The notes beneath the pieces are model-generated. The model saw nothing but the letters and a program-made list of their open reading frames with translations, was not told where the DNA came from and made no database searches. From Clostridia bacterium (lineage in GTDB: Bacteria; Bacillota; Clostridia; Christensenellales; Aristaeellaceae): DNA of 61,069 bases. The stretch spans positions 14,601 to 75,669 of the forward strand of contig JAUNQH010000003.1 of the NCBI GenBank assembly GCA_030536295.1, in the 5' to 3' direction. Position numbers and translations under genes: made by a program. This document shows positions 1-61,069 of the stretch, piece by piece; within the stretch, counting starts at the first letter, position 1, and each line of letters starts with the position of its first letter.

Positions 1-2
1 CA

Positions 3-2093
3 GCCGGTTCATCCGGTTCATCCGCCGGCACGGTCTCTTCTTCCTCTTCCTCCGGCGGCAAGGTGGACAAGACCGTGGCAAAGGGGTCACGCGCCAAATA
101 TACGAAGATCAAGGGCAGCGGCAAAGACACCATCACCATCATGGTGTATATGTGCGGTGCCGATCTGGAATCCCAGAGCGGCATGGCCACCGCGGACCTG
201 AAGGAAATGTGCGCTGCCACCATTTCCGATCAGATCAATCTGATCGTGTACACCGGCGGCTGCAGCCGCTGGCGCAACAGCGCTATATCCTCCTCGAGCA
301 ACCAGATCTGGCAGGTCAGCGGCGGCAAGATCAAGTGTCTTGAGCAAAACATGGGCAATGTGGCCATGACAACGCCGTCCACACTGAGCAAGTTCATCCA
401 GTACGGCAAAAAGAACTTCCCGGCCGACCGGTATGACCTGATCTTCTGGGATCACGGCGGCGGATCCATTTCCGGCTTCGGTCACGATGAGAAATTCACT
501 TCCTCCGGTTCCATGACGCTGGCCGGCATCAACACCGCGCTGACGGACGGCGGCGTAAAGTTTGATTTCATCGGCTTCGACGCGTGCCTCATGGCCACAC
601 TGGAAAACGGTCTCATGCTGAGTGAGCATGCCGACTATCTGATCGGCAGTGAGGAGACCGAGCCCGGCGTCGGCTGGTTCTACACCAACTGGCTCACAGC
701 CCTGTCCGAAAACACTTCCATGAAGACCATTGATCTGGGCAAGATCATCGCCGATGACTTTGTCACGGTCTGCGCCCAGCAGTGCCGCGGTCAGGGCACG
801 ACCCTGTCCGTCACCGACCTTGCCGAGCTGAGCAATACCGTACCTTCCGGACTCAAGGCCTTCGCGCAGAAGCTGACCGAGTCCATGCAGGACAATGACT
901 ACGCCGCGATCTCCACCGCGCGCAACAATGCCCGCGAATTCGCCCAGTCCTCCCGTATCGACATGGTGGACGTGGTCGACTTCGCCACCCGCGTGCAGAC
1001 CGACGAGGCGGACGCGCTGGCGGAAGCCGTGAAAGGCGCTGTCAAATACAACCGCGCCGGGTCCGGCATGACCAACTGCTACGGTCTGTCCGTTTACTTC
1101 CCCTATAAGAAGGTCGGCAATGTCAGCGCGGCTGTCAGCACATACAATGCCATCGGCATGGATGCGGATTATATTTCCGCCATCAGGGAATTCGCCGGTC
1201 TTGAGACCTCCGGCCAGATCGCGGCCGGCGGCAGCGGCGCCTCCGGTTATTCGGTGAACTCGCTGTTCGGTTCGCTGACCGGTTCCGGTTACAGCGCGCC
1301 TTCCTACGGTTCATCTTCCGCTTCCGGCATCTCGGATCTGCTGTCTCTCTTCATGGGCGGCGGTTCATCCACGACCGTCAGCGGCTACGGTTCATCCGCG
1401 CTGGACTTCCTTTCCGGCCGTTCCATGACGGTGGAAGAGACCGCGAACTATATCGCAGCCAATCAGTTTGATGAATCAAACCTCGTCTGGACCGAGCAGG
1501 ACGGGCAGAAGGTCCTGCTTCTGCCGGAGAGCCAGTGGGATCTGGTCGAATCCGCGCTGATCAACGTGTTCTATGATGACGGCAAAGGCTATATCGATCT
1601 CGGTCTGGATACCACCGTCGATTACACCGAAAACGGCGATCTGATCGGCGCGTATGACAACACCTGGCTTTCCATCGACAAACAGCCCATCGCCTACTAT
1701 TATCTGAGCTCCTGGGAGGACGGCGACGCGTACGGCATCACCGGCTATACCCCCGTCCTGCTCAACGGTGAGCAGGCAGAGCTGATCATCGTGTTCGATT
1801 CGGACAACCCGGACGGCTACATCGCCGGCGCGCGCCGCGTCTATCCGAACGGCGAGACCGACACCGTGCCCAAGACCATGATCGGCGTCGGCAAAGGCGA
1901 TAAAGTCTCCTTCCTGTGCGACTATTACTCCTACAGCGGAGAATACAAGGACAGCTACCGTCTCGGTGAAGAGATCACCCTGGGCAGCACCGTTGAGATC
2001 GCCAACACGGAACTGGGCGCTGACAGCACGGTCCTCGTCACCTGGTGCCTCACGGATATCTATCAGCAGCAGCACTGGACCCCGGCACTGTAA
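3..2093 (+). CDS. Clostripain-family (C11) cysteine peptidase, 5'-truncated by the window edge
   Basis: The reading frame is open to the first base, and a Ser/Gly-rich linker precedes the first GTG at 63, so the true start and any signal peptide lie outside the window. Numbering from that GTG, the C11 dyad is visible: His131 in DHGGG and Cys175 in FDACLM. IMVYMCGADLES is the usual first strand of the fold. Residues about 390-465 are a Gly/Ser/Tyr-rich low-complexity linker, followed by a C-terminal domain of about 200 residues that I do not recognise and that may be a substrate or wall-binding module. C11 enzymes cut after Arg or Lys and are normally secreted and self-processed. The family call is firm; the substrate is unknown. 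Confidence 0.88.
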   Translation, partial: AGSSGSSAGTVSSSSSSGGKVDKTVAKGSRAKYTKIKGSGKDTITIMVYMCGADLESQSGMATADLKEMCAATISDQINLIVYTGGCSRWRNSAISSSSNQIWQVSGGKIKCLEQNMGNVAMTTPSTLSKFIQYGKKNFPADRYDLIFWDHGGGSISGFGHDEKFTSSGSMTLAGINTALTDGGVKFDFIGFDACLMATLENGLMLSEHADYLIGSEETEPGVGWFYTNWLTALSENTSMKTIDLGKIIADDFVTVCAQQCRGQGTTLSVTDLAELSNTVPSGLKAFAQKLTESMQDNDYAAISTARNNAREFAQSSRIDMVDVVDFATRVQTDEADALAEAVKGAVKYNRAGSGMTNCYGLSVYFPYKKVGNVSAAVSTYNAIGMDADYISAIREFAGLETSGQIAAGGSGASGYSVNSLFGSLTGSGYSAPSYGSSSASGISDLLSLFMGGGSSTTVSGYGSSALDFLSGRSMTVEETANYIAANQFDESNLVWTEQDGQKVLLLPESQWDLVESALINVFYDDGKGYIDLGLDTTVDYTENGDLIGAYDNTWLSIDKQPIAYYYLSSWEDGDAYGITGYTPVLLNGEQAELIIVFDSDNPDGYIAGARRVYPNGETDTVPKTMIGVGKGDKVSFLCDYYSYSGEYKDSYRLGEEITLGSTVEIANTELGADSTVLVTWCLTDIYQQQHWTPAL

Positions 2094-2117
2094 ACGAACG
2101 GCAAACGTATAAACAAA

Positions 2118-2155
2118 CTCCGCGGCGGATCACACCCTGATGATCCGCCGCGGAG
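2118..2155. terminator. Bidirectional terminator hairpin between convergent genes
   Basis: A perfect 15-bp stem (2118-2132 with 2141-2155) and 8-nt loop lie between the C11 peptidase and the DUF1295 gene. T-rich tracts occur on both sides but are short, so it probably serves both strands. Confidence 0.8.
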
Positions 2156-2169
2156 CTTCTTTGTATACT

Positions 2170-2976
2170 TTACTTTTTTTCTTTTACAAGATGATAGACC
2201 GGCAGCAGAGGAATAATGATCGGTGTTTTATCCGCATATTCGCGATATGCCGCCATGCTTCCGTAGCTCTTGTTCTGCCGTTTTTCAAGCCGCTGCGCGC
2301 CGTTGAACATCACATAAACGATGCACACCCAGCCCAGCGCGGCGATCAGCCATTGCCAGCCGCCGAGGATGCCCAGCCCGGATACGAACACACCGGTCCA
2401 GAACACGATCTCGCCGAAATAATTGGGGCAGCGGCACATTTTGTACAGTCCCTTCATTGCGGGCGCGTTCGGATCCGCTTTTTTCTGCGCGCTCTTCTGT
2501 TTGTCCGCGATGGTTTCCAATGTCACACCGATCACGCTGACAGCGAGACCGATCCACTCCCACGCGTCCGCCGCCGCGGCATGACCGTTCGCCAGGCGGT
2601 AGAACACGGGCGAGGTCTCCATGAAATACAGGAAAGCGACCGTGATCCAAATCGCGGCATTCACAAACACGGGCGTCTTCTTCGCGAGGTCAAACTCCGC
2701 GTTGATCTTCTTCCTGTAGTTCGCGTTCTTCAATTCCCGGATCAGGATAAAACCGCTGAGACGGAAGCCGTACGCGATCAGCAAAACACATTGGGCAATG
2801 TACGCGATGCCGCACGCCCCGCGGCTCAGACCCATGATCAGCAGGGCAGCGCCGAGTGCTGCTGTGGACATCCCATATCCGATACTCAGAAACCAGACCG
2901 TCTTTTTAAAGCCGATCGCGCAGAACACCGCGCTCACGGCCAACAGGATCCATGTTCCCTCAGGAAAAGCACTCAT
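2170..2976 (-). CDS. DUF1295 / steroid 5-alpha-reductase-like membrane protein
   Basis: A 268-residue polytopic protein with about seven hydrophobic segments. The C-terminal half carries the motif RCPNYFGEIVFWTG and then YREYADKTP, which is characteristic of the DUF1295/ICMT-like reductase and methyltransferase fold. Relatives reduce double bonds or modify lipids using NAD(P)H or SAM, but the substrate here cannot be inferred. The start has AAGGAGG eleven bases upstream. It lies 20 nt behind the SDR gene on the same strand, so the two are probably co-transcribed, which would fit a paired redox function on a lipid-like substrate (inference). Confidence 0.8.
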   Translation of the reverse strand: MSAFPEGTWILLAVSAVFCAIGFKKTVWFLSIGYGMSTAALGAALLIMGLSRGACGIAYIAQCVLLIAYGFRLSGFILIRELKNANYRKKINAEFDLAKKTPVFVNAAIWITVAFLYFMETSPVFYRLANGHAAAADAWEWIGLAVSVIGVTLETIADKQKSAQKKADPNAPAMKGLYKMCRCPNYFGEIVFWTGVFVSGLGILGGWQWLIAALGWVCIVYVMFNGAQRLEKRQNKSYGSMAAYREYADKTPIIIPLLPVYHLVKEKK

Positions 2977-2996
2977 GTCCGTGTACCTCCTTCACA

Positions 2997-3857
2997 TCAC
3001 GCTTTGCCGAATTCTTCCTTCAGATAGGCCGCGAAGCTGTGCTCACCGACTTTTATTTCACCGACCAGGTCATGGCTCAGCGTCCACTTGCCAAACAGCA
3101 TCACATCATGCTTGCCCTCTTTCTTCATCTTCGGCAGGTTGGCCAGTACATTGAACAGCCAGCCGGGAGCGTACTTGATCTGCGTGGGCTTTCCCGCCGC
3201 GTCAAAGCTCATTTTCGCCATTTCTTCATAGGTATAGGTCTCTTTGCCGCCGACGCTGTACACCTTGTCGGCATCTTCCATATGCTGTACGATGAACTGC
3301 GCGAAATCGGGACAGTCCACCACATTGGCGCGGATCTTCCCATAGCCCTTCAGCAGCTGCATCTCGCCTTTTTCGATAAACGGACGGAACACCTTCACAA
3401 TATCATAGAAATATCCGGTCGGGCGGTAGATCACATAACTGATGCCGCTCGCCTTCAGATCCTGCTCAAAAAGGTATTTCGCATGCAGCATGGGCACCTT
3501 CTCCGCGCCCGGCTCATCGCAGCTGATCACGGAAATATAGTTGAACTTTTTCACGCCGGCAGCCTTTGCCTCGTTAAGCAGATTCAGGTTGCCCCTGTGA
3601 TCCACATCATACGCCGTCACGGCAGTGGACGAAGTGGTCAGTCCCATCGTGGTGATCACGACATCCGCGCCGTCGCACAGTCCCTTCAGTGTCTCCGGCT
3701 TTGTCGCGTCGATCGGCACGAATGTATATCCGCCCTTCATACCGTCGATCCTGACTTCTTTCAGATCCGCGGCGATCACCTCGCTGCCGCCCGCGCACAG
3801 CGCCTTCAGGATCTCACTTCCGAGTTTGCCGAAAGCGCCCGCCAGCACAACCTTCAT
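2997..3857 (-). CDS. Atypical SDR / NmrA-like NAD(P)-binding epimerase-dehydratase
   Basis: A 286-residue Rossmann protein. The N-terminal dinucleotide motif VLAGAFGKLGSEIL is of the atypical GxxGxxG type, followed by an acidic residue at the end of strand 2 (AADLKE) and the NYISVIS strand. There is no classical YxxxK; HAKYLFEQDL sits at the equivalent place, as in YbjT/NmrA-like atypical SDRs, which may bind nucleotide without classical dehydrogenase activity. It is first in a two-gene operon with the DUF1295 protein. The start is supported by AAAGGAGGAG just upstream. Confidence 0.82.
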   Translation of the reverse strand: MKVVLAGAFGKLGSEILKALCAGGSEVIAADLKEVRIDGMKGGYTFVPIDATKPETLKGLCDGADVVITTMGLTTSSTAVTAYDVDHRGNLNLLNEAKAAGVKKFNYISVISCDEPGAEKVPMLHAKYLFEQDLKASGISYVIYRPTGYFYDIVKVFRPFIEKGEMQLLKGYGKIRANVVDCPDFAQFIVQHMEDADKVYSVGGKETYTYEEMAKMSFDAAGKPTQIKYAPGWLFNVLANLPKMKKEGKHDVMLFGKWTLSHDLVGEIKVGEHSFAAYLKEEFGKA

Positions 3858-3995
3858 TGATACTCCTCCTTTGATATCGTGTTCTGTTTGACATTTGGCT
3901 GAAGACCTTTATTAAATTATATACAGATATTCGGAAAAAGTACAGCGTTTTCAATGTTTCTTTATCTTCCCCGTCTGTCTTTTTGGCAAAGGAAA

Positions 3996-4025
3996 AGCGG
4001 ACCGGATGAAGGATCCGGGTCCGCT
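3996..4025 (-). terminator. Terminator downstream of the MATE gene
   Basis: A GC-rich hairpin with one bulge, followed on the minus strand by a T-rich tail (complement of 3988-3997), lies just past the stop codon of the MATE gene. Confidence 0.75.
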
Positions 4026-4041
4026 CAACAGGCGTCTGTTT

Positions 4042-5403
4042 TTACGAAAACTGTTTTCTGACCGATCTGACCGTTTTGATCATGAAGATCACGGACAGCA
4101 GAAGGCTCACCAGTTCCGCCAGCGGGAAGGCGAACCACACCGCGTCCAGACCGCCGAGTTTTCCGAGGATCCAGGCGCCCGGCAGCAGCACGACCAACTG
4201 ACGGCACAGGGAGCAGATCACGCTGTGATTCGGCTCACCCACGGACTGGAAAACGGATCCGGCGATAATGCAGAACCCGGCAAGCGGGAAATGGATCGAG
4301 ATAATGCGGAGCGCCCTGACGCCGATGCTGAGCATTGTGTCCGAGGCGTTGAAGATACTCAGCAGCGGTCCCGGGATCGCGAGGAACAGGATCGTGCCCG
4401 CGATCATGATGCCGACGGAAGTGATGATCGCGATCTTTACCGTATTCCACAGCCGGTCCGGCTTTCTCGCCCCGTAATTGTAGGAAATGATCGGGATCAT
4501 GCCTGTATTCAGCCCGAATACAGGCATAAAGATGAAGCTCTGCAGCTTATAGTACACGCCGAAGACCGCCGTCGCGGTCTCCGTGAAGGAGATCAGGATC
4601 ATATTCATGCCGAAATTCATCACCGAGCTGATGCACTGCATCACAATGCTCGGAATGCCGATGCGGTAGATCGCGCGCACGGTCGGAACATGGAATTTCA
4701 GTTTTTTCGGATCCGGATGGATCTCCGGCACTTTTTTCACAACAAGCACCATTGCCAGACCCGCGGCGACCCACTGCCCGATCACAGTCGCTACGGCAGC
4801 GCCGGCAACTTCCAACCGCGGCGCCGGTCCGAGGCCGAAAATAAACACGGGATCCAGAATGATATTCGTGATCGCGCCGGACAGCTGGCAGATCATCGCC
4901 AGCTTGCTGCGCCCGGTCGCTGTCAGCATACGTTCAAAGGTGGACTGCAGGAAGAAGCCTACAGAGAAGGTCAGGCAGATCATGCAGTACTGCCGGCCGT
5001 AGTTCCGGATCACCTCATTGTCCGTCAGCACGTTAAAGAACCAGCCGGAGCAGGTCAGCCCGATCACGGCAAACAGCAGACCCGTAAGCAGGCTCAGCAG
5101 GATGCCGGTATTGGCGGCACGGTCCGCGTTTTCCTGATCCTTCGCGCCCAGATAGCGTGACATCAGCGCGTTTGTACCCACCGCGGTGCCGATGCCGAAG
5201 CCGATCATCAGCGTCTGCAGCGGAAAGGCCAGGGATACGGCGTTCAGCGCCTGCTCACTGACGCGGGACACAAACAGGCTGTCCACAATGTTATAGCATG
5301 CCTGCACCAGCATGGAGACCATCATCGGCACCGCCGTTGTGAACAGCAGTTTGCCCACAGGCATCGTTCCCATTACATCGTTTCTGTTCTCACTCATTTG
5401 CAT
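4042..5403 (-). CDS. MATE family multidrug/Na+ antiporter
   Basis: A 453-residue protein with about 12 transmembrane segments in two repeated halves. The N-terminal half contains PMMVSMLVQACYNIVDSLF and the loop that ends ALMSRYLGAKD, both characteristic of the NorM/DinF-like MATE superfamily. Such proteins export cationic compounds or lipid precursors using Na+ or H+ gradients; the substrate cannot be predicted. The gene is monocistronic, with its own terminator. Two in-frame ATGs (5403 and 5397) lie behind a GGAG, and either could be used. Confidence 0.9.
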   Translation of the reverse strand: MQMSENRNDVMGTMPVGKLLFTTAVPMMVSMLVQACYNIVDSLFVSRVSEQALNAVSLAFPLQTLMIGFGIGTAVGTNALMSRYLGAKDQENADRAANTGILLSLLTGLLFAVIGLTCSGWFFNVLTDNEVIRNYGRQYCMICLTFSVGFFLQSTFERMLTATGRSKLAMICQLSGAITNIILDPVFIFGLGPAPRLEVAGAAVATVIGQWVAAGLAMVLVVKKVPEIHPDPKKLKFHVPTVRAIYRIGIPSIVMQCISSVMNFGMNMILISFTETATAVFGVYYKLQSFIFMPVFGLNTGMIPIISYNYGARKPDRLWNTVKIAIITSVGIMIAGTILFLAIPGPLLSIFNASDTMLSIGVRALRIISIHFPLAGFCIIAGSVFQSVGEPNHSVICSLCRQLVVLLPGAWILGKLGGLDAVWFAFPLAELVSLLLSVIFMIKTVRSVRKQFS

Positions 5404-5484
5404 TTCACTCCGAATAAATAATCAACAGATGCTATTGTACCCGATAACAGCCAAAACCGCAACCTGTACGTACATCCTTTGCGC

Positions 5485-5513
5485 TTGACCTTTCGCCCTC
5501 CGCGCAATACAAT
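5485..5513 (+). promoter_or_regulatory. Sigma-A-type promoter of the 5.6-8.6 kb operon
   Basis: TTGACC (5485-5490), 17-bp spacer, TACAAT (5508-5513). It lies 98 bp upstream of the first small gene. Confidence 0.7.
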
Positions 5514-5610
5514 AAACACGCGGTATGATCAAAGAAGAATAAACAGCATGTGTGCTGCAAACGATATGACATAATGCAATACCGCCATGCCGGCGCATAA
5601 GGAGACCGTT

Positions 5611-5841
5611 GTGAAAAGTATTCTGATCAAAGACACCACAAAAGAAGAGCGCGCCCGTATCGTCGCGGAAGCGATCGGCAATACCGAAGGCGCGTGCGAC
5701 GGATGCGCCCCGGGGCTGGAGCGCATGTATGACGCGTATATCGAGGGCAAAACCGAACTGCGCGAGATCAACATGACATTCCGCGGGCATTATGTATCCG
5801 GAGCCGAAGGTCCGGACAGATCCGGCTGCGGCATTGACTGA
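5611..5841 (+). CDS. Small conserved Clostridia-type protein, unknown function (76 aa)
   Basis: AAGGAG at 5599-5604 places the start at GTG 5611, not at the ATG 24 bp upstream. The protein begins VKSILIKDTTKEERARIV and contains EGACDGCAPGLERMYDAYI followed by ELREINMTF. Short proteins of this plan (KDTTKEER near the N-terminus, a Cys-rich or Gly-rich middle, REINM near the C-terminus) are familiar from Clostridia, and I recall some being labelled as purine-biosynthesis proteins without basis. It is the first gene of the operon that ends with the MutS-like ATPase. No function can be assigned. Confidence 0.7.
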   Translation: MKSILIKDTTKEERARIVAEAIGNTEGACDGCAPGLERMYDAYIEGKTELREINMTFRGHYVSGAEGPDRSGCGID

Positions 5842-5871
5842 AACGCATAAACGCGGAAAAGAGGTTTGTTT

Positions 5872-6048
5872 ATGAAGACCGTGGATCATCGCAGCGAACA
5901 CGAGCGCGATACCGAAGCCGAACGCTGGGCGGACAATGACCGCGACAGCGAGGTCTATACCGTCCGTGAGGAAACCTACCGTGACGGCAGTCTGAAGAAT
6001 GAGTGCTGGAACACGGGCAGCAGACGGAATACCGAAGAGGATGACTGA
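5872..6048 (+). CDS. Small highly charged hypothetical protein (58 aa)
   Basis: The start at ATG 5872 is set by GAGG at 5861-5864 (7-nt spacing), 30 nt after the previous stop. The product is hydrophilic, rich in Asp, Glu and Arg, has no membrane segment or motif I recognise, and is probably disordered or adaptor-like. The good ribosome binding site and the position between two co-directional genes are the main support. I do not recognise the family. Confidence 0.5.
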   Translation: MKTVDHRSEHERDTEAERWADNDRDSEVYTVREETYRDGSLKNECWNTGSRRNTEEDD

Positions 6049-6142
6049 CCCGCGCGTTCTTTCCGGCATCCGGTGAACGATCTTTCCGATCCGCGACCCG
6101 GAAAACCGGATATTTCGTTTATTCTGTTTCCGGAGGCAGAAA

Positions 6143-6781
6143 ATGACCCGCCTGATCCTGATCCGCCATGGAGAGAGCGACACAAACAAGACCCGCGTTT
6201 TTACCGGGCAGATGGATCCCGGTCTTTCCGGGCTCGGTTTCCGTCAGGCAGCCTGCTGTGCTCCCTATCTCAGAGCACATTATGACATCGCGGCGGTCTA
6301 CGCCGCCGATCTGAAGCGTGCCGTGCAGACGGCGCGCCCCACGGCGGACCTGCTCGGTCTGCCGGTATTGACGGATCCGCGTCTGCGTGAGATCCGTGTT
6401 CCGCGGTGGCAGGGCATGAAATACGCGGATATCGCGCTGCTCGACCCGGAACCGCTTGCCGTGTGGAGCGGGGATATCGGGCATTTTGCAATGGAGGGCG
6501 CCGAATCCGTTCAGGATATGCTGACACGGTTTATCGGCGCGCTGCGTGATATCGCCCGCGCGCACCCGGATCAGACCGCCGCGGTCTTTACACACGCGAC
6601 TCCGATCCGCGCGCTGCAGACATTTCTGGAGACCGGCAGTCTCGATGCGATGGCCGGTACGCCGTGGGTATACAACGCATCCCTGACTCCGGTCCTTTTC
6701 GACGGGGCTTCGTTCCGCGTCGAGGCCGTCAGTCTGACAGCGCACCTCGACGGGATGAAGACTGTACTCAAAGGCATATAA
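6143..6781 (+). CDS. Histidine phosphatase (phosphoglycerate-mutase-like) family protein
   Basis: A 212-residue enzyme of the usual length for the branch-1 histidine phosphatase superfamily. The phospho-accepting His is in LIRHGESDTNK (residues 5-15), and the second catalytic His is in FTHATPIRAL about 150 residues later. YAADLKRAVQTA and REIRVPRWQGM match the conserved 'SxLxRAxQTA' and 'RE...GxWEG' positions. Members remove phosphate from sugars, nucleotides or alpha-ribazole phosphate; no cobalamin context is present, so the substrate is open. GGAGG lies 6 nt before the ATG. Third gene of the operon. Confidence 0.88.
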   Translation: MTRLILIRHGESDTNKTRVFTGQMDPGLSGLGFRQAACCAPYLRAHYDIAAVYAADLKRAVQTARPTADLLGLPVLTDPRLREIRVPRWQGMKYADIALLDPEPLAVWSGDIGHFAMEGAESVQDMLTRFIGALRDIARAHPDQTAAVFTHATPIRALQTFLETGSLDAMAGTPWVYNASLTPVLFDGASFRVEAVSLTAHLDGMKTVLKGI

Positions 6782-6838
6782 ACACAGGAAAATAACGCCC
6801 GGCACATCAGGCGCCGGGAAACGAAAGGGCGTCATATC

Positions 6839-8554
6839 ATGAGCAAACTGAGCATTCTCTTCCCGGATCAGGACCGGATCGAATACAACATGATGCCGGA
6901 GGAGACCTGGCACGATCTCGGTCTGGATACTCTGGCCGAGAAGGTCGCAAAGCTTCCGCAGGAAAGCGCGATGATCCGCCGCGTCATGACAGGGCTCACA
7001 GCCGATCCTTCCGTTTCAGCGTTCCGCGCGGATGTTTTTGACGATATTCTTCGTCACCCGGAAATACGTGAACAGCTGCTGAAGCTTCTGAAACAGGTCA
7101 AGATGTTCTATGACTACGGTGTGGTCAACCGGCATGAAGGCGATGAAGCCGGCATCTGGGATCTGATGCACCGGCTGGAAGAGTATCATGACTATGTCAT
7201 TACGGTTGAATCGATCCGTGAGTGTCTCAGCAATGCCGATCTGCGATCGGACGGGCTGAAGAACCTGAAGTCCGCCATCGATGAGATCTATGCCGGAAAT
7301 GGTTTTGCCGCGCTGAAGAGCGATGTGGAATCCATGCGCGTACAGGCTTCACAGGTCAGGAGTCTGACGGTCGGCATCAACCTGAATGACCGGTTTGAAG
7401 CCGTAAGCATGGGGCTGATCACCGTAAACGGCAAGCCGTTCACTCAGGCAGGACTGCTGAAAAACTTCGTCCGTTCCGTTTCCCCGAAAGATGACATCCA
7501 TCCGGAGGCGGACTGGAACGGCAGCTACTCCGGTATGCCGATGGCGGACGACGGTCTTTCGCTGTTCGGCAGCATGGAGAGCTTTGCCAAAACAACCATG
7601 ACCATGCGCAATCCGCTGCTCGGCATGACCATGGCCCGTGTCGCGGACGGAGACAGTCTTGCTTCCGTGCCGCGGCAGGCGGACAGCGCCGCGACCATGC
7701 TCGTTTCACGCACCGCGCGAAGATTGCGCGACACGCTCGGCAAATACGTCAACATCAGCGTAAAGGACATTGCCGATCTGATCCCCGAATTGGTCTTCTA
7801 TACCCGCTGGGCGGAATATATTGAAAAGCTGACGGCAAAGGGCTGGCAATTCTGTAAGCCGGAGACCGCCGGCCGCGGAAGCGGTTCATCCCGCATGGAG
7901 GCCGAAGGTTTCTATAATCTGAAGCTGATCGGTACGGAAACACCGGATTCGGTGATCCCGAACGATCTGATATTTGACGCCGAAAAGCGCGTCTATATCC
8001 TGACCGGCGCGAACAGGGGCGGAAAGACCACCGTAACACAGGCACTGGGACAGCTGTTTCTGCTGGCGCAATGCGGTCTTCGCGTCCCGGCCGTCCGGTT
8101 TGTGTTTGACCCGGCGGACAGTGTGATGACTCACTTTCCCGCAGATGAGGACAAAACGCTGGACCTCGGTCGTCTGGGTGAGGAATGCAAGCGTTTCAAA
8201 GAATGTTTCGCGCGATGCACCGGCAGCAGCCTGCTTCTGCTCAACGAAACTTTCTCCACGACCAGCTTTGAGGAGGGCTACTATATCGCGGTGGATGCCG
8301 TAAAGGCTTTGCTGGACAGGGATGTACGCACCGTCTACAACACGCATATGCACAAGCTGGCATATGATCTCGATACGACCGTCAACACGGGAACCGGAAC
8401 GGGCAGAGCCGTATCCCTTGTCGCGGAAACAAAGAACGGAGAACATTCCTTCCGTGTCAGGATCGCGCCGCCCGAGGGGCAGTCCTTCGCCCGCGATATC
8501 GCTGAGAAATACGGTGTCACATACGAATTGCTTTCCGCCCGGCAGGATCACTGA
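6839..8554 (+). CDS. MutS-like ATPase (domain III/V only), unknown role
   Basis: 571 residues, shorter than MutS or MutS2. The C-terminal ATPase has a Walker A GANRGGKTT (G390-T398), the MutS-type form of GPNMxGKST, and a Walker B region LLLLNETFSTTS in place of the usual DExxxGT. The N-terminal 380 residues are mainly helical and resemble the MutS core/lever. The mismatch-binding N-terminal domain (GxFYE) and the Smr nuclease of MutS2 are both absent, so classical mismatch recognition is unlikely. Such trimmed MutS relatives are common in Firmicutes and uncharacterised. Last gene of the four-gene operon, ended by the hairpin at 8607. Confidence 0.85.
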   Translation: MSKLSILFPDQDRIEYNMMPEETWHDLGLDTLAEKVAKLPQESAMIRRVMTGLTADPSVSAFRADVFDDILRHPEIREQLLKLLKQVKMFYDYGVVNRHEGDEAGIWDLMHRLEEYHDYVITVESIRECLSNADLRSDGLKNLKSAIDEIYAGNGFAALKSDVESMRVQASQVRSLTVGINLNDRFEAVSMGLITVNGKPFTQAGLLKNFVRSVSPKDDIHPEADWNGSYSGMPMADDGLSLFGSMESFAKTTMTMRNPLLGMTMARVADGDSLASVPRQADSAATMLVSRTARRLRDTLGKYVNISVKDIADLIPELVFYTRWAEYIEKLTAKGWQFCKPETAGRGSGSSRMEAEGFYNLKLIGTETPDSVIPNDLIFDAEKRVYILTGANRGGKTTVTQALGQLFLLAQCGLRVPAVRFVFDPADSVMTHFPADEDKTLDLGRLGEECKRFKECFARCTGSSLLLLNETFSTTSFEEGYYIAVDAVKALLDRDVRTVYNTHMHKLAYDLDTTVNTGTGTGRAVSLVAETKNGEHSFRVRIAPPEGQSFARDIAEKYGVTYELLSARQDH

Positions 8555-8606
8555 AAAGGCATCCCCGTCCGCGCAAGGTGCCCGTCATTCAGATGTACAT
8601 TTGAAA

Positions 8607-8639
8607 CCCGGCAGACCGTACGGCCTGCCGGGCATTTTT
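8607..8639. terminator. Bidirectional terminator
   Basis: An 8-bp GC stem (8607-8614 with 8625-8632) followed by a T-run on the plus strand. It separates the MutS-like gene from the convergent FIST/HD-GYP gene. Confidence 0.75.
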
Positions 8640-8657
8640 CAGTTCATTTGGTCGTTA

Positions 8658-11600
8658 TCATTCTTCCGCGGTTCCATTCACACTTACAAAGAACAGATTG
8701 CCCAGATCGGCGGAACGGATGAAAGTGCGGTAATCCCTGAGCCTCACGATCTCTCCGTTCTTCCGCACGATACGATACGTCAGGCTTTCCTGCCCGTTCT
8801 TCCCTCTCGATGTCTCGTCAGCTCCATGTTCCCTTGTAAACGGGAAGTCATCCGGATGTACAAGCCCTCGCATGGTATTGCCCGTATACCGGATAAAATC
8901 ATCCGGATTTTCACAGCCGGCCAGCCGGATCATCTGCGCGTTGCAGTATACAAGCAGGCCGTCGGCGTTATCACGATAGACAAAGAACGCACCGGGCATA
9001 TTCTCGGCGATCGCGGAGATCAGCGGCATCGTATCCGCCAGGAACGTCTGTTTCCTGAGATACATAGGCGTTTTGTATTCTATATCGACCTTCGCCTGCG
9101 GCGGAAGCACCGCCACCGGGTTATTCGCGTAGTTTCTGAACATCTCACCGCAAGCTGAGAAGCACGCGAGCATCCTTTCGGAGAATGCGCCGCACTGACC
9201 GCCGACGATCATGTCAAAGGCCTGATCATGCGTATACGCCGGCTTGTAACAGCGCTCATTTGTCAGCGCGTCATAAATATCCGCAATGGAAACGATCTGC
9301 GCCGCGATCGGGATATCATCGCCCATCAGTCCGCTGGGATATCCTCTGCCGTCCCATTTTTCATGGTGATACATACAGATATCACTGGCTACACTGATGT
9401 ACTTGTCATCCCAGATCCCGGACATCTTCCGCACGATCTCGGCTCCGCGGGCGGAGTGCTCTTTCATCCGCGCGAACTCCCCGTCTGTCAGCTTTCCGGG
9501 CTTCAGCAGCACATTGTCGGGAATCGTGATCTTGCCGATATCATGCATCGCCGACGCATGAATGATCGTCTGCACCTTTTCTTCCGTCAGACCGTATCCG
9601 GGGCATCTGGCCATCACACAGCGCGCGAGGATCTCCGTAAAGCCCTTGACACGGCGGATATGCGATCCGCTTTCCGCGCTGCGGCTTTCCACCAGATCAG
9701 CCATCAGTTCAAGCACATTATTGCTGATGTTGTTCAGTGTGGTGTTTGCTTTCATCAGGTCAGCCGTGCGTTCTTCAACGATCCCGGTGATCTCCTCCTG
9801 ACGGCGCAGTTCCCTGCGGGTCTCCTCATCCGTGTTGCGCAAGCCGGAAATGATCGCGTTCATGTTTCCGTCAGCGTCACGGACCGGCGTAAATTTCATC
9901 TGATAATACGCGTACTCATCCGTACCGTTATCAACTCTGAAGCTCACGAAATACGAGTCACTGTGCTTCAGATTTGTAAGGATCACCTCACACGTGGTCT
10001 TCGCGAGGAACGCGGTCCGGTCCACCGGCGCCACAAAGCGGTCAGCCAGCAGGTGGAGCCTGTCCATATAGCTTTGTACCTGCTCCCATTCAGGAATGAT
10101 CTGCGTCAGTTTTCTGCTGACTCTGTAGGGAACCGCGACGTCCCACGCCTTTTCCGGTTCAATATGCACATAGCTGATGCTCTCAAAATCCTGACTGAAG
10201 CTGTCGATGATCGCCTTGGATTCCAGCTGTTTTTCTTCGCTTTCCAGCTTTTTGCGCAGCAGCCAGTCATCATTGATGTTCAGCAGACCGATCACAAAAT
10301 TATCCAGACTGCTTCTGGCCGGAGAGATCTTGATCCGGTAATACTCCGTCTTTCCGTTATGCACAAGGCGGAAGTTATGATAGCATGCCTTGCCCTGGGA
10401 AACATATCTCCTCACGCGTTCCAGGGACGTGAATCTGCGGAAGTCATCATAATCCTCCGGCAAAACCGCGTTGCGGAAAAAAGCATCAAGCCGCTCCGAT
10501 CCGGACAGGGCCGGATCAAGCGCGTCGATCAGCGCGTCAAACTCCGCGGTCGACCTTATTCTGAAAAGGGTCTTCTGTTTGATATCAGCATATACAACGT
10601 AGTCATAGTCCTCGGAAAGGCTGTCCAGCGTGGATGCCAGACCCGCTTCATGCTGTCTGCGGCGCTGTTCCTCCTGTTCCTGGAAAAGAGCATTCTTCTG
10701 CTTGGCCATGTAACGCGAAATAGCCAGACTCAGTATCCTTGCGAATTCGGCCAGCGTACCGCGTTCAAGATCGGAAAACTTATGTGGACCGGCGGTGTAG
10801 TGCACGGACAGCAGCCCCACAGGCATGTCATCGCAGTAGACCACCCGGGTCAGCCTTGCCCGCACAGGACATCCCGGCGCCGGGAGAACATCATCCTTCA
10901 CGAGCAGACTGTCATTGATCTCGATCACGCCGTCCGCGTAGACCTGATGACCCGGATCGGCATACACGCATTTCTGCCGGCAGCCTTCCGGCATACGGGC
11001 GGCAGACGGTATATCAGACACAAACCGGGTTCCGTTGTTGTCATTATACGTGACCTGATCCGCGGCATACAGCTGCCTCAACGGTTCCGCAAACACCTGC
11101 AGCATCTCCACCGGGTCGCCTTCATGGGTGGACATATATCCGGTCACATCCGCGCGCAGCTTTTCATGCGCGTACTGCTGCGCCTGTTCCGCCGTGATCT
11201 GCGCGGTAAAATATGCCAGCCTTGATACAAGGGATTTATCCGTTCTTTCTTCCTGACCGATCAGCACATTTTTCCGCCTGCCGGCACTGCCCTCGCGGAA
11301 GCTGACGATAACAAGCGTTGAGTTCATCACCCGCAGTTTTTTTCCAAAGCGAAGCAGCTCACCGCCGGTATAGAATCCGTTCACGGAAGCGATCTCCGTC
11401 AGCGGCATGGTCTCGCGGCTGACCTGGGAGTCACCCCAGAAAAGGCGTCTTGCCGCGCATGAGTAGATCTTGATCGCCTGCGGCGAAAATGCCGCAATAT
11501 CCGATATCTTGCCGTACAGCCCCGCGAGGATCGTATTTCTGTCGCCGTAGGAGATCCTGACGCGTGCCCCTTCCGGAATACCGATCACCATCCGGATGGA

Positions 11601-12404
11601 ATAGTCCGGAAGAAAACTGGTCGGCGTTCTGATGAATTCGACCCCGTCATCCTCCATGATCAGCGGAAACACCAGCGCGTCATGGTCTGACAGGGACAGA
11701 TTCAGATATTTCTCATATATGGAAAAAGCCGGCTGTCCATCGATCTCCCGGATCACTTTACCTTCGCTTCCGGAAACGCGCATGGAACGGCCCAGCCCTT
11801 TCCAGCCGAGCACATACGCGGGCTGGATATTCAGTTCTGTTCCGTAATACAGTACGGCGATCATGCCGTCAAGCGTCATCGGATGACCCTTCGCGATAAT
11901 ATCCGCGTCGATGGACGGGTCATCATAGTCCACGCTCGCGCCGCCGAAAATGATGATCCCTTCATCAAGTTCAGCCGTTTCTCCGTCCAGGCAAAACAGA
12001 TCCCTGTATGTGCTGGACGGAATCAGTTCCACGCCGCGGAGCCCCGGCCGTGTTCCGCACAGGCGCCACAGATCGCTCATGGACGAGATCGCGGTACCTT
12101 CCTGCAGCCAGACAAGTTCCGCGTATGTATCGGGCTTTTCAAACGCCCAGCAGGTTACATGCACACCGTATGACAACCGGCCGTCGGCGATATTTCCGGA
12201 CGCTTCACATCCATACCACGGCGCGTCCGGGAAAACACGCCCGATCTGCTCAGCCACCTCATATACAAGGTCCCGCGCGTTGCGGACCCATGTAATGTAA
12301 AACAAAACGCTGCCTGCCCGGCCCGCGGGATCCTTTTTCCTGATGTCTTCAAGGGCACGCGAAAAAGCGCCGGCATTTTCATATGGCATCTGATATGTCA
12401 GCAC
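8658..12404 (-). CDS. FIST-GAF-PAS-PAS-HD-GYP-PAS sensory cyclic-di-GMP phosphodiesterase
   Basis: A 1248-residue cytoplasmic signalling protein. Approximate order: FIST N (10-210), FIST C (225-370, with YSCAARRLFWG), a GAF-like domain (400-590), a coiled linker, PAS (610-720), PAS (740-880), HD-GYP (910-1100) and a C-terminal PAS of the PAS_3 type (1130-1245). The HD-GYP metal and catalytic residues are intact: HDIGK (H954-D955), HHE at 1013-1015 and GRGYPSGL. FIST domains are predicted small-ligand (amino-acid) sensors, so ligand binding may control c-di-GMP breakdown. The start is GTG 12404: GGGAGG lies 8 nt upstream, whereas the GTG at 12413 overlaps that Shine-Dalgarno. No membrane segment is visible. 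Divergent from a GGDEF gene. Confidence 0.9.
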   Translation of the reverse strand: MLTYQMPYENAGAFSRALEDIRKKDPAGRAGSVLFYITWVRNARDLVYEVAEQIGRVFPDAPWYGCEASGNIADGRLSYGVHVTCWAFEKPDTYAELVWLQEGTAISSMSDLWRLCGTRPGLRGVELIPSSTYRDLFCLDGETAELDEGIIIFGGASVDYDDPSIDADIIAKGHPMTLDGMIAVLYYGTELNIQPAYVLGWKGLGRSMRVSGSEGKVIREIDGQPAFSIYEKYLNLSLSDHDALVFPLIMEDDGVEFIRTPTSFLPDYSIRMVIGIPEGARVRISYGDRNTILAGLYGKISDIAAFSPQAIKIYSCAARRLFWGDSQVSRETMPLTEIASVNGFYTGGELLRFGKKLRVMNSTLVIVSFREGSAGRRKNVLIGQEERTDKSLVSRLAYFTAQITAEQAQQYAHEKLRADVTGYMSTHEGDPVEMLQVFAEPLRQLYAADQVTYNDNNGTRFVSDIPSAARMPEGCRQKCVYADPGHQVYADGVIEINDSLLVKDDVLPAPGCPVRARLTRVVYCDDMPVGLLSVHYTAGPHKFSDLERGTLAEFARILSLAISRYMAKQKNALFQEQEEQRRRQHEAGLASTLDSLSEDYDYVVYADIKQKTLFRIRSTAEFDALIDALDPALSGSERLDAFFRNAVLPEDYDDFRRFTSLERVRRYVSQGKACYHNFRLVHNGKTEYYRIKISPARSSLDNFVIGLLNINDDWLLRKKLESEEKQLESKAIIDSFSQDFESISYVHIEPEKAWDVAVPYRVSRKLTQIIPEWEQVQSYMDRLHLLADRFVAPVDRTAFLAKTTCEVILTNLKHSDSYFVSFRVDNGTDEYAYYQMKFTPVRDADGNMNAIISGLRNTDEETRRELRRQEEITGIVEERTADLMKANTTLNNISNNVLELMADLVESRSAESGSHIRRVKGFTEILARCVMARCPGYGLTEEKVQTIIHASAMHDIGKITIPDNVLLKPGKLTDGEFARMKEHSARGAEIVRKMSGIWDDKYISVASDICMYHHEKWDGRGYPSGLMGDDIPIAAQIVSIADIYDALTNERCYKPAYTHDQAFDMIVGGQCGAFSERMLACFSACGEMFRNYANNPVAVLPPQAKVDIEYKTPMYLRKQTFLADTMPLISAIAENMPGAFFVYRDNADGLLVYCNAQMIRLAGCENPDDFIRYTGNTMRGLVHPDDFPFTREHGADETSRGKNGQESLTYRIVRKNGEIVRLRDYRTFIRSADLGNLFFVSVNGTAEE

Positions 12405-12477
12405 GTTCCGCACCTCCCGTCACAGGAATCGTCCGTTTCAGCCCGTTCATTAAAACAACATGTAACCATTTGAGAGG

Positions 12478-12507
12478 ATTATACACCGGAAGTTATTATA
12501 AAATCAA
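12478..12507 (-). promoter_or_regulatory. Promoter of the FIST/HD-GYP gene
   Basis: Minus strand: TTGATT (complement of 12502-12507), 18-bp spacer, TATAAT (complement of 12478-12483). It lies about 75 bp upstream of the GTG start. Confidence 0.65.
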
Positions 12508-12634
12508 TCTTTTTTTATTTTTTCGGTCATTTTTATGTATTATTGCACTGATTTTTGTACTTATTTCACATTTCCCGCATTAACGTTATTTTTGTCTTCA
12601 ATGTGTTCTTTCGCGGCGCATCTGCACATTTTTC

Positions 12635-12662
12635 TTGACGAACAGATGGTTTTCGGTATATC
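12635..12662 (+). promoter_or_regulatory. Promoter of the GGDEF gene
   Basis: TTGACG (12635-12640), 16-bp spacer, TATATC (12657-12662), about 70 bp upstream of the TTG start. Confidence 0.55.
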
Positions 12663-12733
12663 ATTCACTATGAATTGTAACTATTTATGTAACCGTTGGT
12701 ACTGTTACAGCATCCGAAAAGAGGTAACCATCA

Positions 12734-13885
12734 TTGCCGAAAGAGTTTTTCGCGGTCACGGTCGATCTCACATCACTGGCTTTCATGCTGGTCCTCTTCT
12801 GCGCCGCTTTTGTCGCCGACAGACGTAACAGAAGCGGCAGTCGACACCTGTTCCTGACAATGACGGCAACCTGGATCCTCGCCCTGATCACCGATACGTT
12901 TGCCTGGAGCACGGACCTGTCCCCTGCGTTAACGGCCGCGGACTGGTTTTTCGGCGTGTTTTCCTGCTGCTTTGCCGAGATCGAAGCCACACTGTTCATT
13001 TTTTATCTGCTGACACTGACGCGTGAACGCGGCAGGGATGTCAAACGGACACTCGGCCATGCCGCGGTGATCATCAACGGCATCGGCATCGCGCTCACGG
13101 TGTTTTTCGCGGTCATCGGCAAGCTCTATACCGCGGAAGGCGGAAAGCTTCTGCCGGGCAATCACTATTTCATCGTCGGTCTGTCGCCGATCCTCACGGT
13201 CACCGGTCTTCTGATATTCGTCTTGTCAAAATGGAGTACGCTCGGGAAACGTATTGTGGCAACGACCGTCATCTATGTGTTGCTCCCGCTGGCCGGCTAT
13301 ATTCTGGAAGTCTTTGTTCTTGAATGGTTTCCCGCGTCCATGTGCATGAATTCCATGGCGCTGCTGATCGTTTACATTATGCTTCAGGCAAACGAGATCA
13401 ACGCGACGCATGAAAGGGAGCGCATCCTCAGGGAGTTGTCCACGGTGCATGTGATGACCGGGCTGAACAACCGCCGTGTCTATCATGAAAGGATCATCGC
13501 CGTCAGGCCGGACGAACGGCTCTGCGTGATCTTCAGCGATGTAAACGCGCTCAAATACACCAATGACAATTTCGGCCATGAGGCCGGTGATCAGCTGCTG
13601 AAGGACTATGCCGCAATGATCTCGGATCACTTCGGCAAAGAGAATGTATACCGTATCAGCGGTGATGAATTCGTAGTCATCTTCAACGCGGAAGACACGG
13701 CCGCCGCCGATGCCGCGGTGGCTGCCTTCCGCGGCAGAATAAGCCGTAATGAGTCCGTCGCTTCCGTCGGTGCCGCCATCGGATACGGAAAAGAGATCAA
13801 CCGGATCCTGGATGAAGCGGAAAAGAGGATGTACGCGGATAAGGATCTGTATTATGAGCGTACCGGAAAACCCAGGCGACGTTAA
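12734..13885 (+). CDS. Membrane diguanylate cyclase (GGDEF) with N-terminal multi-TM sensor
   Basis: 383 residues. The first 210 or so hold about seven hydrophobic helices, MASE-like in organisation. A short linker (NEINATHERERILREL) leads to a GGDEF domain starting at MTGLNNRRVY. The signature is SGDEF (S309-F313); Ser in the first position occurs in active cyclases. FSDVNALKYTND and NFGHEAGDQLL, the substrate and metal-binding segments, are intact. I see no RxxD inhibitory site just upstream. The start is TTG 12734, placed by AAAAGAGG at 12717-12724. It is divergent from the HD-GYP protein, so synthesis and breakdown of c-di-GMP are encoded back to back. Confidence 0.88.
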   Translation: MPKEFFAVTVDLTSLAFMLVLFCAAFVADRRNRSGSRHLFLTMTATWILALITDTFAWSTDLSPALTAADWFFGVFSCCFAEIEATLFIFYLLTLTRERGRDVKRTLGHAAVIINGIGIALTVFFAVIGKLYTAEGGKLLPGNHYFIVGLSPILTVTGLLIFVLSKWSTLGKRIVATTVIYVLLPLAGYILEVFVLEWFPASMCMNSMALLIVYIMLQANEINATHERERILRELSTVHVMTGLNNRRVYHERIIAVRPDERLCVIFSDVNALKYTNDNFGHEAGDQLLKDYAAMISDHFGKENVYRISGDEFVVIFNAEDTAAADAAVAAFRGRISRNESVASVGAAIGYGKEINRILDEAEKRMYADKDLYYERTGKPRRR

Positions 13886-13930
13886 CAGCAGACTGCCGGC
13901 CGGCATACGGAGGCGGCTGGCCGGAGGAGC

Positions 13931-14527
13931 ATGAAGAAAATGAAAGAACATATTATCTCCGGCGGAATCAGCTATATTGAATCCTCTGACGATCCTCTCT
14001 CTTCGGATATCGGTATCATACGGGACGGTGCCGCGACCTGGCTGTTCGATGTCGGTGACGGCGAGCGGAGCATCGGCGGGCTGGACGGAACATATCACGC
14101 CGTCCTTTCCCATTTTCACCGCGATCATACCGGCAATCTCGGCCGGATCCGGATCGCGGATCTTTATGTGTCCGCCGAGACCTTCCGTCATACGCGCAGA
14201 GGCATGATCGTCAGCAATGATATCCGTATCGGAGAGATACACATTTTTCCGCTTCCCTCGAGCCACGCGAAAGGCTGCCTCGCGCTTGAGGTCGGTGACA
14301 CATATGTGTTCACGGGAGACGGAACATATTGCTGTATGAAGGCCGGCCGCCCTGTATACAACGCGACGCTGCTGAAGGATGAGATCGAAGTGCTGAAGAA
14401 GCTGCGCGCGCCTTACCTGCTGGAAAGCCACCGCATGGGAACCGTACGCGAGAGGGCAGCCGTCATCGCGGAGCTGGAACGGATCTATGCCGGCCGTGTC
14501 GGAAATGAACCGTATATCGCGGTATAA
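13931..14527 (+). CDS. MBL-fold metallo-hydrolase
   Basis: 198 residues with the metallo-beta-lactamase metal motif HFHRDH (in LSHFHRDHTGN) at about residue 60, a later metal His in LPSSHAKGC, and FTGDGTY at the position of the bridging Asp. It is compact and has no added domain, resembling uncharacterised small hydrolases. It starts 45 nt after the GGDEF stop, so it may be co-transcribed, but no functional link is evident. Two in-frame ATGs (13931 and 13940) follow GGAGGAG; the second has the better spacing and gives MKEHIISGG. Confidence 0.85.
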   Translation: MKKMKEHIISGGISYIESSDDPLSSDIGIIRDGAATWLFDVGDGERSIGGLDGTYHAVLSHFHRDHTGNLGRIRIADLYVSAETFRHTRRGMIVSNDIRIGEIHIFPLPSSHAKGCLALEVGDTYVFTGDGTYCCMKAGRPVYNATLLKDEIEVLKKLRAPYLLESHRMGTVRERAAVIAELERIYAGRVGNEPYIAV

Positions 14528-14546
14528 TGTTCACGCGCGATCATGA

Positions 14547-14575
14547 TTGATTGTGTTTTCTCTCTTATGTATAAT
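14547..14575 (+). promoter_or_regulatory. Promoter of surE
   Basis: TTGATT (14547-14552), 17-bp spacer, TATAAT (14570-14575). Transcription would begin near 14582, leaving a leader of about 120 nt. Confidence 0.7.
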
Positions 14576-14581
14576 AAGTGA

Positions 14582-14704
14582 TGTGTTATTGCTCCGCCGT
14601 CCGGTGTATCCGCGCCGGGCAGGCACAGCTGCCGCCATGTGAAGCCCCGGGCAGCCGCGCCCGGGGTAAAATCGTGATACTGAAACGCCGGGAGGTCGGT
14701 CCTA
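14582..14704 (+). promoter_or_regulatory. Structured 5' leader of surE
   Basis: The leader contains GGCAG/CTGCC (about 14617-14632) and a perfect 8-bp GC hairpin (CCCCGGGC with GCCCGGGG) ending near 14666. No T-run follows, so it is not a simple terminator. I matched it to no known RNA family. Confidence 0.4.
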
Positions 14705-15469
14705 TTGAATATTCTGCTCGTCAATGATGACGGATTTGACAGCGCGTATCTGCGTGAATTCTGCCGCATGGCCGCTGACCGCGGTCACAGGGTCCGTGTT
14801 TGCGCCCCGATGTTTCAGCAGAGCGCGAAGTCACATTCCTTCACCATTCTGGAGCCGGTTCTGACGCAGGAAAGAAAAATGGACGGAGCCGAGCGCGCGT
14901 GGGCGATCGCCGGCACACCGGTGGATTGTTCGCGTATCGGTTTTCTGGAGCTGTACCCTGAAGCCGAGATCGTGATCAGCGGCATCAATAACGGATTGAA
15001 TGAGGCCAGCAGCGTCTATCCCTCCGGCACGGTAGCGGCAGCGCGTGAAGCCGCGCTCTACCGTTTGCCCGCCATGGCGGTCAGCGCCGGCTACTGCCTG
15101 CCGGATGAAACGCTGCGTTATTATATCGCCTGGTGCCTGAAGATCGCTGAAAGGCTGATCGTCTATGACCGGCCGGACAGAGCCCTGCTGAACGTGAATA
15201 TCCCCGGCGTACCGCTGGCTGAACTGAAAGCGCCCGTTTTCTGTCCTCCGGATCCCGCCGCATATGAAAACCGTTATATCCGCAGGGAGGACCCGCGTGG
15301 AAACACCTACTTCTGGCTCGGGCCCGAAGTCCACAATGATCATCCGTCGGAGGGTACCGACATATGGTATCTGAACCGCGGGCATATCACCTGCACATTC
15401 ATCGGTCCCTATGATCTTGATCAGTCCCGTTTCGCGGATCTGCTGGAAGACACCCCCGGCGCAGTCTGA
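14705..15469 (+). CDS. surE: 5'/3'-nucleotidase SurE
   Basis: 254 residues, the family length. The start MNILLVNDDGF contains the metal-binding Asp-Asp (D8, D9). FQQSAKSHSFT corresponds to the conserved 'xQSGxxxxxT' segment with the metal-ligand Ser, and VISGINNGLN is the SurE signature with the metal-binding Asn. SurE removes phosphate from nucleoside monophosphates and is linked to stress survival. The codon at 14705 is TTG; GGAGG at 14691-14695 (9-nt spacing) confirms it. It is followed at 45 nt by the AlkZ-related gene on the same strand. Confidence 0.93.
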   Translation: MNILLVNDDGFDSAYLREFCRMAADRGHRVRVCAPMFQQSAKSHSFTILEPVLTQERKMDGAERAWAIAGTPVDCSRIGFLELYPEAEIVISGINNGLNEASSVYPSGTVAAAREAALYRLPAMAVSAGYCLPDETLRYYIAWCLKIAERLIVYDRPDRALLNVNIPGVPLAELKAPVFCPPDPAAYENRYIRREDPRGNTYFWLGPEVHNDHPSEGTDIWYLNRGHITCTFIGPYDLDQSRFADLLEDTPGAV

Positions 15470-15514
15470 CAGCAGTCATATTCGGGCATATCTCACAGAA
15501 AGGAGCAACCGGCA

Positions 15515-16240
15515 ATGGGAAACGAAAGCGGAGAATGGATCATGCACGGTGTCAGCCCGGACGATCCGCGCCGTATTCATGACCCTGCGCAGCTGCTGCA
15601 GGTCATCGACGAGGTCGGTTTTCTTCCGCTTTTTGAATGCGGCATTCCCGGCGCGTCCGTTGAGGAACGGACCGTTCCGGACTTCTGGTGGTCCGGGGAT
15701 GAAAAGAACGATCCGTGGGAATGGCGACGGATCATCGCCGGCAGCGGGAAAGCAGCCTACGGTAAGTTTTTTGACAAAAAAGCCGGTTTCGTATCCCTGG
15801 CCTGGTTTCCGTATCTGATCAACGCTCGCAGGGACGGATATGATTTTGAGGGCTGGTGGGAAGACGGCAAGGCTACCAAGCGCGCGCAGAGCATCATGGA
15901 ACTGTTTGATACGCGGGATGAGCTGTTTTCCTTCGATATCAAAAAACTTGCCGGCTTCGGCAAGGACGGCGAAAAGAATTTCGAAGGCACGATCACGGAG
16001 CTGATGATGAAAACCTTCCTGACCGTGAAGGATTTCCGGATGCGCCTGAACAGGCAGGGGCAGCCATACGGCTGGCACATCGCTGTCTATGCTCCCCCGG
16101 AGCATATCTGGGGCGAAGATCACGTAAACAGCGCCGACAGGGAGAAGCCGGATGATTCACGTACGCGGATCCGGGAGCATCTGCGTCTGCTGTATCCCGA
16201 TGCTCCGGAAAAACAGCTGACAAAAGTTTTCGGCATATAA
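15515..16240 (+). CDS. AlkZ-related protein, unknown function
   Basis: 241 residues, soluble. Marked segments are RRIHDPAQLLQVIDEVGFLPLF, DFWWSGDEKNDPWEWRRI, YGKFFDKKAGFVS and LAGFGKDGEKNFEG. I recall this architecture from Firmicutes proteins annotated AlkZ-related, that is, distant relatives of winged-helix DNA glycosylases that unhook interstrand crosslinks. The QxQ-type catalytic motif of AlkZ is not obvious, so glycosylase activity is unproven. AAGGAG lies upstream of the ATG. Probably co-transcribed with surE and ended by the hairpin at 16253. Confidence 0.6.
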   Translation: MGNESGEWIMHGVSPDDPRRIHDPAQLLQVIDEVGFLPLFECGIPGASVEERTVPDFWWSGDEKNDPWEWRRIIAGSGKAAYGKFFDKKAGFVSLAWFPYLINARRDGYDFEGWWEDGKATKRAQSIMELFDTRDELFSFDIKKLAGFGKDGEKNFEGTITELMMKTFLTVKDFRMRLNRQGQPYGWHIAVYAPPEHIWGEDHVNSADREKPDDSRTRIREHLRLLYPDAPEKQLTKVFGI

Positions 16241-16252
16241 TGCCCATAAGCA

Positions 16253-16290
16253 ATGAAGCGCCTGCCCTCAAAAGAAGGCAGGCGCTTCAT
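16253..16290. terminator. Bidirectional terminator hairpin
   Basis: A perfect 14-bp stem (16253-16266 with 16277-16290) between the AlkZ-related gene and the convergent secreted-protein gene. Confidence 0.75.
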
Positions 16291-16307
16291 CGTTTCAACC
16301 TTGTAAA

Positions 16308-16832
16308 TTACTTTTCAACCCACAGGCTGCCCTGAACTTCCGCGATGAAAGCGGTATCAGCTTCGGTGAACAGACCTTCGCAGTACTGGATACGGCACAT
16401 ATCGAAGTCTTCAAAGGTGGTGTAGCGCTGCTGCACGGAGCCGTTTTCGGATTCCGCTACACAGTTGATATACTTGTTGCCGTAGGGCGTTGTTTCGATC
16501 GTCACGACGTATCCCTCGCCGGCCAGATCCGCTTCCAGAGCGGCGCGCTCGGCTTCCAGTTCCTCATCCGTCATGTCATTCATGTTCTTGTCTTCAACGT
16601 CGCGTGCAAACACAGCAACGATCACGGGGCACACACCGTCACGGCTCACTGTGAACTGAACATAGTCATCGGTGCAATGCTCATCATATTCGATGCTGTA
16701 TTCGCCTTCCATCTCAAAGGTGACCTTCGCGCCGGAGGCGGCGTCTGTCAGGATCACGATCTTCTCGGCATAAACGGCAGCAGCGGTCAGCAGCATAGCC
16801 AGCGCAAGCAGGGCACAGAATAAACGCTTCAT
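16308..16832 (-). CDS. Secreted hypothetical protein (174 aa)
   Basis: Start ATG 16832 is set by GAGGAGGA 8 nt upstream; an upstream in-frame ATG at 16853 would precede that site. The first 22 residues form a signal peptide ending AAAVYA. The mature part is acidic, with an alternating beta-strand pattern and an acidic helix at MTDEELEAERAALEADL. No lipobox and no catalytic motif are seen. It lies 35 nt behind the SH3 gene and is probably its operon partner. I do not recognise the family. Confidence 0.7.
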   Translation of the reverse strand: MKRLFCALLALAMLLTAAAVYAEKIVILTDAASGAKVTFEMEGEYSIEYDEHCTDDYVQFTVSRDGVCPVIVAVFARDVEDKNMNDMTDEELEAERAALEADLAGEGYVVTIETTPYGNKYINCVAESENGSVQQRYTTFEDFDMCRIQYCEGLFTEADTAFIAEVQGSLWVEK

Positions 16833-16867
16833 ATTATAGTTCCTCCTCATCATCTTTCCTGAAGAAA

Positions 16868-17413
16868 TCAGTCTTCCTTAACAAGATACTTCATCAGAAC
16901 AAAACCGCACTTGTTTTCTTCTTCCAGATAAACCTGTGCCCAGGTATTGGTCGTTGCCAGTACGGAGACCTCATCACCGTTGTGCAGCACGCCGAGCTTG
17001 GTGCCGTCGGTGCTGGGATTCCAGTAGAGGGTCACGGTGCCGGTCGTACGGGCGGGTTTGATGGTCGCGGCATAATCCGTGAACTTGAAGGACTTGTAGT
17101 TCGCGCTGCCGATCGAGGAGCTTGCGGGTTTCTTTCCCGGATAGGTCTTGCTCAGCAGGCTGGCCTGAACCCAGGCGTCCTGGCTTCCCCATACGATCAT
17201 GGCCCAGCCGTTGACGATATGATCAACGCCGACCTTATCGCCGTAAGGGATCTTCGACACAATATTGGCTTCCTTGGAGGGATACTCGCGCACATTCAGC
17301 GGCTTGCCGTTCGGGCAGGCGGAATACCAGTCCGTAACTTTGGCAAAAGCGGGGGCAACGGCAACGCTCAGCAGCACTGCCACAAGCAAAGCAGCAACCA
17401 GGGTTTTTTTCAT
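16868..17413 (-). CDS. Secreted protein with two bacterial SH3 domains
   Basis: 181 residues. The signal peptide MKKTLVAALLVAVLLSVA ends at AFA. The first SH3b domain (about 30-90) has PLNVREYPSKEANIVSKIPYG and WAMIVWGSQDAWVQASLL; the second (about 115-178) is divergent and ends CGFVLMKYLV. Such domains bind cell-wall peptides. There is no enzymatic domain, so it may be an adaptor or wall-binding protein. First gene of a two-gene operon with an AGGAGG site and a well-formed promoter. Confidence 0.8.
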   Translation of the reverse strand: MKKTLVAALLVAVLLSVAVAPAFAKVTDWYSACPNGKPLNVREYPSKEANIVSKIPYGDKVGVDHIVNGWAMIVWGSQDAWVQASLLSKTYPGKKPASSSIGSANYKSFKFTDYAATIKPARTTGTVTLYWNPSTDGTKLGVLHNGDEVSVLATTNTWAQVYLEEENKCGFVLMKYLVKED

Positions 17414-17453
17414 GGATGTAGCCTCCTATTATTAGTTCCTTTCCGATATTCAC

Positions 17454-17468
17454 CGAACGTAACGTTCG
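17454..17468. promoter_or_regulatory. 15-bp perfect palindrome in the SH3-operon leader
   Basis: CGAACGT-A-ACGTTCG lies between the predicted transcription start (about 17482, minus strand) and the ATG at 17413. It could be an operator or an RNA hairpin. Confidence 0.5.
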
Positions 17469-17488
17469 CGAATTCGGTATGTAATGGT

Positions 17489-17517
17489 ATTTTAATACAT
17501 ATAACAGTATTTTGCAA
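17489..17517 (-). promoter_or_regulatory. Promoter of the SH3 operon with overlapping dyads
   Basis: Minus strand: TTGCAA (17512-17517), 17-bp spacer, TAAAAT (complement of 17489-17494). A GTATT-N2-AATAC dyad covers the -10 element and a GTATT-N4-AATAC dyad covers the -35 element, suggesting repressor binding. The rest of the 350-bp gap up to 17763 holds no supportable gene. Confidence 0.6.
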
Positions 17518-17763
17518 TACTTCTGACATAAAAGCCGAATTTTTAGTGTTCGTGTGATCATTTGCCCGCAAGCGGTCTTTGGGGCTGATCTTTCCACATC
17601 TTTTCAATTCCGAACTTCATGTCCGTGAAACTGCCGCGCTGATGAAAAGCGTGCAACGGTTCTGCAACGGTAAAGGTGATATTCTTAACACGCGGCCGGG
17701 TAAACCCCGCGTACCGCGGAAGCAAAAGTCCGGCAGCAGGAACACGAAAGAGAGGAACAAACC

Positions 17764-17979
17764 ATGAAAGTCATTTCAGCGGATGCCGTAAAAAAAATAA
17801 TCACCGCGATCTTCGCCGTCATTCTGGCGCTGCTCGCAATCATCCCCTGTATCGCCACCGGAGCCAACGCGGAAGAAGAGCCCCGCGCCGTCATTTGTCG
17901 CCGGAGCGGTCTCATCAGTATTGAGACCGAAGGTAGTCTGCCGGCCGCGCCGGAATTCGGTGATGTTTTCGAAAACTGA
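17764..17979 (+). CDS. Small exported or membrane hypothetical protein (71 aa)
   Basis: ATG 17764 has GAGG 8 nt upstream. Residues 10-32 form one hydrophobic segment (IITAIFAVILALLAIIPC) followed by TGANAEEE, which fits a signal peptide or single anchor; the remainder is short and polar. A strong plus-strand terminator follows at 18048. Support is the ribosome site, the signal-like N-terminus and the terminator. No family recognised. Confidence 0.5.
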   Translation: MKVISADAVKKIITAIFAVILALLAIIPCIATGANAEEEPRAVICRRSGLISIETEGSLPAAPEFGDVFEN

Positions 17980-18047
17980 CGGACAAACACACCGGGGCCC
18001 GGCATAGTCCGATGTCTTCAACGGAATTTCCTCCTCCATACAGCGAA

Positions 18048-18082
18048 GGGATCCGCGTCACACTGCGCGGATCCCCTTTTTT
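18048..18082 (+). terminator. Terminator of the small exported-protein gene
   Basis: A 10-bp stem (18048-18057 with 18066-18075) followed by TTTTTT. It overlaps the last codons of the convergent EamA gene and may act on both strands. Confidence 0.8.
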
Positions 18083-18941
18083 ATACGCTGACATGTCTCA
18101 TTCTTTTTCTTATGGACGGCAGCAATCCGTACAACGCCACGGATACGATGACGATCACGGAACCGATGACAGCAGTCACTCCCATTTTTTCCCCATAGAT
18201 CAGTGCTACGGGAATCGGATTGAATACCGGTTCGATCGTCAGCAGCAGCGAACTTTCCAGTGCCTCCGTTCTCCTGATGCCGATCCCGAAAAGCACATTG
18301 GCCAGCCCGTACTGAAAAATACCGAGGACGCAGACCCAGAAGATATTCGTAAGATCAAATGTCAGACCGGGATCGGAGAACAGGAACGGGACTGAGGCGA
18401 TCAGGCTGAGCACACAGGATATGATCAGGCTGTCACCGGAGTCTGTATCCTTCCGGTTCATGATGATGATCTGCGCGGCGAAGGTGAACGCGGACAGGAT
18501 CGCCAATATGTTGCCGAGCAGATGCGACGCGTCAAGGCTGTCGGCAAAGGACAGTACGATTCCCCCGAATACCGCGAAAGTGATCAGTATCTCCGCGCAT
18601 GTCGGCTTCCTGTGGCGGAAAACGATCTCATATAAAAATACCAGGATCGGTGCGGCGTACTGCAGCACGATCGCCGTTCCGGCTGTTGTGAGCTTGATCG
18701 CTATCACATACAGGATCCCTGTCAGGGACATCATTACAGCCCCGAGAATATTACCGGAGGAAAAAACAACTTTTTTCTTTTTCAGACAAATGCACAGAAT
18801 GATCAGCGAAAGCAGACTGCGTGACGCGATCAGGGACATCGGCCCCCATGAGACGCTTTTAACGCAGACTCCCGCAAGGCCCCACAGCAGAGCCGCGCCG
18901 ATGATATACCATTTTCCGGTTACCGGTCTGTTTTCCCGCAT
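18081..18941 (-). CDS. EamA/DMT-family transporter
   Basis: 286 residues with ten predicted helices in two EamA repeats. The first begins WYIIGAALLWGLAGVCVK; the second includes FTFAAQIIIMNRK and ends near EPVFNPIPVALIYGEKMG, the typical 'EPVxA..xxxxLGE' region. Drug/metabolite transporters of this type export amino acids, nucleosides or other small metabolites; the substrate is unknown. ATG 18941 was chosen because GGAG lies 9 nt upstream, while the longer in-frame start has no ribosome site. Confidence 0.85.
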   Translation of the reverse strand: MRENRPVTGKWYIIGAALLWGLAGVCVKSVSWGPMSLIASRSLLSLIILCICLKKKKVVFSSGNILGAVMMSLTGILYVIAIKLTTAGTAIVLQYAAPILVFLYEIVFRHRKPTCAEILITFAVFGGIVLSFADSLDASHLLGNILAILSAFTFAAQIIIMNRKDTDSGDSLIISCVLSLIASVPFLFSDPGLTFDLTNIFWVCVLGIFQYGLANVLFGIGIRRTEALESSLLLTIEPVFNPIPVALIYGEKMGVTAVIGSVIVIVSVALYGLLPSIRKRMRHVSV

Positions 18942-19124
18942 AGGCATTATCTCCATTCTGCCAGCATCATGCCGGATATCCCGGCGTCCGTTCATTATAC
19001 ACCGCAAGCACAAAAAATCTGCAGGAAAAAATGATTTGATAAGCGAAAAATTATTTATCCTGTCAATATCCGTGGAGATCCCGTAACTTTATCCACAAAA
19101 TTATTCAATAAGAAGGTATATCTC

Positions 19125-20315
19125 ATGAAGACCCTGATCAAACTATATGAAGACCGCAGCATTGAGAACGTCATCTCTGCCGAGACCTTTCTTCCCGAAC
19201 AGGTGATCTATCTGTGTTCGGCGGAAGAGATGCCGACTGCCGCCATGCGAAAGAGCCTGAAAACGCATTTTGCGGCACGCGGTCTTCAGATAAAACCGGT
19301 CTACAAACAGGCCAGCATCTATAAAACGGACAAAATACTGAAGCAGATGACAAAGCTGATCGCGCAGTACCCGGACTGCGCGGTGGATATTACCGGCGGA
19401 ACGGATGCCGCGCTGTTCGCCGCGGGCATGCTGAGCAGTGAAAAAGGGACACCCGCGTTCACCTATTCAAGAAAACAGAACAGGTTCTATAATATTATGA
19501 ACGCGCCGTTCGCGGATGACAGGATCTGCACCCTGAACTATACCGTTGAAGATTTCTTCAGGATCGCCGGCGGACGCATGCGTCCCGGACGCGTTGATAA
19601 TAAACAGCTCGGCCGTCACCTGAAAGAATTTGACGGATTCTTTTCCGTCTATCTGCGCTGGAGGCGTGAATGGACCGATGCCGTGGTCTTCTTTCAGCGT
19701 ATTTCACAGCAGCATGAAGATGAGCCCGTTTCCTTAGCCGTATCCGGCGAAAGGGTCCAGAAGGGTGAACGGGGTAAGAAAGTCACCGCCCCCGCGGAAA
19801 TGCTCACGGAACTTGCGGAACTCGGTTTCCTGCTTGATCTCGATCTTTCGGAACCGAAACAGGTCTCCTTCCGTTTCGCGGATGAGCAGGTCCGCTTCTG
19901 GCTCCGTGATATCGGCAGTGTACTGGAGCTGTATATTTACAAAGCCTGTATAGATGCGGATATCTTTCATGATGTTGTCAGTTCCGCCATTGTTGACTGG
20001 GACGGGACAGACAGTTCACGCATGGTGACCAATGAGATCGACGCGGTAGCCGGCCGCGGAACACTGCCGATATTCATCAGCTGCAAGACCTGTGAGATCA
20101 AAACGGAAGCGCTGAATGAACTGGCCATTCTCCGGGACAGATTCGGCGGAAAAGGCGCCAAGGCGGTCATGGTCACAAGCGAAAACTGCGGTTCCGCCGC
20201 GCGTCACCGTGCCGCGCAGCTTCAGATCGCGGTCATCGACCGTGAAGAACTTAAGCAGGGCAAAGCAGCCGCCCGTCTGCGCGTCATTATGAAGGTGGAC
20301 GATGCATTAAGCTGA
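19125..20315 (+). CDS. Card1/Can2-like protein (DUF1887): CARF domain plus PD-(D/E)xK nuclease domain
   Basis: 396 residues, the length of Card1. The N-terminal Rossmann-like CARF domain (1-150) has VDITGGTDAALFAAG, the ligand-binding loop that senses cyclic oligoadenylate in characterised relatives. A winged-helix-like linker follows, then a restriction-endonuclease-like domain with E268 (LELYIYKA), D306 (TNEIDAVAGRG) and K321 (IFISCKT). The acidic residue normally two before the Lys (ExK) is Ser here. Known Card1/Can2 enzymes are cA4-activated nickases or RNases of type III CRISPR systems. No cas gene or array is visible in this window, so the activator may be encoded elsewhere or differ. 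Monocistronic, with a hairpin terminator. Confidence 0.85.
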   Translation: MKTLIKLYEDRSIENVISAETFLPEQVIYLCSAEEMPTAAMRKSLKTHFAARGLQIKPVYKQASIYKTDKILKQMTKLIAQYPDCAVDITGGTDAALFAAGMLSSEKGTPAFTYSRKQNRFYNIMNAPFADDRICTLNYTVEDFFRIAGGRMRPGRVDNKQLGRHLKEFDGFFSVYLRWRREWTDAVVFFQRISQQHEDEPVSLAVSGERVQKGERGKKVTAPAEMLTELAELGFLLDLDLSEPKQVSFRFADEQVRFWLRDIGSVLELYIYKACIDADIFHDVVSSAIVDWDGTDSSRMVTNEIDAVAGRGTLPIFISCKTCEIKTEALNELAILRDRFGGKGAKAVMVTSENCGSAARHRAAQLQIAVIDREELKQGKAAARLRVIMKVDDALS

Positions 20316-20438
20316 CAGGGCAGCCCGGTATTCTATCCTTCCGGGCATCGGCAGGCAGAAAAGCACTAAAGAATACAGAAGCGGAACAAGCGGTCCGCTG
20401 TTCCCATATTTATTCCGGAACAGAACCGCCGCCGTTTG

Positions 20439-20469
20439 AAAAGACGCGGCTGATTCAGCCGCGTCTTTT
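20439..20469. terminator. Bidirectional terminator
   Basis: A perfect 14-bp stem (20439-20452 with 20456-20469) with A- and T-tracts on both sides, between the Card1-like gene and the convergent secreted-protein gene. Confidence 0.85.
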
Positions 20470-20486
20470 CAGGTCCGGTCACGTTC

Positions 20487-21095
20487 TCACTCCGTGACCA
20501 TTCCGAGTTCAACATATAAGGTATAATACTCGTCATACAGGCCGCACACGGCATCCATGCCCGCGTTCGGGCTGAACGCCTTCTGGATCACAAGCTCCCA
20601 GGAACCGTATTTTTCAAACAGGGAGTCCGCTGTCGGGCCTTCCTCATTCCCATAGGTCTCAAGATTGCTTTTCTTTGTGGCGGCAAGCGCTTCCGGATCA
20701 TTTTCATAGGCGGCCAGACGCAGACGGTTCCGCTCGGCGCTGACGGCACGGGCCATTTCTTCGATGCTCGCGCCTTCGGCACGCATTTTGTAAAGAATAT
20801 CATACATGGTATACAGGCTGGCGTGATAGTCCTCACGCGTCGCTTTCGCCTGGGCTACCAGTTCCGGATCCGTCCAGTCATAAGCGGCATATTCGCCGAG
20901 CCGTTTGGATTCCGGATTCGGTGAGAATCCGTATACAGCGTCCGGATTCACGATGATATCCTCCATCGCGGAAGGATTCTCCGCCGGATCATGAATATAC
21001 CGGAACGGTTCTTCCGTTGTTTCGGCCGCGGCGGATCCGAAGCAGCAAAGCATCAGCATAACAAAAGCCAGGCAAGCCGTCAGTGCGCGTCTCAT
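20487..21095 (-). CDS. Secreted hypothetical protein (202 aa)
   Basis: Start ATG 21095 follows GGAGGAG; the longer frame (to 21128) lacks a ribosome site. A signal peptide ends around GSAAA. The mature protein is helical and acidic with notable segments YAAYDWTDPELVAQA, SAERNRLRLAAYENDPEAL and YGNEEGPTADSLFEKYGSW. I have seen similar exported proteins in Clostridia without a known role. No enzyme motif is visible. It is followed upstream on the same strand by an acid phosphatase gene 104 bp away. Confidence 0.65.
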   Translation of the reverse strand: MRRALTACLAFVMLMLCCFGSAAAETTEEPFRYIHDPAENPSAMEDIIVNPDAVYGFSPNPESKRLGEYAAYDWTDPELVAQAKATREDYHASLYTMYDILYKMRAEGASIEEMARAVSAERNRLRLAAYENDPEALAATKKSNLETYGNEEGPTADSLFEKYGSWELVIQKAFSPNAGMDAVCGLYDEYYTLYVELGMVTE

Positions 21096-21199
21096 TGATA
21101 ATCTCCTCCGGTTTCTGAATAAGATCACGGTATTATATCACAAAATGATCAGGTGCGGTAATGATTCGCGATCACAGGACACATTTTTGCCGCCATCCT

Positions 21200-22312
21200 T
21201 TATTTGGTATAGGCATATTCCTGAAACAGTTTTTCCGTACCGTACGCGAGCCCCGTATCCATGGCTTTCCCATACACGGCATTCGGGAAAAGGATCCACT
21301 CCGTTCCGAATTTTTCCGCCATAACGGCGGTAAATGCCCTGCGTTCGGCGGCATCCATGCTTCCGTCATCAAACGCGTCAGTGAAATCCGTCATCTGATC
21401 GCCCAGCAGCATCACGACCTCATGCGCGCCGCAGGAAAAAGTGAGTCCGGTACCCAGACTGTTTTCATCTGCCCGCTGACCGTTGGCGTAATCCTCGCAT
21501 CCGCCGATGATCGCCTGTCTTGCTTTTTCCTTGGATCCGCCCATCAGTTTGTTGTCATTCACGATCAGATGACTGTCATCGATCGGAAAGCCAAGCTTCA
21601 GCATGGATTCCAGCGTGATATCATACATACTCTTGCCGAAAAGCTGATAAACACTGGTGCCGATAATGTTCCCGTCAGTACTTACATACGTTCCTTCTTC
21701 CCCGTGTTCCTTTACGTACTGATCATAGGACCCCCGGCTGTCGCTCTGCCCGACCTTATACCCCTGATCATACCGGTTTGTGAGGTAATAGACCTCAACA
21801 CCGTTCTCTTTGCAGAAATTCATACATTCCACGGCACCGGGCAGGGCGGTGCAGGTGTCGCTCATCAGAAACCGTGAAAACGCGGCGTTGTTCCAGTCCC
21901 CGTTGTTGCCGAGAATATCCGCGGTGTAGTTCACGCCGTTGACCAGCGTATCATCAACATCGCAGATGATGGCGACCCGTTTCCCGTCATGATACATCTC
22001 GTTTTCTCCGGACGGATCCGTGATCAGCTGCCAGTCCGGCTGCGCCTCATCCGCGCATTTCAGCAGCAGATCCGAAATATTGCTCTTCACCGTTTCGAAT
22101 GCCTGCAGGATCAGCGCGTCGGATTCCGCTGACAGCTGATAGACCGTCGCGCCTGCCAGATACTCATAAGCCGGATCAGCGGCATGAAGAGCCGTTTCCT
22201 TTTCGGGCTGCGGCTCCGCGGGACCCGCTCCCCGCGCCGCGAACCATCCGCCGGCAAACGCCGCGGCGGCACACAAAAGAATGATCAACACTGTTCTTAT
22301 TGTCTTTTTCAT
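21200..22312 (-). CDS. HAD-superfamily acid phosphatase, 5'-nucleotidase e(P4) type
   Basis: 370 residues. An N-terminal signal or anchor segment (VLIILLCAAAAFAGGWFAA) directs it outside. The HAD motif I is CDVDDTLVNG, with the nucleophile and acid Asp pair separated by one residue as DxDxT; YYLTNR supplies motif II Thr, and MLLGDQMTDF is motif IV. This order and the extracellular location fit the class C / lipoprotein e(P4) group that strips phosphate from nucleotides at the cell surface. No lipobox Cys is obvious. The start is ATG 22312 with GGGAG 10 nt upstream. Confidence 0.85.
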   Translation of the reverse strand: MKKTIRTVLIILLCAAAAFAGGWFAARGAGPAEPQPEKETALHAADPAYEYLAGATVYQLSAESDALILQAFETVKSNISDLLLKCADEAQPDWQLITDPSGENEMYHDGKRVAIICDVDDTLVNGVNYTADILGNNGDWNNAAFSRFLMSDTCTALPGAVECMNFCKENGVEVYYLTNRYDQGYKVGQSDSRGSYDQYVKEHGEEGTYVSTDGNIIGTSVYQLFGKSMYDITLESMLKLGFPIDDSHLIVNDNKLMGGSKEKARQAIIGGCEDYANGQRADENSLGTGLTFSCGAHEVVMLLGDQMTDFTDAFDDGSMDAAERRAFTAVMAEKFGTEWILFPNAVYGKAMDTGLAYGTEKLFQEYAYTK

Positions 22313-22361
22313 GGTATCCGCACTCCCATATTTCAAAAATAAAAGGGATCCGTTTCACCTG

Positions 22362-23822
22362 TCACACGGCTGCATCCATGCCGTTCCCGTTCTTCGGTTC
22401 AAGCAGCCGGAACGCCAGCATGGTCATATCATCAAACTGGGACGCTCCGGAAACAAACGCGTCAATATCGCCTTTCACCCCGGCGATCAGTTCCGTCATA
22501 CAGCGATCTTTATACCGGTTCAGTGACGCGAGCATACGTTCCGTGCCAAACTGTTCCGTCCCGTTGTAGGCCTCCGGCACGCCGTCGGTATATACAAACA
22601 GCGTATCTCCTTCATCCAGCGTCATTCTGTATTCCCGGTATCTCACATTGGGCATACCGCCCAGCACGAACCCGTGCGGATCCTTTACGAGCTCAAAATC
22701 ACCGTTTTTCCGGCAGAGCACCGGATATTCATGTCCGGCATTCGCGGTCACCAGTTCGCCCGTCCTGAGGTCCAGAATACCGAGCCATACCGTGACGAAC
22801 ATTCCGTCCGGGCTGCTGGCTTCCAGCTGCCGGTTGACCTGGGCGAGGACCTCCCCCGGGGAACAGGAGGATGTGATCCTGCTGTCCAGCATGGTCTTGG
22901 ACATCATCATAAACAACGACGCGGCAATACCTTTATCCGCGACATCGGCAATGATCATTGCCAGATGGGAATCATCCGGATAGAAGAAATCATAAAAATC
23001 GCCGCCGACTTCTTTCGCGGGATCCATGACCGTCGCAAGATCAAAGGCACGGCAGCTGTTTTCCGGCAGGCTGTCCGCCGCGGGCAGCGCCTGCATCTGA
23101 ATATTGGCGGCCATTTCCAGTTCGGTCTCGACCCGTGTCGCTTTCCGGGAGATCTCCAGCTGCCGCAGGACCATTTTTCTGCCGCACTGCGCGATCACGC
23201 AGCAGAAAGCCGAAAGTACGGCAAAGATCATCCATTTCGGCAAAAAGGAAAGCAGCATCACATCACGCACATAAACCGCCATATCCGGATTGGCAAAGTT
23301 CAGATCCGGATTGTTGAAATTGATGACCGCTCCGATCCACGAGGACAGGGCAAACAGCACGGATGCCAGCGCCGCCGTTCGTATGGTGATCCGGGAGGAA
23401 TAATACCGGCAGCTGAAAACGACCGGCATAATGATCAGCAGCGGAACATTGAAGGTCAGAATGCTGTCAAGATACGCCAGGATGACCGTAATGGAAAGAA
23501 GCAGTACATACTTGACCCATTTTTTCTCCCCGCGGCATGCCTGACAAATGCCTGCCGGGATCAGCAGGCTTACGGTACCTGCCAGAAACACAGGAAGCAC
23601 ATATTCGCCATGGATCGACAAAACGCCGACAGCATTCAGCAGCCAGCACGCGAGCAGTGTAAACGCGCAGACGAACATGGATCTGGTGATCAGGCGATTT
23701 GCCGCGACCTCGTTTTCCCAAAAAACCTGTGTCGTCTGCTGTATATCCGTTTTATCGACCGGTTGCCCGGAATTGACCCCTTTCCGAATAAACTTCATAT
23801 TCATGTCCTGTCTTTCCGCCAT
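22362..23822 (-). CDS. Membrane SpoIIE/RsbU-type PP2C serine phosphatase
   Basis: 486 residues. Six or so transmembrane helices occupy about 45-215, followed by a short coiled segment (EISRKATRVETELEMA). The SpoIIE catalytic domain (about 240-475) has the motif IQMQALP, metal residues in GGDFYDF and DVADKG, and a final DDMTMLAFR. Such phosphatases act on anti-sigma-factor antagonists; no STAS or anti-sigma partner lies nearby. The start is uncertain: the ATG at 23822 has AAGG too close, and ATGs at 23804 and 23798 are alternatives. A good promoter lies upstream. Confidence 0.87.
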   Translation of the reverse strand: MAERQDMNMKFIRKGVNSGQPVDKTDIQQTTQVFWENEVAANRLITRSMFVCAFTLLACWLLNAVGVLSIHGEYVLPVFLAGTVSLLIPAGICQACRGEKKWVKYVLLLSITVILAYLDSILTFNVPLLIIMPVVFSCRYYSSRITIRTAALASVLFALSSWIGAVINFNNPDLNFANPDMAVYVRDVMLLSFLPKWMIFAVLSAFCCVIAQCGRKMVLRQLEISRKATRVETELEMAANIQMQALPAADSLPENSCRAFDLATVMDPAKEVGGDFYDFFYPDDSHLAMIIADVADKGIAASLFMMMSKTMLDSRITSSCSPGEVLAQVNRQLEASSPDGMFVTVWLGILDLRTGELVTANAGHEYPVLCRKNGDFELVKDPHGFVLGGMPNVRYREYRMTLDEGDTLFVYTDGVPEAYNGTEQFGTERMLASLNRYKDRCMTELIAGVKGDIDAFVSGASQFDDMTMLAFRLLEPKNGNGMDAAV

Positions 23823-23856
23823 CCTTCAGGATCCTGTTCCTGCTGTGTCCGATTCA

Positions 23857-23929
23857 GCTGTAAACAATACGTTATCGTTTATTACGGCATAAAGATATTT
23901 TAGCATATCCATTTGCCGCTGTAAACAAT
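23857..23929. repeat. 12-bp direct repeat flanking the PP2C promoter
   Basis: GCTGTAAACAAT occurs at 23857-23868 and again at 23918-23929, 61 bp apart. The second copy overlaps the -35 hexamer. These look like regulator half-sites. Confidence 0.6.
23897..23925 (-). promoter_or_regulatory. Promoter of the PP2C phosphatase gene
   Basis: Minus strand: TTTACA (complement of 23920-23925), 17-bp spacer, TAAAAT (complement of 23897-23902) preceded by TGC, an extended -10. Confidence 0.65.
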
Positions 23930-23940
23930 TCCGATTCGGA

Positions 23941-25125
23941 TCATCCGATGTCCTCTTCTTCCCCGGCATCCTTGCCCAAACGGTTTTCATACACTTCATC
24001 CGCGATCGCCATCAGTTCCCTTTCGGCACCGATCTCGCTGGGATACGGATAGGTCTTCGCGTGTTTTTCAAACCACTTCAGGGCAGTCTCGGCTGCTTCC
24101 CGGTCCCTTTGCATCAGCAGCGCGTATACATATTCGGTACGGGCAATGGACGGATAGCTGCCCATGGCCTTCATCAGATTCAGCTGTTCCTTTGTCCGCA
24201 TGCTTTCGATCACTTCGGTCCGGTTTTCCGTGATCATCTCAACATACATCCGGTCGCACAGCAAAAAGCCGCGGTAAATACCGACGATGCCGTTATCCTG
24301 CGAGAGGAGGCGCCGCATCAGGTCATCCGCTTCCTCAAACCGGTGCTGATCCATCAGGCGGTTGCAGGCCATCACCCCCACTGTGGCAACGATCCCGTTC
24401 CGCATATCCTCATCCCCCGGAACAATGAACCATTCATCCGGCATATCCTTCAGCCGTATCCCTTTTGAGACCAGTTCATTCATCTTCATCTGGAGCCAGT
24501 ATGCCCGCATCGCTGTTTCATTGCCGGAAACATCCATGGCATTCCTGCCGTCATTATTCACCTGCCCCATTTTTACGGGCAGCCCGTTCATCAGCGCGTA
24601 AGCCAGACCGATCACCGCGAAGACCATCAGGAGCATCCACGGGAAGGAATAAGGCCGGCAGGCGAAGGAAAAACCGAAGCAAACGGCACCGACCAGCAGA
24701 TTCATGAGTGATCCGCCGAAGCTGTAAAGCAACACGGGGATCTTTCCGTCCTTCAGGTCCGGCGGCGTCATCAGGCACTGACCGCCGGTACCCGCGACGC
24801 TCATATGCCTGATCCGGATATGTTCATCCTCTTTCACCAGCATCACATTGAAAATACGGAATGAGCTGAAGCCGTAGCCTGTCATCAGACCGAACACCAG
24901 ATGACCTGCCTCATGCAGAATGATCTGAACAAGCATCGCGCCGTACAGACACACCAGCATCAGAACCAGTGACGGGATCATCCCGGGCTTGTCGGCGCCG
25001 TTCTCGCCGGTATGATTCATATACGTCATGAACAGCATACCGCATGCAGCGCCGATCAGCAGAAAGATCACCATGCCGATCCACTGACCGCTGTTCTTCT
25101 TTTTCTGCTTTCCGTCTTTTTTCAT
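23941..25125 (-). CDS. M50-family membrane metallopeptidase with C-terminal helical domain
   Basis: 394 residues. A transmembrane helix at 15-36 is followed by the site-2-protease-type zinc motif HEAGH (H71-H75) inside a second helix (residues 51-80). Helices at about 130-185 form the rest of the membrane core, and MGQVNNDGRNAMDV may supply the third metal ligand, analogous to NPDG-type motifs. Residues 200-394 are soluble and helical, with pairs resembling TPR units (EEADDLMRRLLSQD, REAAETALKWFEKHA). M50 enzymes cut membrane-embedded regulators. The target is unknown. Confidence 0.82.
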   Translation of the reverse strand: MKKDGKQKKKNSGQWIGMVIFLLIGAACGMLFMTYMNHTGENGADKPGMIPSLVLMLVCLYGAMLVQIILHEAGHLVFGLMTGYGFSSFRIFNVMLVKEDEHIRIRHMSVAGTGGQCLMTPPDLKDGKIPVLLYSFGGSLMNLLVGAVCFGFSFACRPYSFPWMLLMVFAVIGLAYALMNGLPVKMGQVNNDGRNAMDVSGNETAMRAYWLQMKMNELVSKGIRLKDMPDEWFIVPGDEDMRNGIVATVGVMACNRLMDQHRFEEADDLMRRLLSQDNGIVGIYRGFLLCDRMYVEMITENRTEVIESMRTKEQLNLMKAMGSYPSIARTEYVYALLMQRDREAAETALKWFEKHAKTYPYPSEIGAERELMAIADEVYENRLGKDAGEEEDIG

Positions 25126-25690
25126 ATACTCAGTACCGCCTTCCGGATCATTGCACGTATGCCGCCGTTATGCAAAGCCCGGCGGCGGAACGCGCGGTTC
25201 CGGAGATATTGTAAACGTTTCGCTCTGTTTTCGCAATCGATCTTCCCCGGTATCAAAAAAGCCGGATGATCCGGTATTGCCGTCGCGCGGCACGCCCGCG
25301 CCGTAAGAATAACTATTGCCCCGGAAGGATCCGTCTGATATATTGTCAGTAAGGTCATCATCGATATCCCCGCCGGGATTCCGCGCGGTATGATCGGACT
25401 TTGCTGCCCGCGTCATGACAAAGGCGCGGGAAACCGTTCCGGGACCGCGGATACAGCATGAAAAAGGAGATTGAGATTGGATATGGAGCCGTTATTGGGT
25501 TTTGACACGCTTCCGGAGAATGTCCGTTCACAGCTGGACCGGATAACGCGTCTCTGGTGTGACCGGCTGGGCGCGGATCTGCTTGTCTTCAGCATTGTCC
25601 GGCCGTTCCGGCCGATACAATAACAAATACACTTGCCGGCAGACATTCCCGCAGCGGCGGAAAGCTTCCGGCATCACATCGGAGGTCTGT
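25126..25690. other. Intergenic stretch without a firm gene
   Basis: 565 bp between the M50 gene and guanine deaminase. It holds a small GC hairpin (25187-25201), a TGTAAACGTTTC half-match to a cre-like site (25210-25221), a weak 82-residue minus-strand ORF (25168-25416) with no ribosome site, and the 48-codon ORF listed separately. No RNA gene is recognised. Confidence 0.4.
25477..25623 (+). CDS. Possible 48-residue leader or remnant ORF upstream of guaD
   Basis: TTG 25477 has AAAAAGGAG ending 7 nt upstream; an internal ATG at 25483 is also in frame. The product starts near MEPLLGFDTLPENVRSQL and is partly amphipathic, with no recognised family. It ends 67 bp before guanine deaminase. It may be a short coding gene, a leader peptide or the decayed start of a larger gene. 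Confidence 0.3.
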   Translation: MDMEPLLGFDTLPENVRSQLDRITRLWCDRLGADLLVFSIVRPFRPIQ

Positions 25691-26965
25691 ATGAATTCAT
25701 TTATTCTTCACGGTGATATCTGCTGGCCCGCGGACGGCCGGATAAAAACAATGGAAAACGCGTACGCTGTCTGCGTGGACGGTGTCAGCCGCGGGGTGTT
25801 TCCGGAAATTCCGGAGCAATACACCGGTCTTCCTGTTGAGGAGGCCGCCGGTCAGCTGATCATTCCCGGGATGGTGGATCTGCATGTGCACGCTCCCCAG
25901 TACAGCTTCAACGGTCTGGGAATGGATCTGGAGCTGCTGGACTGGCTGAAAGCATACGCGTTTCCGGAGGAAGCGCGTTACCGTGATATCGGCTATGCCG
26001 AAAAAGCCTATGGTCTTTTCGTAAAGGACCTGCAGGCCTCCGCGACGACCCGCGCCTGTATTTTCGCGACGGTGCACCGCGACGCCACGGAGCTTCTGAT
26101 GCGCATGCTTGACGAAACCGGGATGAGCACCTACGTCGGCAAGATCAATATGGACAGGGACGCGCCGGAGGATCTGCGCGAGGCAAGCGCCTACATTTCC
26201 GCCTTTGACACCTTTGGCTGGCTGAACGATATCAGCGGAAAGCTGAAATATACAAAACCGATCCTGACGCCCAGATTCCTGCCTTCCTGTTCCGAAACGC
26301 TGCTCAATGAGCTGCGCGAGGTCCTGCACGCGTACGATCTGCCCGTTCAGTCCCATCTGTCGGAAAATCCGGGAGAAGTGGAGCTGGTGAAAAGGCTTTA
26401 TCCGCAGACCGCGTTCTACGGTGACGGATATGACGCCTATGACATGTTCGGAAGCGCCGGCAGAACCATCATGGCGCACTGCATCTATTCGGTTCCCGAA
26501 GAAGTGGAATGTCTGAAGAAAAACGGCGTGTATGTCGCCCATTGTCCGGCAAGCAATATGAATCTGTGCAGCGGGATCGCGCCTGTACGGAGGTATCTGG
26601 ACCGCGGAATACGGGTCGGTCTGGGTACGGATGTCGCGGGCGGCGAAAGCCTGTCCGTTTTCCGTGCGATCGCCAACGCAATTCAGGTCAGCAAACTGTA
26701 CTGGCGCCTGGCGGATCAGAGCTGCGCGCCGCTGACCTTTGATGAGGCGTTTGAAATGGCCACCGTCCGCGGCGGTGAGTTTTTCGGAAAAGTCGGCAGC
26801 CTTGAGGAAGGTTATGAGTTTGATGCCGTTGTCATCCGGGATGAGATCCTGAACAGCGCGACCCGCAGGACCCTGCACGAACGTCTGGAGCGCGCCGTTT
26901 ACCGGGACGCGACCGGGCTGATCACGGCAAAATACTGTCAGGGGCGAAAAGTGCTGAGCACATGA
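25691..26965 (+). CDS. guaD: Guanine deaminase (amidohydrolase family)
   Basis: 424 residues from ATG 25691, with GGAGG 5 nt upstream; the frame extends further 5' but that part is not coding-like. Zinc ligands H65 and H67 are in LHVHAPQ; HLSENPGE, AHCIY and GTDVAGG follow in the order found in guanine deaminases, which convert guanine to xanthine and ammonia. PQ after the HxH pair and the SEN motif separate it from cytosine deaminase and dihydroorotase. This supports purine salvage or breakdown. No xanthine-processing gene is adjacent. Confidence 0.9.
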   Translation: MNSFILHGDICWPADGRIKTMENAYAVCVDGVSRGVFPEIPEQYTGLPVEEAAGQLIIPGMVDLHVHAPQYSFNGLGMDLELLDWLKAYAFPEEARYRDIGYAEKAYGLFVKDLQASATTRACIFATVHRDATELLMRMLDETGMSTYVGKINMDRDAPEDLREASAYISAFDTFGWLNDISGKLKYTKPILTPRFLPSCSETLLNELREVLHAYDLPVQSHLSENPGEVELVKRLYPQTAFYGDGYDAYDMFGSAGRTIMAHCIYSVPEEVECLKKNGVYVAHCPASNMNLCSGIAPVRRYLDRGIRVGLGTDVAGGESLSVFRAIANAIQVSKLYWRLADQSCAPLTFDEAFEMATVRGGEFFGKVGSLEEGYEFDAVVIRDEILNSATRRTLHERLERAVYRDATGLITAKYCQGRKVLST

Positions 26966-27059
26966 TCCCCTTTTACTGATTTTCCGGAGATACTGTCATA
27001 TAAGAACAACGGCCGCCGTCTGCTCCGGCGCGTTCGCGATCCTTTTCAGCCGCATCTTT

Positions 27060-28121
27060 TTACAGGAAATATATACAGACCAGCGCAAACATACACAGCA
27101 TCCATCCGCCGATCAGCGCGGTCAGATGCTTCTTCTCGGAATGCACCGCGATAAACTCCCGGATGATCGCGCTCGGCCAGTAATAGAATGCCACATGACT
27201 GCCGACACCCGTGCATTTCAGGCCGATCCTGCGGCTGTACCGCAGCGCTCTGTATACATGATAGTTGCTGGTAACGAGCACGATATACCTGCCGCCCTGC
27301 CGTTCATCAATAATGGCCTTTGAATATTTCAGGTTCTCCAGGGTAGTGGTCGACCGGTCTTCCCGGATGATCTTTTCCGCCGGGATCCCCTTGCCCAGCA
27401 GATACTTTTCCATTGCCTCCGCTTCGGAGACCGTTTCATCGTCCCCTTTGCCTCCTGAAGGGATCAATACCGGCGGTGTGGGGTCCCTGCGATAGATCTC
27501 AACGGCTTTATCCAGTCTGTCCGAAAGCAGTTTGGGTACACGGTCGCCATCGAGCAGGCCGGAACCGTGAATAATGACATAATCAAAATCCTTCTTCGGC
27601 GGTATAAGCTGCAGGAAAACACAGTAGAGCATGAAAACAACAAAAGACATTGAAAAATAAACGACCGACACACAGATGAACATGCTGATACGGCTGATAT
27701 GCGCCAGAAGACCCGTTGCATTCCATCCTGTTTCCGCGATCTCCGGCAGGATCAGCGCGGCAAAAGCCGCCGCTTCCCCGATCCCGATCGCCAGGCCGAA
27801 AAGAAGCGAAAGCATACAGGAAAGGCTGTGTCCTTCCCGCCTGAGCATCAGCACACCGTTCCAGATCAGGAATACGGGCACGATCAGCAAAGCGGCTGCG
27901 GTCACTGTCAGAATGACGCTGAGAAAAGGTTTCCCCGCGTCTTCCAGCGCGACGGTCAGCGCGAAAAAAGTGCCGATGATCGCAAAGAACAGGAAATAGC
28001 AATTCCGGTATCTTCTTCTGTCTTTGATGAAAGATATTGAAAAAACAGCCCAGGGCAATAAAATAAGCAAACAATAGAAAATGATCTTCATTGCGGTATG
28101 TACATCCATTTCTGAAAACAT
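27060..28121 (-). CDS. YdcF-like (DUF218) membrane protein
   Basis: 353 residues from ATG 28121; no strong ribosome site marks the start, and the longer GTG form begins inside a palindrome. Five or six helices fill residues 10-170. The DUF218 domain runs from DFDYVIIHGSGLLDGDRVP through LIPSGGKGDDETVSEAEAM and EDRSTTTLENLKYS to VTSNYHVYRA. These are the SanA/ElyC/YdcF signatures associated with cell-envelope glycan metabolism, with unknown chemistry. A final helix closes the protein. Confidence 0.82.
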   Translation of the reverse strand: MFSEMDVHTAMKIIFYCLLILLPWAVFSISFIKDRRRYRNCYFLFFAIIGTFFALTVALEDAGKPFLSVILTVTAAALLIVPVFLIWNGVLMLRREGHSLSCMLSLLFGLAIGIGEAAAFAALILPEIAETGWNATGLLAHISRISMFICVSVVYFSMSFVVFMLYCVFLQLIPPKKDFDYVIIHGSGLLDGDRVPKLLSDRLDKAVEIYRRDPTPPVLIPSGGKGDDETVSEAEAMEKYLLGKGIPAEKIIREDRSTTTLENLKYSKAIIDERQGGRYIVLVTSNYHVYRALRYSRRIGLKCTGVGSHVAFYYWPSAIIREFIAVHSEKKHLTALIGGWMLCMFALVCIYFL

Positions 28122-28140
28122 ATGTCCGGAAACCGTTATA

Positions 28141-28155
28141 GTATACACTGTATAC
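28141..28155. promoter_or_regulatory. 15-bp perfect palindrome upstream of the YdcF-like gene
   Basis: GTATACA-C-TGTATAC, 20 bp from the ATG on the minus strand. Each half contains GTATAC, a common GntR-type half-site, and a possible -10 (TATACT) lies within it. Likely an operator. Confidence 0.5.
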
Positions 28156-28226
28156 AGTTCTTTGAAAAGTCCGGCAAAATACGGTTTCCCCGGAAAAAGG
28201 TCCGCGCGATACGCGGATCGTTCACG

Positions 28227-28275
28227 AAAAAAGGGAAACGGACCGGCAGCCGCGCGTGCCTGTCTTCCGTTTCCC
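28227..28275 (-). terminator. Terminator of the phn operon
   Basis: A 9-bp stem (28233-28241 with 28267-28275) with a structured loop, followed on the minus strand by TTTTTT. It lies 66 bp past the P-loop gene, the last gene of the operon. Confidence 0.75.
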
Positions 28276-28340
28276 GTATGTTCAGTTCATCGCCGGAGGC
28301 CGGACAAGCTCCGGAGCATCCGCGTCTGTCGGCAGCATTC

Positions 28341-29318
28341 TTACGGTTCCCTGCGCATGCTGTCGGTGGCTGCGCGGATGGACGCGGTCACATCTGCGAT
28401 CATTTCCGGGGACCAGGTCTCCGCGTCATTCCGGAGGAAAGACGTCTTATCCTTCCGGTTGTCAAAAACGCCGACGGGAATGAGATATTTCCTTCCCCAC
28501 GCCTCCACGGTCACCGTTCCGGCCCTCTCTGAATGCTCCATCAGCCAGTGCATATCATCGCAGCCGTAATCGCCGAGCATAACGGACATCGGAACGCCGT
28601 GATGCAGATTGGAGCCCGGATCGTTGGGGTCAGCCCGGTCATTGTTCTTGCGGCGGGATTCCTCCGGCGTGACCCAGATATAAAGGATGGACGCCTGTTC
28701 CAGGATCTCCGGGCAGAACTGCGGCAGCGAGTACTGATAACCGAAGGTTCCCGTAAGCGGCAGGGCAGCGCCGTCCGGACCGCCTCTGGCGCACTCGATC
28801 ACAACGGTCTTGTCCTCAAAGTTATCGGGATAACCCGCATGTTTCTCCGCGAGCATGGCGGCGGCTTCCTTTTCCAGCAGCTCTGCCAGGCGGTTCAGGA
28901 TCTCAGGGCGGAGCACGCCCAGACGGACCGGAATGCCTGCCGCCAGTCCGGCCCTGTCGATCCGGTCAAACAGGAGGCGTGCGGCGGAATCCGGCTGTAT
29001 CCTGCTGCGGTTGATCAGATCATGATAATCCTCATTGAGCAGATGACAGAGCGTGCCCCAGTCACGGCCGTCAATAAAAGGATCTTCACCGGGGTAGAAG
29101 AGCCGCGGTTCACCCATCGCCTGCAGCTCATTGTCAATGCGGCGCATCATATGCACATAGGGAAAATCATCCAGCTGCAGGTTATCGCCGATATGGAACT
29201 CCTCCCGCAGCACATCCGGGTCCATATGCGCCATAAAGTTGCGGACCTCTGATTTTCCGGATGCCGGCAGCGCCATCAGCAGTACGACCGGGAAGACCGA
29301 ATTTTTCGTATTATCCAT
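28341..29318 (-). CDS. P-loop NTPase/kinase-like protein of unknown function
   Basis: 325 residues, soluble. A Walker A motif ALPASGKSE lies at residues 15-23, right after a hydrophobic strand (VFPVVLLM), as in small-molecule kinases. Further segments: RLFYPGEDPFIDGRDWGTL, VVIECARGGPDGAA and LYIWVTPEESRRKNN, the latter resembling strand 4 and an Arg-rich lid. No known kinase signature fits. It starts 28 nt after the nucleotidase stop, with AAAGAGG upstream, so it belongs to the phosphonate-transport operon; a phosphoryl-transfer role on the imported product is an inference. Confidence 0.7.
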   Translation of the reverse strand: MDNTKNSVFPVVLLMALPASGKSEVRNFMAHMDPDVLREEFHIGDNLQLDDFPYVHMMRRIDNELQAMGEPRLFYPGEDPFIDGRDWGTLCHLLNEDYHDLINRSRIQPDSAARLLFDRIDRAGLAAGIPVRLGVLRPEILNRLAELLEKEAAAMLAEKHAGYPDNFEDKTVVIECARGGPDGAALPLTGTFGYQYSLPQFCPEILEQASILYIWVTPEESRRKNNDRADPNDPGSNLHHGVPMSVMLGDYGCDDMHWLMEHSERAGTVTVEAWGRKYLIPVGVFDNRKDKTSFLRNDAETWSPEMIADVTASIRAATDSMRREP

Positions 29319-29346
29319 ATTATGCCTCTTTCCGCCGTCTCGCGGC

Positions 29347-30846
29347 TTATGATTCTATGCAGCGATAGTTGTTTTCATCCGGCAGTTCCGCCGGATCATG
29401 TCTTTCCAGATACTCAAGGATCAGCGTGCTGAAATCGTTCCTGTTTTCGCGGATCACGGGGCAGGTCAAATAGAATTCGAACCCGCCCGCGCCGCCGGAG
29501 CGAAAGCTGTTCATCACCAGCTCGAATGTGTCATCCGGACGGACCGGTCTTCCCTTTACGGTCATTTCCGTCACACGGTCTCCGACGGGACGTCTCAGGT
29601 CAAACACATACTGCACGCCGGAAAAGTAGTCATAGTTGAAGTGCCTCTCGCACGGGATCAGGAACTCGTCCGAGATACAAAGCCTGCCGTCCGGAGCGGC
29701 GGAAAAATAAGACGCACACCGTTCAAGCGCTTTTTTCAGGATCTCTCCCGTGACGCGGCGGACCGCGAGGGTATTCGCGTAAGGATAGTTCACCATGATA
29801 TCCCGCAGCGTCACTTTCTCACCGAAGGGCCGGAGCGTATTGGGCAGACCTGTGCAGGACAGTTCAGCGCCGGTCGCTTCGATCTGCACCGCGTTCAGCA
29901 GATCCGCAAGCACGGATCCGTGAAGCGCCATATCCAGCTTTTCACCCGGGATAAACGGCCGCGTGACTTTGCCGACGCGTGTATCCAGATATTCTTCCAG
30001 CGCTTCGTACGTTTCCAGTCTTTCGCCCGCGGGGATATACGGAGTTTCCGGTTCACGCAGTTCCGAGGAGAAGCGGCCTTCTTCATCCATTGTGATCAGG
30101 GCATATTTCGCGGCATTGGAACCGACCTGCACGATATGCGTTTTTCCCCAACGTCCGGATGGGATCTCCGCGTGCTGATGCGCGGTCAGCAGCAGATCAA
30201 ACGGCAGTTCCTCACAAAGACGGCAAGCGATATGCTCATCCGTTTCAGTCAGGAGTCGGCCGGTGGTCAGGTCACGTTCCGTTCCTCCGTGATACAAGCC
30301 GATCAGCACATCCGCACCCGCGGTCTGAGCCTGCCGTACGGCTTCCTTCGCGGATTCCAATGGCGGCAGGAAAGAAAAATCTTTCAGGTTCATCGGCTTT
30401 TCCCAGCGCGGGACCCAGTCGGTACACAAACCGACGATACCCACACGAAGCCCGTTTTCCATGGTTTTGATCTTCCACGGAAAAAGCGGCAGCTCCCCGC
30501 GCTCATCAACGATATTCGCGCACAGGCATTCCGCGCGGATCGCGTTCAACGTATCAGCCAGATACTGACGGCCGTAGCTGAAATCATGATTGCCGAGTGT
30601 CAGAAAGTCGTATTGTTTTTCATTCATCGCCCCGACCAGCGGGGATGCTTTTCCCTGCTTTGCGCAGTAATCCGTCAGCGGCGTTCCCTGCAGAAAATCG
30701 CCCCCGTCGATCACAAGGGTATTCCCGTCCTTCGGAAAGTTCATGGAATACAGTCCCATCCTGCGCGGACCGGGATTGCAGAAATCGTCGGCATACAGAT
30801 AGCCGTGGATGTCGGAAGTATAATAGATCGTCAGCCTGTTCTTCAT
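29347..30846 (-). CDS. Cytosolic 5'-nucleotidase / 2',3'-cyclic phosphodiesterase-like metallophosphoesterase (UshA/CpdB type)
   Basis: 499 residues from ATG 30846, 14 nt after the phnE stop. The calcineurin-like domain shows D12-x-H14 (YTSDIHG), IDGGDFLQG, LGNHDFSYG, LYHGGTERD and LTAHQHAE, that is, all metal-site motifs. The C-terminal 5'-nucleotidase domain (about 290-480) includes LANLPNT-type SCTGLPNTLR and NYPYANTL. Family members are usually exported, but this one has no signal peptide, so it would act on cytosolic substrates, possibly the phosphorylated product of the phn importer. Its start has a poor ribosome site, suggesting coupling to phnE translation. Confidence 0.87.
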   Translation of the reverse strand: MKNRLTIYYTSDIHGYLYADDFCNPGPRRMGLYSMNFPKDGNTLVIDGGDFLQGTPLTDYCAKQGKASPLVGAMNEKQYDFLTLGNHDFSYGRQYLADTLNAIRAECLCANIVDERGELPLFPWKIKTMENGLRVGIVGLCTDWVPRWEKPMNLKDFSFLPPLESAKEAVRQAQTAGADVLIGLYHGGTERDLTTGRLLTETDEHIACRLCEELPFDLLLTAHQHAEIPSGRWGKTHIVQVGSNAAKYALITMDEEGRFSSELREPETPYIPAGERLETYEALEEYLDTRVGKVTRPFIPGEKLDMALHGSVLADLLNAVQIEATGAELSCTGLPNTLRPFGEKVTLRDIMVNYPYANTLAVRRVTGEILKKALERCASYFSAAPDGRLCISDEFLIPCERHFNYDYFSGVQYVFDLRRPVGDRVTEMTVKGRPVRPDDTFELVMNSFRSGGAGGFEFYLTCPVIRENRNDFSTLILEYLERHDPAELPDENNYRCIES

Positions 30847-30860
30847 ATACAGGTCACGGA

Positions 30861-31736
30861 TCAGCCGCGGGTCAGACGGCCGCGGATCCGCGTGGAGAAG
30901 AACTCGATCACCAGCATCAGAACCACCAGCGCCCAGAGATAGGAACCGACCATGCCCCAGCGGCTGGAATTGATGCACTGAATGAGGGGAGCGCCGATAC
31001 CGCCGGCTCCGACAATACCCAGCGTGGTGGCGTCCTTCATATTGATGTCAAAACGGTAAATGACAGTGGACACGAAATTCGGGATGATCTGCGGCAGAAT
31101 ACCATAGCGGATCTTCTGGAAGGCATTGCAGCCTGACGCGTCCAGGCTTTCCAGAATACGCGTATCGATGTCTTCGATCGCCGTTATGTACATTTTGCTG
31201 ATCATACCGATGGAGCACACGCTTTGTGTTACCACACCGCAGAAGGCATTCGGTCCTGTCACCCGGATCCAGACCAGCGCCCATACCAGGCTGGGGATCG
31301 TACGGATCATCAGGATCACGGCATTGAAAATAAAGGCGACGGGCTTCGGTACGATCTTATTGCAGGCCAGGAAGCTGAAAGGGATCGCCAGAATACCGCC
31401 GATCACGGTGCCGAGCACCGCGATGGCAATGGTCTGCAGCAGCTGATAGCCTACGCCTTCCGTCGTGATGTTCAGGAAGGGAAACGCAAGATGCCCGGCT
31501 TCGTCAAAGTTGAAAAGCAGCTTTCCGTCCGGATGGAGCAGACCGTATCCCACGCCCTGCGCGACGGTAATGCCCTTTTTGGCCAGCCCCTTGAATTCCA
31601 GCGTGGAAGCGCTCCATCCGAGGACCACAACGGCAAGAAGCAGGATCAGCGTATAGAGCCACCACAGGCGGGGACGTGCCTCATAGGCCTCCTGTATCGT
31701 ACGGAAGGAGGCGGATTGTTTCACTGTTTTCTTCAT
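30861..31736 (-). CDS. phnE: Phosphonate-type ABC transporter permease (second PhnE)
   Basis: 291 residues with about six helices. The EAA-type cytoplasmic loop is LDASGCNAFQKIRYGILPQIIPNF, typical of PhnE. VGAGGIGAPLIQ near the C-terminus is also characteristic of the phosphonate/phosphite permeases. It pairs with the preceding PhnE, as in operons that encode two non-identical permeases. GGAGGG precedes the ATG. 17 nt separate it from the first permease gene. Confidence 0.9.
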   Translation of the reverse strand: MKKTVKQSASFRTIQEAYEARPRLWWLYTLILLLAVVVLGWSASTLEFKGLAKKGITVAQGVGYGLLHPDGKLLFNFDEAGHLAFPFLNITTEGVGYQLLQTIAIAVLGTVIGGILAIPFSFLACNKIVPKPVAFIFNAVILMIRTIPSLVWALVWIRVTGPNAFCGVVTQSVCSIGMISKMYITAIEDIDTRILESLDASGCNAFQKIRYGILPQIIPNFVSTVIYRFDINMKDATTLGIVGAGGIGAPLIQCINSSRWGMVGSYLWALVVLMLVIEFFSTRIRGRLTRG

Positions 31737-31752
31737 ACGATCGCTTCCCTCC

Positions 31753-32598
31753 TCAGCTCAGTTTCCTGCGCAGATACTGCGAGGTGTTCTCAATGATGAA
31801 TACGACCACAAACAGGCACAGCAGCAGCATGCCCAGGCCGTGATAATCACGCCAGCCCACGCGTTCATTGATCAGCAGGCCCAGACCGCCGGCGCCGACA
31901 TAGCCCAGGATCGCCGCGGCGCGGATGTTCATTTCAAGGCTGTAGAGGCAGTAGCTGAGATATGTGGGCAGGATCTGCGGGAAGCAGGCGACGCGGAATG
32001 ACTGATATTTGCTTCCGCCGGCGCTCTCCATAGCTTCATAGGCACCCATATCAATGGTTTCGATGCTCTCATACATCATTTTGGAAACGACGCCGAACGT
32101 AAACACGGTAATGGCAGCCGTACCCGCGAAGGTACCGAGACCGAAGATCAGCGCCGCCAGCTTGGCGATGATCAGGGTGGGCAGCGTTCTGATGATGTTG
32201 AGCAGGAAGCGGAGGATGCCCACGGAAATGCCGCTGTGATTGATATTCGTGCTGGCGACCACCGCAAAGGGCAGTGCGAGCGTCGCGCCCAGCACAGAAC
32301 CGAGGATACTCATCTTGATCGTATCCAGCAGCGGGCTGATCACCTTTCCGAAATAGGACCAGTCCGGCTGGAAAAGCTGCGCGAGAATAACGGTAAACTG
32401 ATTTCCCCTGCGAATAATGGTGCCCAGATCAAACCCCGTCAGTTCCACGGAAGCCCACAGCACCGCTGCCAGGATCGCCAGGATCAGCGGCATGCGCGAA
32501 CGCGGCTTCATCACGCTGTGACCGTTCGGCAGCGTGATCGTTTTGGGTTTGAATATCCGGTCAAAGAGAGGAACCTTCGCCTGCTGGTTCTTTTTCAT
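31753..32598 (-). CDS. phnE: Phosphonate-type ABC transporter permease (first PhnE)
   Basis: 281 residues from ATG 32598, where GAGGAGGAG sits upstream and overlaps the phnC stop region. About six helices; the EAA loop is MESAGGSKYQSFRVACFPQILPTY, and GYVGAGGLGLLIN closes the domain. The sequence differs clearly from the second PhnE, implying a heterodimeric channel. The longer in-frame start (32652) lies inside phnC and is not favoured. Confidence 0.9.
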   Translation of the reverse strand: MKKNQQAKVPLFDRIFKPKTITLPNGHSVMKPRSRMPLILAILAAVLWASVELTGFDLGTIIRRGNQFTVILAQLFQPDWSYFGKVISPLLDTIKMSILGSVLGATLALPFAVVASTNINHSGISVGILRFLLNIIRTLPTLIIAKLAALIFGLGTFAGTAAITVFTFGVVSKMMYESIETIDMGAYEAMESAGGSKYQSFRVACFPQILPTYLSYCLYSLEMNIRAAAILGYVGAGGLGLLINERVGWRDYHGLGMLLLCLFVVVFIIENTSQYLRRKLS

Positions 32599-32608
32599 GC
32601 TCTCCTCC

Positions 32609-33367
32609 TCATTCGCCGGCCTGCGGGATCGACGCGCCGTTATAGATCGCATCGAGTATTTCCTGCGTCACGGTGTCGGTAGGCCCGTCATAGACGATCT
32701 CGCCCGCCCGGATGCCGATCACGCGGGTCGCGTATTTGAGCGCCAGATCCACATGGTGGATATTGATGAGGATCGTGATGTTCATTTCTTCATTGATGCG
32801 CTTGAAATCGCTCATTACCTGATGCGCGGTCACCGGATCCAGCGCCGCGACCGGTTCGTCAGCCAGAATGATGGTAGGATCCTGGCAGAGCGTGCGTGCC
32901 AGCGCGACGCGCTGCTGCTGTCCGCCGGAGAGCTGATCGCAGCGGGTATATGCCTTGTCAAGGATACCGACTTTATCCAGCGAGTCCAGCGCTTTCATTT
33001 TCTGTTCCCGCGAGAACAGACCGAGCAGCACCTTGAAAAAGCCCATATCCGGCACCATGGAGGTCATTACGTTCTTCACGGCGGTGGAGCGGGTGACCAG
33101 ATTGAAGCTCTGGAAGATCATGCCGATCTTCCGGCGGAATTTGCGGAGAGATTTACCGGACAGATCCATCACATTGGTTCCGTCCACGGTCAGCTTTCCT
33201 TCCGTCACATCGATCATACGGTTGATCGTGCGGATCAGCGTGGATTTTCCGGCACCGCTCAGGCCGATGATCGCGACGAATTCGCCCTGCTCAATATTCA
33301 GATTGATATCATTCAGTCCCCTGACGCCGTTGGGATAGATCTTTGTCACATGATCGAAAGAAATCAA
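32609..33367 (-). CDS. phnC: Phosphonate-type ABC transporter ATP-binding protein PhnC
   Basis: 252 residues. Start TTG 33367 is fixed by AAGGAGGAG 6 nt upstream and by the family N-terminus ([13 protein letters not shown]). Walker A is GLSGAGKST (G35-T43), the signature is LSGGQQQR, and Walker B with D-loop is [12 protein letters not shown]. The ATPase powers uptake of phosphonate, phosphite or a phosphate ester, and the exact ligand cannot be told from sequence. First gene of phnC-phnE-phnE-nucleotidase-P-loop, with its own promoter downstream of the phnD terminator. Confidence 0.92.
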
Positions 33368-33403
33368 GGTGAGCTCCTCCTTGTGGTTTTTCACGTTTTT
33401 TTC

Positions 33404-33432
33404 ATTATACCATTTTATATATTGATTCACAA
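33404..33432 (-). promoter_or_regulatory. Promoter of phnC
   Basis: Minus strand: TTGTGA (complement of 33427-33432), 17-bp spacer, TATAAT (complement of 33404-33409). It lies between the phnD terminator and phnC. Confidence 0.75.
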
Positions 33433-33444
33433 TCCTCAGGCATC

Positions 33445-33472
33445 AAAAAAGCCGGGTTCCTGCGAACCCGGC
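33445..33472 (-). terminator. Terminator between phnD and phnC
   Basis: A perfect 9-bp GC stem (33451-33459 with 33464-33472), 4-nt loop and a TTTTTT tail on the minus strand, 18 bp past the phnD stop. Confidence 0.85.
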
Positions 33473-33489
33473 GGGGAAAACGGAATCAA

Positions 33490-34542
33490 TTACTGCAGAG
33501 CGTACAGGGCCTTGCGGGAAGCATCGTAGTCGGCATCCGTGGCAACGGCGTAGCCGGTGTGGCTGTACACGCTGAAGATGGCCTGACCTTCTTCGGTGTT
33601 GATGATGTTGATCAGGCTCTGCTGCAGAGCGTTGATGAATTCAGGGGTATGGATGATCGGGCGGGTCTCGCTGGTGGTCACGGCAACGGTGTCATTGTAG
33701 ATACCGTCGGTCACGCCGATAACATTCATCTCGTTCCAGATGGTGTCGGTGCGGCCCATGCCGGCCTTGCCGGTCTCATCGGCGCTGTCAGTCGCGATGT
33801 TCCAGGCGTTCTCATAGTCACGGCGTCCGTCAGCATAGCAGACGATGATGTCGACCTGCTCGGCGGCAGCCTGCGCGAAAGCGTCGGCATAGCCCAGCTG
33901 CACAACATTGCTCAGATCGGTGATGCGCTTGCCGTCATACTTGTCCATCAGCCACATGGTGGGATAGATGTATCCGGCGGAGGAAGAGGTGTTGCCGACA
34001 GCCCAGGTGGCGCCGTCCAGGTCTTCCCAGGTCAGAGCTTCGCCGGCGTTGACTTTCTCAGCCAGCTTCTTGCCGTATTCGGAGGGACCCGCGTAGATCA
34101 GGGCGCGGTAGAAGGTCACCTGCTCATCGGTGGGCAGAGTCTTGTTGGCATCGCCATTCCAGGTGGTGGGATCGGTGCTGTCATTGCTCAGGCCCGCGCG
34201 GGTGGCGGTCAGGATAACATCCACTTCCTGGTTCTGGCTGTAGATGGCATAGGTGCCGCCGGGCAGCCAGCCGACATCGATGGTGCCTGCGCACATGGCT
34301 TCACCGGTCGCTTCATAAGAGGTGCCGACGGTGATATCCACTTCGCCGATGTCATAGCCGAACTTGGCCATTTCAGCCTTGATCAGCTCGGGCAGGTTCT
34401 TGGTGCCGGTGATGATCACGTCGGCATCCTTGGAGGGAACGAATTCGAAAGTGAGCTTGTCCATCTGGATCGCTTCGGCAAAAGCGGAAGCGCATCCTGC
34501 CAGCATCAGAACAGCCAGTACCAGGGAAACTAACTTTTTCAT
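33490..34542 (-). CDS. phnD: Phosphonate-type ABC transporter substrate-binding protein PhnD
   Basis: 350 residues from ATG 34542 (AAGGAGG upstream). The N-terminus MKKLVSLVLAVLMLAGC contains a perfect lipobox LAGC, so it is probably a lipoprotein. LTFEFVPSKDADVIITGT and DITVGTSYEATGEAMCAGTIDVGWLPG are standard PhnD positions, and GNTSSSAGYIYP is the phosphate-gripping Ser loop. It binds the ligand outside the cell and delivers it to PhnE-PhnE. Encoded upstream of phnC but separated by a terminator and a second promoter, which would give more binding protein than membrane complex. Confidence 0.92.
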   Translation of the reverse strand: MKKLVSLVLAVLMLAGCASAFAEAIQMDKLTFEFVPSKDADVIITGTKNLPELIKAEMAKFGYDIGEVDITVGTSYEATGEAMCAGTIDVGWLPGGTYAIYSQNQEVDVILTATRAGLSNDSTDPTTWNGDANKTLPTDEQVTFYRALIYAGPSEYGKKLAEKVNAGEALTWEDLDGATWAVGNTSSSAGYIYPTMWLMDKYDGKRITDLSNVVQLGYADAFAQAAAEQVDIIVCYADGRRDYENAWNIATDSADETGKAGMGRTDTIWNEMNVIGVTDGIYNDTVAVTTSETRPIIHTPEFINALQQSLINIINTEEGQAIFSVYSHTGYAVATDADYDASRKALYALQ

Positions 34543-34567
34543 GGGAAAGACCTCCTTACATATTTCC

Positions 34568-34635
34568 GCAGGCAAACACCGATGCCTGCACAGACTTATA
34601 TAGATTATAATGGGAATATGTTACGGTTTATAAAC
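34568..34635 (-). promoter_or_regulatory. phnD upstream region: hairpin and palindrome near a -10 element
   Basis: A TATAAT lies at the complement of 34604-34609, with no clear -35. GTTTATAAAC (34626-34635) is a perfect 10-bp palindrome just upstream. A 7-bp hairpin (34568-34574 with 34583-34589) lies in the leader before the ribosome site. This may be a regulated promoter. Confidence 0.4.
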
Positions 34636-34687
34636 AAGAGTCTAAATTTTTAGTGTGATTTTCATTCACCCGACCGGAAACCCTCCA

Positions 34688-34716
34688 TTGCCCCATTTCC
34701 GGCTTCATGCTATAAT
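34688..34716 (+). promoter_or_regulatory. Promoter of the M42 peptidase gene
   Basis: TTGCCC (34688-34693), 17-bp spacer, TATAAT (34711-34716) preceded by TGC, an extended -10. Confidence 0.65.
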
Positions 34717-34822
34717 AGCACTGCAATAACTGCCCGTTTTTCATATAAGCATCGTTGTTTCCCGGAACAGCTCAATTTTTGCGGCAGCCGGGCATTCTGC
34801 CGGGCATAAGGAGAAGATAAGC

Positions 34823-35842
34823 ATGAATCAATCGGAATACTGTCTTGATCAGATGGCTAAGCTGACGGCCATTCACAGCCCGACCGGCATGACCGGCGAA
34901 GCCTCAGCCTACGTGATGAAGGAACTGACGCGTCTCGGTTTCTGCCCCCGGCAGATGCGCAAAGGCACCGTGATCTGCGATCTGGGCGGCGAAGGGCATG
35001 GGGTGCTGATGAGCGCCCATCTGGACACACTGGGTGCCGTTGTCCGTTCAGTCAAGCCCAACGGGCGCCTGCGCTACACCAAGCTGGGCGGCTGGAATGA
35101 CAATGCCATTGAGAATGAAAACGTGACCGTTGTCACCCGCAGTGGAAAGCAGTTCAGCGGAACGGTCCAGACAGTGCACGCCAGCCGGCATGTCTGGGGT
35201 GATACTTCATCCGATCAGCGTGATGACAATTTTCTTGAGGTCGTGCTGGACGAGCTGACCTCATCCAAAGCCGAAACCGAAGCCCTGGGGATCTCCGCCG
35301 GGGATATGATCTGCTTTGACCCCCGGTTTACGGTAACGGAAAGCGGTTTTATCAAGAGCCGTTTTCTGGATGATAAAGCCAGCGCCGCCATCCTGCTGAC
35401 GATCGCGAAAGATGTGGCCGAAGGCGATATCATACTGAACCGCAAAACGATCATATCCTTTACTGTCTATGAGGAGATCGGGCACGGCGCGTCCTCCCTG
35501 TACGGCACGGATGTCGAGGACATGCTGGCGCTGGATATGGGATGTGTCGGCGATGACCTGACCTGTAACGAAACTAACGTTTCCATCTGCGCGAAGGATG
35601 CCGCCGGTCCCTATGACTGGTCCTTCACCAATGAGCTGATCCGGAACGCGCAGGAACTGGACCTTCCCTATGTTGTGGATATCTATCCCCGTTATTCCAG
35701 CGACACAGCCACCGCCCTGAAAGCCGGTCTGGACGCGCGTTTCGCGCTCTGCGGACCCGGAGTGTTCGCAAGCCACGGCTACGAGCGCACCCACATCAAG
35801 GGCGTCATAGCGACGCTGGCCCTGGCCGAATCCATTCTGTAA
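34823..35842 (+). CDS. M42-family aminopeptidase/glutamyl aminopeptidase-like metallopeptidase
   Basis: 339 residues. Di-metal site motifs of the M42 family appear in order: SAHLDTLG (metal His/Asp), FLDDKASAA (bridging Asp), YEEIGHGASS (catalytic and metal Glu pair), ALDMG (metal Asp) and a final GVFASHGYERTH (metal His). M42 enzymes form tetrahedral dodecamers in the cytosol and trim short peptides. The gene has its own promoter and terminator and stands alone. Confidence 0.9.
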   Translation: MNQSEYCLDQMAKLTAIHSPTGMTGEASAYVMKELTRLGFCPRQMRKGTVICDLGGEGHGVLMSAHLDTLGAVVRSVKPNGRLRYTKLGGWNDNAIENENVTVVTRSGKQFSGTVQTVHASRHVWGDTSSDQRDDNFLEVVLDELTSSKAETEALGISAGDMICFDPRFTVTESGFIKSRFLDDKASAAILLTIAKDVAEGDIILNRKTIISFTVYEEIGHGASSLYGTDVEDMLALDMGCVGDDLTCNETNVSICAKDAAGPYDWSFTNELIRNAQELDLPYVVDIYPRYSSDTATALKAGLDARFALCGPGVFASHGYERTHIKGVIATLALAESIL

Positions 35843-35861
35843 AGCGATCCGCAAGCCGCCG

Positions 35862-35892
35862 GGCTTCTGTTTTCGGGCAGAAGCCCTTTTTC
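35862..35892 (+). terminator. Terminator of the M42 gene
   Basis: A 9-bp stem (35862-35870 with 35879-35887) followed by TTTTT. Confidence 0.85.
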
Positions 35893-35987
35893 AGCGTTCA
35901 CGCGCCCGGGCTGCCTGTTCCTGTTGCGTTTCCGTGGTTTCGCTTACATAATCCGTCAGCCGCCCGGATCACGGGTAACCGTTTCGC

Positions 35988-36016
35988 TTGACAAAGTGGT
36001 ACCTGGTTTTTATAAT
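35988..36016 (+). promoter_or_regulatory. Consensus promoter of the Fe3+/polyamine-type ABC operon
   Basis: TTGACA (35988-35993), 17-bp spacer, TATAAT (36011-36016), a perfect sigma-A consensus. The spacer holds the palindrome GGTACC. A promoter this strong usually needs control downstream, which fits the leader that follows. Confidence 0.85.
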
Positions 36017-36021
36017 ATATC

Positions 36022-36173
36022 CATCAGTAAGGCATATCCGTTTCATATACCATGACTGAACAGCCCCGGAAACGAGGCATGTTTTTGATTACGAAAAACG
36101 CGTGTATCCTTACATTCAATGTCTGTATCACTGCTCCGGCGGTGTATATGAAACAACATAAGGAGGTATTCCC
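36022..36173 (+). promoter_or_regulatory. Riboswitch-like structured leader of the ABC operon
   Basis: GTTTCATATACC (36040-36051) can pair with GGTGTATATGAAAC (36141-36154), closing a domain of about 90 nt that contains a GTTTTT/AAAAAC hairpin and an ACATT/AATGT hairpin. TCCTTA (36107-36112) is complementary to TAAGGA (36159-36164) in the Shine-Dalgarno. This is the plan of a translational riboswitch, but I matched it to no known class. Confidence 0.45.
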
Positions 36174-37316
36174 ATGAAAAAACTTCTTTCCCTGATCCTT
36201 GCCCTGTGCATGCTTCTTTCCTGCGCGGCAGCTCTCGCCGATGTTAAAGAAACCGTAGCCGGCGCGGAAGCGCTCACCCATGATGAGCTGGTCGCCCTGG
36301 CGCAGGCCGAGACCGGCAGCTTCATCGTTTACGGCAACACCAGCCGCATTGAGACCGCTGTGACCGCCTTCGGCGAACTCTACAACATCGCCGTGGAAAG
36401 CTCCAACCTGAAGGATGCTGAGATCTACACCAAGCTGAAAGCCGAAGTCAATGCCGGCTCCGGTGCCGACATGGTCATGATCCAGGACGGCGCCCAGCTG
36501 ACCTACGCCGTGGAAGACGAATGGCTGGTCAACTACGTTCCCGCTTCCGTGAAGGAATTCGTCGGCGAAGACGATATGCTGCCCCTGGTGCATCAGTACA
36601 TCAACAAGCTCTTCATCTACAACAATCTGGGCGAAGCCGTTCCCGCCGTCAAGAACGTCTGGGAACTGACCGACCCCGCCATGAAGGGCAACATCATCTT
36701 CAAGAATCCCGAAAACGAACAGGTCAACATGAACTTCCTCATCATGCTCACCAATGATGACTGGTCCGCCAAGCTGGCCGAAGCCTACAAGGCCTGGGCA
36801 GGCAAGGATATCGAACTGGGCGATTACAAGAACGCCGGCTACAAGTGGATCGCCGAATTCCTCGGCAACTGCACCTTCGGCTCCTCCGACACCAACATCG
36901 CCGAGGAAGTCAGCCAGGAGACCGCCGCGGGCAAGATCGGTCTGTTCGTTCTGTCCAAGCTGCGCTCCTCTTCCGTGCTGGCCGACAACCTGACCGTTGC
37001 CCAGTATGACGCTTCCGCCAACGGCTACACCGTTGAGCCTTTCGCCGGCTTCATGTATCCCATGTACGCTATGGTGAGCGCCGCCGCGAACCGTCCCTAC
37101 ACCGCCATGCTGTTCATCGAATACCTGATGACCGCTGAAGGCTTCGAGCCCTGGGGCAAGTCCATCGGTGCCTACTCCTCCAACGTACAGATCCCCGCCA
37201 AGGAAGGCGATCTGGGCATCGAGACCTGGAAGGCCACCCTGGTCATGGAAGATCCGGACTTCATTCTGGACAACGGTGACGAAGTGCGTACCTTCGTCAG
37301 CAAGTACATTCAGTAA
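36174..37316 (+). CDS. ABC transporter substrate-binding protein (FbpA/AfuA or PotD-like)
   Basis: 380 residues. The signal sequence MKKLLSLILALCMLLSC could be read as a lipobox (LLSC) or as a signal peptide ending ALA. GSFIVYGNTSRIETAVTAF, ADMVMIQDG and NPENEQVNMNFL follow the type II binding-protein fold of iron(III)- and putrescine-binding proteins. The usual tyrosine pair of ferric-binding proteins is not evident, so iron is not assured; polyamines, thiamine-like compounds or oxyanions remain possible. AAGGAGG precedes the ATG. First gene of the operon, followed by an attenuating hairpin. Confidence 0.82.
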   Translation: MKKLLSLILALCMLLSCAAALADVKETVAGAEALTHDELVALAQAETGSFIVYGNTSRIETAVTAFGELYNIAVESSNLKDAEIYTKLKAEVNAGSGADMVMIQDGAQLTYAVEDEWLVNYVPASVKEFVGEDDMLPLVHQYINKLFIYNNLGEAVPAVKNVWELTDPAMKGNIIFKNPENEQVNMNFLIMLTNDDWSAKLAEAYKAWAGKDIELGDYKNAGYKWIAEFLGNCTFGSSDTNIAEEVSQETAAGKIGLFVLSKLRSSSVLADNLTVAQYDASANGYTVEPFAGFMYPMYAMVSAAANRPYTAMLFIEYLMTAEGFEPWGKSIGAYSSNVQIPAKEGDLGIETWKATLVMEDPDFILDNGDEVRTFVSKYIQ

Positions 37317-37338
37317 TTCGCTCTGACATGTCATTCCA

Positions 37339-37374
37339 GCGGGCCCGCCTTCGGGCGGACCCGCCTCTTTATTA
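37339..37374 (+). terminator. Intra-operon terminator/attenuator after the binding-protein gene
   Basis: An 11-bp stem with one mismatch (37339-37349 with 37354-37364), TTCG loop and CTCTTTATT tail. Partial readthrough would give more binding protein than permease. Confidence 0.7.
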
Positions 37375-37434
37375 TCCGGCGGATGATCCCGTCCGGCTGT
37401 AAAGAATACTGCGAAAAAGGAGAAACACCGTGCA

Positions 37435-39297
37435 ATGACTACTTCAACTGCCGGGATCCGGCCGGAAAGAAGCCTCGCGCGCACCGGGGGCAAACTCCGC
37501 GCGTGGTTTTCCAAGCCGGCCAATGTGATCCTTCTCCTGTTCTGTATCGCGCTGATCGTGCTGACGCTGTATCCTCTGTTCTCCATGCTTTCCGAAATGT
37601 TCCTTGTCCACTCTCCGGAAAGATCCATGGTCCGGAAAATGGGGCTGAAAGTCGGCGACTTTACCACCATCCATTTTGAAAAGCTTCTCTTTACGCTGGA
37701 TGACGGTATCGGAGGCGATTTCAGGACCTCCAACAGCTGGATCAACTTCTACCAGCCGCTGCTGAACACCCTGCTGGTGTCCGTGTCCGCCTCCGCCATC
37801 GCCATCCTGTTCGGCGGTATGGTGGCGTTCCTGATCACGCGGACCAATATCAGCTGCAAAAAATTCATCTCCGGCGTATTTGTATTCCCCTACATCATGC
37901 CCAGCTGGACGCTGGCCACCTTCTGGCAGACCTTCTTCAAAAACACGGAGATCGGTCTGGGGACCTCCAACGGCATCATGGCATCGGTGTTCGGAGTGTA
38001 TATGCCTGAATGGTTCGTATACGGGCCTTTCCCGATCGCGCTGGTGCTGGGTCTGCATTACGCTCCCTTCGCCTATATCCTGATCGGCGGCATCCTGCGG
38101 AACATGGACGCCAACCTTGAAGAAGCCGCGACCATCCTCAAGACCGGCCGCGGCCGCATCATCCGCAAGATCACCCTGCCCATCGTCAAGCCCGCCATGC
38201 TGAGCACGCTGCTGCTGGTATTCGCAAGCTCCATGAGCGCCTACTCCGTTCCCGTCTTCCTGGGCAATCCCGTAAGATACTATACCCTGTCCACCAAGAT
38301 GAAATCCATGATGGATACCTATCCCGGACAGGCGTATATCATGGTCGCGGTCATGATCATCTTCGGCGTCGGCATCCTGCTGATCAACCAGAAGGTCACC
38401 AACAGCCGGAAACAGTTCACCACCGTCACGGGCAAGAGCGGTCAGGTTTCGCTCATCGACCTCAAGGCCGGCAAGCGGATCATCGCCGCCGTACTGGTGA
38501 TCATCCTGCTGATGGTCGCGGTCGTTCCGCTGGTCACCTTCGCGCTCGAATCCGTCATTATCAAGGCGGGAGACTATTCCCTGTCCAATATGACGCTGGA
38601 CTTCTGGGTCGGCAAGGGTCTGACCTATCTCGATCAGGGCGATGATACCGGCATCCTGCTGTCCGCCAAGGTCTGGAAAGCGCTGGGCTACAGCCTGCTG
38701 CTGGCCGTCAGCTGCGCGCTGATCGCCGGCACCTGCGGTGTCCTGATCGGCTATGGTGTGGCGCGCCGTCGCGGCAGCCGCCTCGCCAACTGGGTCAACA
38801 ACCTGTCCTTCTTCCCCTATCTGATGCCCTCCCTGGCCTTCGGCGCGATCTATCTGTCCATGAGTTCCAAACTGTCCGTACCGCTCGGTCTGGGCATTCT
38901 GATCCTGGCCGGATCCATCAAATACATGCCCTTTGCAACACGATCGGGTGTCAGTGCCATGCTGCAGCTGTCGGGTGAGATCGAAGAAGCCGCCGTCATT
39001 ACCGGCGTATCCTGGTGGAAGCGGATGCTCCGCGTGATCTTCCCGATCCAGAAGAGCAGCTTCCTTTCAGGTTATCTGCTGCCGATGGTCAGCTGCATGC
39101 GCGAACTGTCGCTGTTCGTTCTGCTGGTGCCCACCAGCAACACCATTCTGACCACCATGCTTATGCAGTACAGCGAAAAAGGCTGGGCCCAGTTCGGCAA
39201 CGCCATCAACCTGCTGATCATCGTGGTGGTTCTGCTGATCAACTTTGTCGTCAACAAGCTCACGGGAGCGTCAATTGATAAGGGAGTAGGTGGCTGA
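37435..39297 (+). CDS. Fused two-domain ABC transporter permease (FbpB-like)
   Basis: 620 residues with about 12 transmembrane helices in two binding-protein-dependent permease domains (about 25-320 and 350-615). EAA loops are EEAATILKTGRGRIIRKITLP and EEAAVITGVSWWKRMLRVIFP. The fusion of two permease units is typical of FbpB/AfuB ferric-type transporters. AAAGGAG lies 12 nt before the ATG. The 3' end overlaps the ATPase gene by 8 bp, so the two are translationally coupled. Confidence 0.9.
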   Translation: MTTSTAGIRPERSLARTGGKLRAWFSKPANVILLLFCIALIVLTLYPLFSMLSEMFLVHSPERSMVRKMGLKVGDFTTIHFEKLLFTLDDGIGGDFRTSNSWINFYQPLLNTLLVSVSASAIAILFGGMVAFLITRTNISCKKFISGVFVFPYIMPSWTLATFWQTFFKNTEIGLGTSNGIMASVFGVYMPEWFVYGPFPIALVLGLHYAPFAYILIGGILRNMDANLEEAATILKTGRGRIIRKITLPIVKPAMLSTLLLVFASSMSAYSVPVFLGNPVRYYTLSTKMKSMMDTYPGQAYIMVAVMIIFGVGILLINQKVTNSRKQFTTVTGKSGQVSLIDLKAGKRIIAAVLVIILLMVAVVPLVTFALESVIIKAGDYSLSNMTLDFWVGKGLTYLDQGDDTGILLSAKVWKALGYSLLLAVSCALIAGTCGVLIGYGVARRRGSRLANWVNNLSFFPYLMPSLAFGAIYLSMSSKLSVPLGLGILILAGSIKYMPFATRSGVSAMLQLSGEIEEAAVITGVSWWKRMLRVIFPIQKSSFLSGYLLPMVSCMRELSLFVLLVPTSNTILTTMLMQYSEKGWAQFGNAINLLIIVVVLLINFVVNKLTGASIDKGVGG

Positions 39298-40384
39298 CGT
39301 GCCGGAAATCATTCTTGAACATGTATCCAAAAGATTTGAGAAATTCGTTGCCGTGGATGATCTGAACCTGGAGATCGCCAATAATGACTTCATTACCCTG
39401 CTGGGGCCTTCCGGCTGCGGAAAGACCACCACGCTGCGGATGATCGCCGGTCTGGAAACGCCCACGGAAGGGCGTATCCTTATCGGCGGAAAAGTCGTGT
39501 TTGACGCCGCCAAAGGCATCAACCTTCCGCCCATCAAGCGCGATGTCGGTTTCCTTTTCCAGAACTACGCGCTGTGGCCCCATATGACGGTGTATCAGAA
39601 CATCGCCTTCGGTCTTGAGAATCTGAAGTGGGATAAAGCCCGCATCCGCGCACGGGTGAATGAACTGCTCAAGCTCATGCGCATCGAGGAATTTGAAAAA
39701 CGCTATCCGTCCGAGCTCTCCGGCGGTCAGCAGCAGCGTGTAGCCATCGCCCGCACGCTGGCTCCCGGACCGAAGGTCCTTTTCATGGATGAACCGCTGA
39801 GCAACCTGGATGCCAAGCTGCGTATGGAAATGCGCGCCGAGCTCAAGCGTCTGCACAAGGACACGGACTCCACTTTCGTGTATGTCACGCATGATCAGCT
39901 GGAAGCCATGACGCTTTCCACCCGCGTGTGCATCATGAAGAACGGTCTGCTGCAGCAGTACGCGCCGCCGCTGGTTATGTACAATGACCCGGCAAACCTC
40001 TTCGTTGCCGATTTTATGGGCAATCCTTCCATGAACTTCACGGACGGCACCTATGAAAACGGCACGGTCACCTTCGGTGGATTGTGCGCGCGCTTCACTC
40101 CGGATGAAAAAGCCGAGATCCCGCGTGATGTGGTCGTCGGCATCCGTCCGGAATACATCACCCTGAGCGATCAGGGCGCATATGCCGGGAAAGTATATTC
40201 CACCCTGCCCAGCGGCATGGAAACGACCGTAAAACTCGATGTGAACGGCACGCCCCTGACCGCCGTCGTATTCGGCGATGTGGACTGGCCCGTGGATACG
40301 GAAGTGCGCTTTGATTTCACCAAGTCCGCCCTGATCTATGATAAGGCGAGCGGAAACCGGATCACCCGGGGAAAACTGAGCTGA
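39290..40384 (+). CDS. ABC transporter ATP-binding protein (FbpC/PotA-like)
   Basis: 364 residues. Walker A LLGPSGCGKTT, signature LSGGQQQR, Walker B/D-loop LFMDEPLSNLD and switch His in YVTHDQLEAM are all intact. The C-terminal TOBE-like domain (about 290-360) fits the iron/polyamine/sulfate group of importers. Starts at GTG 39290 (Shine-Dalgarno only 3 nt away) or GTG 39299 (12 nt away) are both possible. Third gene of the operon and closed by a strong terminator. Confidence 0.92.
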   Translation: MADVPEIILEHVSKRFEKFVAVDDLNLEIANNDFITLLGPSGCGKTTTLRMIAGLETPTEGRILIGGKVVFDAAKGINLPPIKRDVGFLFQNYALWPHMTVYQNIAFGLENLKWDKARIRARVNELLKLMRIEEFEKRYPSELSGGQQQRVAIARTLAPGPKVLFMDEPLSNLDAKLRMEMRAELKRLHKDTDSTFVYVTHDQLEAMTLSTRVCIMKNGLLQQYAPPLVMYNDPANLFVADFMGNPSMNFTDGTYENGTVTFGGLCARFTPDEKAEIPRDVVVGIRPEYITLSDQGAYAGKVYSTLPSGMETTVKLDVNGTPLTAVVFGDVDWPVDTEVRFDFTKSALIYDKASGNRITRGKLS

Positions 40385-40404
40385 TATATTCAACATACCC
40401 GTCC

Positions 40405-40443
40405 AAAGGCCGCGGAACGGCATCCCCGTTCCACGGCCTTTTT
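40405..40443 (+). terminator. Terminator of the Fe3+/polyamine-type ABC operon
   Basis: A long GC stem with AAAGGCCG at 40405-40412 and CGGCCTTTTT ending at 40443. Confidence 0.85.
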
Positions 40444-40503
40444 GTCTGTCGGAAACAAACGCGCGGAAACCCATCCGGCAAAACCGCGGACTTGCGTACC
40501 CGT

Positions 40504-40528
40504 CGATCTCTGATGTATACTGAGATCG
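40504..40528 (+). promoter_or_regulatory. Inverted repeat upstream of the secreted SH3 protein gene
   Basis: CGATCTC (40504-40510) and GAGATCG (40522-40528), 34 bp before the ATG and next to a TATAAA. Possible operator. Confidence 0.4.
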
Positions 40529-40561
40529 TAAATATAAAATGTCAAAAGGAAACATAAACCA

Positions 40562-41263
40562 ATGAAGAATATCGTAAAACACCTGTTTATCTCAGTGTTG
40601 ATCACACTTTCCGTCTTTATTGTCTTATCCGCCGCGGCCGATGACGCCGAACTGCTGGCGCAGCTGCCCGGCGAATGGATCTGTCCCGTGGAAAACGATG
40701 AGGATGAAACGGAAACAAAGCAGATCATCCTCACTTTTTCAGACAGCGGAGAGGTCTCCGCGCGCCTTGCCGGTCCGGACGGGAAAGATGAATATGCCTG
40801 CGTCGGAACCTGGGCTTACGAACTCATTCCTGACCGGAATGACCGCCTGACACTGGTGTTTACATCGACCGGAGACCCGCTGTATGCAGGCACGGAATAC
40901 AATGTGAACTGTGTTTATGATGTGTACGCGGAAACATGGATGGAGAGCGCGACCAGGGTCACCTGCCTGATCCTGCAGGAAGACAGCTGCAGTGCCGTTT
41001 CGCCTCTGGACGAAATGAGCGGTGAAGAATGGAACTTTGCCTTCTACCGTAAAGAAGGACCGAACATGCGGGTGGTAAAATGTCAGAAAGCCGTTTCCCT
41101 GCGGGAAAAACGATCAAAGACATCAAGGTGCCTGATCAAGGTCCCTCTGGGCGCCGCGGTGTTCGCCTTCCCGGAAGAAAAGGAAGAAAAAGGGTTTATC
41201 CGGTGTGTTTATGACGGCGAATACGGCTATATCCTGTCCGCCTATCTTGAGCCGCTGAACTGA
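40562..41263 (+). CDS. Secreted protein with C-terminal SH3-like domain
   Basis: 233 residues. The signal peptide covers about 1-25 (FISVLITLSVFIVLSAAA). The middle part (LPGEWICPVENDEDE, GTWAYELI) has the strand pattern of a lipocalin-like small beta-barrel. The C-terminal 60 residues (CQKAVSLREKRSKTSRCLIKVPLG to GYILSAYLEPL) are a bacterial SH3 domain. Probably cell-wall associated; no catalytic residue is visible. It resembles the 16.9-kb SH3 protein in plan but not in sequence. Confidence 0.7.
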   Translation: MKNIVKHLFISVLITLSVFIVLSAAADDAELLAQLPGEWICPVENDEDETETKQIILTFSDSGEVSARLAGPDGKDEYACVGTWAYELIPDRNDRLTLVFTSTGDPLYAGTEYNVNCVYDVYAETWMESATRVTCLILQEDSCSAVSPLDEMSGEEWNFAFYRKEGPNMRVVKCQKAVSLREKRSKTSRCLIKVPLGAAVFAFPEEKEEKGFIRCVYDGEYGYILSAYLEPLN

Positions 41264-41315
41264 TGGTCCGCCGGAGGACGCTTGCGTACGGATGTACGCC
41301 GGGAAATGTTTTTTC

Positions 41316-41352
41316 TCGACTTTCGAAGCTGTTTGTGATATATTGGCACAAA
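41316..41352 (+). promoter_or_regulatory. Promoter of pepF with flanking dyad
   Basis: TCGACT (41316-41321), 17-bp spacer, TATATT (41339-41344) with TGA in front. TTTGTG (41332-41337) and CACAAA (41347-41352) form a dyad around the -10, a possible operator. Confidence 0.5.
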
Positions 41353-41397
41353 CGATGCGATCTGGAATAAACTGACAAATAAGGAGTACTTGTATCA

Positions 41398-43092
41398 ATG
41401 ATCAGATTCAGTGAAATGCCCTATGAACGGCCCGATATGGAAAAGCTGAGATCCGCGCTGGAAAGCGCGGTGAAGCAGCTGACGAACGCGAAGGATTACC
41501 CGGAAGCCCGCGGGATCTTCTTTGATGTTCAGGAGCGGAAAAACGAGGTGTCCACGCTGTTCTCCATCGCCCATGTGCGGAATACCATGGATATGACGGA
41601 CGCGTATTATGACGGCGAGATCCGCTGGCTCCGGGAACAGATGGCCCGGATGACGCCGCTGAACATCGCCTGGGAAAAAGCGCTTACGGAGTCCCCCTTC
41701 CGCGGGGATTTTGAAACGGAATTCGGTAAACAGCTGTTCCGCCTGCTGGACGCGGAATTGCTTACGGAAGATGAAAGGATCATACCGGAGATCATCCGCG
41801 AAGGCGAACTCACGCAGCAGTACAGCAAGACCGCCGCTCAGGCCTCCGTTGACTTCAGGGGCGGACAGTGCAATTTCTACGGATTGCTGAAGCACATGGA
41901 AAGTACGGACCGTGAAGAACGCAAAGAGGCTTTCCGCGCATGGGCCGCCCTGTATGAAAAGATCAGTCCCGAACTGGATGAGCAGTATTCGGAGCTGGTC
42001 CGCATACGCAGTGAAATGGCGCGGAAAATGGGTTTCCCGGGCTATACGGAAATGGCATACATCTGCAGAAACCGCTTTGACTATACCAAAGAGGACGCGG
42101 CCGCTTTCCGTGAACAGATCCGGCAGATCGTCACGCCCGCGGTGGCGGAGGTCCGGGAGATGCAGCGGAAGCATCTGGGCGTCGACCGGCTCTGTTTCTA
42201 TGACGAGGCGCTGAAGTTTGCGGACGGGAACGCGCTGCCCATCGGCACCACAGATGAGCTGATCGGCAAAGCACAGAAAATGTACCGTGAAATGAGCCCG
42301 GAGACCGGTGAATTCTTTGATTTTATGAAGGAATACCGGCTGTTTGATCTGGAAACGCGTCCGGGAAAGCATATGGGCGGCTATATGACCCGCTTCCCGG
42401 CCTATCAGGCGCCGTTCATCTTCTCCAATTTCAACGGTACCGATGCTGACGCGGACGTGCTGACCCATGAAGCAGGCCATGCCTTCCAGGGATACGTGGC
42501 AATGCGCGGCATACCGGTATCCCGTCTCAGCGGTTCCACTTCGGAGATCAACGAGATCCATTCCATGACCATGGAGCATTTTGCTTATCCGTGGATGGAT
42601 CTGTTCTTCGGAAACAAAACGGAAGAATACCTGACGTCCCATCTGATCGGCGCGCTGTGTTCGATCCCGTATCTGGTCAGCGTGGATGAATTCCAGCACC
42701 GCGTTTATGATGCTCCGGACATGTCCGCGATGGAACGCCGCGCGGTATGGCGTGAGATCGAGAAAAAGTATATGCCGTGGCGCGACTATGACGGAAATGA
42801 ATTTCTGGAGGAAGGCGGCTTCTGGATGCAGAAGCAGCATATCTTCCTTTACCCGTTCTACTATATCGAATACGCGCTCGCGCAGATCTGCGCTTTCCAG
42901 TACTACGGCCGTATGAAGGAAGACCGCAAAGCCGCGTGGGAGGATTACCTGCGTCTGTGCAGAGCGGGCGGAACAAAAGGCTACTTTGAGCTGCTGGAGA
43001 TCGGAAACCTGATGAATCCTTTCCGGGAAGGTACCGTACAAAGATCCGTGGAGCATGTGCTTCAGGAGATCCGCGAGCGCTACGGGAAATAA
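41398..43092 (+). CDS. pepF: M3-family oligoendopeptidase (PepF-like)
   Basis: 564 residues, the size of PepF-type M3 peptidases. The zinc motif HEAGH is at 357-361 (VLTHEAGHAFQG), and the third ligand Glu lies in SEINEIHSMTMEHF. APFIFSNFNG and the C-terminal YPFYYIEYALAQICAFQYY are conserved in this family. It hydrolyses peptides of about 6-20 residues in the cytosol. No signal peptide. Standard start with AAGGAG. It is monocistronic. Confidence 0.93.
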   Translation: MIRFSEMPYERPDMEKLRSALESAVKQLTNAKDYPEARGIFFDVQERKNEVSTLFSIAHVRNTMDMTDAYYDGEIRWLREQMARMTPLNIAWEKALTESPFRGDFETEFGKQLFRLLDAELLTEDERIIPEIIREGELTQQYSKTAAQASVDFRGGQCNFYGLLKHMESTDREERKEAFRAWAALYEKISPELDEQYSELVRIRSEMARKMGFPGYTEMAYICRNRFDYTKEDAAAFREQIRQIVTPAVAEVREMQRKHLGVDRLCFYDEALKFADGNALPIGTTDELIGKAQKMYREMSPETGEFFDFMKEYRLFDLETRPGKHMGGYMTRFPAYQAPFIFSNFNGTDADADVLTHEAGHAFQGYVAMRGIPVSRLSGSTSEINEIHSMTMEHFAYPWMDLFFGNKTEEYLTSHLIGALCSIPYLVSVDEFQHRVYDAPDMSAMERRAVWREIEKKYMPWRDYDGNEFLEEGGFWMQKQHIFLYPFYYIEYALAQICAFQYYGRMKEDRKAAWEDYLRLCRAGGTKGYFELLEIGNLMNPFREGTVQRSVEHVLQEIRERYGK

Positions 43093-43172
43093 CGGCATTG
43101 ATCCGCAAACACCGCCGGATAACATTCTCCCGCTTCCGGGATCTTCCCCGGAGTATGAGCACACCGCACGAC

Positions 43173-43210
43173 AAACCGCCGATCCGTTTCGGACCGGCGG
43201 TTTATTATAT
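43173..43210 (+). terminator. Terminator of pepF
   Basis: Stem AAACCGCCG...CGGCGGTTT (43173 to 43203) followed by ATTATATT. Confidence 0.75.
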
Positions 43211-43279
43211 TCCGGATAAGCTCCGTCTCTTATGTTGTTCCGGCAGTTCGCCGTCCGGACCGCCCGTGAGTAAAACAGC

Positions 43280-44251
43280 TTATTTGATGACCTTCAGCGC
43301 TTTGCGATCGATCGTCAGCGCAACAAAGAGCAGGAAAACGATGCCCTTGATCAGCTGCTGCGTTGCGGAATCGTATCCCAGCATGACCAGGCCGTTATTC
43401 AGAATGGCATACATCAGTGTACCGACAATGATATTCGTAAAGCGCACCTTGGCGCCGCCGGTAATGGGCAGACCGCCGAGCACCAATGAGATCAGGATCT
43501 GGGTCTCAAGCTGATTGCCCGCCGTGGAGGTGATGGAACCCACCTTGATGACATTGACAAATGCCGCGAGCCCGGTGAGCGCGCCGGCGCTGACGAATGT
43601 GAAGAACTTGACCAGATTCGTACGAACGCCGGAGAATCGGGCTGCCGTTTCACCGGAGCCGATCGCCTTTACATCATTGCCGATACGGGTAAACTGAAAG
43701 AGGAAGAACGCGATCGCCAGCACCGCGCAGGTCACGGTGATCTTGATCCAGTCCTGATCCAGCGCCTTGATGGCGGCACTGGCCGGTACGGCCGTTTCCG
43801 TGGTCAGATAGGCGCAGACACCGCGGAACAGATACATGGTACAAATGGTCACAATAAAGCTGGGCAGCTTGAACCTGACATGCACAAATCCGTTCAGCGC
43901 GCCGATGGCCGCGCCTGTCAGGATCCCTCCGGCTATTGCCAGCGGAATGCTGTAGAAGGACAGCACACTGATCACAATGGATGCGACACCGAGGGTGGAG
44001 CCTTCCGTAAAATCAATGGAACCCAGTGTCATCACAAAGAATACACCCGTCGCGACGATCGCCGGATAGTACAGCTGCGATACCAGAAGACGCAGTTTTT
44101 TGGGCGTAAACATCTTTCCTTCCGTCAGGATGCTGAACACCGCGATAATGACCGCCAGACCGATCACGGGCAGCAGCGCCTTGAAAGTATCGCCGCTGAG
44201 GAACTGCCGGAACTTAGACTGCTCCCGTTCACTGCTGTTCGCTTTTTTCAC
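43280..44251 (-). CDS. Sugar ABC transporter permease (RbsC-like), second permease
   Basis: 323 residues with about ten helices. TLGSIDFTEGSTLGVASI, GALNGFVHVRFKLPSFIVTI and ALTGLAAFVNVIKVGS match the RbsC/YjfF group, and LGGLPITGGAKVRFTN is the conserved 'GGxSxxGGxG' region. Start GTG 44251 has AAGGGGG 8 nt upstream; the GTG at 44257 is too close to it. Last gene of binding protein-permease-ATPase-permease. Having two distinct permeases resembles the galactofuranose-type YtfT/YjfF arrangement. Confidence 0.88.
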   Translation of the reverse strand: MKKANSSEREQSKFRQFLSGDTFKALLPVIGLAVIIAVFSILTEGKMFTPKKLRLLVSQLYYPAIVATGVFFVMTLGSIDFTEGSTLGVASIVISVLSFYSIPLAIAGGILTGAAIGALNGFVHVRFKLPSFIVTICTMYLFRGVCAYLTTETAVPASAAIKALDQDWIKITVTCAVLAIAFFLFQFTRIGNDVKAIGSGETAARFSGVRTNLVKFFTFVSAGALTGLAAFVNVIKVGSITSTAGNQLETQILISLVLGGLPITGGAKVRFTNIIVGTLMYAILNNGLVMLGYDSATQQLIKGIVFLLFVALTIDRKALKVIK

Positions 44252-44264
44252 ATGCACCGCCCCC

Positions 44265-45764
44265 TTACACCATTTTCAGGATCAGGTCTTCCTCGCTCAG
44301 CTGCGGGCTTCGGAGGAATTCACCGCTGATCTGTCCGTTTTTCATCACAAGGATCCTGTCGGACATTCCCAGCAGCTCCGGAATTTCTTCGGAGATCATG
44401 ATAATGGACTTGCCCTGCTGCTTCAGGTCCTGCATGAGCGCGTAGATCGCCTGTTTTACCTTAACATCGATGCCGCGGGTCGGCGAGTCCAGCACAAGGA
44501 TATCACTGTTCTTGCCGAGCCACCTTGCCAGCACGACCTTCTGCTTGTTACCGCCTGAAAGATCGGAGACCAGCTGCTTTACGGACTGCATCTTGGTCTG
44601 CATATTCTTCGCGTTCTGATCCGCGAAACGCGTCAGCTTCGGCCCGTTCAGCAGCTTATGGTTTGCGAGTTCTTCCAGTGAAGGCAATACGATATTGTTC
44701 CGGATCGATTCGTTAAGAATGATCGACTCATTGTCGCGGTCCTTGGAAGCATAAGCCACGGAATGGCTGATCGCCGCCTGTATGCTGTCGATCGCGGTTC
44801 CGTCCGCCAGTGTGACGGAGCCGGATCTGTCCCAGCTGGCGCCGAAGATCGCCTTGCCGACCTCATGCATACCGCATTCGGACAGACCGCCGAAGCCCAG
44901 TATCTCCCCACGGTGCAATTCAAAGCTGATCCCGCTGATCTCACCGGGCACACTGACATTGTCCGCCTTCAGCACAACTTCATCCGATACGGGCGTGCCG
45001 TAGTCAGTACGATAGTATGCGGAGCCGATCTCACGCCCGACCATCAGGCGCTTCAGATCGTCCTCCGTAACATCCGCGGAGCGTACGGTATCGATCAGCT
45101 CGCCGTCCCGCAAAATAGTGACGGTATCGGTATGTTCAAGCACCTCCGCGAGATCGTGGCAGATAAAGATCACCGAACGGCCGTCAGCACGTACGGCATC
45201 CATGATCTTGTACAGCTCCATGCGTCCGTTCTGCGACAGCGCGGTCGTGGTCTCATCGATCACGAGGATCTTCGGCTTCATATAGGTAGCTTTCACGATC
45301 TCGACCAGCTTCCGGTCCTCGAAATTATACCGGTCGATCATGGCTGAGGCTTTGATGCGGCCGAAACCGTACCCATCAAGCAGGCGCTGCGCTTCCTTGT
45401 TCATGGCGCGGCTGTTCTTGATGCCCATATGAATAAACGGTTCCTCATGCCCGAGGAAGATATTTTCCGCAACGGTCAGACCGCTCAGCGTGCCCATTTC
45501 CTGCACAATGATGGACACACCGGCATTGTTTGCCTGCACCTGATTGCGCGCATGCAGCGGCTGTCCGTCCAGCGTGAACTTTCCGCCGCCGATGGTATAG
45601 ATGCCGCACAGCATCTGCACAAAAGTACTCTTGCCGGATCCGTTTTCTCCGATCAGACCGCGGATCTCCCCGGCATCAACAGTCAGCGAAACATTATTGA
45701 CCGCATGGGTGATACCGAAACGTTTATCAATGTTTTCCGCAATCAGCAGCGTTCTCTCATTCAT
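44265..45764 (-). CDS. Sugar ABC transporter ATP-binding protein (RbsA-like, two ATPase domains)
   Basis: 499 residues with tandem nucleotide-binding domains. Domain 1 has GENGSGKST and VIDETTTALS; its LSGGQ-like signature is degenerate (the region reads RYNFEDRKLVEI). Domain 2 has the degenerate Walker A expected in RbsA proteins (GGLSECGMHEV), an intact signature LSGGNKQK and Walker B LDSPTRGID. Start ATG 45764 follows GAGG by 8 nt. It drives uptake of a monosaccharide-type ligand. Adjacent genes are 8-11 nt away, so the three are one transcript. Confidence 0.92.
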   Translation of the reverse strand: MNERTLLIAENIDKRFGITHAVNNVSLTVDAGEIRGLIGENGSGKSTFVQMLCGIYTIGGGKFTLDGQPLHARNQVQANNAGVSIIVQEMGTLSGLTVAENIFLGHEEPFIHMGIKNSRAMNKEAQRLLDGYGFGRIKASAMIDRYNFEDRKLVEIVKATYMKPKILVIDETTTALSQNGRMELYKIMDAVRADGRSVIFICHDLAEVLEHTDTVTILRDGELIDTVRSADVTEDDLKRLMVGREIGSAYYRTDYGTPVSDEVVLKADNVSVPGEISGISFELHRGEILGFGGLSECGMHEVGKAIFGASWDRSGSVTLADGTAIDSIQAAISHSVAYASKDRDNESIILNESIRNNIVLPSLEELANHKLLNGPKLTRFADQNAKNMQTKMQSVKQLVSDLSGGNKQKVVLARWLGKNSDILVLDSPTRGIDVKVKQAIYALMQDLKQQGKSIIMISEEIPELLGMSDRILVMKNGQISGEFLRSPQLSEEDLILKMV

Positions 45765-45774
45765 ATTCCGCACC

Positions 45775-46767
45775 TCACTTTACTACGCTGCCCTTGCCGC
45801 CGCGGGCTGTAAGGGCAACGATGATCAGCAGTGCCGCGCCCGTGACCACATTCTGGATGGTGGTCGGAGCACCCAGTGCGACAAAGCCGTTGAAGATCAG
45901 CGCGATGATGAATTCACCCACCACGATAGCTGTAATAGGCTTGCCGTATTTACGGAAAGCCACGCCGAAGAACGTGCCCATCAGCGGCGTGAAGTTGCGG
46001 CTCATGGTGCTCATACCGGTCAGTGCCGTCATGGTTGTGCCATAGGATACGGTCAGGATCGCCATGATACCGACAAAGAAATGCAGCAGCATAAAGCCGA
46101 TCAGCTTATATTTCTTGACGTCGATACCCATGTTTCTGGCCGTGAATTCATTGCTGCCGATGGCGTTGCAGTAGGTCCCGATCTTGGTGAAGTTAAGGAT
46201 GAAATACATGAGCGCGAAAGCCAGCGCCGCCAGGATGATATTGCCCGGTGCGGAGGAGAAGAAGCGAAGGTCCTCCCCCAGCGTCTGTTTCGCGCCGCCC
46301 GCGGCAAATACCGCCACGCTCTCAAAGATCAGCATCAGTCCCACGGTGACGATCATCGAGGGGACATTCAGCCGGTTATAAAGGAAACCGATCAGCAGGC
46401 CGATCAGCGTTCCGCAGCCCAGGCAGCCGGCAACGAAACCGAAATAGCCCAGATATTTGGACAGGATCACGCCCACGATCGAGGAAAGTACGACGTTCGC
46501 GCCGACGGCAAAATCAAAAAGGCCCATAACCACAATAAAATACAGGCCGCAGCCGCCGACAGAGTAGATAATGGAAGACTGCAGGTAGGAATAGAGATTA
46601 GCGGGAGAACCGAAGTTATCAGGCGTCAGGATCTTGAACACCGCGTAAAAGAACAGCACCATGCCCGCCAGCAGAATGTACCCGTAATATTTGCTGCTTT
46701 TCAGCTTCTGCAGCTTTTCCCGGAAGTTTCCGCTTTCCGGATTCTTTTCCTGTAATGTCTGTGTCAT
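45775..46767 (-). CDS. Sugar ABC transporter permease (RbsC-like), first permease
   Basis: 330 residues with about ten helices. MGLFDFAVGANVVLSSIVG, IGLLIGFLYNRLNVPSMIVTVG and GSNEFTARNMGIDVKKYK fit the branched RbsC-like permease family. It is only distantly similar to the second permease, so the channel is probably a heterodimer. AGGAAG precedes the ATG. It follows the binding-protein gene after a hairpin that may reduce transcription. Confidence 0.88.
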   Translation of the reverse strand: MTQTLQEKNPESGNFREKLQKLKSSKYYGYILLAGMVLFFYAVFKILTPDNFGSPANLYSYLQSSIIYSVGGCGLYFIVVMGLFDFAVGANVVLSSIVGVILSKYLGYFGFVAGCLGCGTLIGLLIGFLYNRLNVPSMIVTVGLMLIFESVAVFAAGGAKQTLGEDLRFFSSAPGNIILAALAFALMYFILNFTKIGTYCNAIGSNEFTARNMGIDVKKYKLIGFMLLHFFVGIMAILTVSYGTTMTALTGMSTMSRNFTPLMGTFFGVAFRKYGKPITAIVVGEFIIALIFNGFVALGAPTTIQNVVTGAALLIIVALTARGGKGSVVK

Positions 46768-46811
46768 GCTTTTATCTTCCTGTTCTTTCGGATTTTGACA
46801 GCATGAGAAAA

Positions 46812-46856
46812 CCGGGGAGGGGGCATGTCCGCGCCTCAGGCTGCCTCTCTCCCCGG
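46812..46856 (-). terminator. Intra-operon terminator/attenuator after the sugar-binding protein gene
   Basis: Stem CCGGGGAG/CTCCCCGG (46812-46819 with 46849-46856) followed on the minus strand by TTTTCTC. Confidence 0.7.
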
Positions 46857-46865
46857 ATATCGGTC

Positions 46866-47984
46866 TTATTTGGTGTGACGGGTCACAACGTCGTCAACGG
46901 ACAGCCCGGCACAGGCAGCAGCCAGATCATCATAGCTCAGGCCGGCCAGATTCAGGATCTCATCGGCATAATAAGGCAGTTCGGTGCCGGTGAAATACTG
47001 CGCGTAGTTCGCGTAGCTCTCGGGAGAGTCAACGAACATGTAGGGGAATACCATGTCATAGAAGCCTTCTTCGGAGGTGGCATAGTTGCCCTTGATGGCA
47101 TTGTAGACCATCAGGAAAGCGAAGAAAGGATCGGCATAGTGTCCGCCGGATTCAGCAGCCATGGCGCCGGTTTCAAGCTTCACGTCCAGATCGGGCAGGA
47201 AGTCGGTGGAAACAACGGCGATCTTGCCGGTCAGGCCCTTGCCTTCGATACCGGCCACGGCACCCAGCAGGGTGTCTCCGCCGCCGCCGGCAACGATCAG
47301 AGCATCGATGTCGGGATTGGCGTCAATGATCGCTTCGGCAGCCTGACGTCCGGTGTCGGTGGTGGTGCGGCCGTACTGGGGCTCCAGCATGACCATCTGA
47401 TCATCCGGATGCTCGGCATTCCAGGCTTCCACGCCGGCCTTGTAGCCTTCCCAGCGTCCCAGGAACGTGGCATCGCCGGGTTCCCAGCCTTCCAGACCGA
47501 TCTTGCGGCAGCCCTTGTTGCCCAGAATGGTCACCAGGGTCTTGCCGTTATCAAATTCGGATTCATGCACAGCGCCTACATAATACTTGGACGCGCAGGC
47601 CTGAGCATATTCGTCGGGGTTATCATCCGCATTGATGACACGGAAGAACTGTGCCACATAAATTTCGTTGTCATCGCAGGTCTTGATGACAGAGCCCATC
47701 TCCGCGGAAGCGGAATTGCAGATAATGATACCGTCGCAGTCAGCCATCGCCAGCGTTTCGGCGGAAGCGGTCACCTGCTCGGAGATATGAGCCTGGTCGA
47801 CCCACTGGGTCTCAACGCCCAGCACGTCGGCGGCAGCATCGATCAGACGCTTGACTTCACTGCCCAGGGTATCGGTGGAACTCCAGATGGAAATACCGAT
47901 CTTGATCTTGTCTTCAGCCTGAACGGAAAGGGCCAGACCGCAGACCATAGTCAGTACCAGGAACAGAGCAACGATCCTTTTCAT
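46866..47984 (-). CDS. Sugar ABC transporter substrate-binding protein (periplasmic-binding-protein type 1)
   Basis: 372 residues. The signal peptide ends near SVQA; no lipobox is present. KIGISIWSSTDTLGSEVKRLIDAAA, CDGIIICNSASAEMG and ALIVAGGGGDTLLGAVAG follow the Peripla_BP_4 fold used for ribose, galactose and related ligands. The ligand is unassigned; several residues that bind hexoses in RbsB are not recognisable. AAGGGGG precedes the ATG, and a perfect consensus promoter drives the operon. Confidence 0.87.
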   Translation of the reverse strand: MKRIVALFLVLTMVCGLALSVQAEDKIKIGISIWSSTDTLGSEVKRLIDAAADVLGVETQWVDQAHISEQVTASAETLAMADCDGIIICNSASAEMGSVIKTCDDNEIYVAQFFRVINADDNPDEYAQACASKYYVGAVHESEFDNGKTLVTILGNKGCRKIGLEGWEPGDATFLGRWEGYKAGVEAWNAEHPDDQMVMLEPQYGRTTTDTGRQAAEAIIDANPDIDALIVAGGGGDTLLGAVAGIEGKGLTGKIAVVSTDFLPDLDVKLETGAMAAESGGHYADPFFAFLMVYNAIKGNYATSEEGFYDMVFPYMFVDSPESYANYAQYFTGTELPYYADEILNLAGLSYDDLAAACAGLSVDDVVTRHTK

Positions 47985-48082
47985 CGAAAAATCCCCCTTA
48001 TTAAATTAACGTTTGACGCTCCATACTCTGTATGAACTTCAGGCGCTCCGTCATACAGGCATTCGGTTTTGTCATTGTCTGT

Positions 48083-48111
48083 ATTATAATAATGCAAATT
48101 TGTACTGTCAA
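48083..48111 (-). promoter_or_regulatory. Consensus promoter of the sugar ABC operon
   Basis: Minus strand: TTGACA (complement of 48106-48111), 17-bp spacer, TATAAT (complement of 48083-48088). The leader of about 90 nt contains CATAC-N3-GTATG (48022-48034), a possible operator. Confidence 0.85.
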
Positions 48112-48191
48112 TTTGAATCTATTCCATAATGGTAAAAAAAAGCACTGTTCCGCACACACGGAAAACAACAATAAAAGAACAAACGGATTCG

Positions 48192-48220
48192 TTGACGTAT
48201 CGCAGCGGGTTGATTACAAT
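48192..48220 (+). promoter_or_regulatory. Promoter of the nhaC-like gene
   Basis: TTGACG (48192-48197), 17-bp spacer, TACAAT (48215-48220), 60 bp before the ATG. Confidence 0.75.
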
Positions 48221-48280
48221 CAATCAAGCAGCAAAAACGCAAAGGCAGGGCATATGTTCCTTTGCCGGAAAGGTTTCGCG

Positions 48281-49906
48281 ATGAAAAAGCGCAGTATACG
48301 GATCCTCCTGGTCCTCACAGGTCTCACAATGCTGTTCCCGTTATCCGCGATCCTCGCCGAAAGCGCGGAAACAGCCGAAGCAGCGGCGGAAGCAGTCACG
48401 ACCGGCGGCGTCTTCAATACATTCTGGTCCCTGATGCCTCCGATCATCGCCATTGTGCTGGCGCTGATCACAAAGGAGGTATACTCCTCCCTGCTGATCG
48501 GTATCTTTACAGGTGCGCTGCTGTATACCGGCGGGAATATCGTCGGTTCCCTGAACCGTGTGCTCCGCAACGGTATCGTTGTTGCCGTGACGGATGCCTA
48601 TAATATGGGTATTCTGATCTTCCTGATCACGCTCGGCATTCTGGTGTGCCTGATGAACCGGGCCGGCGGAAGCGCGGCTTTCGGCCGCTGGGCAAGCGAG
48701 CATATTCACAGCCGTGTCGGCACCCAGCTGATCACGATCGCGCTCGGCGTGGTGATCTTCATTGATGACTATTTCAACTGCCTGACTGTCGGCAGCGTGA
48801 TGCGCCCGGTCACGGACAAATACAAGGTATCCCGCGCCAAGCTGGCTTATCTGATCGACGCGACGGCAGCACCCGTGTGCATCATCGCGCCGATCTCCTC
48901 ATGGGCGGCGGCTGTTGCCGGCTTTGCCGAAGAGGGGCAGGGTCTGAACCTCTTCATTGCCGCGATCCCCTTTAATTTTTACGCGATCCTGACCATTATC
49001 ATGATGGTCGGGCTCACACTGATGAAGTGTGACTTCGGTCCGATGGCGAAGTTTGAAAAGAACGCGACCGAAAACGGCGATCTTTTCTCCGGCAGCAATC
49101 CCTACGCGGAAAAAAGTGATGACGAGATAGCCGGCGGCGGCCGTGTGGCGGATCTGGTATTCCCCATCGTAACACTGATCGTATGCTGTGTAACAGGGAT
49201 GGTCTATACCGGCGGATTCTTCTCCGGCGTTGGTTTTATCAAGGCTTTTTCCGACTGTGACGCCTCCGTCGGGCTGATGCTCGGTTCCTTTGTCGCGCTG
49301 ATCGTCAGCGTGATCTACTTCCTGTTCCGGAAGGTGCTCAATTTCAAGCAGATCATGGAATGTGTTCCCGAAGGCTTCAAGGCCATGGTGCCCGCTATTC
49401 TGATCCTGACGCTGGCCTGGACGCTGAAAGGCATCACGACCGATCTCGGCGCCACCAACTTCGTACACGATGTGGTATCCGGCGCGACCGGTGTTCAGTC
49501 CTTCCTGCCCGCCATCGTCTTTGTTGTCGGCTGTCTGCTGAGCTTCGCCACCGGCACCTCCTGGGGCACCTTCGGCATGCTGATCCCGATCGTTCAGAGC
49601 GTGTTCTCCATGGATAACCCGCTGGCCATCGTATGCATTTCCGCCTGCATGGCCGGCGCTGTCTGCGGCGACCACTGCTCTCCCATTTCCGATACGACTA
49701 TCATGTCCTCCGCCGGCGCGCAATGCGACCATGTGAACCACGTATCGACGCAGATCCCCTACGCCGCGGTATGCGCGGTCGTCAGCCTGATCTGCTACAT
49801 CATCGCCGGTTTTGTTCCGAACGCCGGGGTGATGCTTCCGCTTTCCATCGGCGTCATGCTGCTGACGCTGGTCGCGATCAGGGTCGGCGTAAAAAGCAAG
49901 AACTGA
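48281..49906 (+). CDS. NhaC-family Na+/H+ antiporter
   Basis: 541 residues from ATG 48281 (AAAGG 8 nt upstream); the frame is open to 48032 but that part holds the promoter. About 12 helices. VIFIDDYFNCLTVGSVMRPVTDK and APVCIIAPISSWAAAVAGF are signatures of NhaC-like antiporters, and SFATGTSWGTFGM and GDHCSPISDTTIMSSAG complete the ion-binding core. The first 25 residues look like a cleavable signal peptide followed by an Ala/Glu-rich stretch before the first core helix, an uncommon extension. Substrates may be Na+/H+ or an organic acid pair. Confidence 0.9.
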   Translation: MKKRSIRILLVLTGLTMLFPLSAILAESAETAEAAAEAVTTGGVFNTFWSLMPPIIAIVLALITKEVYSSLLIGIFTGALLYTGGNIVGSLNRVLRNGIVVAVTDAYNMGILIFLITLGILVCLMNRAGGSAAFGRWASEHIHSRVGTQLITIALGVVIFIDDYFNCLTVGSVMRPVTDKYKVSRAKLAYLIDATAAPVCIIAPISSWAAAVAGFAEEGQGLNLFIAAIPFNFYAILTIIMMVGLTLMKCDFGPMAKFEKNATENGDLFSGSNPYAEKSDDEIAGGGRVADLVFPIVTLIVCCVTGMVYTGGFFSGVGFIKAFSDCDASVGLMLGSFVALIVSVIYFLFRKVLNFKQIMECVPEGFKAMVPAILILTLAWTLKGITTDLGATNFVHDVVSGATGVQSFLPAIVFVVGCLLSFATGTSWGTFGMLIPIVQSVFSMDNPLAIVCISACMAGAVCGDHCSPISDTTIMSSAGAQCDHVNHVSTQIPYAAVCAVVSLICYIIAGFVPNAGVMLPLSIGVMLLTLVAIRVGVKSKN

Positions 49907-49918
49907 TCGCATCCGTTC

Positions 49919-49954
49919 AAAACGGCTGTCCCGTTCCCCGGGACAGCCGTTTTT
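49919..49954 (+). terminator. Terminator of the nhaC-like gene
   Basis: A perfect 14-bp stem (49919-49932 with 49940-49953) with T-tail. Confidence 0.9.
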
Positions 49955-49996
49955 CGATGTTGAATAATGTGCATCGGGAATTTCCGTTATACGCTC

Positions 49997-50485
49997 TCAG
50001 CGAGACTTTCTCCCGGAGGAGATCAGTTCCTCGCGGAAAGCCTCCGGATTTTTCAGGTCATAATCCTGGTGGTATTCTTCCGCACGCCAGAAGCCGCGGA
50101 AGGGCTCCAGCGCCACCGCGGCCGGATGACCGCATCGTTCCGCAAGCACCGCCAGCTTCGCGCGGGCGATCCTCTCCTGATCCGCGTCCGTATAATAGAT
50201 CGCGGCGGTATAGGACGCGCCGCGGTCGATAAACTGTCCGCCCGCATCAAACGGATCTATGTTTTCCAGAAACAGATCCACAAGCCGCTCGTAGGAAACA
50301 GCATCCGGATCGAAGTCAACGCGGACGGTTTCACGGTGACCGGTCCGCTGCGCTTTGACGTCCTCATAGGCGGGCGCCTGCTCCGAACCGCCGGAATAGC
50401 CGGAAACAACACCTGTTACACCCGGTTCCGCGCGGAATGGCGGCGTGATGCACCAGAAACAGCCGCCGGCAAAATATGCTTCCAT
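49997..50485 (-). CDS. msrA: Peptide methionine sulfoxide reductase MsrA
   Basis: 162 residues. The catalytic motif GGCFWC places the active Cys at residue 9. GVTGVVSGYSGG, GHRETVRVDFDP and QFIDRGASYTAAIYY are standard MsrA positions, and EEYHQDY closes the active site. The C-terminal resolving Cys found in many MsrA proteins is absent; the second Cys of the GCFWC motif may serve, as in some short forms. It repairs oxidised methionine in an otherwise anaerobic gene set. GGAGGAGG precedes the ATG. Confidence 0.93.
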   Translation of the reverse strand: MEAYFAGGCFWCITPPFRAEPGVTGVVSGYSGGSEQAPAYEDVKAQRTGHRETVRVDFDPDAVSYERLVDLFLENIDPFDAGGQFIDRGASYTAAIYYTDADQERIARAKLAVLAERCGHPAAVALEPFRGFWRAEEYHQDYDLKNPEAFREELISSGRKSR

Positions 50486-50568
50486 AGATCTTCCTCCTCC
50501 GGATCCCGCTGTTTTATACCGAAGGGCAGCACAGATGCCGCAGCGTCTCCGGACATGCCGCCCGGATC

Positions 50569-50597
50569 ATTGTATGCCCGAAGCACGGACATGTCAA
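50569..50597 (-). promoter_or_regulatory. Promoter of msrA
   Basis: Minus strand: TTGACA (complement of 50592-50597), 17-bp spacer, TACAAT (complement of 50569-50574). Confidence 0.75.
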
Positions 50598-50618
50598 CGT
50601 GCACCGTGCCGGACCGTG

Positions 50619-50882
50619 TCACCCGCGCAGATCAAATGTGTATCCGGCCAGCAGGCTGATCAGCACGGCAATGCTTGTCAGCTTCAGTGAGACAGCTGCA
50701 AATACAAGGCAAAGCACCAGGGGGAATTCCTTTTTCACTGTGCCGTTCTTGCGCACCAGCAGACGGATCCGGCAAAGCTTCCCCAGCAGGTCAACGATCT
50801 TTCCGAAAACAGCCTTTACGCAGGCGCCTGTATCCTCACCGTTATTCCGGGCTCCGGTACTCTTTTCATAATTGGTTTCCAT
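50619..50882 (-). CDS. Small DUF4342-like membrane protein (87 aa)
   Basis: From ATG 50882 the protein has a polar N-terminus, then VDLLGKLCRIRLLVRKNGTVKKEFPL and a hydrophobic C-terminal hairpin (VLCLVFAAVSLKLTSIAVLISLLAGY). The 'basic strand, KxG..xEIPL, hydrophobic tail' plan is that of DUF4342, whose role is unknown. The longer start at 50927 lacks a better ribosome site, and the AAAGGA before 50882 is rather distant, so the start is uncertain. Confidence 0.6.
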   Translation of the reverse strand: METNYEKSTGARNNGEDTGACVKAVFGKIVDLLGKLCRIRLLVRKNGTVKKEFPLVLCLVFAAVSLKLTSIAVLISLLAGYTFDLRG

Positions 50883-51036
50883 CGAGCTTTTACTTCCTTT
50901 CCGCGGGCCTTCCCGCCCGACACGCATATCCTATCAGTTTCCGGATGAGATTTCTTGAAAGAAAAGGAAGAAGAAGTTTAGAAACAGATGAGAATCTCAT
51001 GAGAAAAACGGACGAACCGCCCCATAGCAAAGCAAT

Positions 51037-51077
51037 ACACGTGAAAAAAGCTTTCACGTGTTGTTTATGCGCATAAA
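51037..51077. repeat. Two adjacent palindromes downstream of the AraC gene
   Basis: ACACGTGAAA (51037-51046) pairs with TTTCACGTGT (51052-51061), and the next 14 bases (51064-51077) are a perfect palindrome TTTATGCGCATAAA. The first may terminate the AraC transcript; the second resembles an operator. Confidence 0.55.
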
Positions 51078-51112
51078 AACGATGCGGAAATAATGATCTG
51101 TTTTATTTCCGA

Positions 51113-51880
51113 TCAAAGTACTTCTTCATATTGACTTTTCCGGAACTCACTCGGTGTCTGTTCCGTCATTTTCTTAAAGACCTTGCAAAAATATCCAACA
51201 TCGCTGAAACCGCTCAATTCAGAAATCTCATTTACGGATATTTCCTGAAGGATCAGCAGCTTCCTGGCAAATCTGATCTTCTGTGAAATAATATATGCAT
51301 TCGGTGTAACCAGATATTCAGCCTTGAAAAGTTCATCAAACCTTCTTCTTGACAGTTCACAGCCGGAATAGACTTCCCGAAGACATTCCGGTTCGTTGAA
51401 GTGATGATCGATATATTCCCTTGCCTGCTGGATACGGTTATCCCTCGGAGCATATTTTTTAAGACGTATATGATCAAAAATGGAACATATTTTATAGAAA
51501 TCACTGACCGCTTCATGCTCTGATTCGCCGGATATGCTTTTATACTTGATCATTTTCATAAACAGATGAATGATCTGATCCTCATTATGGATCTTTATCG
51601 CGAAGCTGTCCGTAGTGATCGGCTCATACGTTGTAAAATGGACAACATAGCAAGCGCCTTTTTCCTCGGCATATACGCTGTAGTTATCGCGCTGATTGAA
51701 AAAGAAAATGCAATTATCATCAACAACAAATGACTGATAGCCAAAGTTATGGTGTTCCTTGCCGGATATTGAAATGCCTATAACATGGTGCGTATTGTTT
51801 TTAGCCGTCCATGATTTTGTATCCGTCTGATAACGGATCGCCAGTTCAATGTCACGTATCTTTAAATTCTGGAAATCCAT
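51113..51880 (-). CDS. AraC-family transcriptional regulator
   Basis: 255 residues from ATG 51880 (GGAG 7 nt upstream). The N-terminal 145 residues have the strand pattern of a cupin-like sensing domain (VIGISISGKEHHNFGYQSF, CYVVHFTTYEP). The C-terminal double helix-turn-helix starts at QQAREYIDHHF; the second unit shows SVNEISELSGFSDVGYFCKVFKKMTEQTPSEFR, shared by AraC members. It is divergent from the glycyl radical enzyme operon and is the natural candidate for its inducer-responsive activator. It is markedly AT-rich, like the operon. Confidence 0.88.
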   Translation of the reverse strand: MDFQNLKIRDIELAIRYQTDTKSWTAKNNTHHVIGISISGKEHHNFGYQSFVVDDNCIFFFNQRDNYSVYAEEKGACYVVHFTTYEPITTDSFAIKIHNEDQIIHLFMKMIKYKSISGESEHEAVSDFYKICSIFDHIRLKKYAPRDNRIQQAREYIDHHFNEPECLREVYSGCELSRRRFDELFKAEYLVTPNAYIISQKIRFARKLLILQEISVNEISELSGFSDVGYFCKVFKKMTEQTPSEFRKSQYEEVL

Positions 51881-52229
51881 CTTTCTTCTCCGATCCGGTC
51901 TGTTTTTGTTCACGGAACCGCTCCGGCTGCCGGAAAAGATACCGGCATGCTGTGCGGCAGAATACCGCCGATCAATTTCACTTTACCATATATTACAACA
52001 GAAAAGCAACAACAAACCGATATGCGTGCATCATCCGGTGTCATCGTGCATATCAGTGATCAGCAAAGCCCTTTATTTATATATTATTTTGGTACAACGT
52101 CCCTGAAAACGAATGTATTTTTTAAATCTTCGTCTCCCGGAAAGATTAATGATTTCCATATTTTACAATAATTCTATATATTCCATTGTGCTTAAGAAAA
52201 TGGAATACATAATAATATCATAAAGAAAG
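51881..52229. other. AT-rich divergent control region of the glycyl radical enzyme operon
   Basis: 349 bp with no gene. It contains a 9-bp inverted repeat (52179-52187 with 52199-52207) just before the enzyme gene, an ATATGC/GCATAT pair (about 52020 and 52050), and a weak plus-strand promoter candidate TTCCAT (52154-52159)-17-TATATT (52077-like element at 52177-52182). The inverted repeat would overlap its start site. Confidence 0.45.
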
Positions 52230-54554
52230 ATGAACACACCAAACGATCATGCATATGTGCTGAACCAGTGTGCTTTAAACGGGGGGATTGGATCCATGAA
52301 TCATCTGGATATGCGTAATGAGCTGCGTGAATACTACTGGACGGATACCGGTGAACGTGCGGAAAACTTCTGCCAAATGATATGTGCTCAGCTGGATCGG
52401 CAGTATAGCGATGATATGAACGCCTATGAAATGAAAATGATGCAGTATCAGGCGATCTCCGAAGCGTTTCAGCCTGTCATTTTCAGAACTGTACCTTTCT
52501 ATTATGAAACCGGAACCATGTTTTCCCAGACAGACGGAAGCCGTGACTTCCATGGGCACCGGCATGCCGGTGGCTGGACTTACTGGAAGAACGCGCATAA
52601 ATTCATTGATCAGGATCCCGAATTATGGGAACTGCAAAAAGCCCAGCAGCAGGAGCTGTTTTATACAGTCGGTGCAGCATACGAAGACGGCGGATATAAT
52701 GACCAGATGCAGCACTTCAATTTTAACTATCGTCCGATTTTAGCGCACGGATTGAAAACAGTTTATGAAAAAGCCGCGGCAGGTCTGAAAAAAACTGAAA
52801 CGCGTGAAGAAGAGCTGTTCCTGCAATCCGTTTGTACCGCCATGCTCGCCATGAAGAAAATGAGCGAAAAGTTCGCAGCCAAAGCAGCGGAGTTAATGGA
52901 AACAGAAACAGATGAAGCCGTCAGGGATAATTACAGCCGGATCGCCGAAGCAGCCTCCAGGACCCCATGGTCGGCTCCACAGAATCTTTATGAAGCGCTG
53001 AACACTCTCGCTTTCATGCGAAAAGCATTCGGCACGCTGGACGGAGTCGGTCCCAATACATTCGGCCGTATTGACCTGGATCTGTATCCTTTCTATGAAA
53101 GGGACATAGCTGAAAACAGAATAACAAAAGAAGAAGCCTACGATCTCATATGTAAATTCCTTCTGGTCTGGGATCAGCACTATGATCATGACATGAAAAT
53201 GGTAGGCTATGCGGATCATGAGCTGGAAAATACGTATGTGCTGGGCGGCTGCGATGCCGAAGGGCGGCCTGTGTGCAATGATCTGACACTTATGTTTCTG
53301 AGAGCTTCCCGCGAAGAAGTGATCATTATTCCCAAGATCACCTGCCGCTACAGCAAAAACTCACCTAAAGAATATCTGGATGAAGCCAACCGGGCTGTTG
53401 TGAATGGTACGAGCACCCTGCTCTTCCAGAATGATGACGCTTCCATTCCGGCAATGCTGCGTCAGGGAAGAACGATTGAGGAAGCCCGCGATTACATTAT
53501 TACCGGCTGCTGGGCCATCATGGGCAACGGAATGGAGAAAATCGATGACGGCTGCTATGTCAATATTCTCAAAGTAATGGAATATATGCTGCATAACCGT
53601 ACCGATAAAATGGAAAAAGTCGGTATGCAGTTCGAACTTATTGATCAAGCCGAAAGCTTTGAGGATATCTATCGCATTTACTGCGCGAATATTCTGAAGT
53701 TTTTTGAAGAACGCGCCCGTGTCGTCCGCGCGGGCGGAAACATCTGGAATACAGTCGATCCCCAGCCGATATTCTCTTCAACACTGAAATACTGTATTGA
53801 GAATAAAAAAGACTACACGGCAGGCGGCGCCAAATATCGCGACAGCCGTTATGAGCTGGTCGGTTTCCCCAATGTCCTTGATTCCCTGCTGGCGATCAGG
53901 GAACTGTGCTATGTCAAAAAGCAATACACACTGACCGAACTGCTGCAGGCGATCCGCTGCAACTGGGAAGGCCTTGAAAACATGAGGCTCGATGCTTTGA
54001 GATGCCACGGATGGGGTGACGGTTCGAAAGAAACCTCTGAACTTGCCAGACGTTTCATGCACGATCTGTTCACGATGGCTGATCAACAAGTCGGAACCTA
54101 CGGCGGAAAAGTGTTCATCGGTCATTTTACCTATACGGAAATCGTGTGGTGGGGAAAACAAACACTTGCCACTCCGGACGGAAGGCGAAATGGCGAATAC
54201 ATCTCTCAGGGACTTACGCCTTCCAGGCTCAAGAAGATCCCGGCGGTAACAAGTGTAATAAACAACTTCAGTGAGCTGGATTCCAGCGAGATCAGAGGGA
54301 ATTCGGTCGTAAACATCATCCTTCCCAATCATATTTCTCTCGAACATTGCGAAGCTTTTCTGCGTGCTGTGGCAGACTCATCCGTTCAGTCACTGCAGCT
54401 GAACTGCACATCATTGGAGCAGCTTCGTGATGCTCAGTCGCATCCGGAAAAATACCCGGAACTTATTGTTCGGGTTTGCGGTTTCTCCGCAAAGTTTACC
54501 AGCTTGTCACGTGAGTATCAGGAAGAAGTGATCTCCCGTAATTTCTACGAATGA
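52230..54554 (+). CDS. Glycyl radical enzyme (pyruvate formate-lyase-like), unknown substrate
   Basis: 774 residues. The C-terminal glycyl radical loop is RVCGFSAKFTSLS with the radical Gly at 751. The thiyl-radical Cys is probably C427 in IITGCWAIMGNG. Most characterised dehydratase/lyase-type members have GCVE there; Trp-Ala replaces Val-Glu, so the usual Glu general base is missing. A Cys (C750) precedes the radical Gly where Ser or Ala is usual. ATPDGRR and the preceding segments fit the PFL domain. The chemistry is radical-based cleavage, elimination or decarboxylation of an imported compound, not identified. Start ATG 52230 has a weak Shine-Dalgarno; ATG 52296 behind GGGGGG is an alternative. 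Confidence 0.9.
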   Translation: MNTPNDHAYVLNQCALNGGIGSMNHLDMRNELREYYWTDTGERAENFCQMICAQLDRQYSDDMNAYEMKMMQYQAISEAFQPVIFRTVPFYYETGTMFSQTDGSRDFHGHRHAGGWTYWKNAHKFIDQDPELWELQKAQQQELFYTVGAAYEDGGYNDQMQHFNFNYRPILAHGLKTVYEKAAAGLKKTETREEELFLQSVCTAMLAMKKMSEKFAAKAAELMETETDEAVRDNYSRIAEAASRTPWSAPQNLYEALNTLAFMRKAFGTLDGVGPNTFGRIDLDLYPFYERDIAENRITKEEAYDLICKFLLVWDQHYDHDMKMVGYADHELENTYVLGGCDAEGRPVCNDLTLMFLRASREEVIIIPKITCRYSKNSPKEYLDEANRAVVNGTSTLLFQNDDASIPAMLRQGRTIEEARDYIITGCWAIMGNGMEKIDDGCYVNILKVMEYMLHNRTDKMEKVGMQFELIDQAESFEDIYRIYCANILKFFEERARVVRAGGNIWNTVDPQPIFSSTLKYCIENKKDYTAGGAKYRDSRYELVGFPNVLDSLLAIRELCYVKKQYTLTELLQAIRCNWEGLENMRLDALRCHGWGDGSKETSELARRFMHDLFTMADQQVGTYGGKVFIGHFTYTEIVWWGKQTLATPDGRRNGEYISQGLTPSRLKKIPAVTSVINNFSELDSSEIRGNSVVNIILPNHISLEHCEAFLRAVADSSVQSLQLNCTSLEQLRDAQSHPEKYPELIVRVCGFSAKFTSLSREYQEEVISRNFYE

Positions 54555-54572
54555 CAAAAGAGAGGATGCCTG

Positions 54573-55442
54573 ATGCAGACAGGAATTGTTTTTGATATAC
54601 AGCATAATTCATTTGTTGACGGGCCCGGAATCAGAACCAGTGTATTCATGAAAGGCTGTAATCTTCACTGCAGCTGGTGCCATAATCCCGAAAGTCAGAG
54701 ATTTGCTCCGGAGCTTATGGTTTTTCAAAACAAATGCACGCATTGCGGCAAATGTGAAAAGATCTGTCCCCACCATCAATCGGAATGTGACCTGTGCGGC
54801 AGCTGTGCGGATTATTGTCCGAATGATGCAAGAAAGATCTGCGGAGCAGAATATACATCTGAAGCCATAATGGAGGAAATAAGGAAGGACCGGATATTCT
54901 ACAGTGCTTCGGGCGGCGGAGTCACCTTTTCCGGCGGTGAATGCATGCTTCAGCTTGACTTTCTGCGGGAACTTCTGATGCTGTGCAGGCATGAGCATAT
55001 CCATACGGCGATCGATACCGCCGGAAACGTTCCGTATGCGGATCTGGAATCTGTTTTGCCATGGACCGATCTGATTCTGTATGACATCAAGGTCATGGAT
55101 CCAAACACCCACAAGCAGCATACCGGAAGCAGCAACCGAGAGATCCTGCGGAATCTGGAAAAGCTGCTGAAGGCGGATGTAAGCATCTGGATCCGTATGC
55201 CGGTCATTCCCGGTGTCAATGACAGTGACGATGAAATAAAACAGCTGGCTGAATTCCTTACAAGAAACGGAATACCTGACAAAATCGAATTACTGCCGTA
55301 TCACCGGATGGGCGAACATAAATATCAGGCAACCGGCAGAAAAATACCTGTCTTTGAGATTCCGGCTGACGAAAAAATGGCGCACCTGAATCAGCTGCTG
55401 CAGTCTCTGTTGGGCAACAGAAAGGAAGTGTCGGGAATATGA
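54573..55442 (+). CDS. Glycyl radical enzyme activase (radical SAM)
   Basis: 289 residues. The radical-SAM cluster is C29-x3-C33-x2-C36 (GCNLHCSWCHNP), preceded by FVDGPGIRTSVF, typical of PFL-activase proteins. A ferredoxin-like insert holds two CxxCxxCxxxC sets (C55-C65 and C72-C82), as in activases of the dehydratase-type branch; PFL activase itself lacks it. FSGGECMLQ and the DIKVMDPNTH segment complete the fold. It installs the Gly751 radical using SAM. 18 nt behind the enzyme gene, and it overlaps the permease gene by 4 bp (ATGA). Confidence 0.95.
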   Translation: MQTGIVFDIQHNSFVDGPGIRTSVFMKGCNLHCSWCHNPESQRFAPELMVFQNKCTHCGKCEKICPHHQSECDLCGSCADYCPNDARKICGAEYTSEAIMEEIRKDRIFYSASGGGVTFSGGECMLQLDFLRELLMLCRHEHIHTAIDTAGNVPYADLESVLPWTDLILYDIKVMDPNTHKQHTGSSNREILRNLEKLLKADVSIWIRMPVIPGVNDSDDEIKQLAEFLTRNGIPDKIELLPYHRMGEHKYQATGRKIPVFEIPADEKMAHLNQLLQSLLGNRKEVSGI

Positions 55443-56401
55443 GTGGAAAAGTAAAGAAAAGAAAATCACGAAACGGTTCGTCCTTTGATAATCTTGAGAT
55501 CTTTTTCCTTCACCTGCCAACTACGATCTGGTATGTGATCTTCTGTTATCTGCCGATGTTCGGTATTGTCATTGCGTTTAAAAATTACCGCGTCGCGCCT
55601 GGGAAAAGCTTTCTTTACAGTCTTTTCGTCAAGAGCAAGTGGTGTGGTTTTGACAATTTCAAATTTCTCGTCAATAATTCGATCTTCAAAACAATGATAT
55701 CCAATACCGTAGTATATAACATCATCTTTATCATACTCGGTATCGTGATCCCCGTTACACTGGCCATTATGTTCTCTCAACTCTACAGCAAACGGTTTGC
55801 AAAGGTCTGTCAGACTGCAATGTTCTTCCCGCATTTTATCAGCTGGGTCGTTGTAGGGTATTTCGTTTACGCATTTCTGGCTACCGATTACGGCATTGTC
55901 AATAATATTGCCAAGGCATTCGGTTCTGAACAATGGCGGCATCAGTGGTATCAGGATGTCGGTTTCTGGCGGGTTTTCATTGTGTTCCTGAATGTATGGA
56001 AAACAATGGGTTATAACATGGTTGTCTATATCGCGGCGATCAACGGCATAGACAGCGAGCTTTATGAAGCGGCGCTGATCGATGGCGCAAGCAAGTGGGA
56101 ACAGACCAGATATATTACCATACCTCTGCTCCGGCCTATTATTTCGATCATGTTCATTCTCGCGGTAGGCAATATTTTCAGAAGCGACTTCGGATTGTTC
56201 TATCAGGCCACACGGAATTCGCCTCAGCTGACCGGGGTCACCCAAACGATCGATGTATATATCTATAAAGCCCTGCTTGAAAATCCAAACATTAATTTTT
56301 CCTCCGCGGCAGCTCTTTTCCAATCGGTTTTCGGATGCATTACGATCGTACTTGCCAACCTTATCGTAAAGCGTATCGATCCGGAAGCCAGCTTATTCTG
56401 A
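55439..56401 (+). CDS. Carbohydrate-type ABC transporter permease (LplB/YtcP-partner family)
   Basis: 320 residues with six helices after a basic N-terminus. LPTTIWYVIFCYLPMFGIVIAFKNYR and GFDNFKFLVNN are hallmarks of LplB-type permeases; the EAA loop is YEAALIDGASKWEQTRYITIPLL. These transporters import oligosaccharides or related compounds in Firmicutes, mostly powered by a shared MsmK-like ATPase encoded elsewhere, which fits the absence of an ATPase gene here. The ATGA overlap with the activase couples enzyme and transporter production. Confidence 0.92.
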   Translation: MSGKVKKRKSRNGSSFDNLEIFFLHLPTTIWYVIFCYLPMFGIVIAFKNYRVAPGKSFLYSLFVKSKWCGFDNFKFLVNNSIFKTMISNTVVYNIIFIILGIVIPVTLAIMFSQLYSKRFAKVCQTAMFFPHFISWVVVGYFVYAFLATDYGIVNNIAKAFGSEQWRHQWYQDVGFWRVFIVFLNVWKTMGYNMVVYIAAINGIDSELYEAALIDGASKWEQTRYITIPLLRPIISIMFILAVGNIFRSDFGLFYQATRNSPQLTGVTQTIDVYIYKALLENPNINFSSAAALFQSVFGCITIVLANLIVKRIDPEASLF

Positions 56402-56422
56402 GTGGGAGGAGGGAAATACCTT

Positions 56423-57343
56423 ATGAAAAAACTGACAGCAAAAAGTCCGACGCTGGCATATACCCGTGTCAAACCGGCTACAAACGCGCTGTTCATTGCG
56501 ATCTTTGTGATCCTGTCCCTGTTATGCTTCCTGCCCGCACTGCTTGTGCTGATCGTTTCCTTTTCCAGTGAATCCAGCATCGCGACCGTCGGATACTCCT
56601 TTTTCCCGCAGGAGTGGAGTCTGGATGCCTATAAGTACATGTTCACACAAGGCGGTTATATCGGGCGCGCATTCCTGAACTCGATATTTATCACCTGCGT
56701 CGGCACATTTCTGGGATTGGCGCTGTGCTCAACCATGGGGTTCGCTCTTTCACGCTCCAATTATAAGTTCAAAGGCTTTTTCACCTGGTTCATTTTCATT
56801 CCGATGCTCTTCAACGGCGGTCTGGTTTCCAGCTATATGATCAATGCGCAGGTTCTCCATATGAAGGACACATACTGGGCACTGATTTTTCCGGAGCTTT
56901 GTTCCAGCTTTTATATCATTATCATGAGGACATTCTTCAAAACGACCGTCCCGGATGCAGTCATTGAATCAGCGCAGATCGACGGTGCCAGCCAGATCAG
57001 GATCTTTGTTCAAATCGTCCTGCCAATATCCCTTCCGGTTCTGGCAACGATAGGTCTGTTCTACACCTTTGCTTTCTGGAATGATTGGCAGCTTGCCAAA
57101 TATTATCTGTCATCCAATGTTCAGGAACTGTTTCCGCTGCAGTATGTGCTGATATCTCTGGAAAACAACATCGAATTCCTGAGCCGCAACAAGCAGTTCA
57201 TGCACGGCGTCGTAAACACCATTCCCGCGGAAACCGTCCGTATGGCTATGGTTATGGTCGCGGTCGTTCCGATCGCCTGCTCCTATCCGTTCTTCCAGAA
57301 ATACTTCGTTTCCGGTCTGACGGTGGGTGCAGTCAAAGGTTAA
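56423..57343 (+). CDS. Carbohydrate-type ABC transporter permease (YtcP/LplC family)
   Basis: 306 residues from ATG 56423, with GGGAGGAGGG upstream; the GTG at 56402 overlaps that site. Six helices. NALFIAIFVILSLLCFLPALLV, ALSRSNYKFKGF and the EAA loop ESAQIDGASQIRIFVQIVLPIS are typical for the partner of LplB. The C-terminus reads YPFFQKYFVSGLTVGAVKG, nearly the family consensus. It starts 21 nt after the first permease stop, in one transcript. Confidence 0.93.
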   Translation: MKKLTAKSPTLAYTRVKPATNALFIAIFVILSLLCFLPALLVLIVSFSSESSIATVGYSFFPQEWSLDAYKYMFTQGGYIGRAFLNSIFITCVGTFLGLALCSTMGFALSRSNYKFKGFFTWFIFIPMLFNGGLVSSYMINAQVLHMKDTYWALIFPELCSSFYIIIMRTFFKTTVPDAVIESAQIDGASQIRIFVQIVLPISLPVLATIGLFYTFAFWNDWQLAKYYLSSNVQELFPLQYVLISLENNIEFLSRNKQFMHGVVNTIPAETVRMAMVMVAVVPIACSYPFFQKYFVSGLTVGAVKG

Positions 57344-57395
57344 CGTTGATTTACAGCGGTTAATCCGCTTGTAAAAATAAAAGGAGGGAATCCAA

Positions 57396-58877
57396 ATGAA
57401 AAAGGTCCTGTCTCTGGTTATCGCAATGGTACTCCTTCTGTCCCTGTGCAGTTTCGCTGGCGCGGATGACGAAATAGTGAAACTGACATGGGCAACCGGA
57501 CATGAAGGATATGTTCCGGCCGACAATGCGATGGTTCTTGAGAAACTGAATGAGATCTCACGTGAAGCCATCGGCGTGGAAGTTGATATCAAATATTTCA
57601 CGGAAGATGAAATGCAACTGTCCATCAATTCCGGTGAAGTATACGATATGTATTTCACAGCTTCCTGGTACAACAATTTCAACAGCAATGTCTCCAAGGG
57701 TCTGTTTGCCAATATCGCGCCCTACATTCAGGAGTGGACCCCCGAACTCTACGCTACGATGCCCGAAACCGTATGGAGTCTGGCCAAATCTTCTGACGGC
57801 GGACTGTACGCGATTCCCGTAAAGAAGGACTATGCACCGGAAAGCATCATTCACTATCCCGCCAGAGTCGCCGAAGAACTCGGCTTTGAGATTCCGGACG
57901 TCATTGACAGCTGGGATGAACTGACCGATTTCCTGGTTGCCTGGAAGGCAACAATGGGCGATAATCAGTATCCCGTTATGCTGAGCAACGTCACCTACGG
58001 TATCGACTACTCCTTTGACTTTATCGACCGTGACGCCCTGATCGGCGTTATGCCTGGTGCTGAAGACGCTACAAAAGTCGTATGCTCTCTGGAGGATCCC
58101 AAGGCTTTCGAAAGATATATGACGCTGTATAAGTGGAACAGCATGGGGCTGGTCAATCCTGATGCCGCAACACTCGGGTTCACCGCTATCGCGACGGATG
58201 CCGACCATCAGCATCTCGGATTCGACCTGGCATGGGATCACTATGACTGGAGTCCCACCACCGGCTACTACACCAAGATGACCCGTTATGAAGGTCCGTT
58301 CCTGAATACCGATGGTGTCACCGGCGCCATGAACGCTTTCTCCGTCACACTGGAAGAGGATCTGCCCCGTCTGAAGAAAGCTCTTGAATATCAGCAGTTT
58401 GTCAATACCAACAAAGAATATCGTGATACGCTGCGCTACGGCATCGAGGGTTATCACTGGAACTATGTTACCGAAGGACCTTGCGCCGGTGCCGTGCTGA
58501 AGACCGGTGTCGGCGACTACGCTCCCTGGGCTTTCGCACAGGGCAACTATGAACTTTCCTCTATCGAAGTGACCCAGGCCCAGGTGGATGGTACCGATCC
58601 GGCTCCCTATCTGGATCAGTGGGAAGTTTACTTCAAGGCCTGTGAAACCGCCCCTGTGTCCGCGATCGCCGGATTTTCCTGGGACAGCTCCAATGTTTCC
58701 GCTCAGATCGCCCAGATCAATGCCATTAAGGACGAGTATCTGGTGCAGCTGAACACCGGTACCGGCGAGAATCCTGAAACGCTGATCCCCAGGTTCATGC
58801 AAGCTTTGAATGATGCCGGTCTTCAGGATGTTATCAATGACGCGCAGGCTCAGCTTGATGCTTATCTTGGCAAGTGA
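57396..58877 (+). CDS. Extracellular solute-binding protein of the LplA type
   Basis: 493 residues. The signal peptide MKKVLSLVIAMVLLLSLC ends at FAGA; no proper lipobox. VKLTWATGHEGYVPADNAMVLEKLN and the middle region GDNQYPVMLSNV fit the large binding proteins paired with LplB/YtcP (DUF3502-containing). The C-terminus LIPRFMQALNDAGLQDVI resembles the paralogue at the end of the window. It should bind the compound that the glycyl radical enzyme uses. AAAGGAGGG is upstream, and a terminator follows. Confidence 0.88.
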   Translation: MKKVLSLVIAMVLLLSLCSFAGADDEIVKLTWATGHEGYVPADNAMVLEKLNEISREAIGVEVDIKYFTEDEMQLSINSGEVYDMYFTASWYNNFNSNVSKGLFANIAPYIQEWTPELYATMPETVWSLAKSSDGGLYAIPVKKDYAPESIIHYPARVAEELGFEIPDVIDSWDELTDFLVAWKATMGDNQYPVMLSNVTYGIDYSFDFIDRDALIGVMPGAEDATKVVCSLEDPKAFERYMTLYKWNSMGLVNPDAATLGFTAIATDADHQHLGFDLAWDHYDWSPTTGYYTKMTRYEGPFLNTDGVTGAMNAFSVTLEEDLPRLKKALEYQQFVNTNKEYRDTLRYGIEGYHWNYVTEGPCAGAVLKTGVGDYAPWAFAQGNYELSSIEVTQAQVDGTDPAPYLDQWEVYFKACETAPVSAIAGFSWDSSNVSAQIAQINAIKDEYLVQLNTGTGENPETLIPRFMQALNDAGLQDVINDAQAQLDAYLGK

Positions 58878-58935
58878 TCTGCGGCATGATCTGTGATCCT
58901 GAAAGTCAGAACAGATCAGGCCCCTGACTTCGGCG

Positions 58936-58975
58936 GTCCCGGGAACGGCATTATGCCGGCCCGGGACTCTTTATT
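58936..58975 (+). terminator. Terminator of the glycyl radical enzyme operon
   Basis: GTCCCGGG (58936-58943) pairs with CCCGGGAC (58960-58967), with a CGGCAT/ATGCCG inner stem, and CTCTTTATT follows. Confidence 0.85.
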
Positions 58976-59092
58976 ATCGTCTTTTCAGAGCGTTTGATCC
59001 ATTATTCAGGAAAACAGCATGAGAAAAACGCCATTACACCATTCAGAAACAATTTGTGACAAACAAATGCAGTGGTACATCCTGCTGACCGG

Positions 59093-59101
59093 TGATATAA
59101 T
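59093..59101 (+). promoter_or_regulatory. Extended -10 promoter of the phosphohexomutase gene
   Basis: TGATATAAT (59093-59101) with no convincing -35, 85 bp before the ATG. Confidence 0.5.
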
Positions 59102-59185
59102 CATACTGCCGTAATGGATGATGCAAGCAAACGTTGAATCTCGCATTCGCGAACGACAAGCACACGGCAAAGGAGAAAAACTGAC

Positions 59186-60613
59186 ATGGAAAAGATCATT
59201 TTCGGCACAGGCGGATGGCGCGCGATCATCGGCGACACATTCATCCGCGGCAACATCAGCAAAGTGGCGAAAGCACTGGCGCTCCGGATGAAGGATGAGC
59301 ATGCCGAAGAAAAGGGCATCTGTATCGGCTACGACCGCCGGTTTCTGAGCCGTGAAGCGGCCATCTGGTTTTCCGAGGTCATGGCCGGGGAAAATATTCC
59401 GGTGCTGTTCATCAATCTGGCGGCGCCGACCCCGCAGATCATGTATACCGTAAAGGATCTGAAGCTGCCCTACGGCGCGGCGGTCACCGCCAGCCATAAC
59501 CCGGCCATATACAACGGCATCAAGCTGTTCACATTCGGCGGCCGCGACGCGGATCAGACGTATACGGATCAGCTGCAGGAATCTGCGAACCGGCTGACGG
59601 AGGATGATATCAGCATCGTCCCGTTTGAAAAGGGGCTGGAGTCCGGGATCATCAGGTTCATTGACCCGCGGGACAGATACCTTGATTCCATCATGGACAA
59701 GATCAATCTTGCCGCGATCCGCGCGAGAAGGCCGAGGATCGTGCTGGACCCGATGTACGGTGTGAGCCTGACAGGCCTGCAGACCATTCTGTACACCGCG
59801 CGCTGCGATATCAACATCATCAATGACCGGCATGACGCGTTCTTCGGCGGGCACCTTCCCGCTCCGAACGAGGAAACACTGGTCGATCTGCAGAAGGAAG
59901 TGCGTGAACGGCACGCGGATATCGGCATGGCGACGGACGGCGATGCCGACCGGCTCGGCATCATTGACGAAAAGGGCCGCTATGTCAGCGCGAATGAGGT
60001 CCTTGTGCTGCTGTATCACTATCTGCTGAAGTACAAAGGCTGGCATGGCGCCGCGGTCCGCAACATCGCGACGACGCACCTGCTGGACCGGGTAGCGGAA
60101 AAGTTCGGCGAGCATTGCTATGAGGTGCCCGTCGGATTCAAACACATTTCCGCGGCGATGGACGAACATGACGCGCTCATCGGCGGTGAATCCTCCGGCG
60201 GTCTGACCGTACGCGGACATATCAGCGGCAAGGACGGTCTGTATGCCGCAAGCCTGCTGGTGGAAATGGTGTGCGTGACCGGAAAGCCGATCTCCGAACT
60301 GGTAAAGGAGATCTATGAAGAGTACGGCGAAGCGCACATGGCCGAGTATGACTGGGCCCTGACGGTCGAATCCCGCGACAGGATCAATGAGACCGTGATG
60401 ATCAGGAAAGAGCTGCCGCAATTCAGCCATACAACGGACCATGTCAGCTATATGGACGGCTGCAAGGTCTACTTCAATGACGGATGGATCATCATCCGCT
60501 TCTCCGGCACGGAGCCGCGGATCCGGATCTTCGCGGAAGCGGATACCGCGGAAAACGCGAAGGATATCGTACGTCAGGCTGCCGGATGGCTCGGACTTCC
60601 GTTTGAAAATTAA
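59186..60613 (+). CDS. Phosphoglucomutase/phosphomannomutase family protein
   Basis: 475 residues. The phosphoserine loop is VTASHNP with S103, the Mg loop is DGDADR (D251, D253, D255), the sugar loop is GGESSGG, and the phosphate loop is RFSGTEPR. This is the complete alpha-D-phosphohexomutase set, so the enzyme should be active on glucose-1-P, mannose-1-P or glucosamine-1-P. The N-terminus IIFGTGGWRAIIGD and the length suggest the group usually annotated phosphoglucomutase/phosphomannomutase. It has its own promoter and terminator and is not part of the neighbouring operon. AAGGAG precedes the ATG. Confidence 0.93.
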   Translation: MEKIIFGTGGWRAIIGDTFIRGNISKVAKALALRMKDEHAEEKGICIGYDRRFLSREAAIWFSEVMAGENIPVLFINLAAPTPQIMYTVKDLKLPYGAAVTASHNPAIYNGIKLFTFGGRDADQTYTDQLQESANRLTEDDISIVPFEKGLESGIIRFIDPRDRYLDSIMDKINLAAIRARRPRIVLDPMYGVSLTGLQTILYTARCDINIINDRHDAFFGGHLPAPNEETLVDLQKEVRERHADIGMATDGDADRLGIIDEKGRYVSANEVLVLLYHYLLKYKGWHGAAVRNIATTHLLDRVAEKFGEHCYEVPVGFKHISAAMDEHDALIGGESSGGLTVRGHISGKDGLYAASLLVEMVCVTGKPISELVKEIYEEYGEAHMAEYDWALTVESRDRINETVMIRKELPQFSHTTDHVSYMDGCKVYFNDGWIIIRFSGTEPRIRIFAEADTAENAKDIVRQAAGWLGLPFEN

Positions 60614-60641
60614 ACGATCATCCGAATGACCGGATGACGTT

Positions 60642-60685
60642 AAAAGCCCGAAGATCGTTGTTATCAGCGTTCTCCGGGCTTTTTA
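60642..60685 (+). terminator. Terminator of the phosphohexomutase gene
   Basis: AAAAGCCCG (60642-60650) pairs with CGGGCTTTT ending near 60684; long loop. A smaller CATCCG/CGGATG hairpin precedes it (60619-60636). Confidence 0.65.
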
Positions 60686-60707
60686 CATCCCTGTTTCCGA
60701 TAAGAAA

Positions 60708-60733
60708 GGAGCCGTCCCGCGAAGGACGGCTCC
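60708..60733 (-). terminator. Terminator of the last solute-binding protein gene
   Basis: A perfect 10-bp stem (60708-60717 with 60724-60733) with a TTTCTTAT tail on the minus strand. Confidence 0.75.
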
Positions 60734-60752
60734 GGATCAGTTGACTTAAGTA

Positions 60753-61069
60753 TTACTTGCCGGCCAGGTAAGCATCGAGCTGCGCGTTGGCGGCATCCAG
60801 GTACGTCTGCATACCGGCGGCATCCAGAGCGGCCAGGAAATCGGGCAGCACGGTCTCGGGATCCACAGCACCGGCATCCAGCGCCAGAGCATACTGAGCG
60901 GCAACATTGCCCAGAGCGGCCATTTCGTTGCTCACATCGGTGTTGTCAAACACGTAGCCCAGGCTGGGGATCGCCTTGGCGCTTCCGTAGTAGTCAATGA
61001 AGCTCTGACGGAAGCCGGCGCCTTCGGCAGCGGTATCGGGCAGGATGGTGACATTGCCCACGCCGTTGG
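60753..61069 (-). CDS. Solute-binding protein of the LplA type, C-terminal part (window edge)
   Basis: The minus-strand frame is open to the last base of the window, so only the last 105 or so residues are visible. PETVLPDFLAALDAAGMQTYL and AQLDAYLAGK match the end of the binding protein at 58.9 kb (PETLIPRFMQALNDAGLQDVI, AQLDAYLGK), making the two paralogues. A second transporter of this type probably lies beyond the window. The ligand is unknown. Confidence 0.8.
   Translation of the reverse strand, partial: NGVGNVTILPDTAAEGAGFRQSFIDYYGSAKAIPSLGYVFDNTDVSNEMAALGNVAAQYALALDAGAVDPETVLPDFLAALDAAGMQTYLDAANAQLDAYLAGK

Follow-up and report, generated by a model that had tools for sequence, protein, structure and literature searches.

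The window, by which we mean the whole 61,069-nt stretch of DNA analysed here, carries a gene for a glycyl radical enzyme (GRE) between a divergent AraC-family gene and genes for an activase and an importer. What does this enzyme act on, and is the importer there to serve it? Our reading, which we hold with a probability of about 0.55, is that the locus contains a portable cassette of AraC gene and GRE, with or without the activase, from an undescribed subfamily, that the cassette here would head an operon with a CUT1-type importer, and that the enzyme probably carries out a radical reaction on a sugar-like compound. The features concerned are as follows.

51113-51913, minus strand: divergent AraC-family regulator (HTH_18/HTH_AraC; HTH_18 at 3.3e-17 in a profile search)
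52155-52174, plus strand: candidate AraC operator, TCCATATTTTACAATAATTC, from an EM motif, about 120 nt before ATG 52296
52230-54554, plus strand: open reading frame of the GRE, probable start 52296, assigned to clade A (PFL-like 1.7e-95, Gly_radical 6.3e-15; relatives and alignments)
54573-55442, plus strand: glycyl-radical activating enzyme (radical SAM; TIGR02494 at 341 bits; motifs)
55439-56401, plus strand: LplB-like permease (BPD_transp_1; ATGA overlap with the activase; 72% identical to the L185 copy from the same genus)
56402/56423-57343, plus strand: YtcP-like permease (BPD_transp_1; 71% identical to the L184 and L185 copies from the same genus)
57396-58877, plus strand: solute-binding protein with C-terminal DUF3502 (profile match; solved relatives 5suo, 5mlt and 5swa/5swb)
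about 58936-58967, plus strand: terminator-like hairpin at the operon end (from the sequence; a 63-nt stretch at -27.3 kcal/mol, z -3.7)

The six genes stand in the order originally described. Each passes the curated cut-off of its family, so the six are not a chance assembly, and all six reading frames are intact in the window's list of open reading frames. The gaps of 18, -4 (the ATGA), 21 and 52 nt are confirmed, given that the second permease starts at ATG 56423, which stands behind GGGAGGAGG. The single terminator is borne out by the hairpin, which a simple terminator scan of the window did not list. We found no further enzyme gene among the operon genes, in agreement with the claim that no downstream enzyme is encoded; the next gene, beyond the hairpin, encodes a phosphohexomutase (PGM, 59186-60613) that is common in the genus. 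The six genes also include no ATPase gene, and importers of this kind can share an ATPase of the MsmX type. The GRE probably starts at 52296, which gives 752 aa and lies 66 nt after the opening of the frame at 52230, because most relatives in its clade begin at the equivalent of Met23 and ATG 52296 has a G-rich stretch in front of it. Residues are numbered throughout from 52230.

Does the GRE belong to a family of known function? It is a member of the superfamily, with 321.5 bits to PF02901 (cut-off 24.3), 56.1 bits to PF01228 (cut-off 22.2), and an intact catalytic Cys427 and C-terminal glycyl Gly751. On the question of an isofunctional family, however, we found that it falls in no NCBIfam GRE family: it scores 308.2 bits against a cut-off of 678.2 for TIGR01774, the PFL2/glycerol dehydratase subfamily, and lies far below every cut-off of the NCBIfam equivalogs for CutC, HypD, sulfopropanediol dehydratase, HPAD, IAD and PFL. 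Its relatives in the PDB are distant, the best profile matches being CutC, glycerol dehydratase and HypD. CutC (9f3w and others) comes first at 341 bits, but the window GRE reaches only 218 against the CutC equivalog cut-off of 1050, lacks the Glu after the Cys, and has no microcompartment genes among the six.

Close relatives, at 52-69% identity, were recovered from samples of the order, the class and the bacterial family. In a tree-ordered alignment of 139 GREs and 5 references, from which six GREs shorter than 600 aa were omitted, they form one block of 46 that we call clade A; the 43 aligned relatives are 51-69% identical to the window GRE. We picked the 46 by W428, E331, E333 and N334, so that these columns are invariant by selection, but the picked set is the whole clade block of the tree-ordered list, and no member was dropped for missing those residues. 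Sisters L032 and L036 were separated off manually, and the 96 sequences referred to below as other GREs include the 5 references. The clade shares the signatures QH[FY] (one QHV), HYDHDM-like, DHELENTY-like, GCW[AGD] and GFSA[KR]FT-like. A scan of named genomes gave 47 loci, mostly in MAGs titled Oscillospiraceae, Clostridia or Clostridiales; a gut sample from deer, goat, sheep, buffalo or horse is given in 19 of the 47 titles and in none of the rest. L091 and L094, both at contig edges, are probably two halves of one gene. We found no description of clade A-like enzymes in the open-licence literature, covered chiefly through titles and the starts of abstracts. Judged by its sequence, then, the window GRE is a member of an undescribed GRE subfamily.

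We compared the active site with those of two well-known GREs by alignment. The residues that we take to line the pocket are R176, A272, F327, W333, C419, F432, R435 and G734 in E. coli PFL, and H164, H281, S282, Y339, C433, E435, D447 and G763 in glycerol dehydratase; the two sets fall on mutually consistent columns. Cys427, Gly751 and His162 are kept in the window GRE, and across clade A the Cys is present in 46/46 members and the Gly in 45/45, one sequence ending before it. Of the 96 other GREs, 77 have the usual Glu at the second residue past the Cys; none of the 46 does, their residue there being Gly (33), Asp (8) or Ala (5), and the window reads Cys427-Trp428-Ala429 in place of the eliminase-type Cys-x-Glu. 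The PFL-type pair Cys418-Cys419 is absent as well, Gly426-Cys427 standing there. On the column of PFL Trp333 and glycerol dehydratase Tyr339, all 46 members have Glu333, itself among the selection residues, against about 5% of the other GREs. Tyr327 and Tyr443, at the positions of PFL Phe327 and Arg435, are likewise invariant in clade A, as are Tyr635, Thr636 and Glu637. Tyr443, Tyr635 and Glu637 are invariant though unused for selection, whereas Glu333 and Trp428 were used. As a guess, the Tyr635-Glu637 stretch may match the stretch of isethionate lyase that holds Arg676 and Phe680, residues given in PMC6453916.

Across the 144 sequences, 70 have Glu at Cys+2 without an acid at 333, 47 have the acid at 333 without Glu at Cys+2, 8 have both and 19 neither. 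The 47 are clade A plus sister L032, which pairs Asp429 with Glu333; sister L036 shows the reversed pair, Glu429 and Gly333. This swap looks like a single phylogenetic event, and thus the 47-to-70 split is not independent evidence. Given the loss of the Glu at Cys+2 in clade A, we tentatively suggest from the alignment that the acid/base may have been relocated to Glu333; the Asp that 8 of the 46 members have at Cys+2 could still act. Known substrates of gut GREs are choline, hydroxyproline, isethionate and anhydrosugars, and a gut subfamily without the standard catalytic Glu points to undescribed chemistry.

It is also possible that the enzyme is an ordinary 1,2-diol-type GRE dehydratase that has drifted, with Asp/Gly or water in place of the missing Glu. 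The best PDB profile matches named above speak for this, as do the retained His162, Cys and Gly and the 8 members with Asp at Cys+2. Glycerol and propanediol dehydratases (1r8w, 5i2a) resemble the window GRE in barrel homology, thiyl Cys, glycyl Gly, the equivalent of His164 and an activase of their own; they are nevertheless distant (phmmer 210-218 bits), and their specific residues are not retained. The columns of Glu435, His281, Ser282 and Asp447 of glycerol dehydratase are all altered or variable: clade A has G/D/A for Glu435, Gly for His281 and Pro for Ser282 in 31/46, a variable residue for Asp447, and Glu333 in place of Tyr339. The invariance of Tyr443, Tyr635 and Glu637, and of Glu333 and Trp428 (used in selection), also argues against simple drift, and we consider this explanation improbable.

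We reached a similarly low estimate for a GRE that does not eliminate at all but acts as a C-C lyase, decarboxylase or isomerase on a small acid or amine, with carbohydrate genes nearby only mirroring a carbohydrate-rich genome. The loss of the eliminase Glu would fit, since PFL, which likewise lacks it, is a C-C lyase, and several clade A loci show no gene in line behind the GRE in the mechanical list of open reading frames. However, the PFL-type Cys-Cys pair is missing, and the scores to decarboxylase and succinate synthase are below those to CutC, glycerol dehydratase and HypD.

Which genes travel with the subfamily? Partner counts at clade A loci were made by tblastn instead of from the mechanical open reading frames, which in some GC-rich loci were antisense and which missed the activase of L048. 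Where a clade A locus has 1 kb or more of upstream sequence, a divergent AraC homologue was found in 33 of 44 cases. Over 31 loci, the distances between AraC proteins correlate with those between the GREs (Mantel r 0.61, 0/999 permutations), and when the five GREs and the five AraCs nearest to those of the window are compared, four come from the same loci. A 20-bp motif was obtained by EM from 34 upstream regions, with a log-likelihood of 346 versus 74-84 in 3 shuffled sets; it scores at least 12 in 29/34 regions, with 5/34 loci scoring low, and in 27/34 its distance ahead of the GRE match is 73-105 nt. The window has one match only at three or fewer mismatches, 52155-52174, where 0.02 are expected. 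By linkage, co-divergence and this common candidate operator, the clade A GRE and its divergent AraC gene are a conserved pair. Thus, the inducer can be sought directly.

We also asked whether the regulator has a wider regulon and rejected the idea. Operator-like places number 19, in 6 of 11 genomes, versus 6 for a reversed control pattern. Five of the 19 stand just before clade A GREs (L194, which is the window's own, L195, L196, L197 and L208). Nine of the places away from GREs were inspected: seven are within genes, and two are intergenic without a related gene (G327:C33 and G000:C80). The non-GRE places, including five beyond these nine, were treated as chance.

The activase is a less constant companion. 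Of the 39 clade A loci that extend 1 kb or more past the GRE, 12 have it on the same strand within 1.4 kb downstream, and its distances correlate with those of the GRE (13 loci, r 0.50, 0/999 permutations). The window copy scores 341.1 bits to TIGR02494 against a cut-off of 174.35 and has CX3CX2C plus two ferredoxin-type Cys motifs. Besides AraC and activase, no neighbour recurs widely at clade A loci, and therefore the neighbours do not fix the substrate. Twenty neighbouring proteins were annotated (19 of the 218 listed within 4 kb, plus one further out). Matches include GH2, GH20, GH127, PfkB, URO-D, DUF6259, DUF4886, beta-lactamase-like and creatininase proteins, a BREX protein, a second GRE and housekeeping genes, and five have no match; three GHs and one PfkB among 20 are weak evidence for a sugar. 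Naming the product from downstream genes was tried and given up, there being no conserved downstream gene across the clade A loci.

The importer is of the CUT1 type, with two BPD_transp_1 permeases and a DUF3502 binding protein, and such LplB/YtcP importers are not known to phosphorylate their cargo. The binding protein is related to NgtS (E 3e-20), whose structures 5SWA and 5SWB are reported to contain bound mannosyl N-glycan fragments (PMC5215778). The NgtS-NgtP1-NgtP2 N-glycan importer described there resembles ours in having a binding-protein relative and two permeases with no ATPase gene named; the likeness of the binding protein is one of sequence, and the accessible part of that report mentions no GRE. 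Among the importers seen, the closest are L184 and L185 from the same genus, with permeases 71-72% and a binding protein about 50% identical. The L185 importer has GH130 before it, and DUF4434, M20/C39, GH20C, a BadF-type ATPase and a weak ceramidase-like match after it; a more distant genus importer, L186, adjoins NamZ. An importer at the PGM locus was considered as the ancestor and rejected: five genus genomes have a different LplB/YtcP/binding-protein set there, 24-47% identical.

The importer had originally been called dedicated to the GRE. Tight gaps, the ATGA overlap, one hairpin and low GC across the whole block would all suit a co-evolved pathway in which the importer carries exactly the GRE substrate, and a GRE with LplB/YtcP genes does recur in other GRE families (see below). 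Of the 34 other clade A loci for which 3 kb or more of downstream sequence is present, however, none has an LplB/YtcP/DUF3502 importer directly in the operon, which is why the word dedicated does not stand. The binding protein has a match at 0 of the 34, and LplB/YtcP-like matches lie within about 6 kb at only 3 (L060, L074 and L077). The L060 match shares the strand of the GRE but is separated from it by TruB, RibF and radical SAM genes and a gap of 446 nt, and it has an SBP_bac_1 gene of its own; that of L074 is convergent to the GRE. L077 is a partial exception: its same-strand run comprises GRE, activase, alpha/beta hydrolase, AraC, GH125 (metal-independent alpha-mannosidase, E 3e-138), a 639-aa unknown protein, two BPD_transp_1 permeases that are 23% identical to the window LplB, and the start of a further gene. 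This run, with its GH125 and another permease pair, favors a dedicated pathway, but the genus importers with 57-72% permease identity sit by GH130 or NamZ and have no GRE. We therefore regard a dedicated pathway as unlikely. The importer is a local partner, and the conserved partner is the AraC gene. GH130 at L185 and GH125 at L077 both hint, and no more than hint, at mannosyl glycans.

Pairing with such importers is found in other GREs of the lineage. For comparison we took 31 loci from GRE-rich genomes, which together hold 40 other GREs: a divergent AraC-like match was found for 7, an activase downstream for 11 and an LplB/YtcP match within 5 kb for 5, 2 of these 5 being downstream on the same strand as the GRE. 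In G782, from the window's bacterial family, GREs of three other kinds stand in same-strand runs with LplB/YtcP genes, and one run also holds four Gfo/Idh/MocA proteins and a xylose-isomerase-like protein. The GRE family of that run, with the motif GC[HN]WM, likewise lacks the usual Glu; 25 of 300 genomes from the bacterial family contain a match to it. Of its 32 listed places, 20 were fetched; 6 have same-strand LplB/YtcP within 5 kb, and 13, by a count of the printed rows, have same-strand Gfo/Idh/MocA within 7 kb. The pairing of GRE and LplB/YtcP importer thus holds for GREs of this lineage generally but not for the clade A subfamily.

What does this leave of the predicted imported, carbohydrate-like substrate? 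The NgtS-related binding protein, the GH130/GH20C/BadF setting of the related importer and the other GREs next to LplB/YtcP genes keep it plausible; a recurring pairing within the GRE's own subfamily was not found. Because unrelated GRE families of the same bacterial family adjoin LplB/YtcP importers, a carbohydrate-type substrate stays the best guess, and in our judgement it is rather probable. GREs do act on sugar-like compounds elsewhere: E. coli YbiW and PflD open 1,5-anhydroglucitol-6-P and 1,5-anhydromannitol-6-P, as stated in PMC12441222. The pflD gene has PTS genes around it and the regulator gene yijO nearby; those enzymes differ from ours in using PTS and a phosphorylated substrate and in retaining the Glu after the Cys, where the window has an LplB/YtcP importer.

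We propose that the AraC-GRE cassette works here as follows. An imported or derived compound would bind AraC, which, to judge from the conserved site, would act at 52155-52174 and turn the operon on. The activase would set a radical on Gly751, and the radical would pass to Cys427; formation of the Gly radical by an activase and its transfer to Cys are established for the GRE superfamily. The thiyl radical would then abstract a hydrogen from the substrate, which would be small, would probably resemble a sugar or polyol, and would lie between Cys427-Trp428, His162, Tyr443 and Glu333, pocket positions placed by alignment to PFL and glycerol dehydratase. On the opposite wall, Glu333 would probably be the acid/base of a redox-neutral bond cleavage, for example water loss or ring opening; for C-O cleavage by the window GRE in particular, our judgement falls somewhat short of even. 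In this genome the importer would supply the substrate or its glycoside, perhaps a mannosyl glycan. A bolder version, which we hold doubtful, would make clade A one branch of a large undescribed radiation of gut-Clostridia GREs on imported unphosphorylated sugars, with the acid/base moved to Glu333 for a new radical sugar reaction and with cassettes that plug into host importers and hydrolases.

How did the block come to this genome? A clade A GRE is present in 1 of 45 genomes of the genus, and the other above-threshold match in the genus is one distant GRE, in G945 only. GC is 39.7% for AraC, 48% for GRE and activase and 43.5-51.8% for the importer, whereas NhaC, MsrA and PGM have 57.6-60.1% and the window as a whole 54.1%. 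The low GC, together with the presence in 1/45 genomes, suggests that the block was likely gained horizontally. That assembly or binning joined a foreign GRE block to this genome is very improbable: the MAG is partial (66.8% complete, 84 contigs), with GC steps within the contig and the gene in a single genus genome, but PGM next door, found in 35/45 genus genomes with its own included, has 66-71% identical relatives in the 34 others, the closest permease relatives seen are in the genus, and the six frames are intact.

The window GRE is the sole PF02901 match in its own partial genome. In twelve genomes that hold a clade A member or a more distant relative, the PF02901 matches number from 1 to 15 per genome, gene fragments included. 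Of 245 genomes sampled from the class, with mostly 4 candidates per genome scored, nine have at least 9 first-look GRE candidates and most have 1-5. At L152, three different GREs form an array of about 11 kb, each with an activase and two with a divergent AraC.

We found a second glycyl radical enzyme (GRE) family that has the motif GC[HN]WM and, like clade A, the subfamily of the window GRE, is without a Glu after the Cys. It is seen at L125 (genome and contig G782:C258, 3470-15785) and at L242-L261, all loci from other genomes numbered in their own coordinates, and has matches in 25 of the 300 genomes of the window's bacterial family. At these loci, Gfo/Idh/MocA proteins often accompany the GRE, and LplB/YtcP importer permeases are sometimes present.

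We observed further GREs that are missing the Glu after the Cys, with the motif GC[FY][NS] (L147 6422-8725, L149 6365-8605, and L134), SCMG (L145 8187-10229), or ACCT (L152 6932-8974). None of these has an acid at alignment column 333, the position of the window Glu333 proposed as the relocated acid/base.

GREs also occur in multiples and in runs with importer genes:

L077, 9953-20429, one strand: a run that opens with a clade A GRE and its activase and also holds genes for a hydrolase, AraC, a GH125 mannosidase, and two ABC permeases.
L050, 1118-7390, back to back: two clade A GREs around two AraC genes.
L152, 6932-18226; L145, 250-12205; and L144-L146: arrays of differing GREs with activases and AraC genes; contig G446:C24 holds seven GREs within about 46 kb.
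L150, 846-9194, one strand: a pair of neighbouring GREs together with a single activase, an AraC gene, and LplB/YtcP genes.

Ceramidase_alk-like proteins were seen in the vicinity of clade A GREs and of related importers (L053 9711, L144 4715, L184 13807, and L185 16710); three of these four score at the cut-off or close to it.

Outside the window operon, the phosphohexomutase gene and the binding-protein end that follows it (59186-61061) are arranged unlike those in five genomes of the genus; in those five, the phosphohexomutase gene has another LplB/YtcP set facing its 5' side. On the minus strand at 45775-47984, adjacent genes appear by eye to encode a permease and a binding protein.
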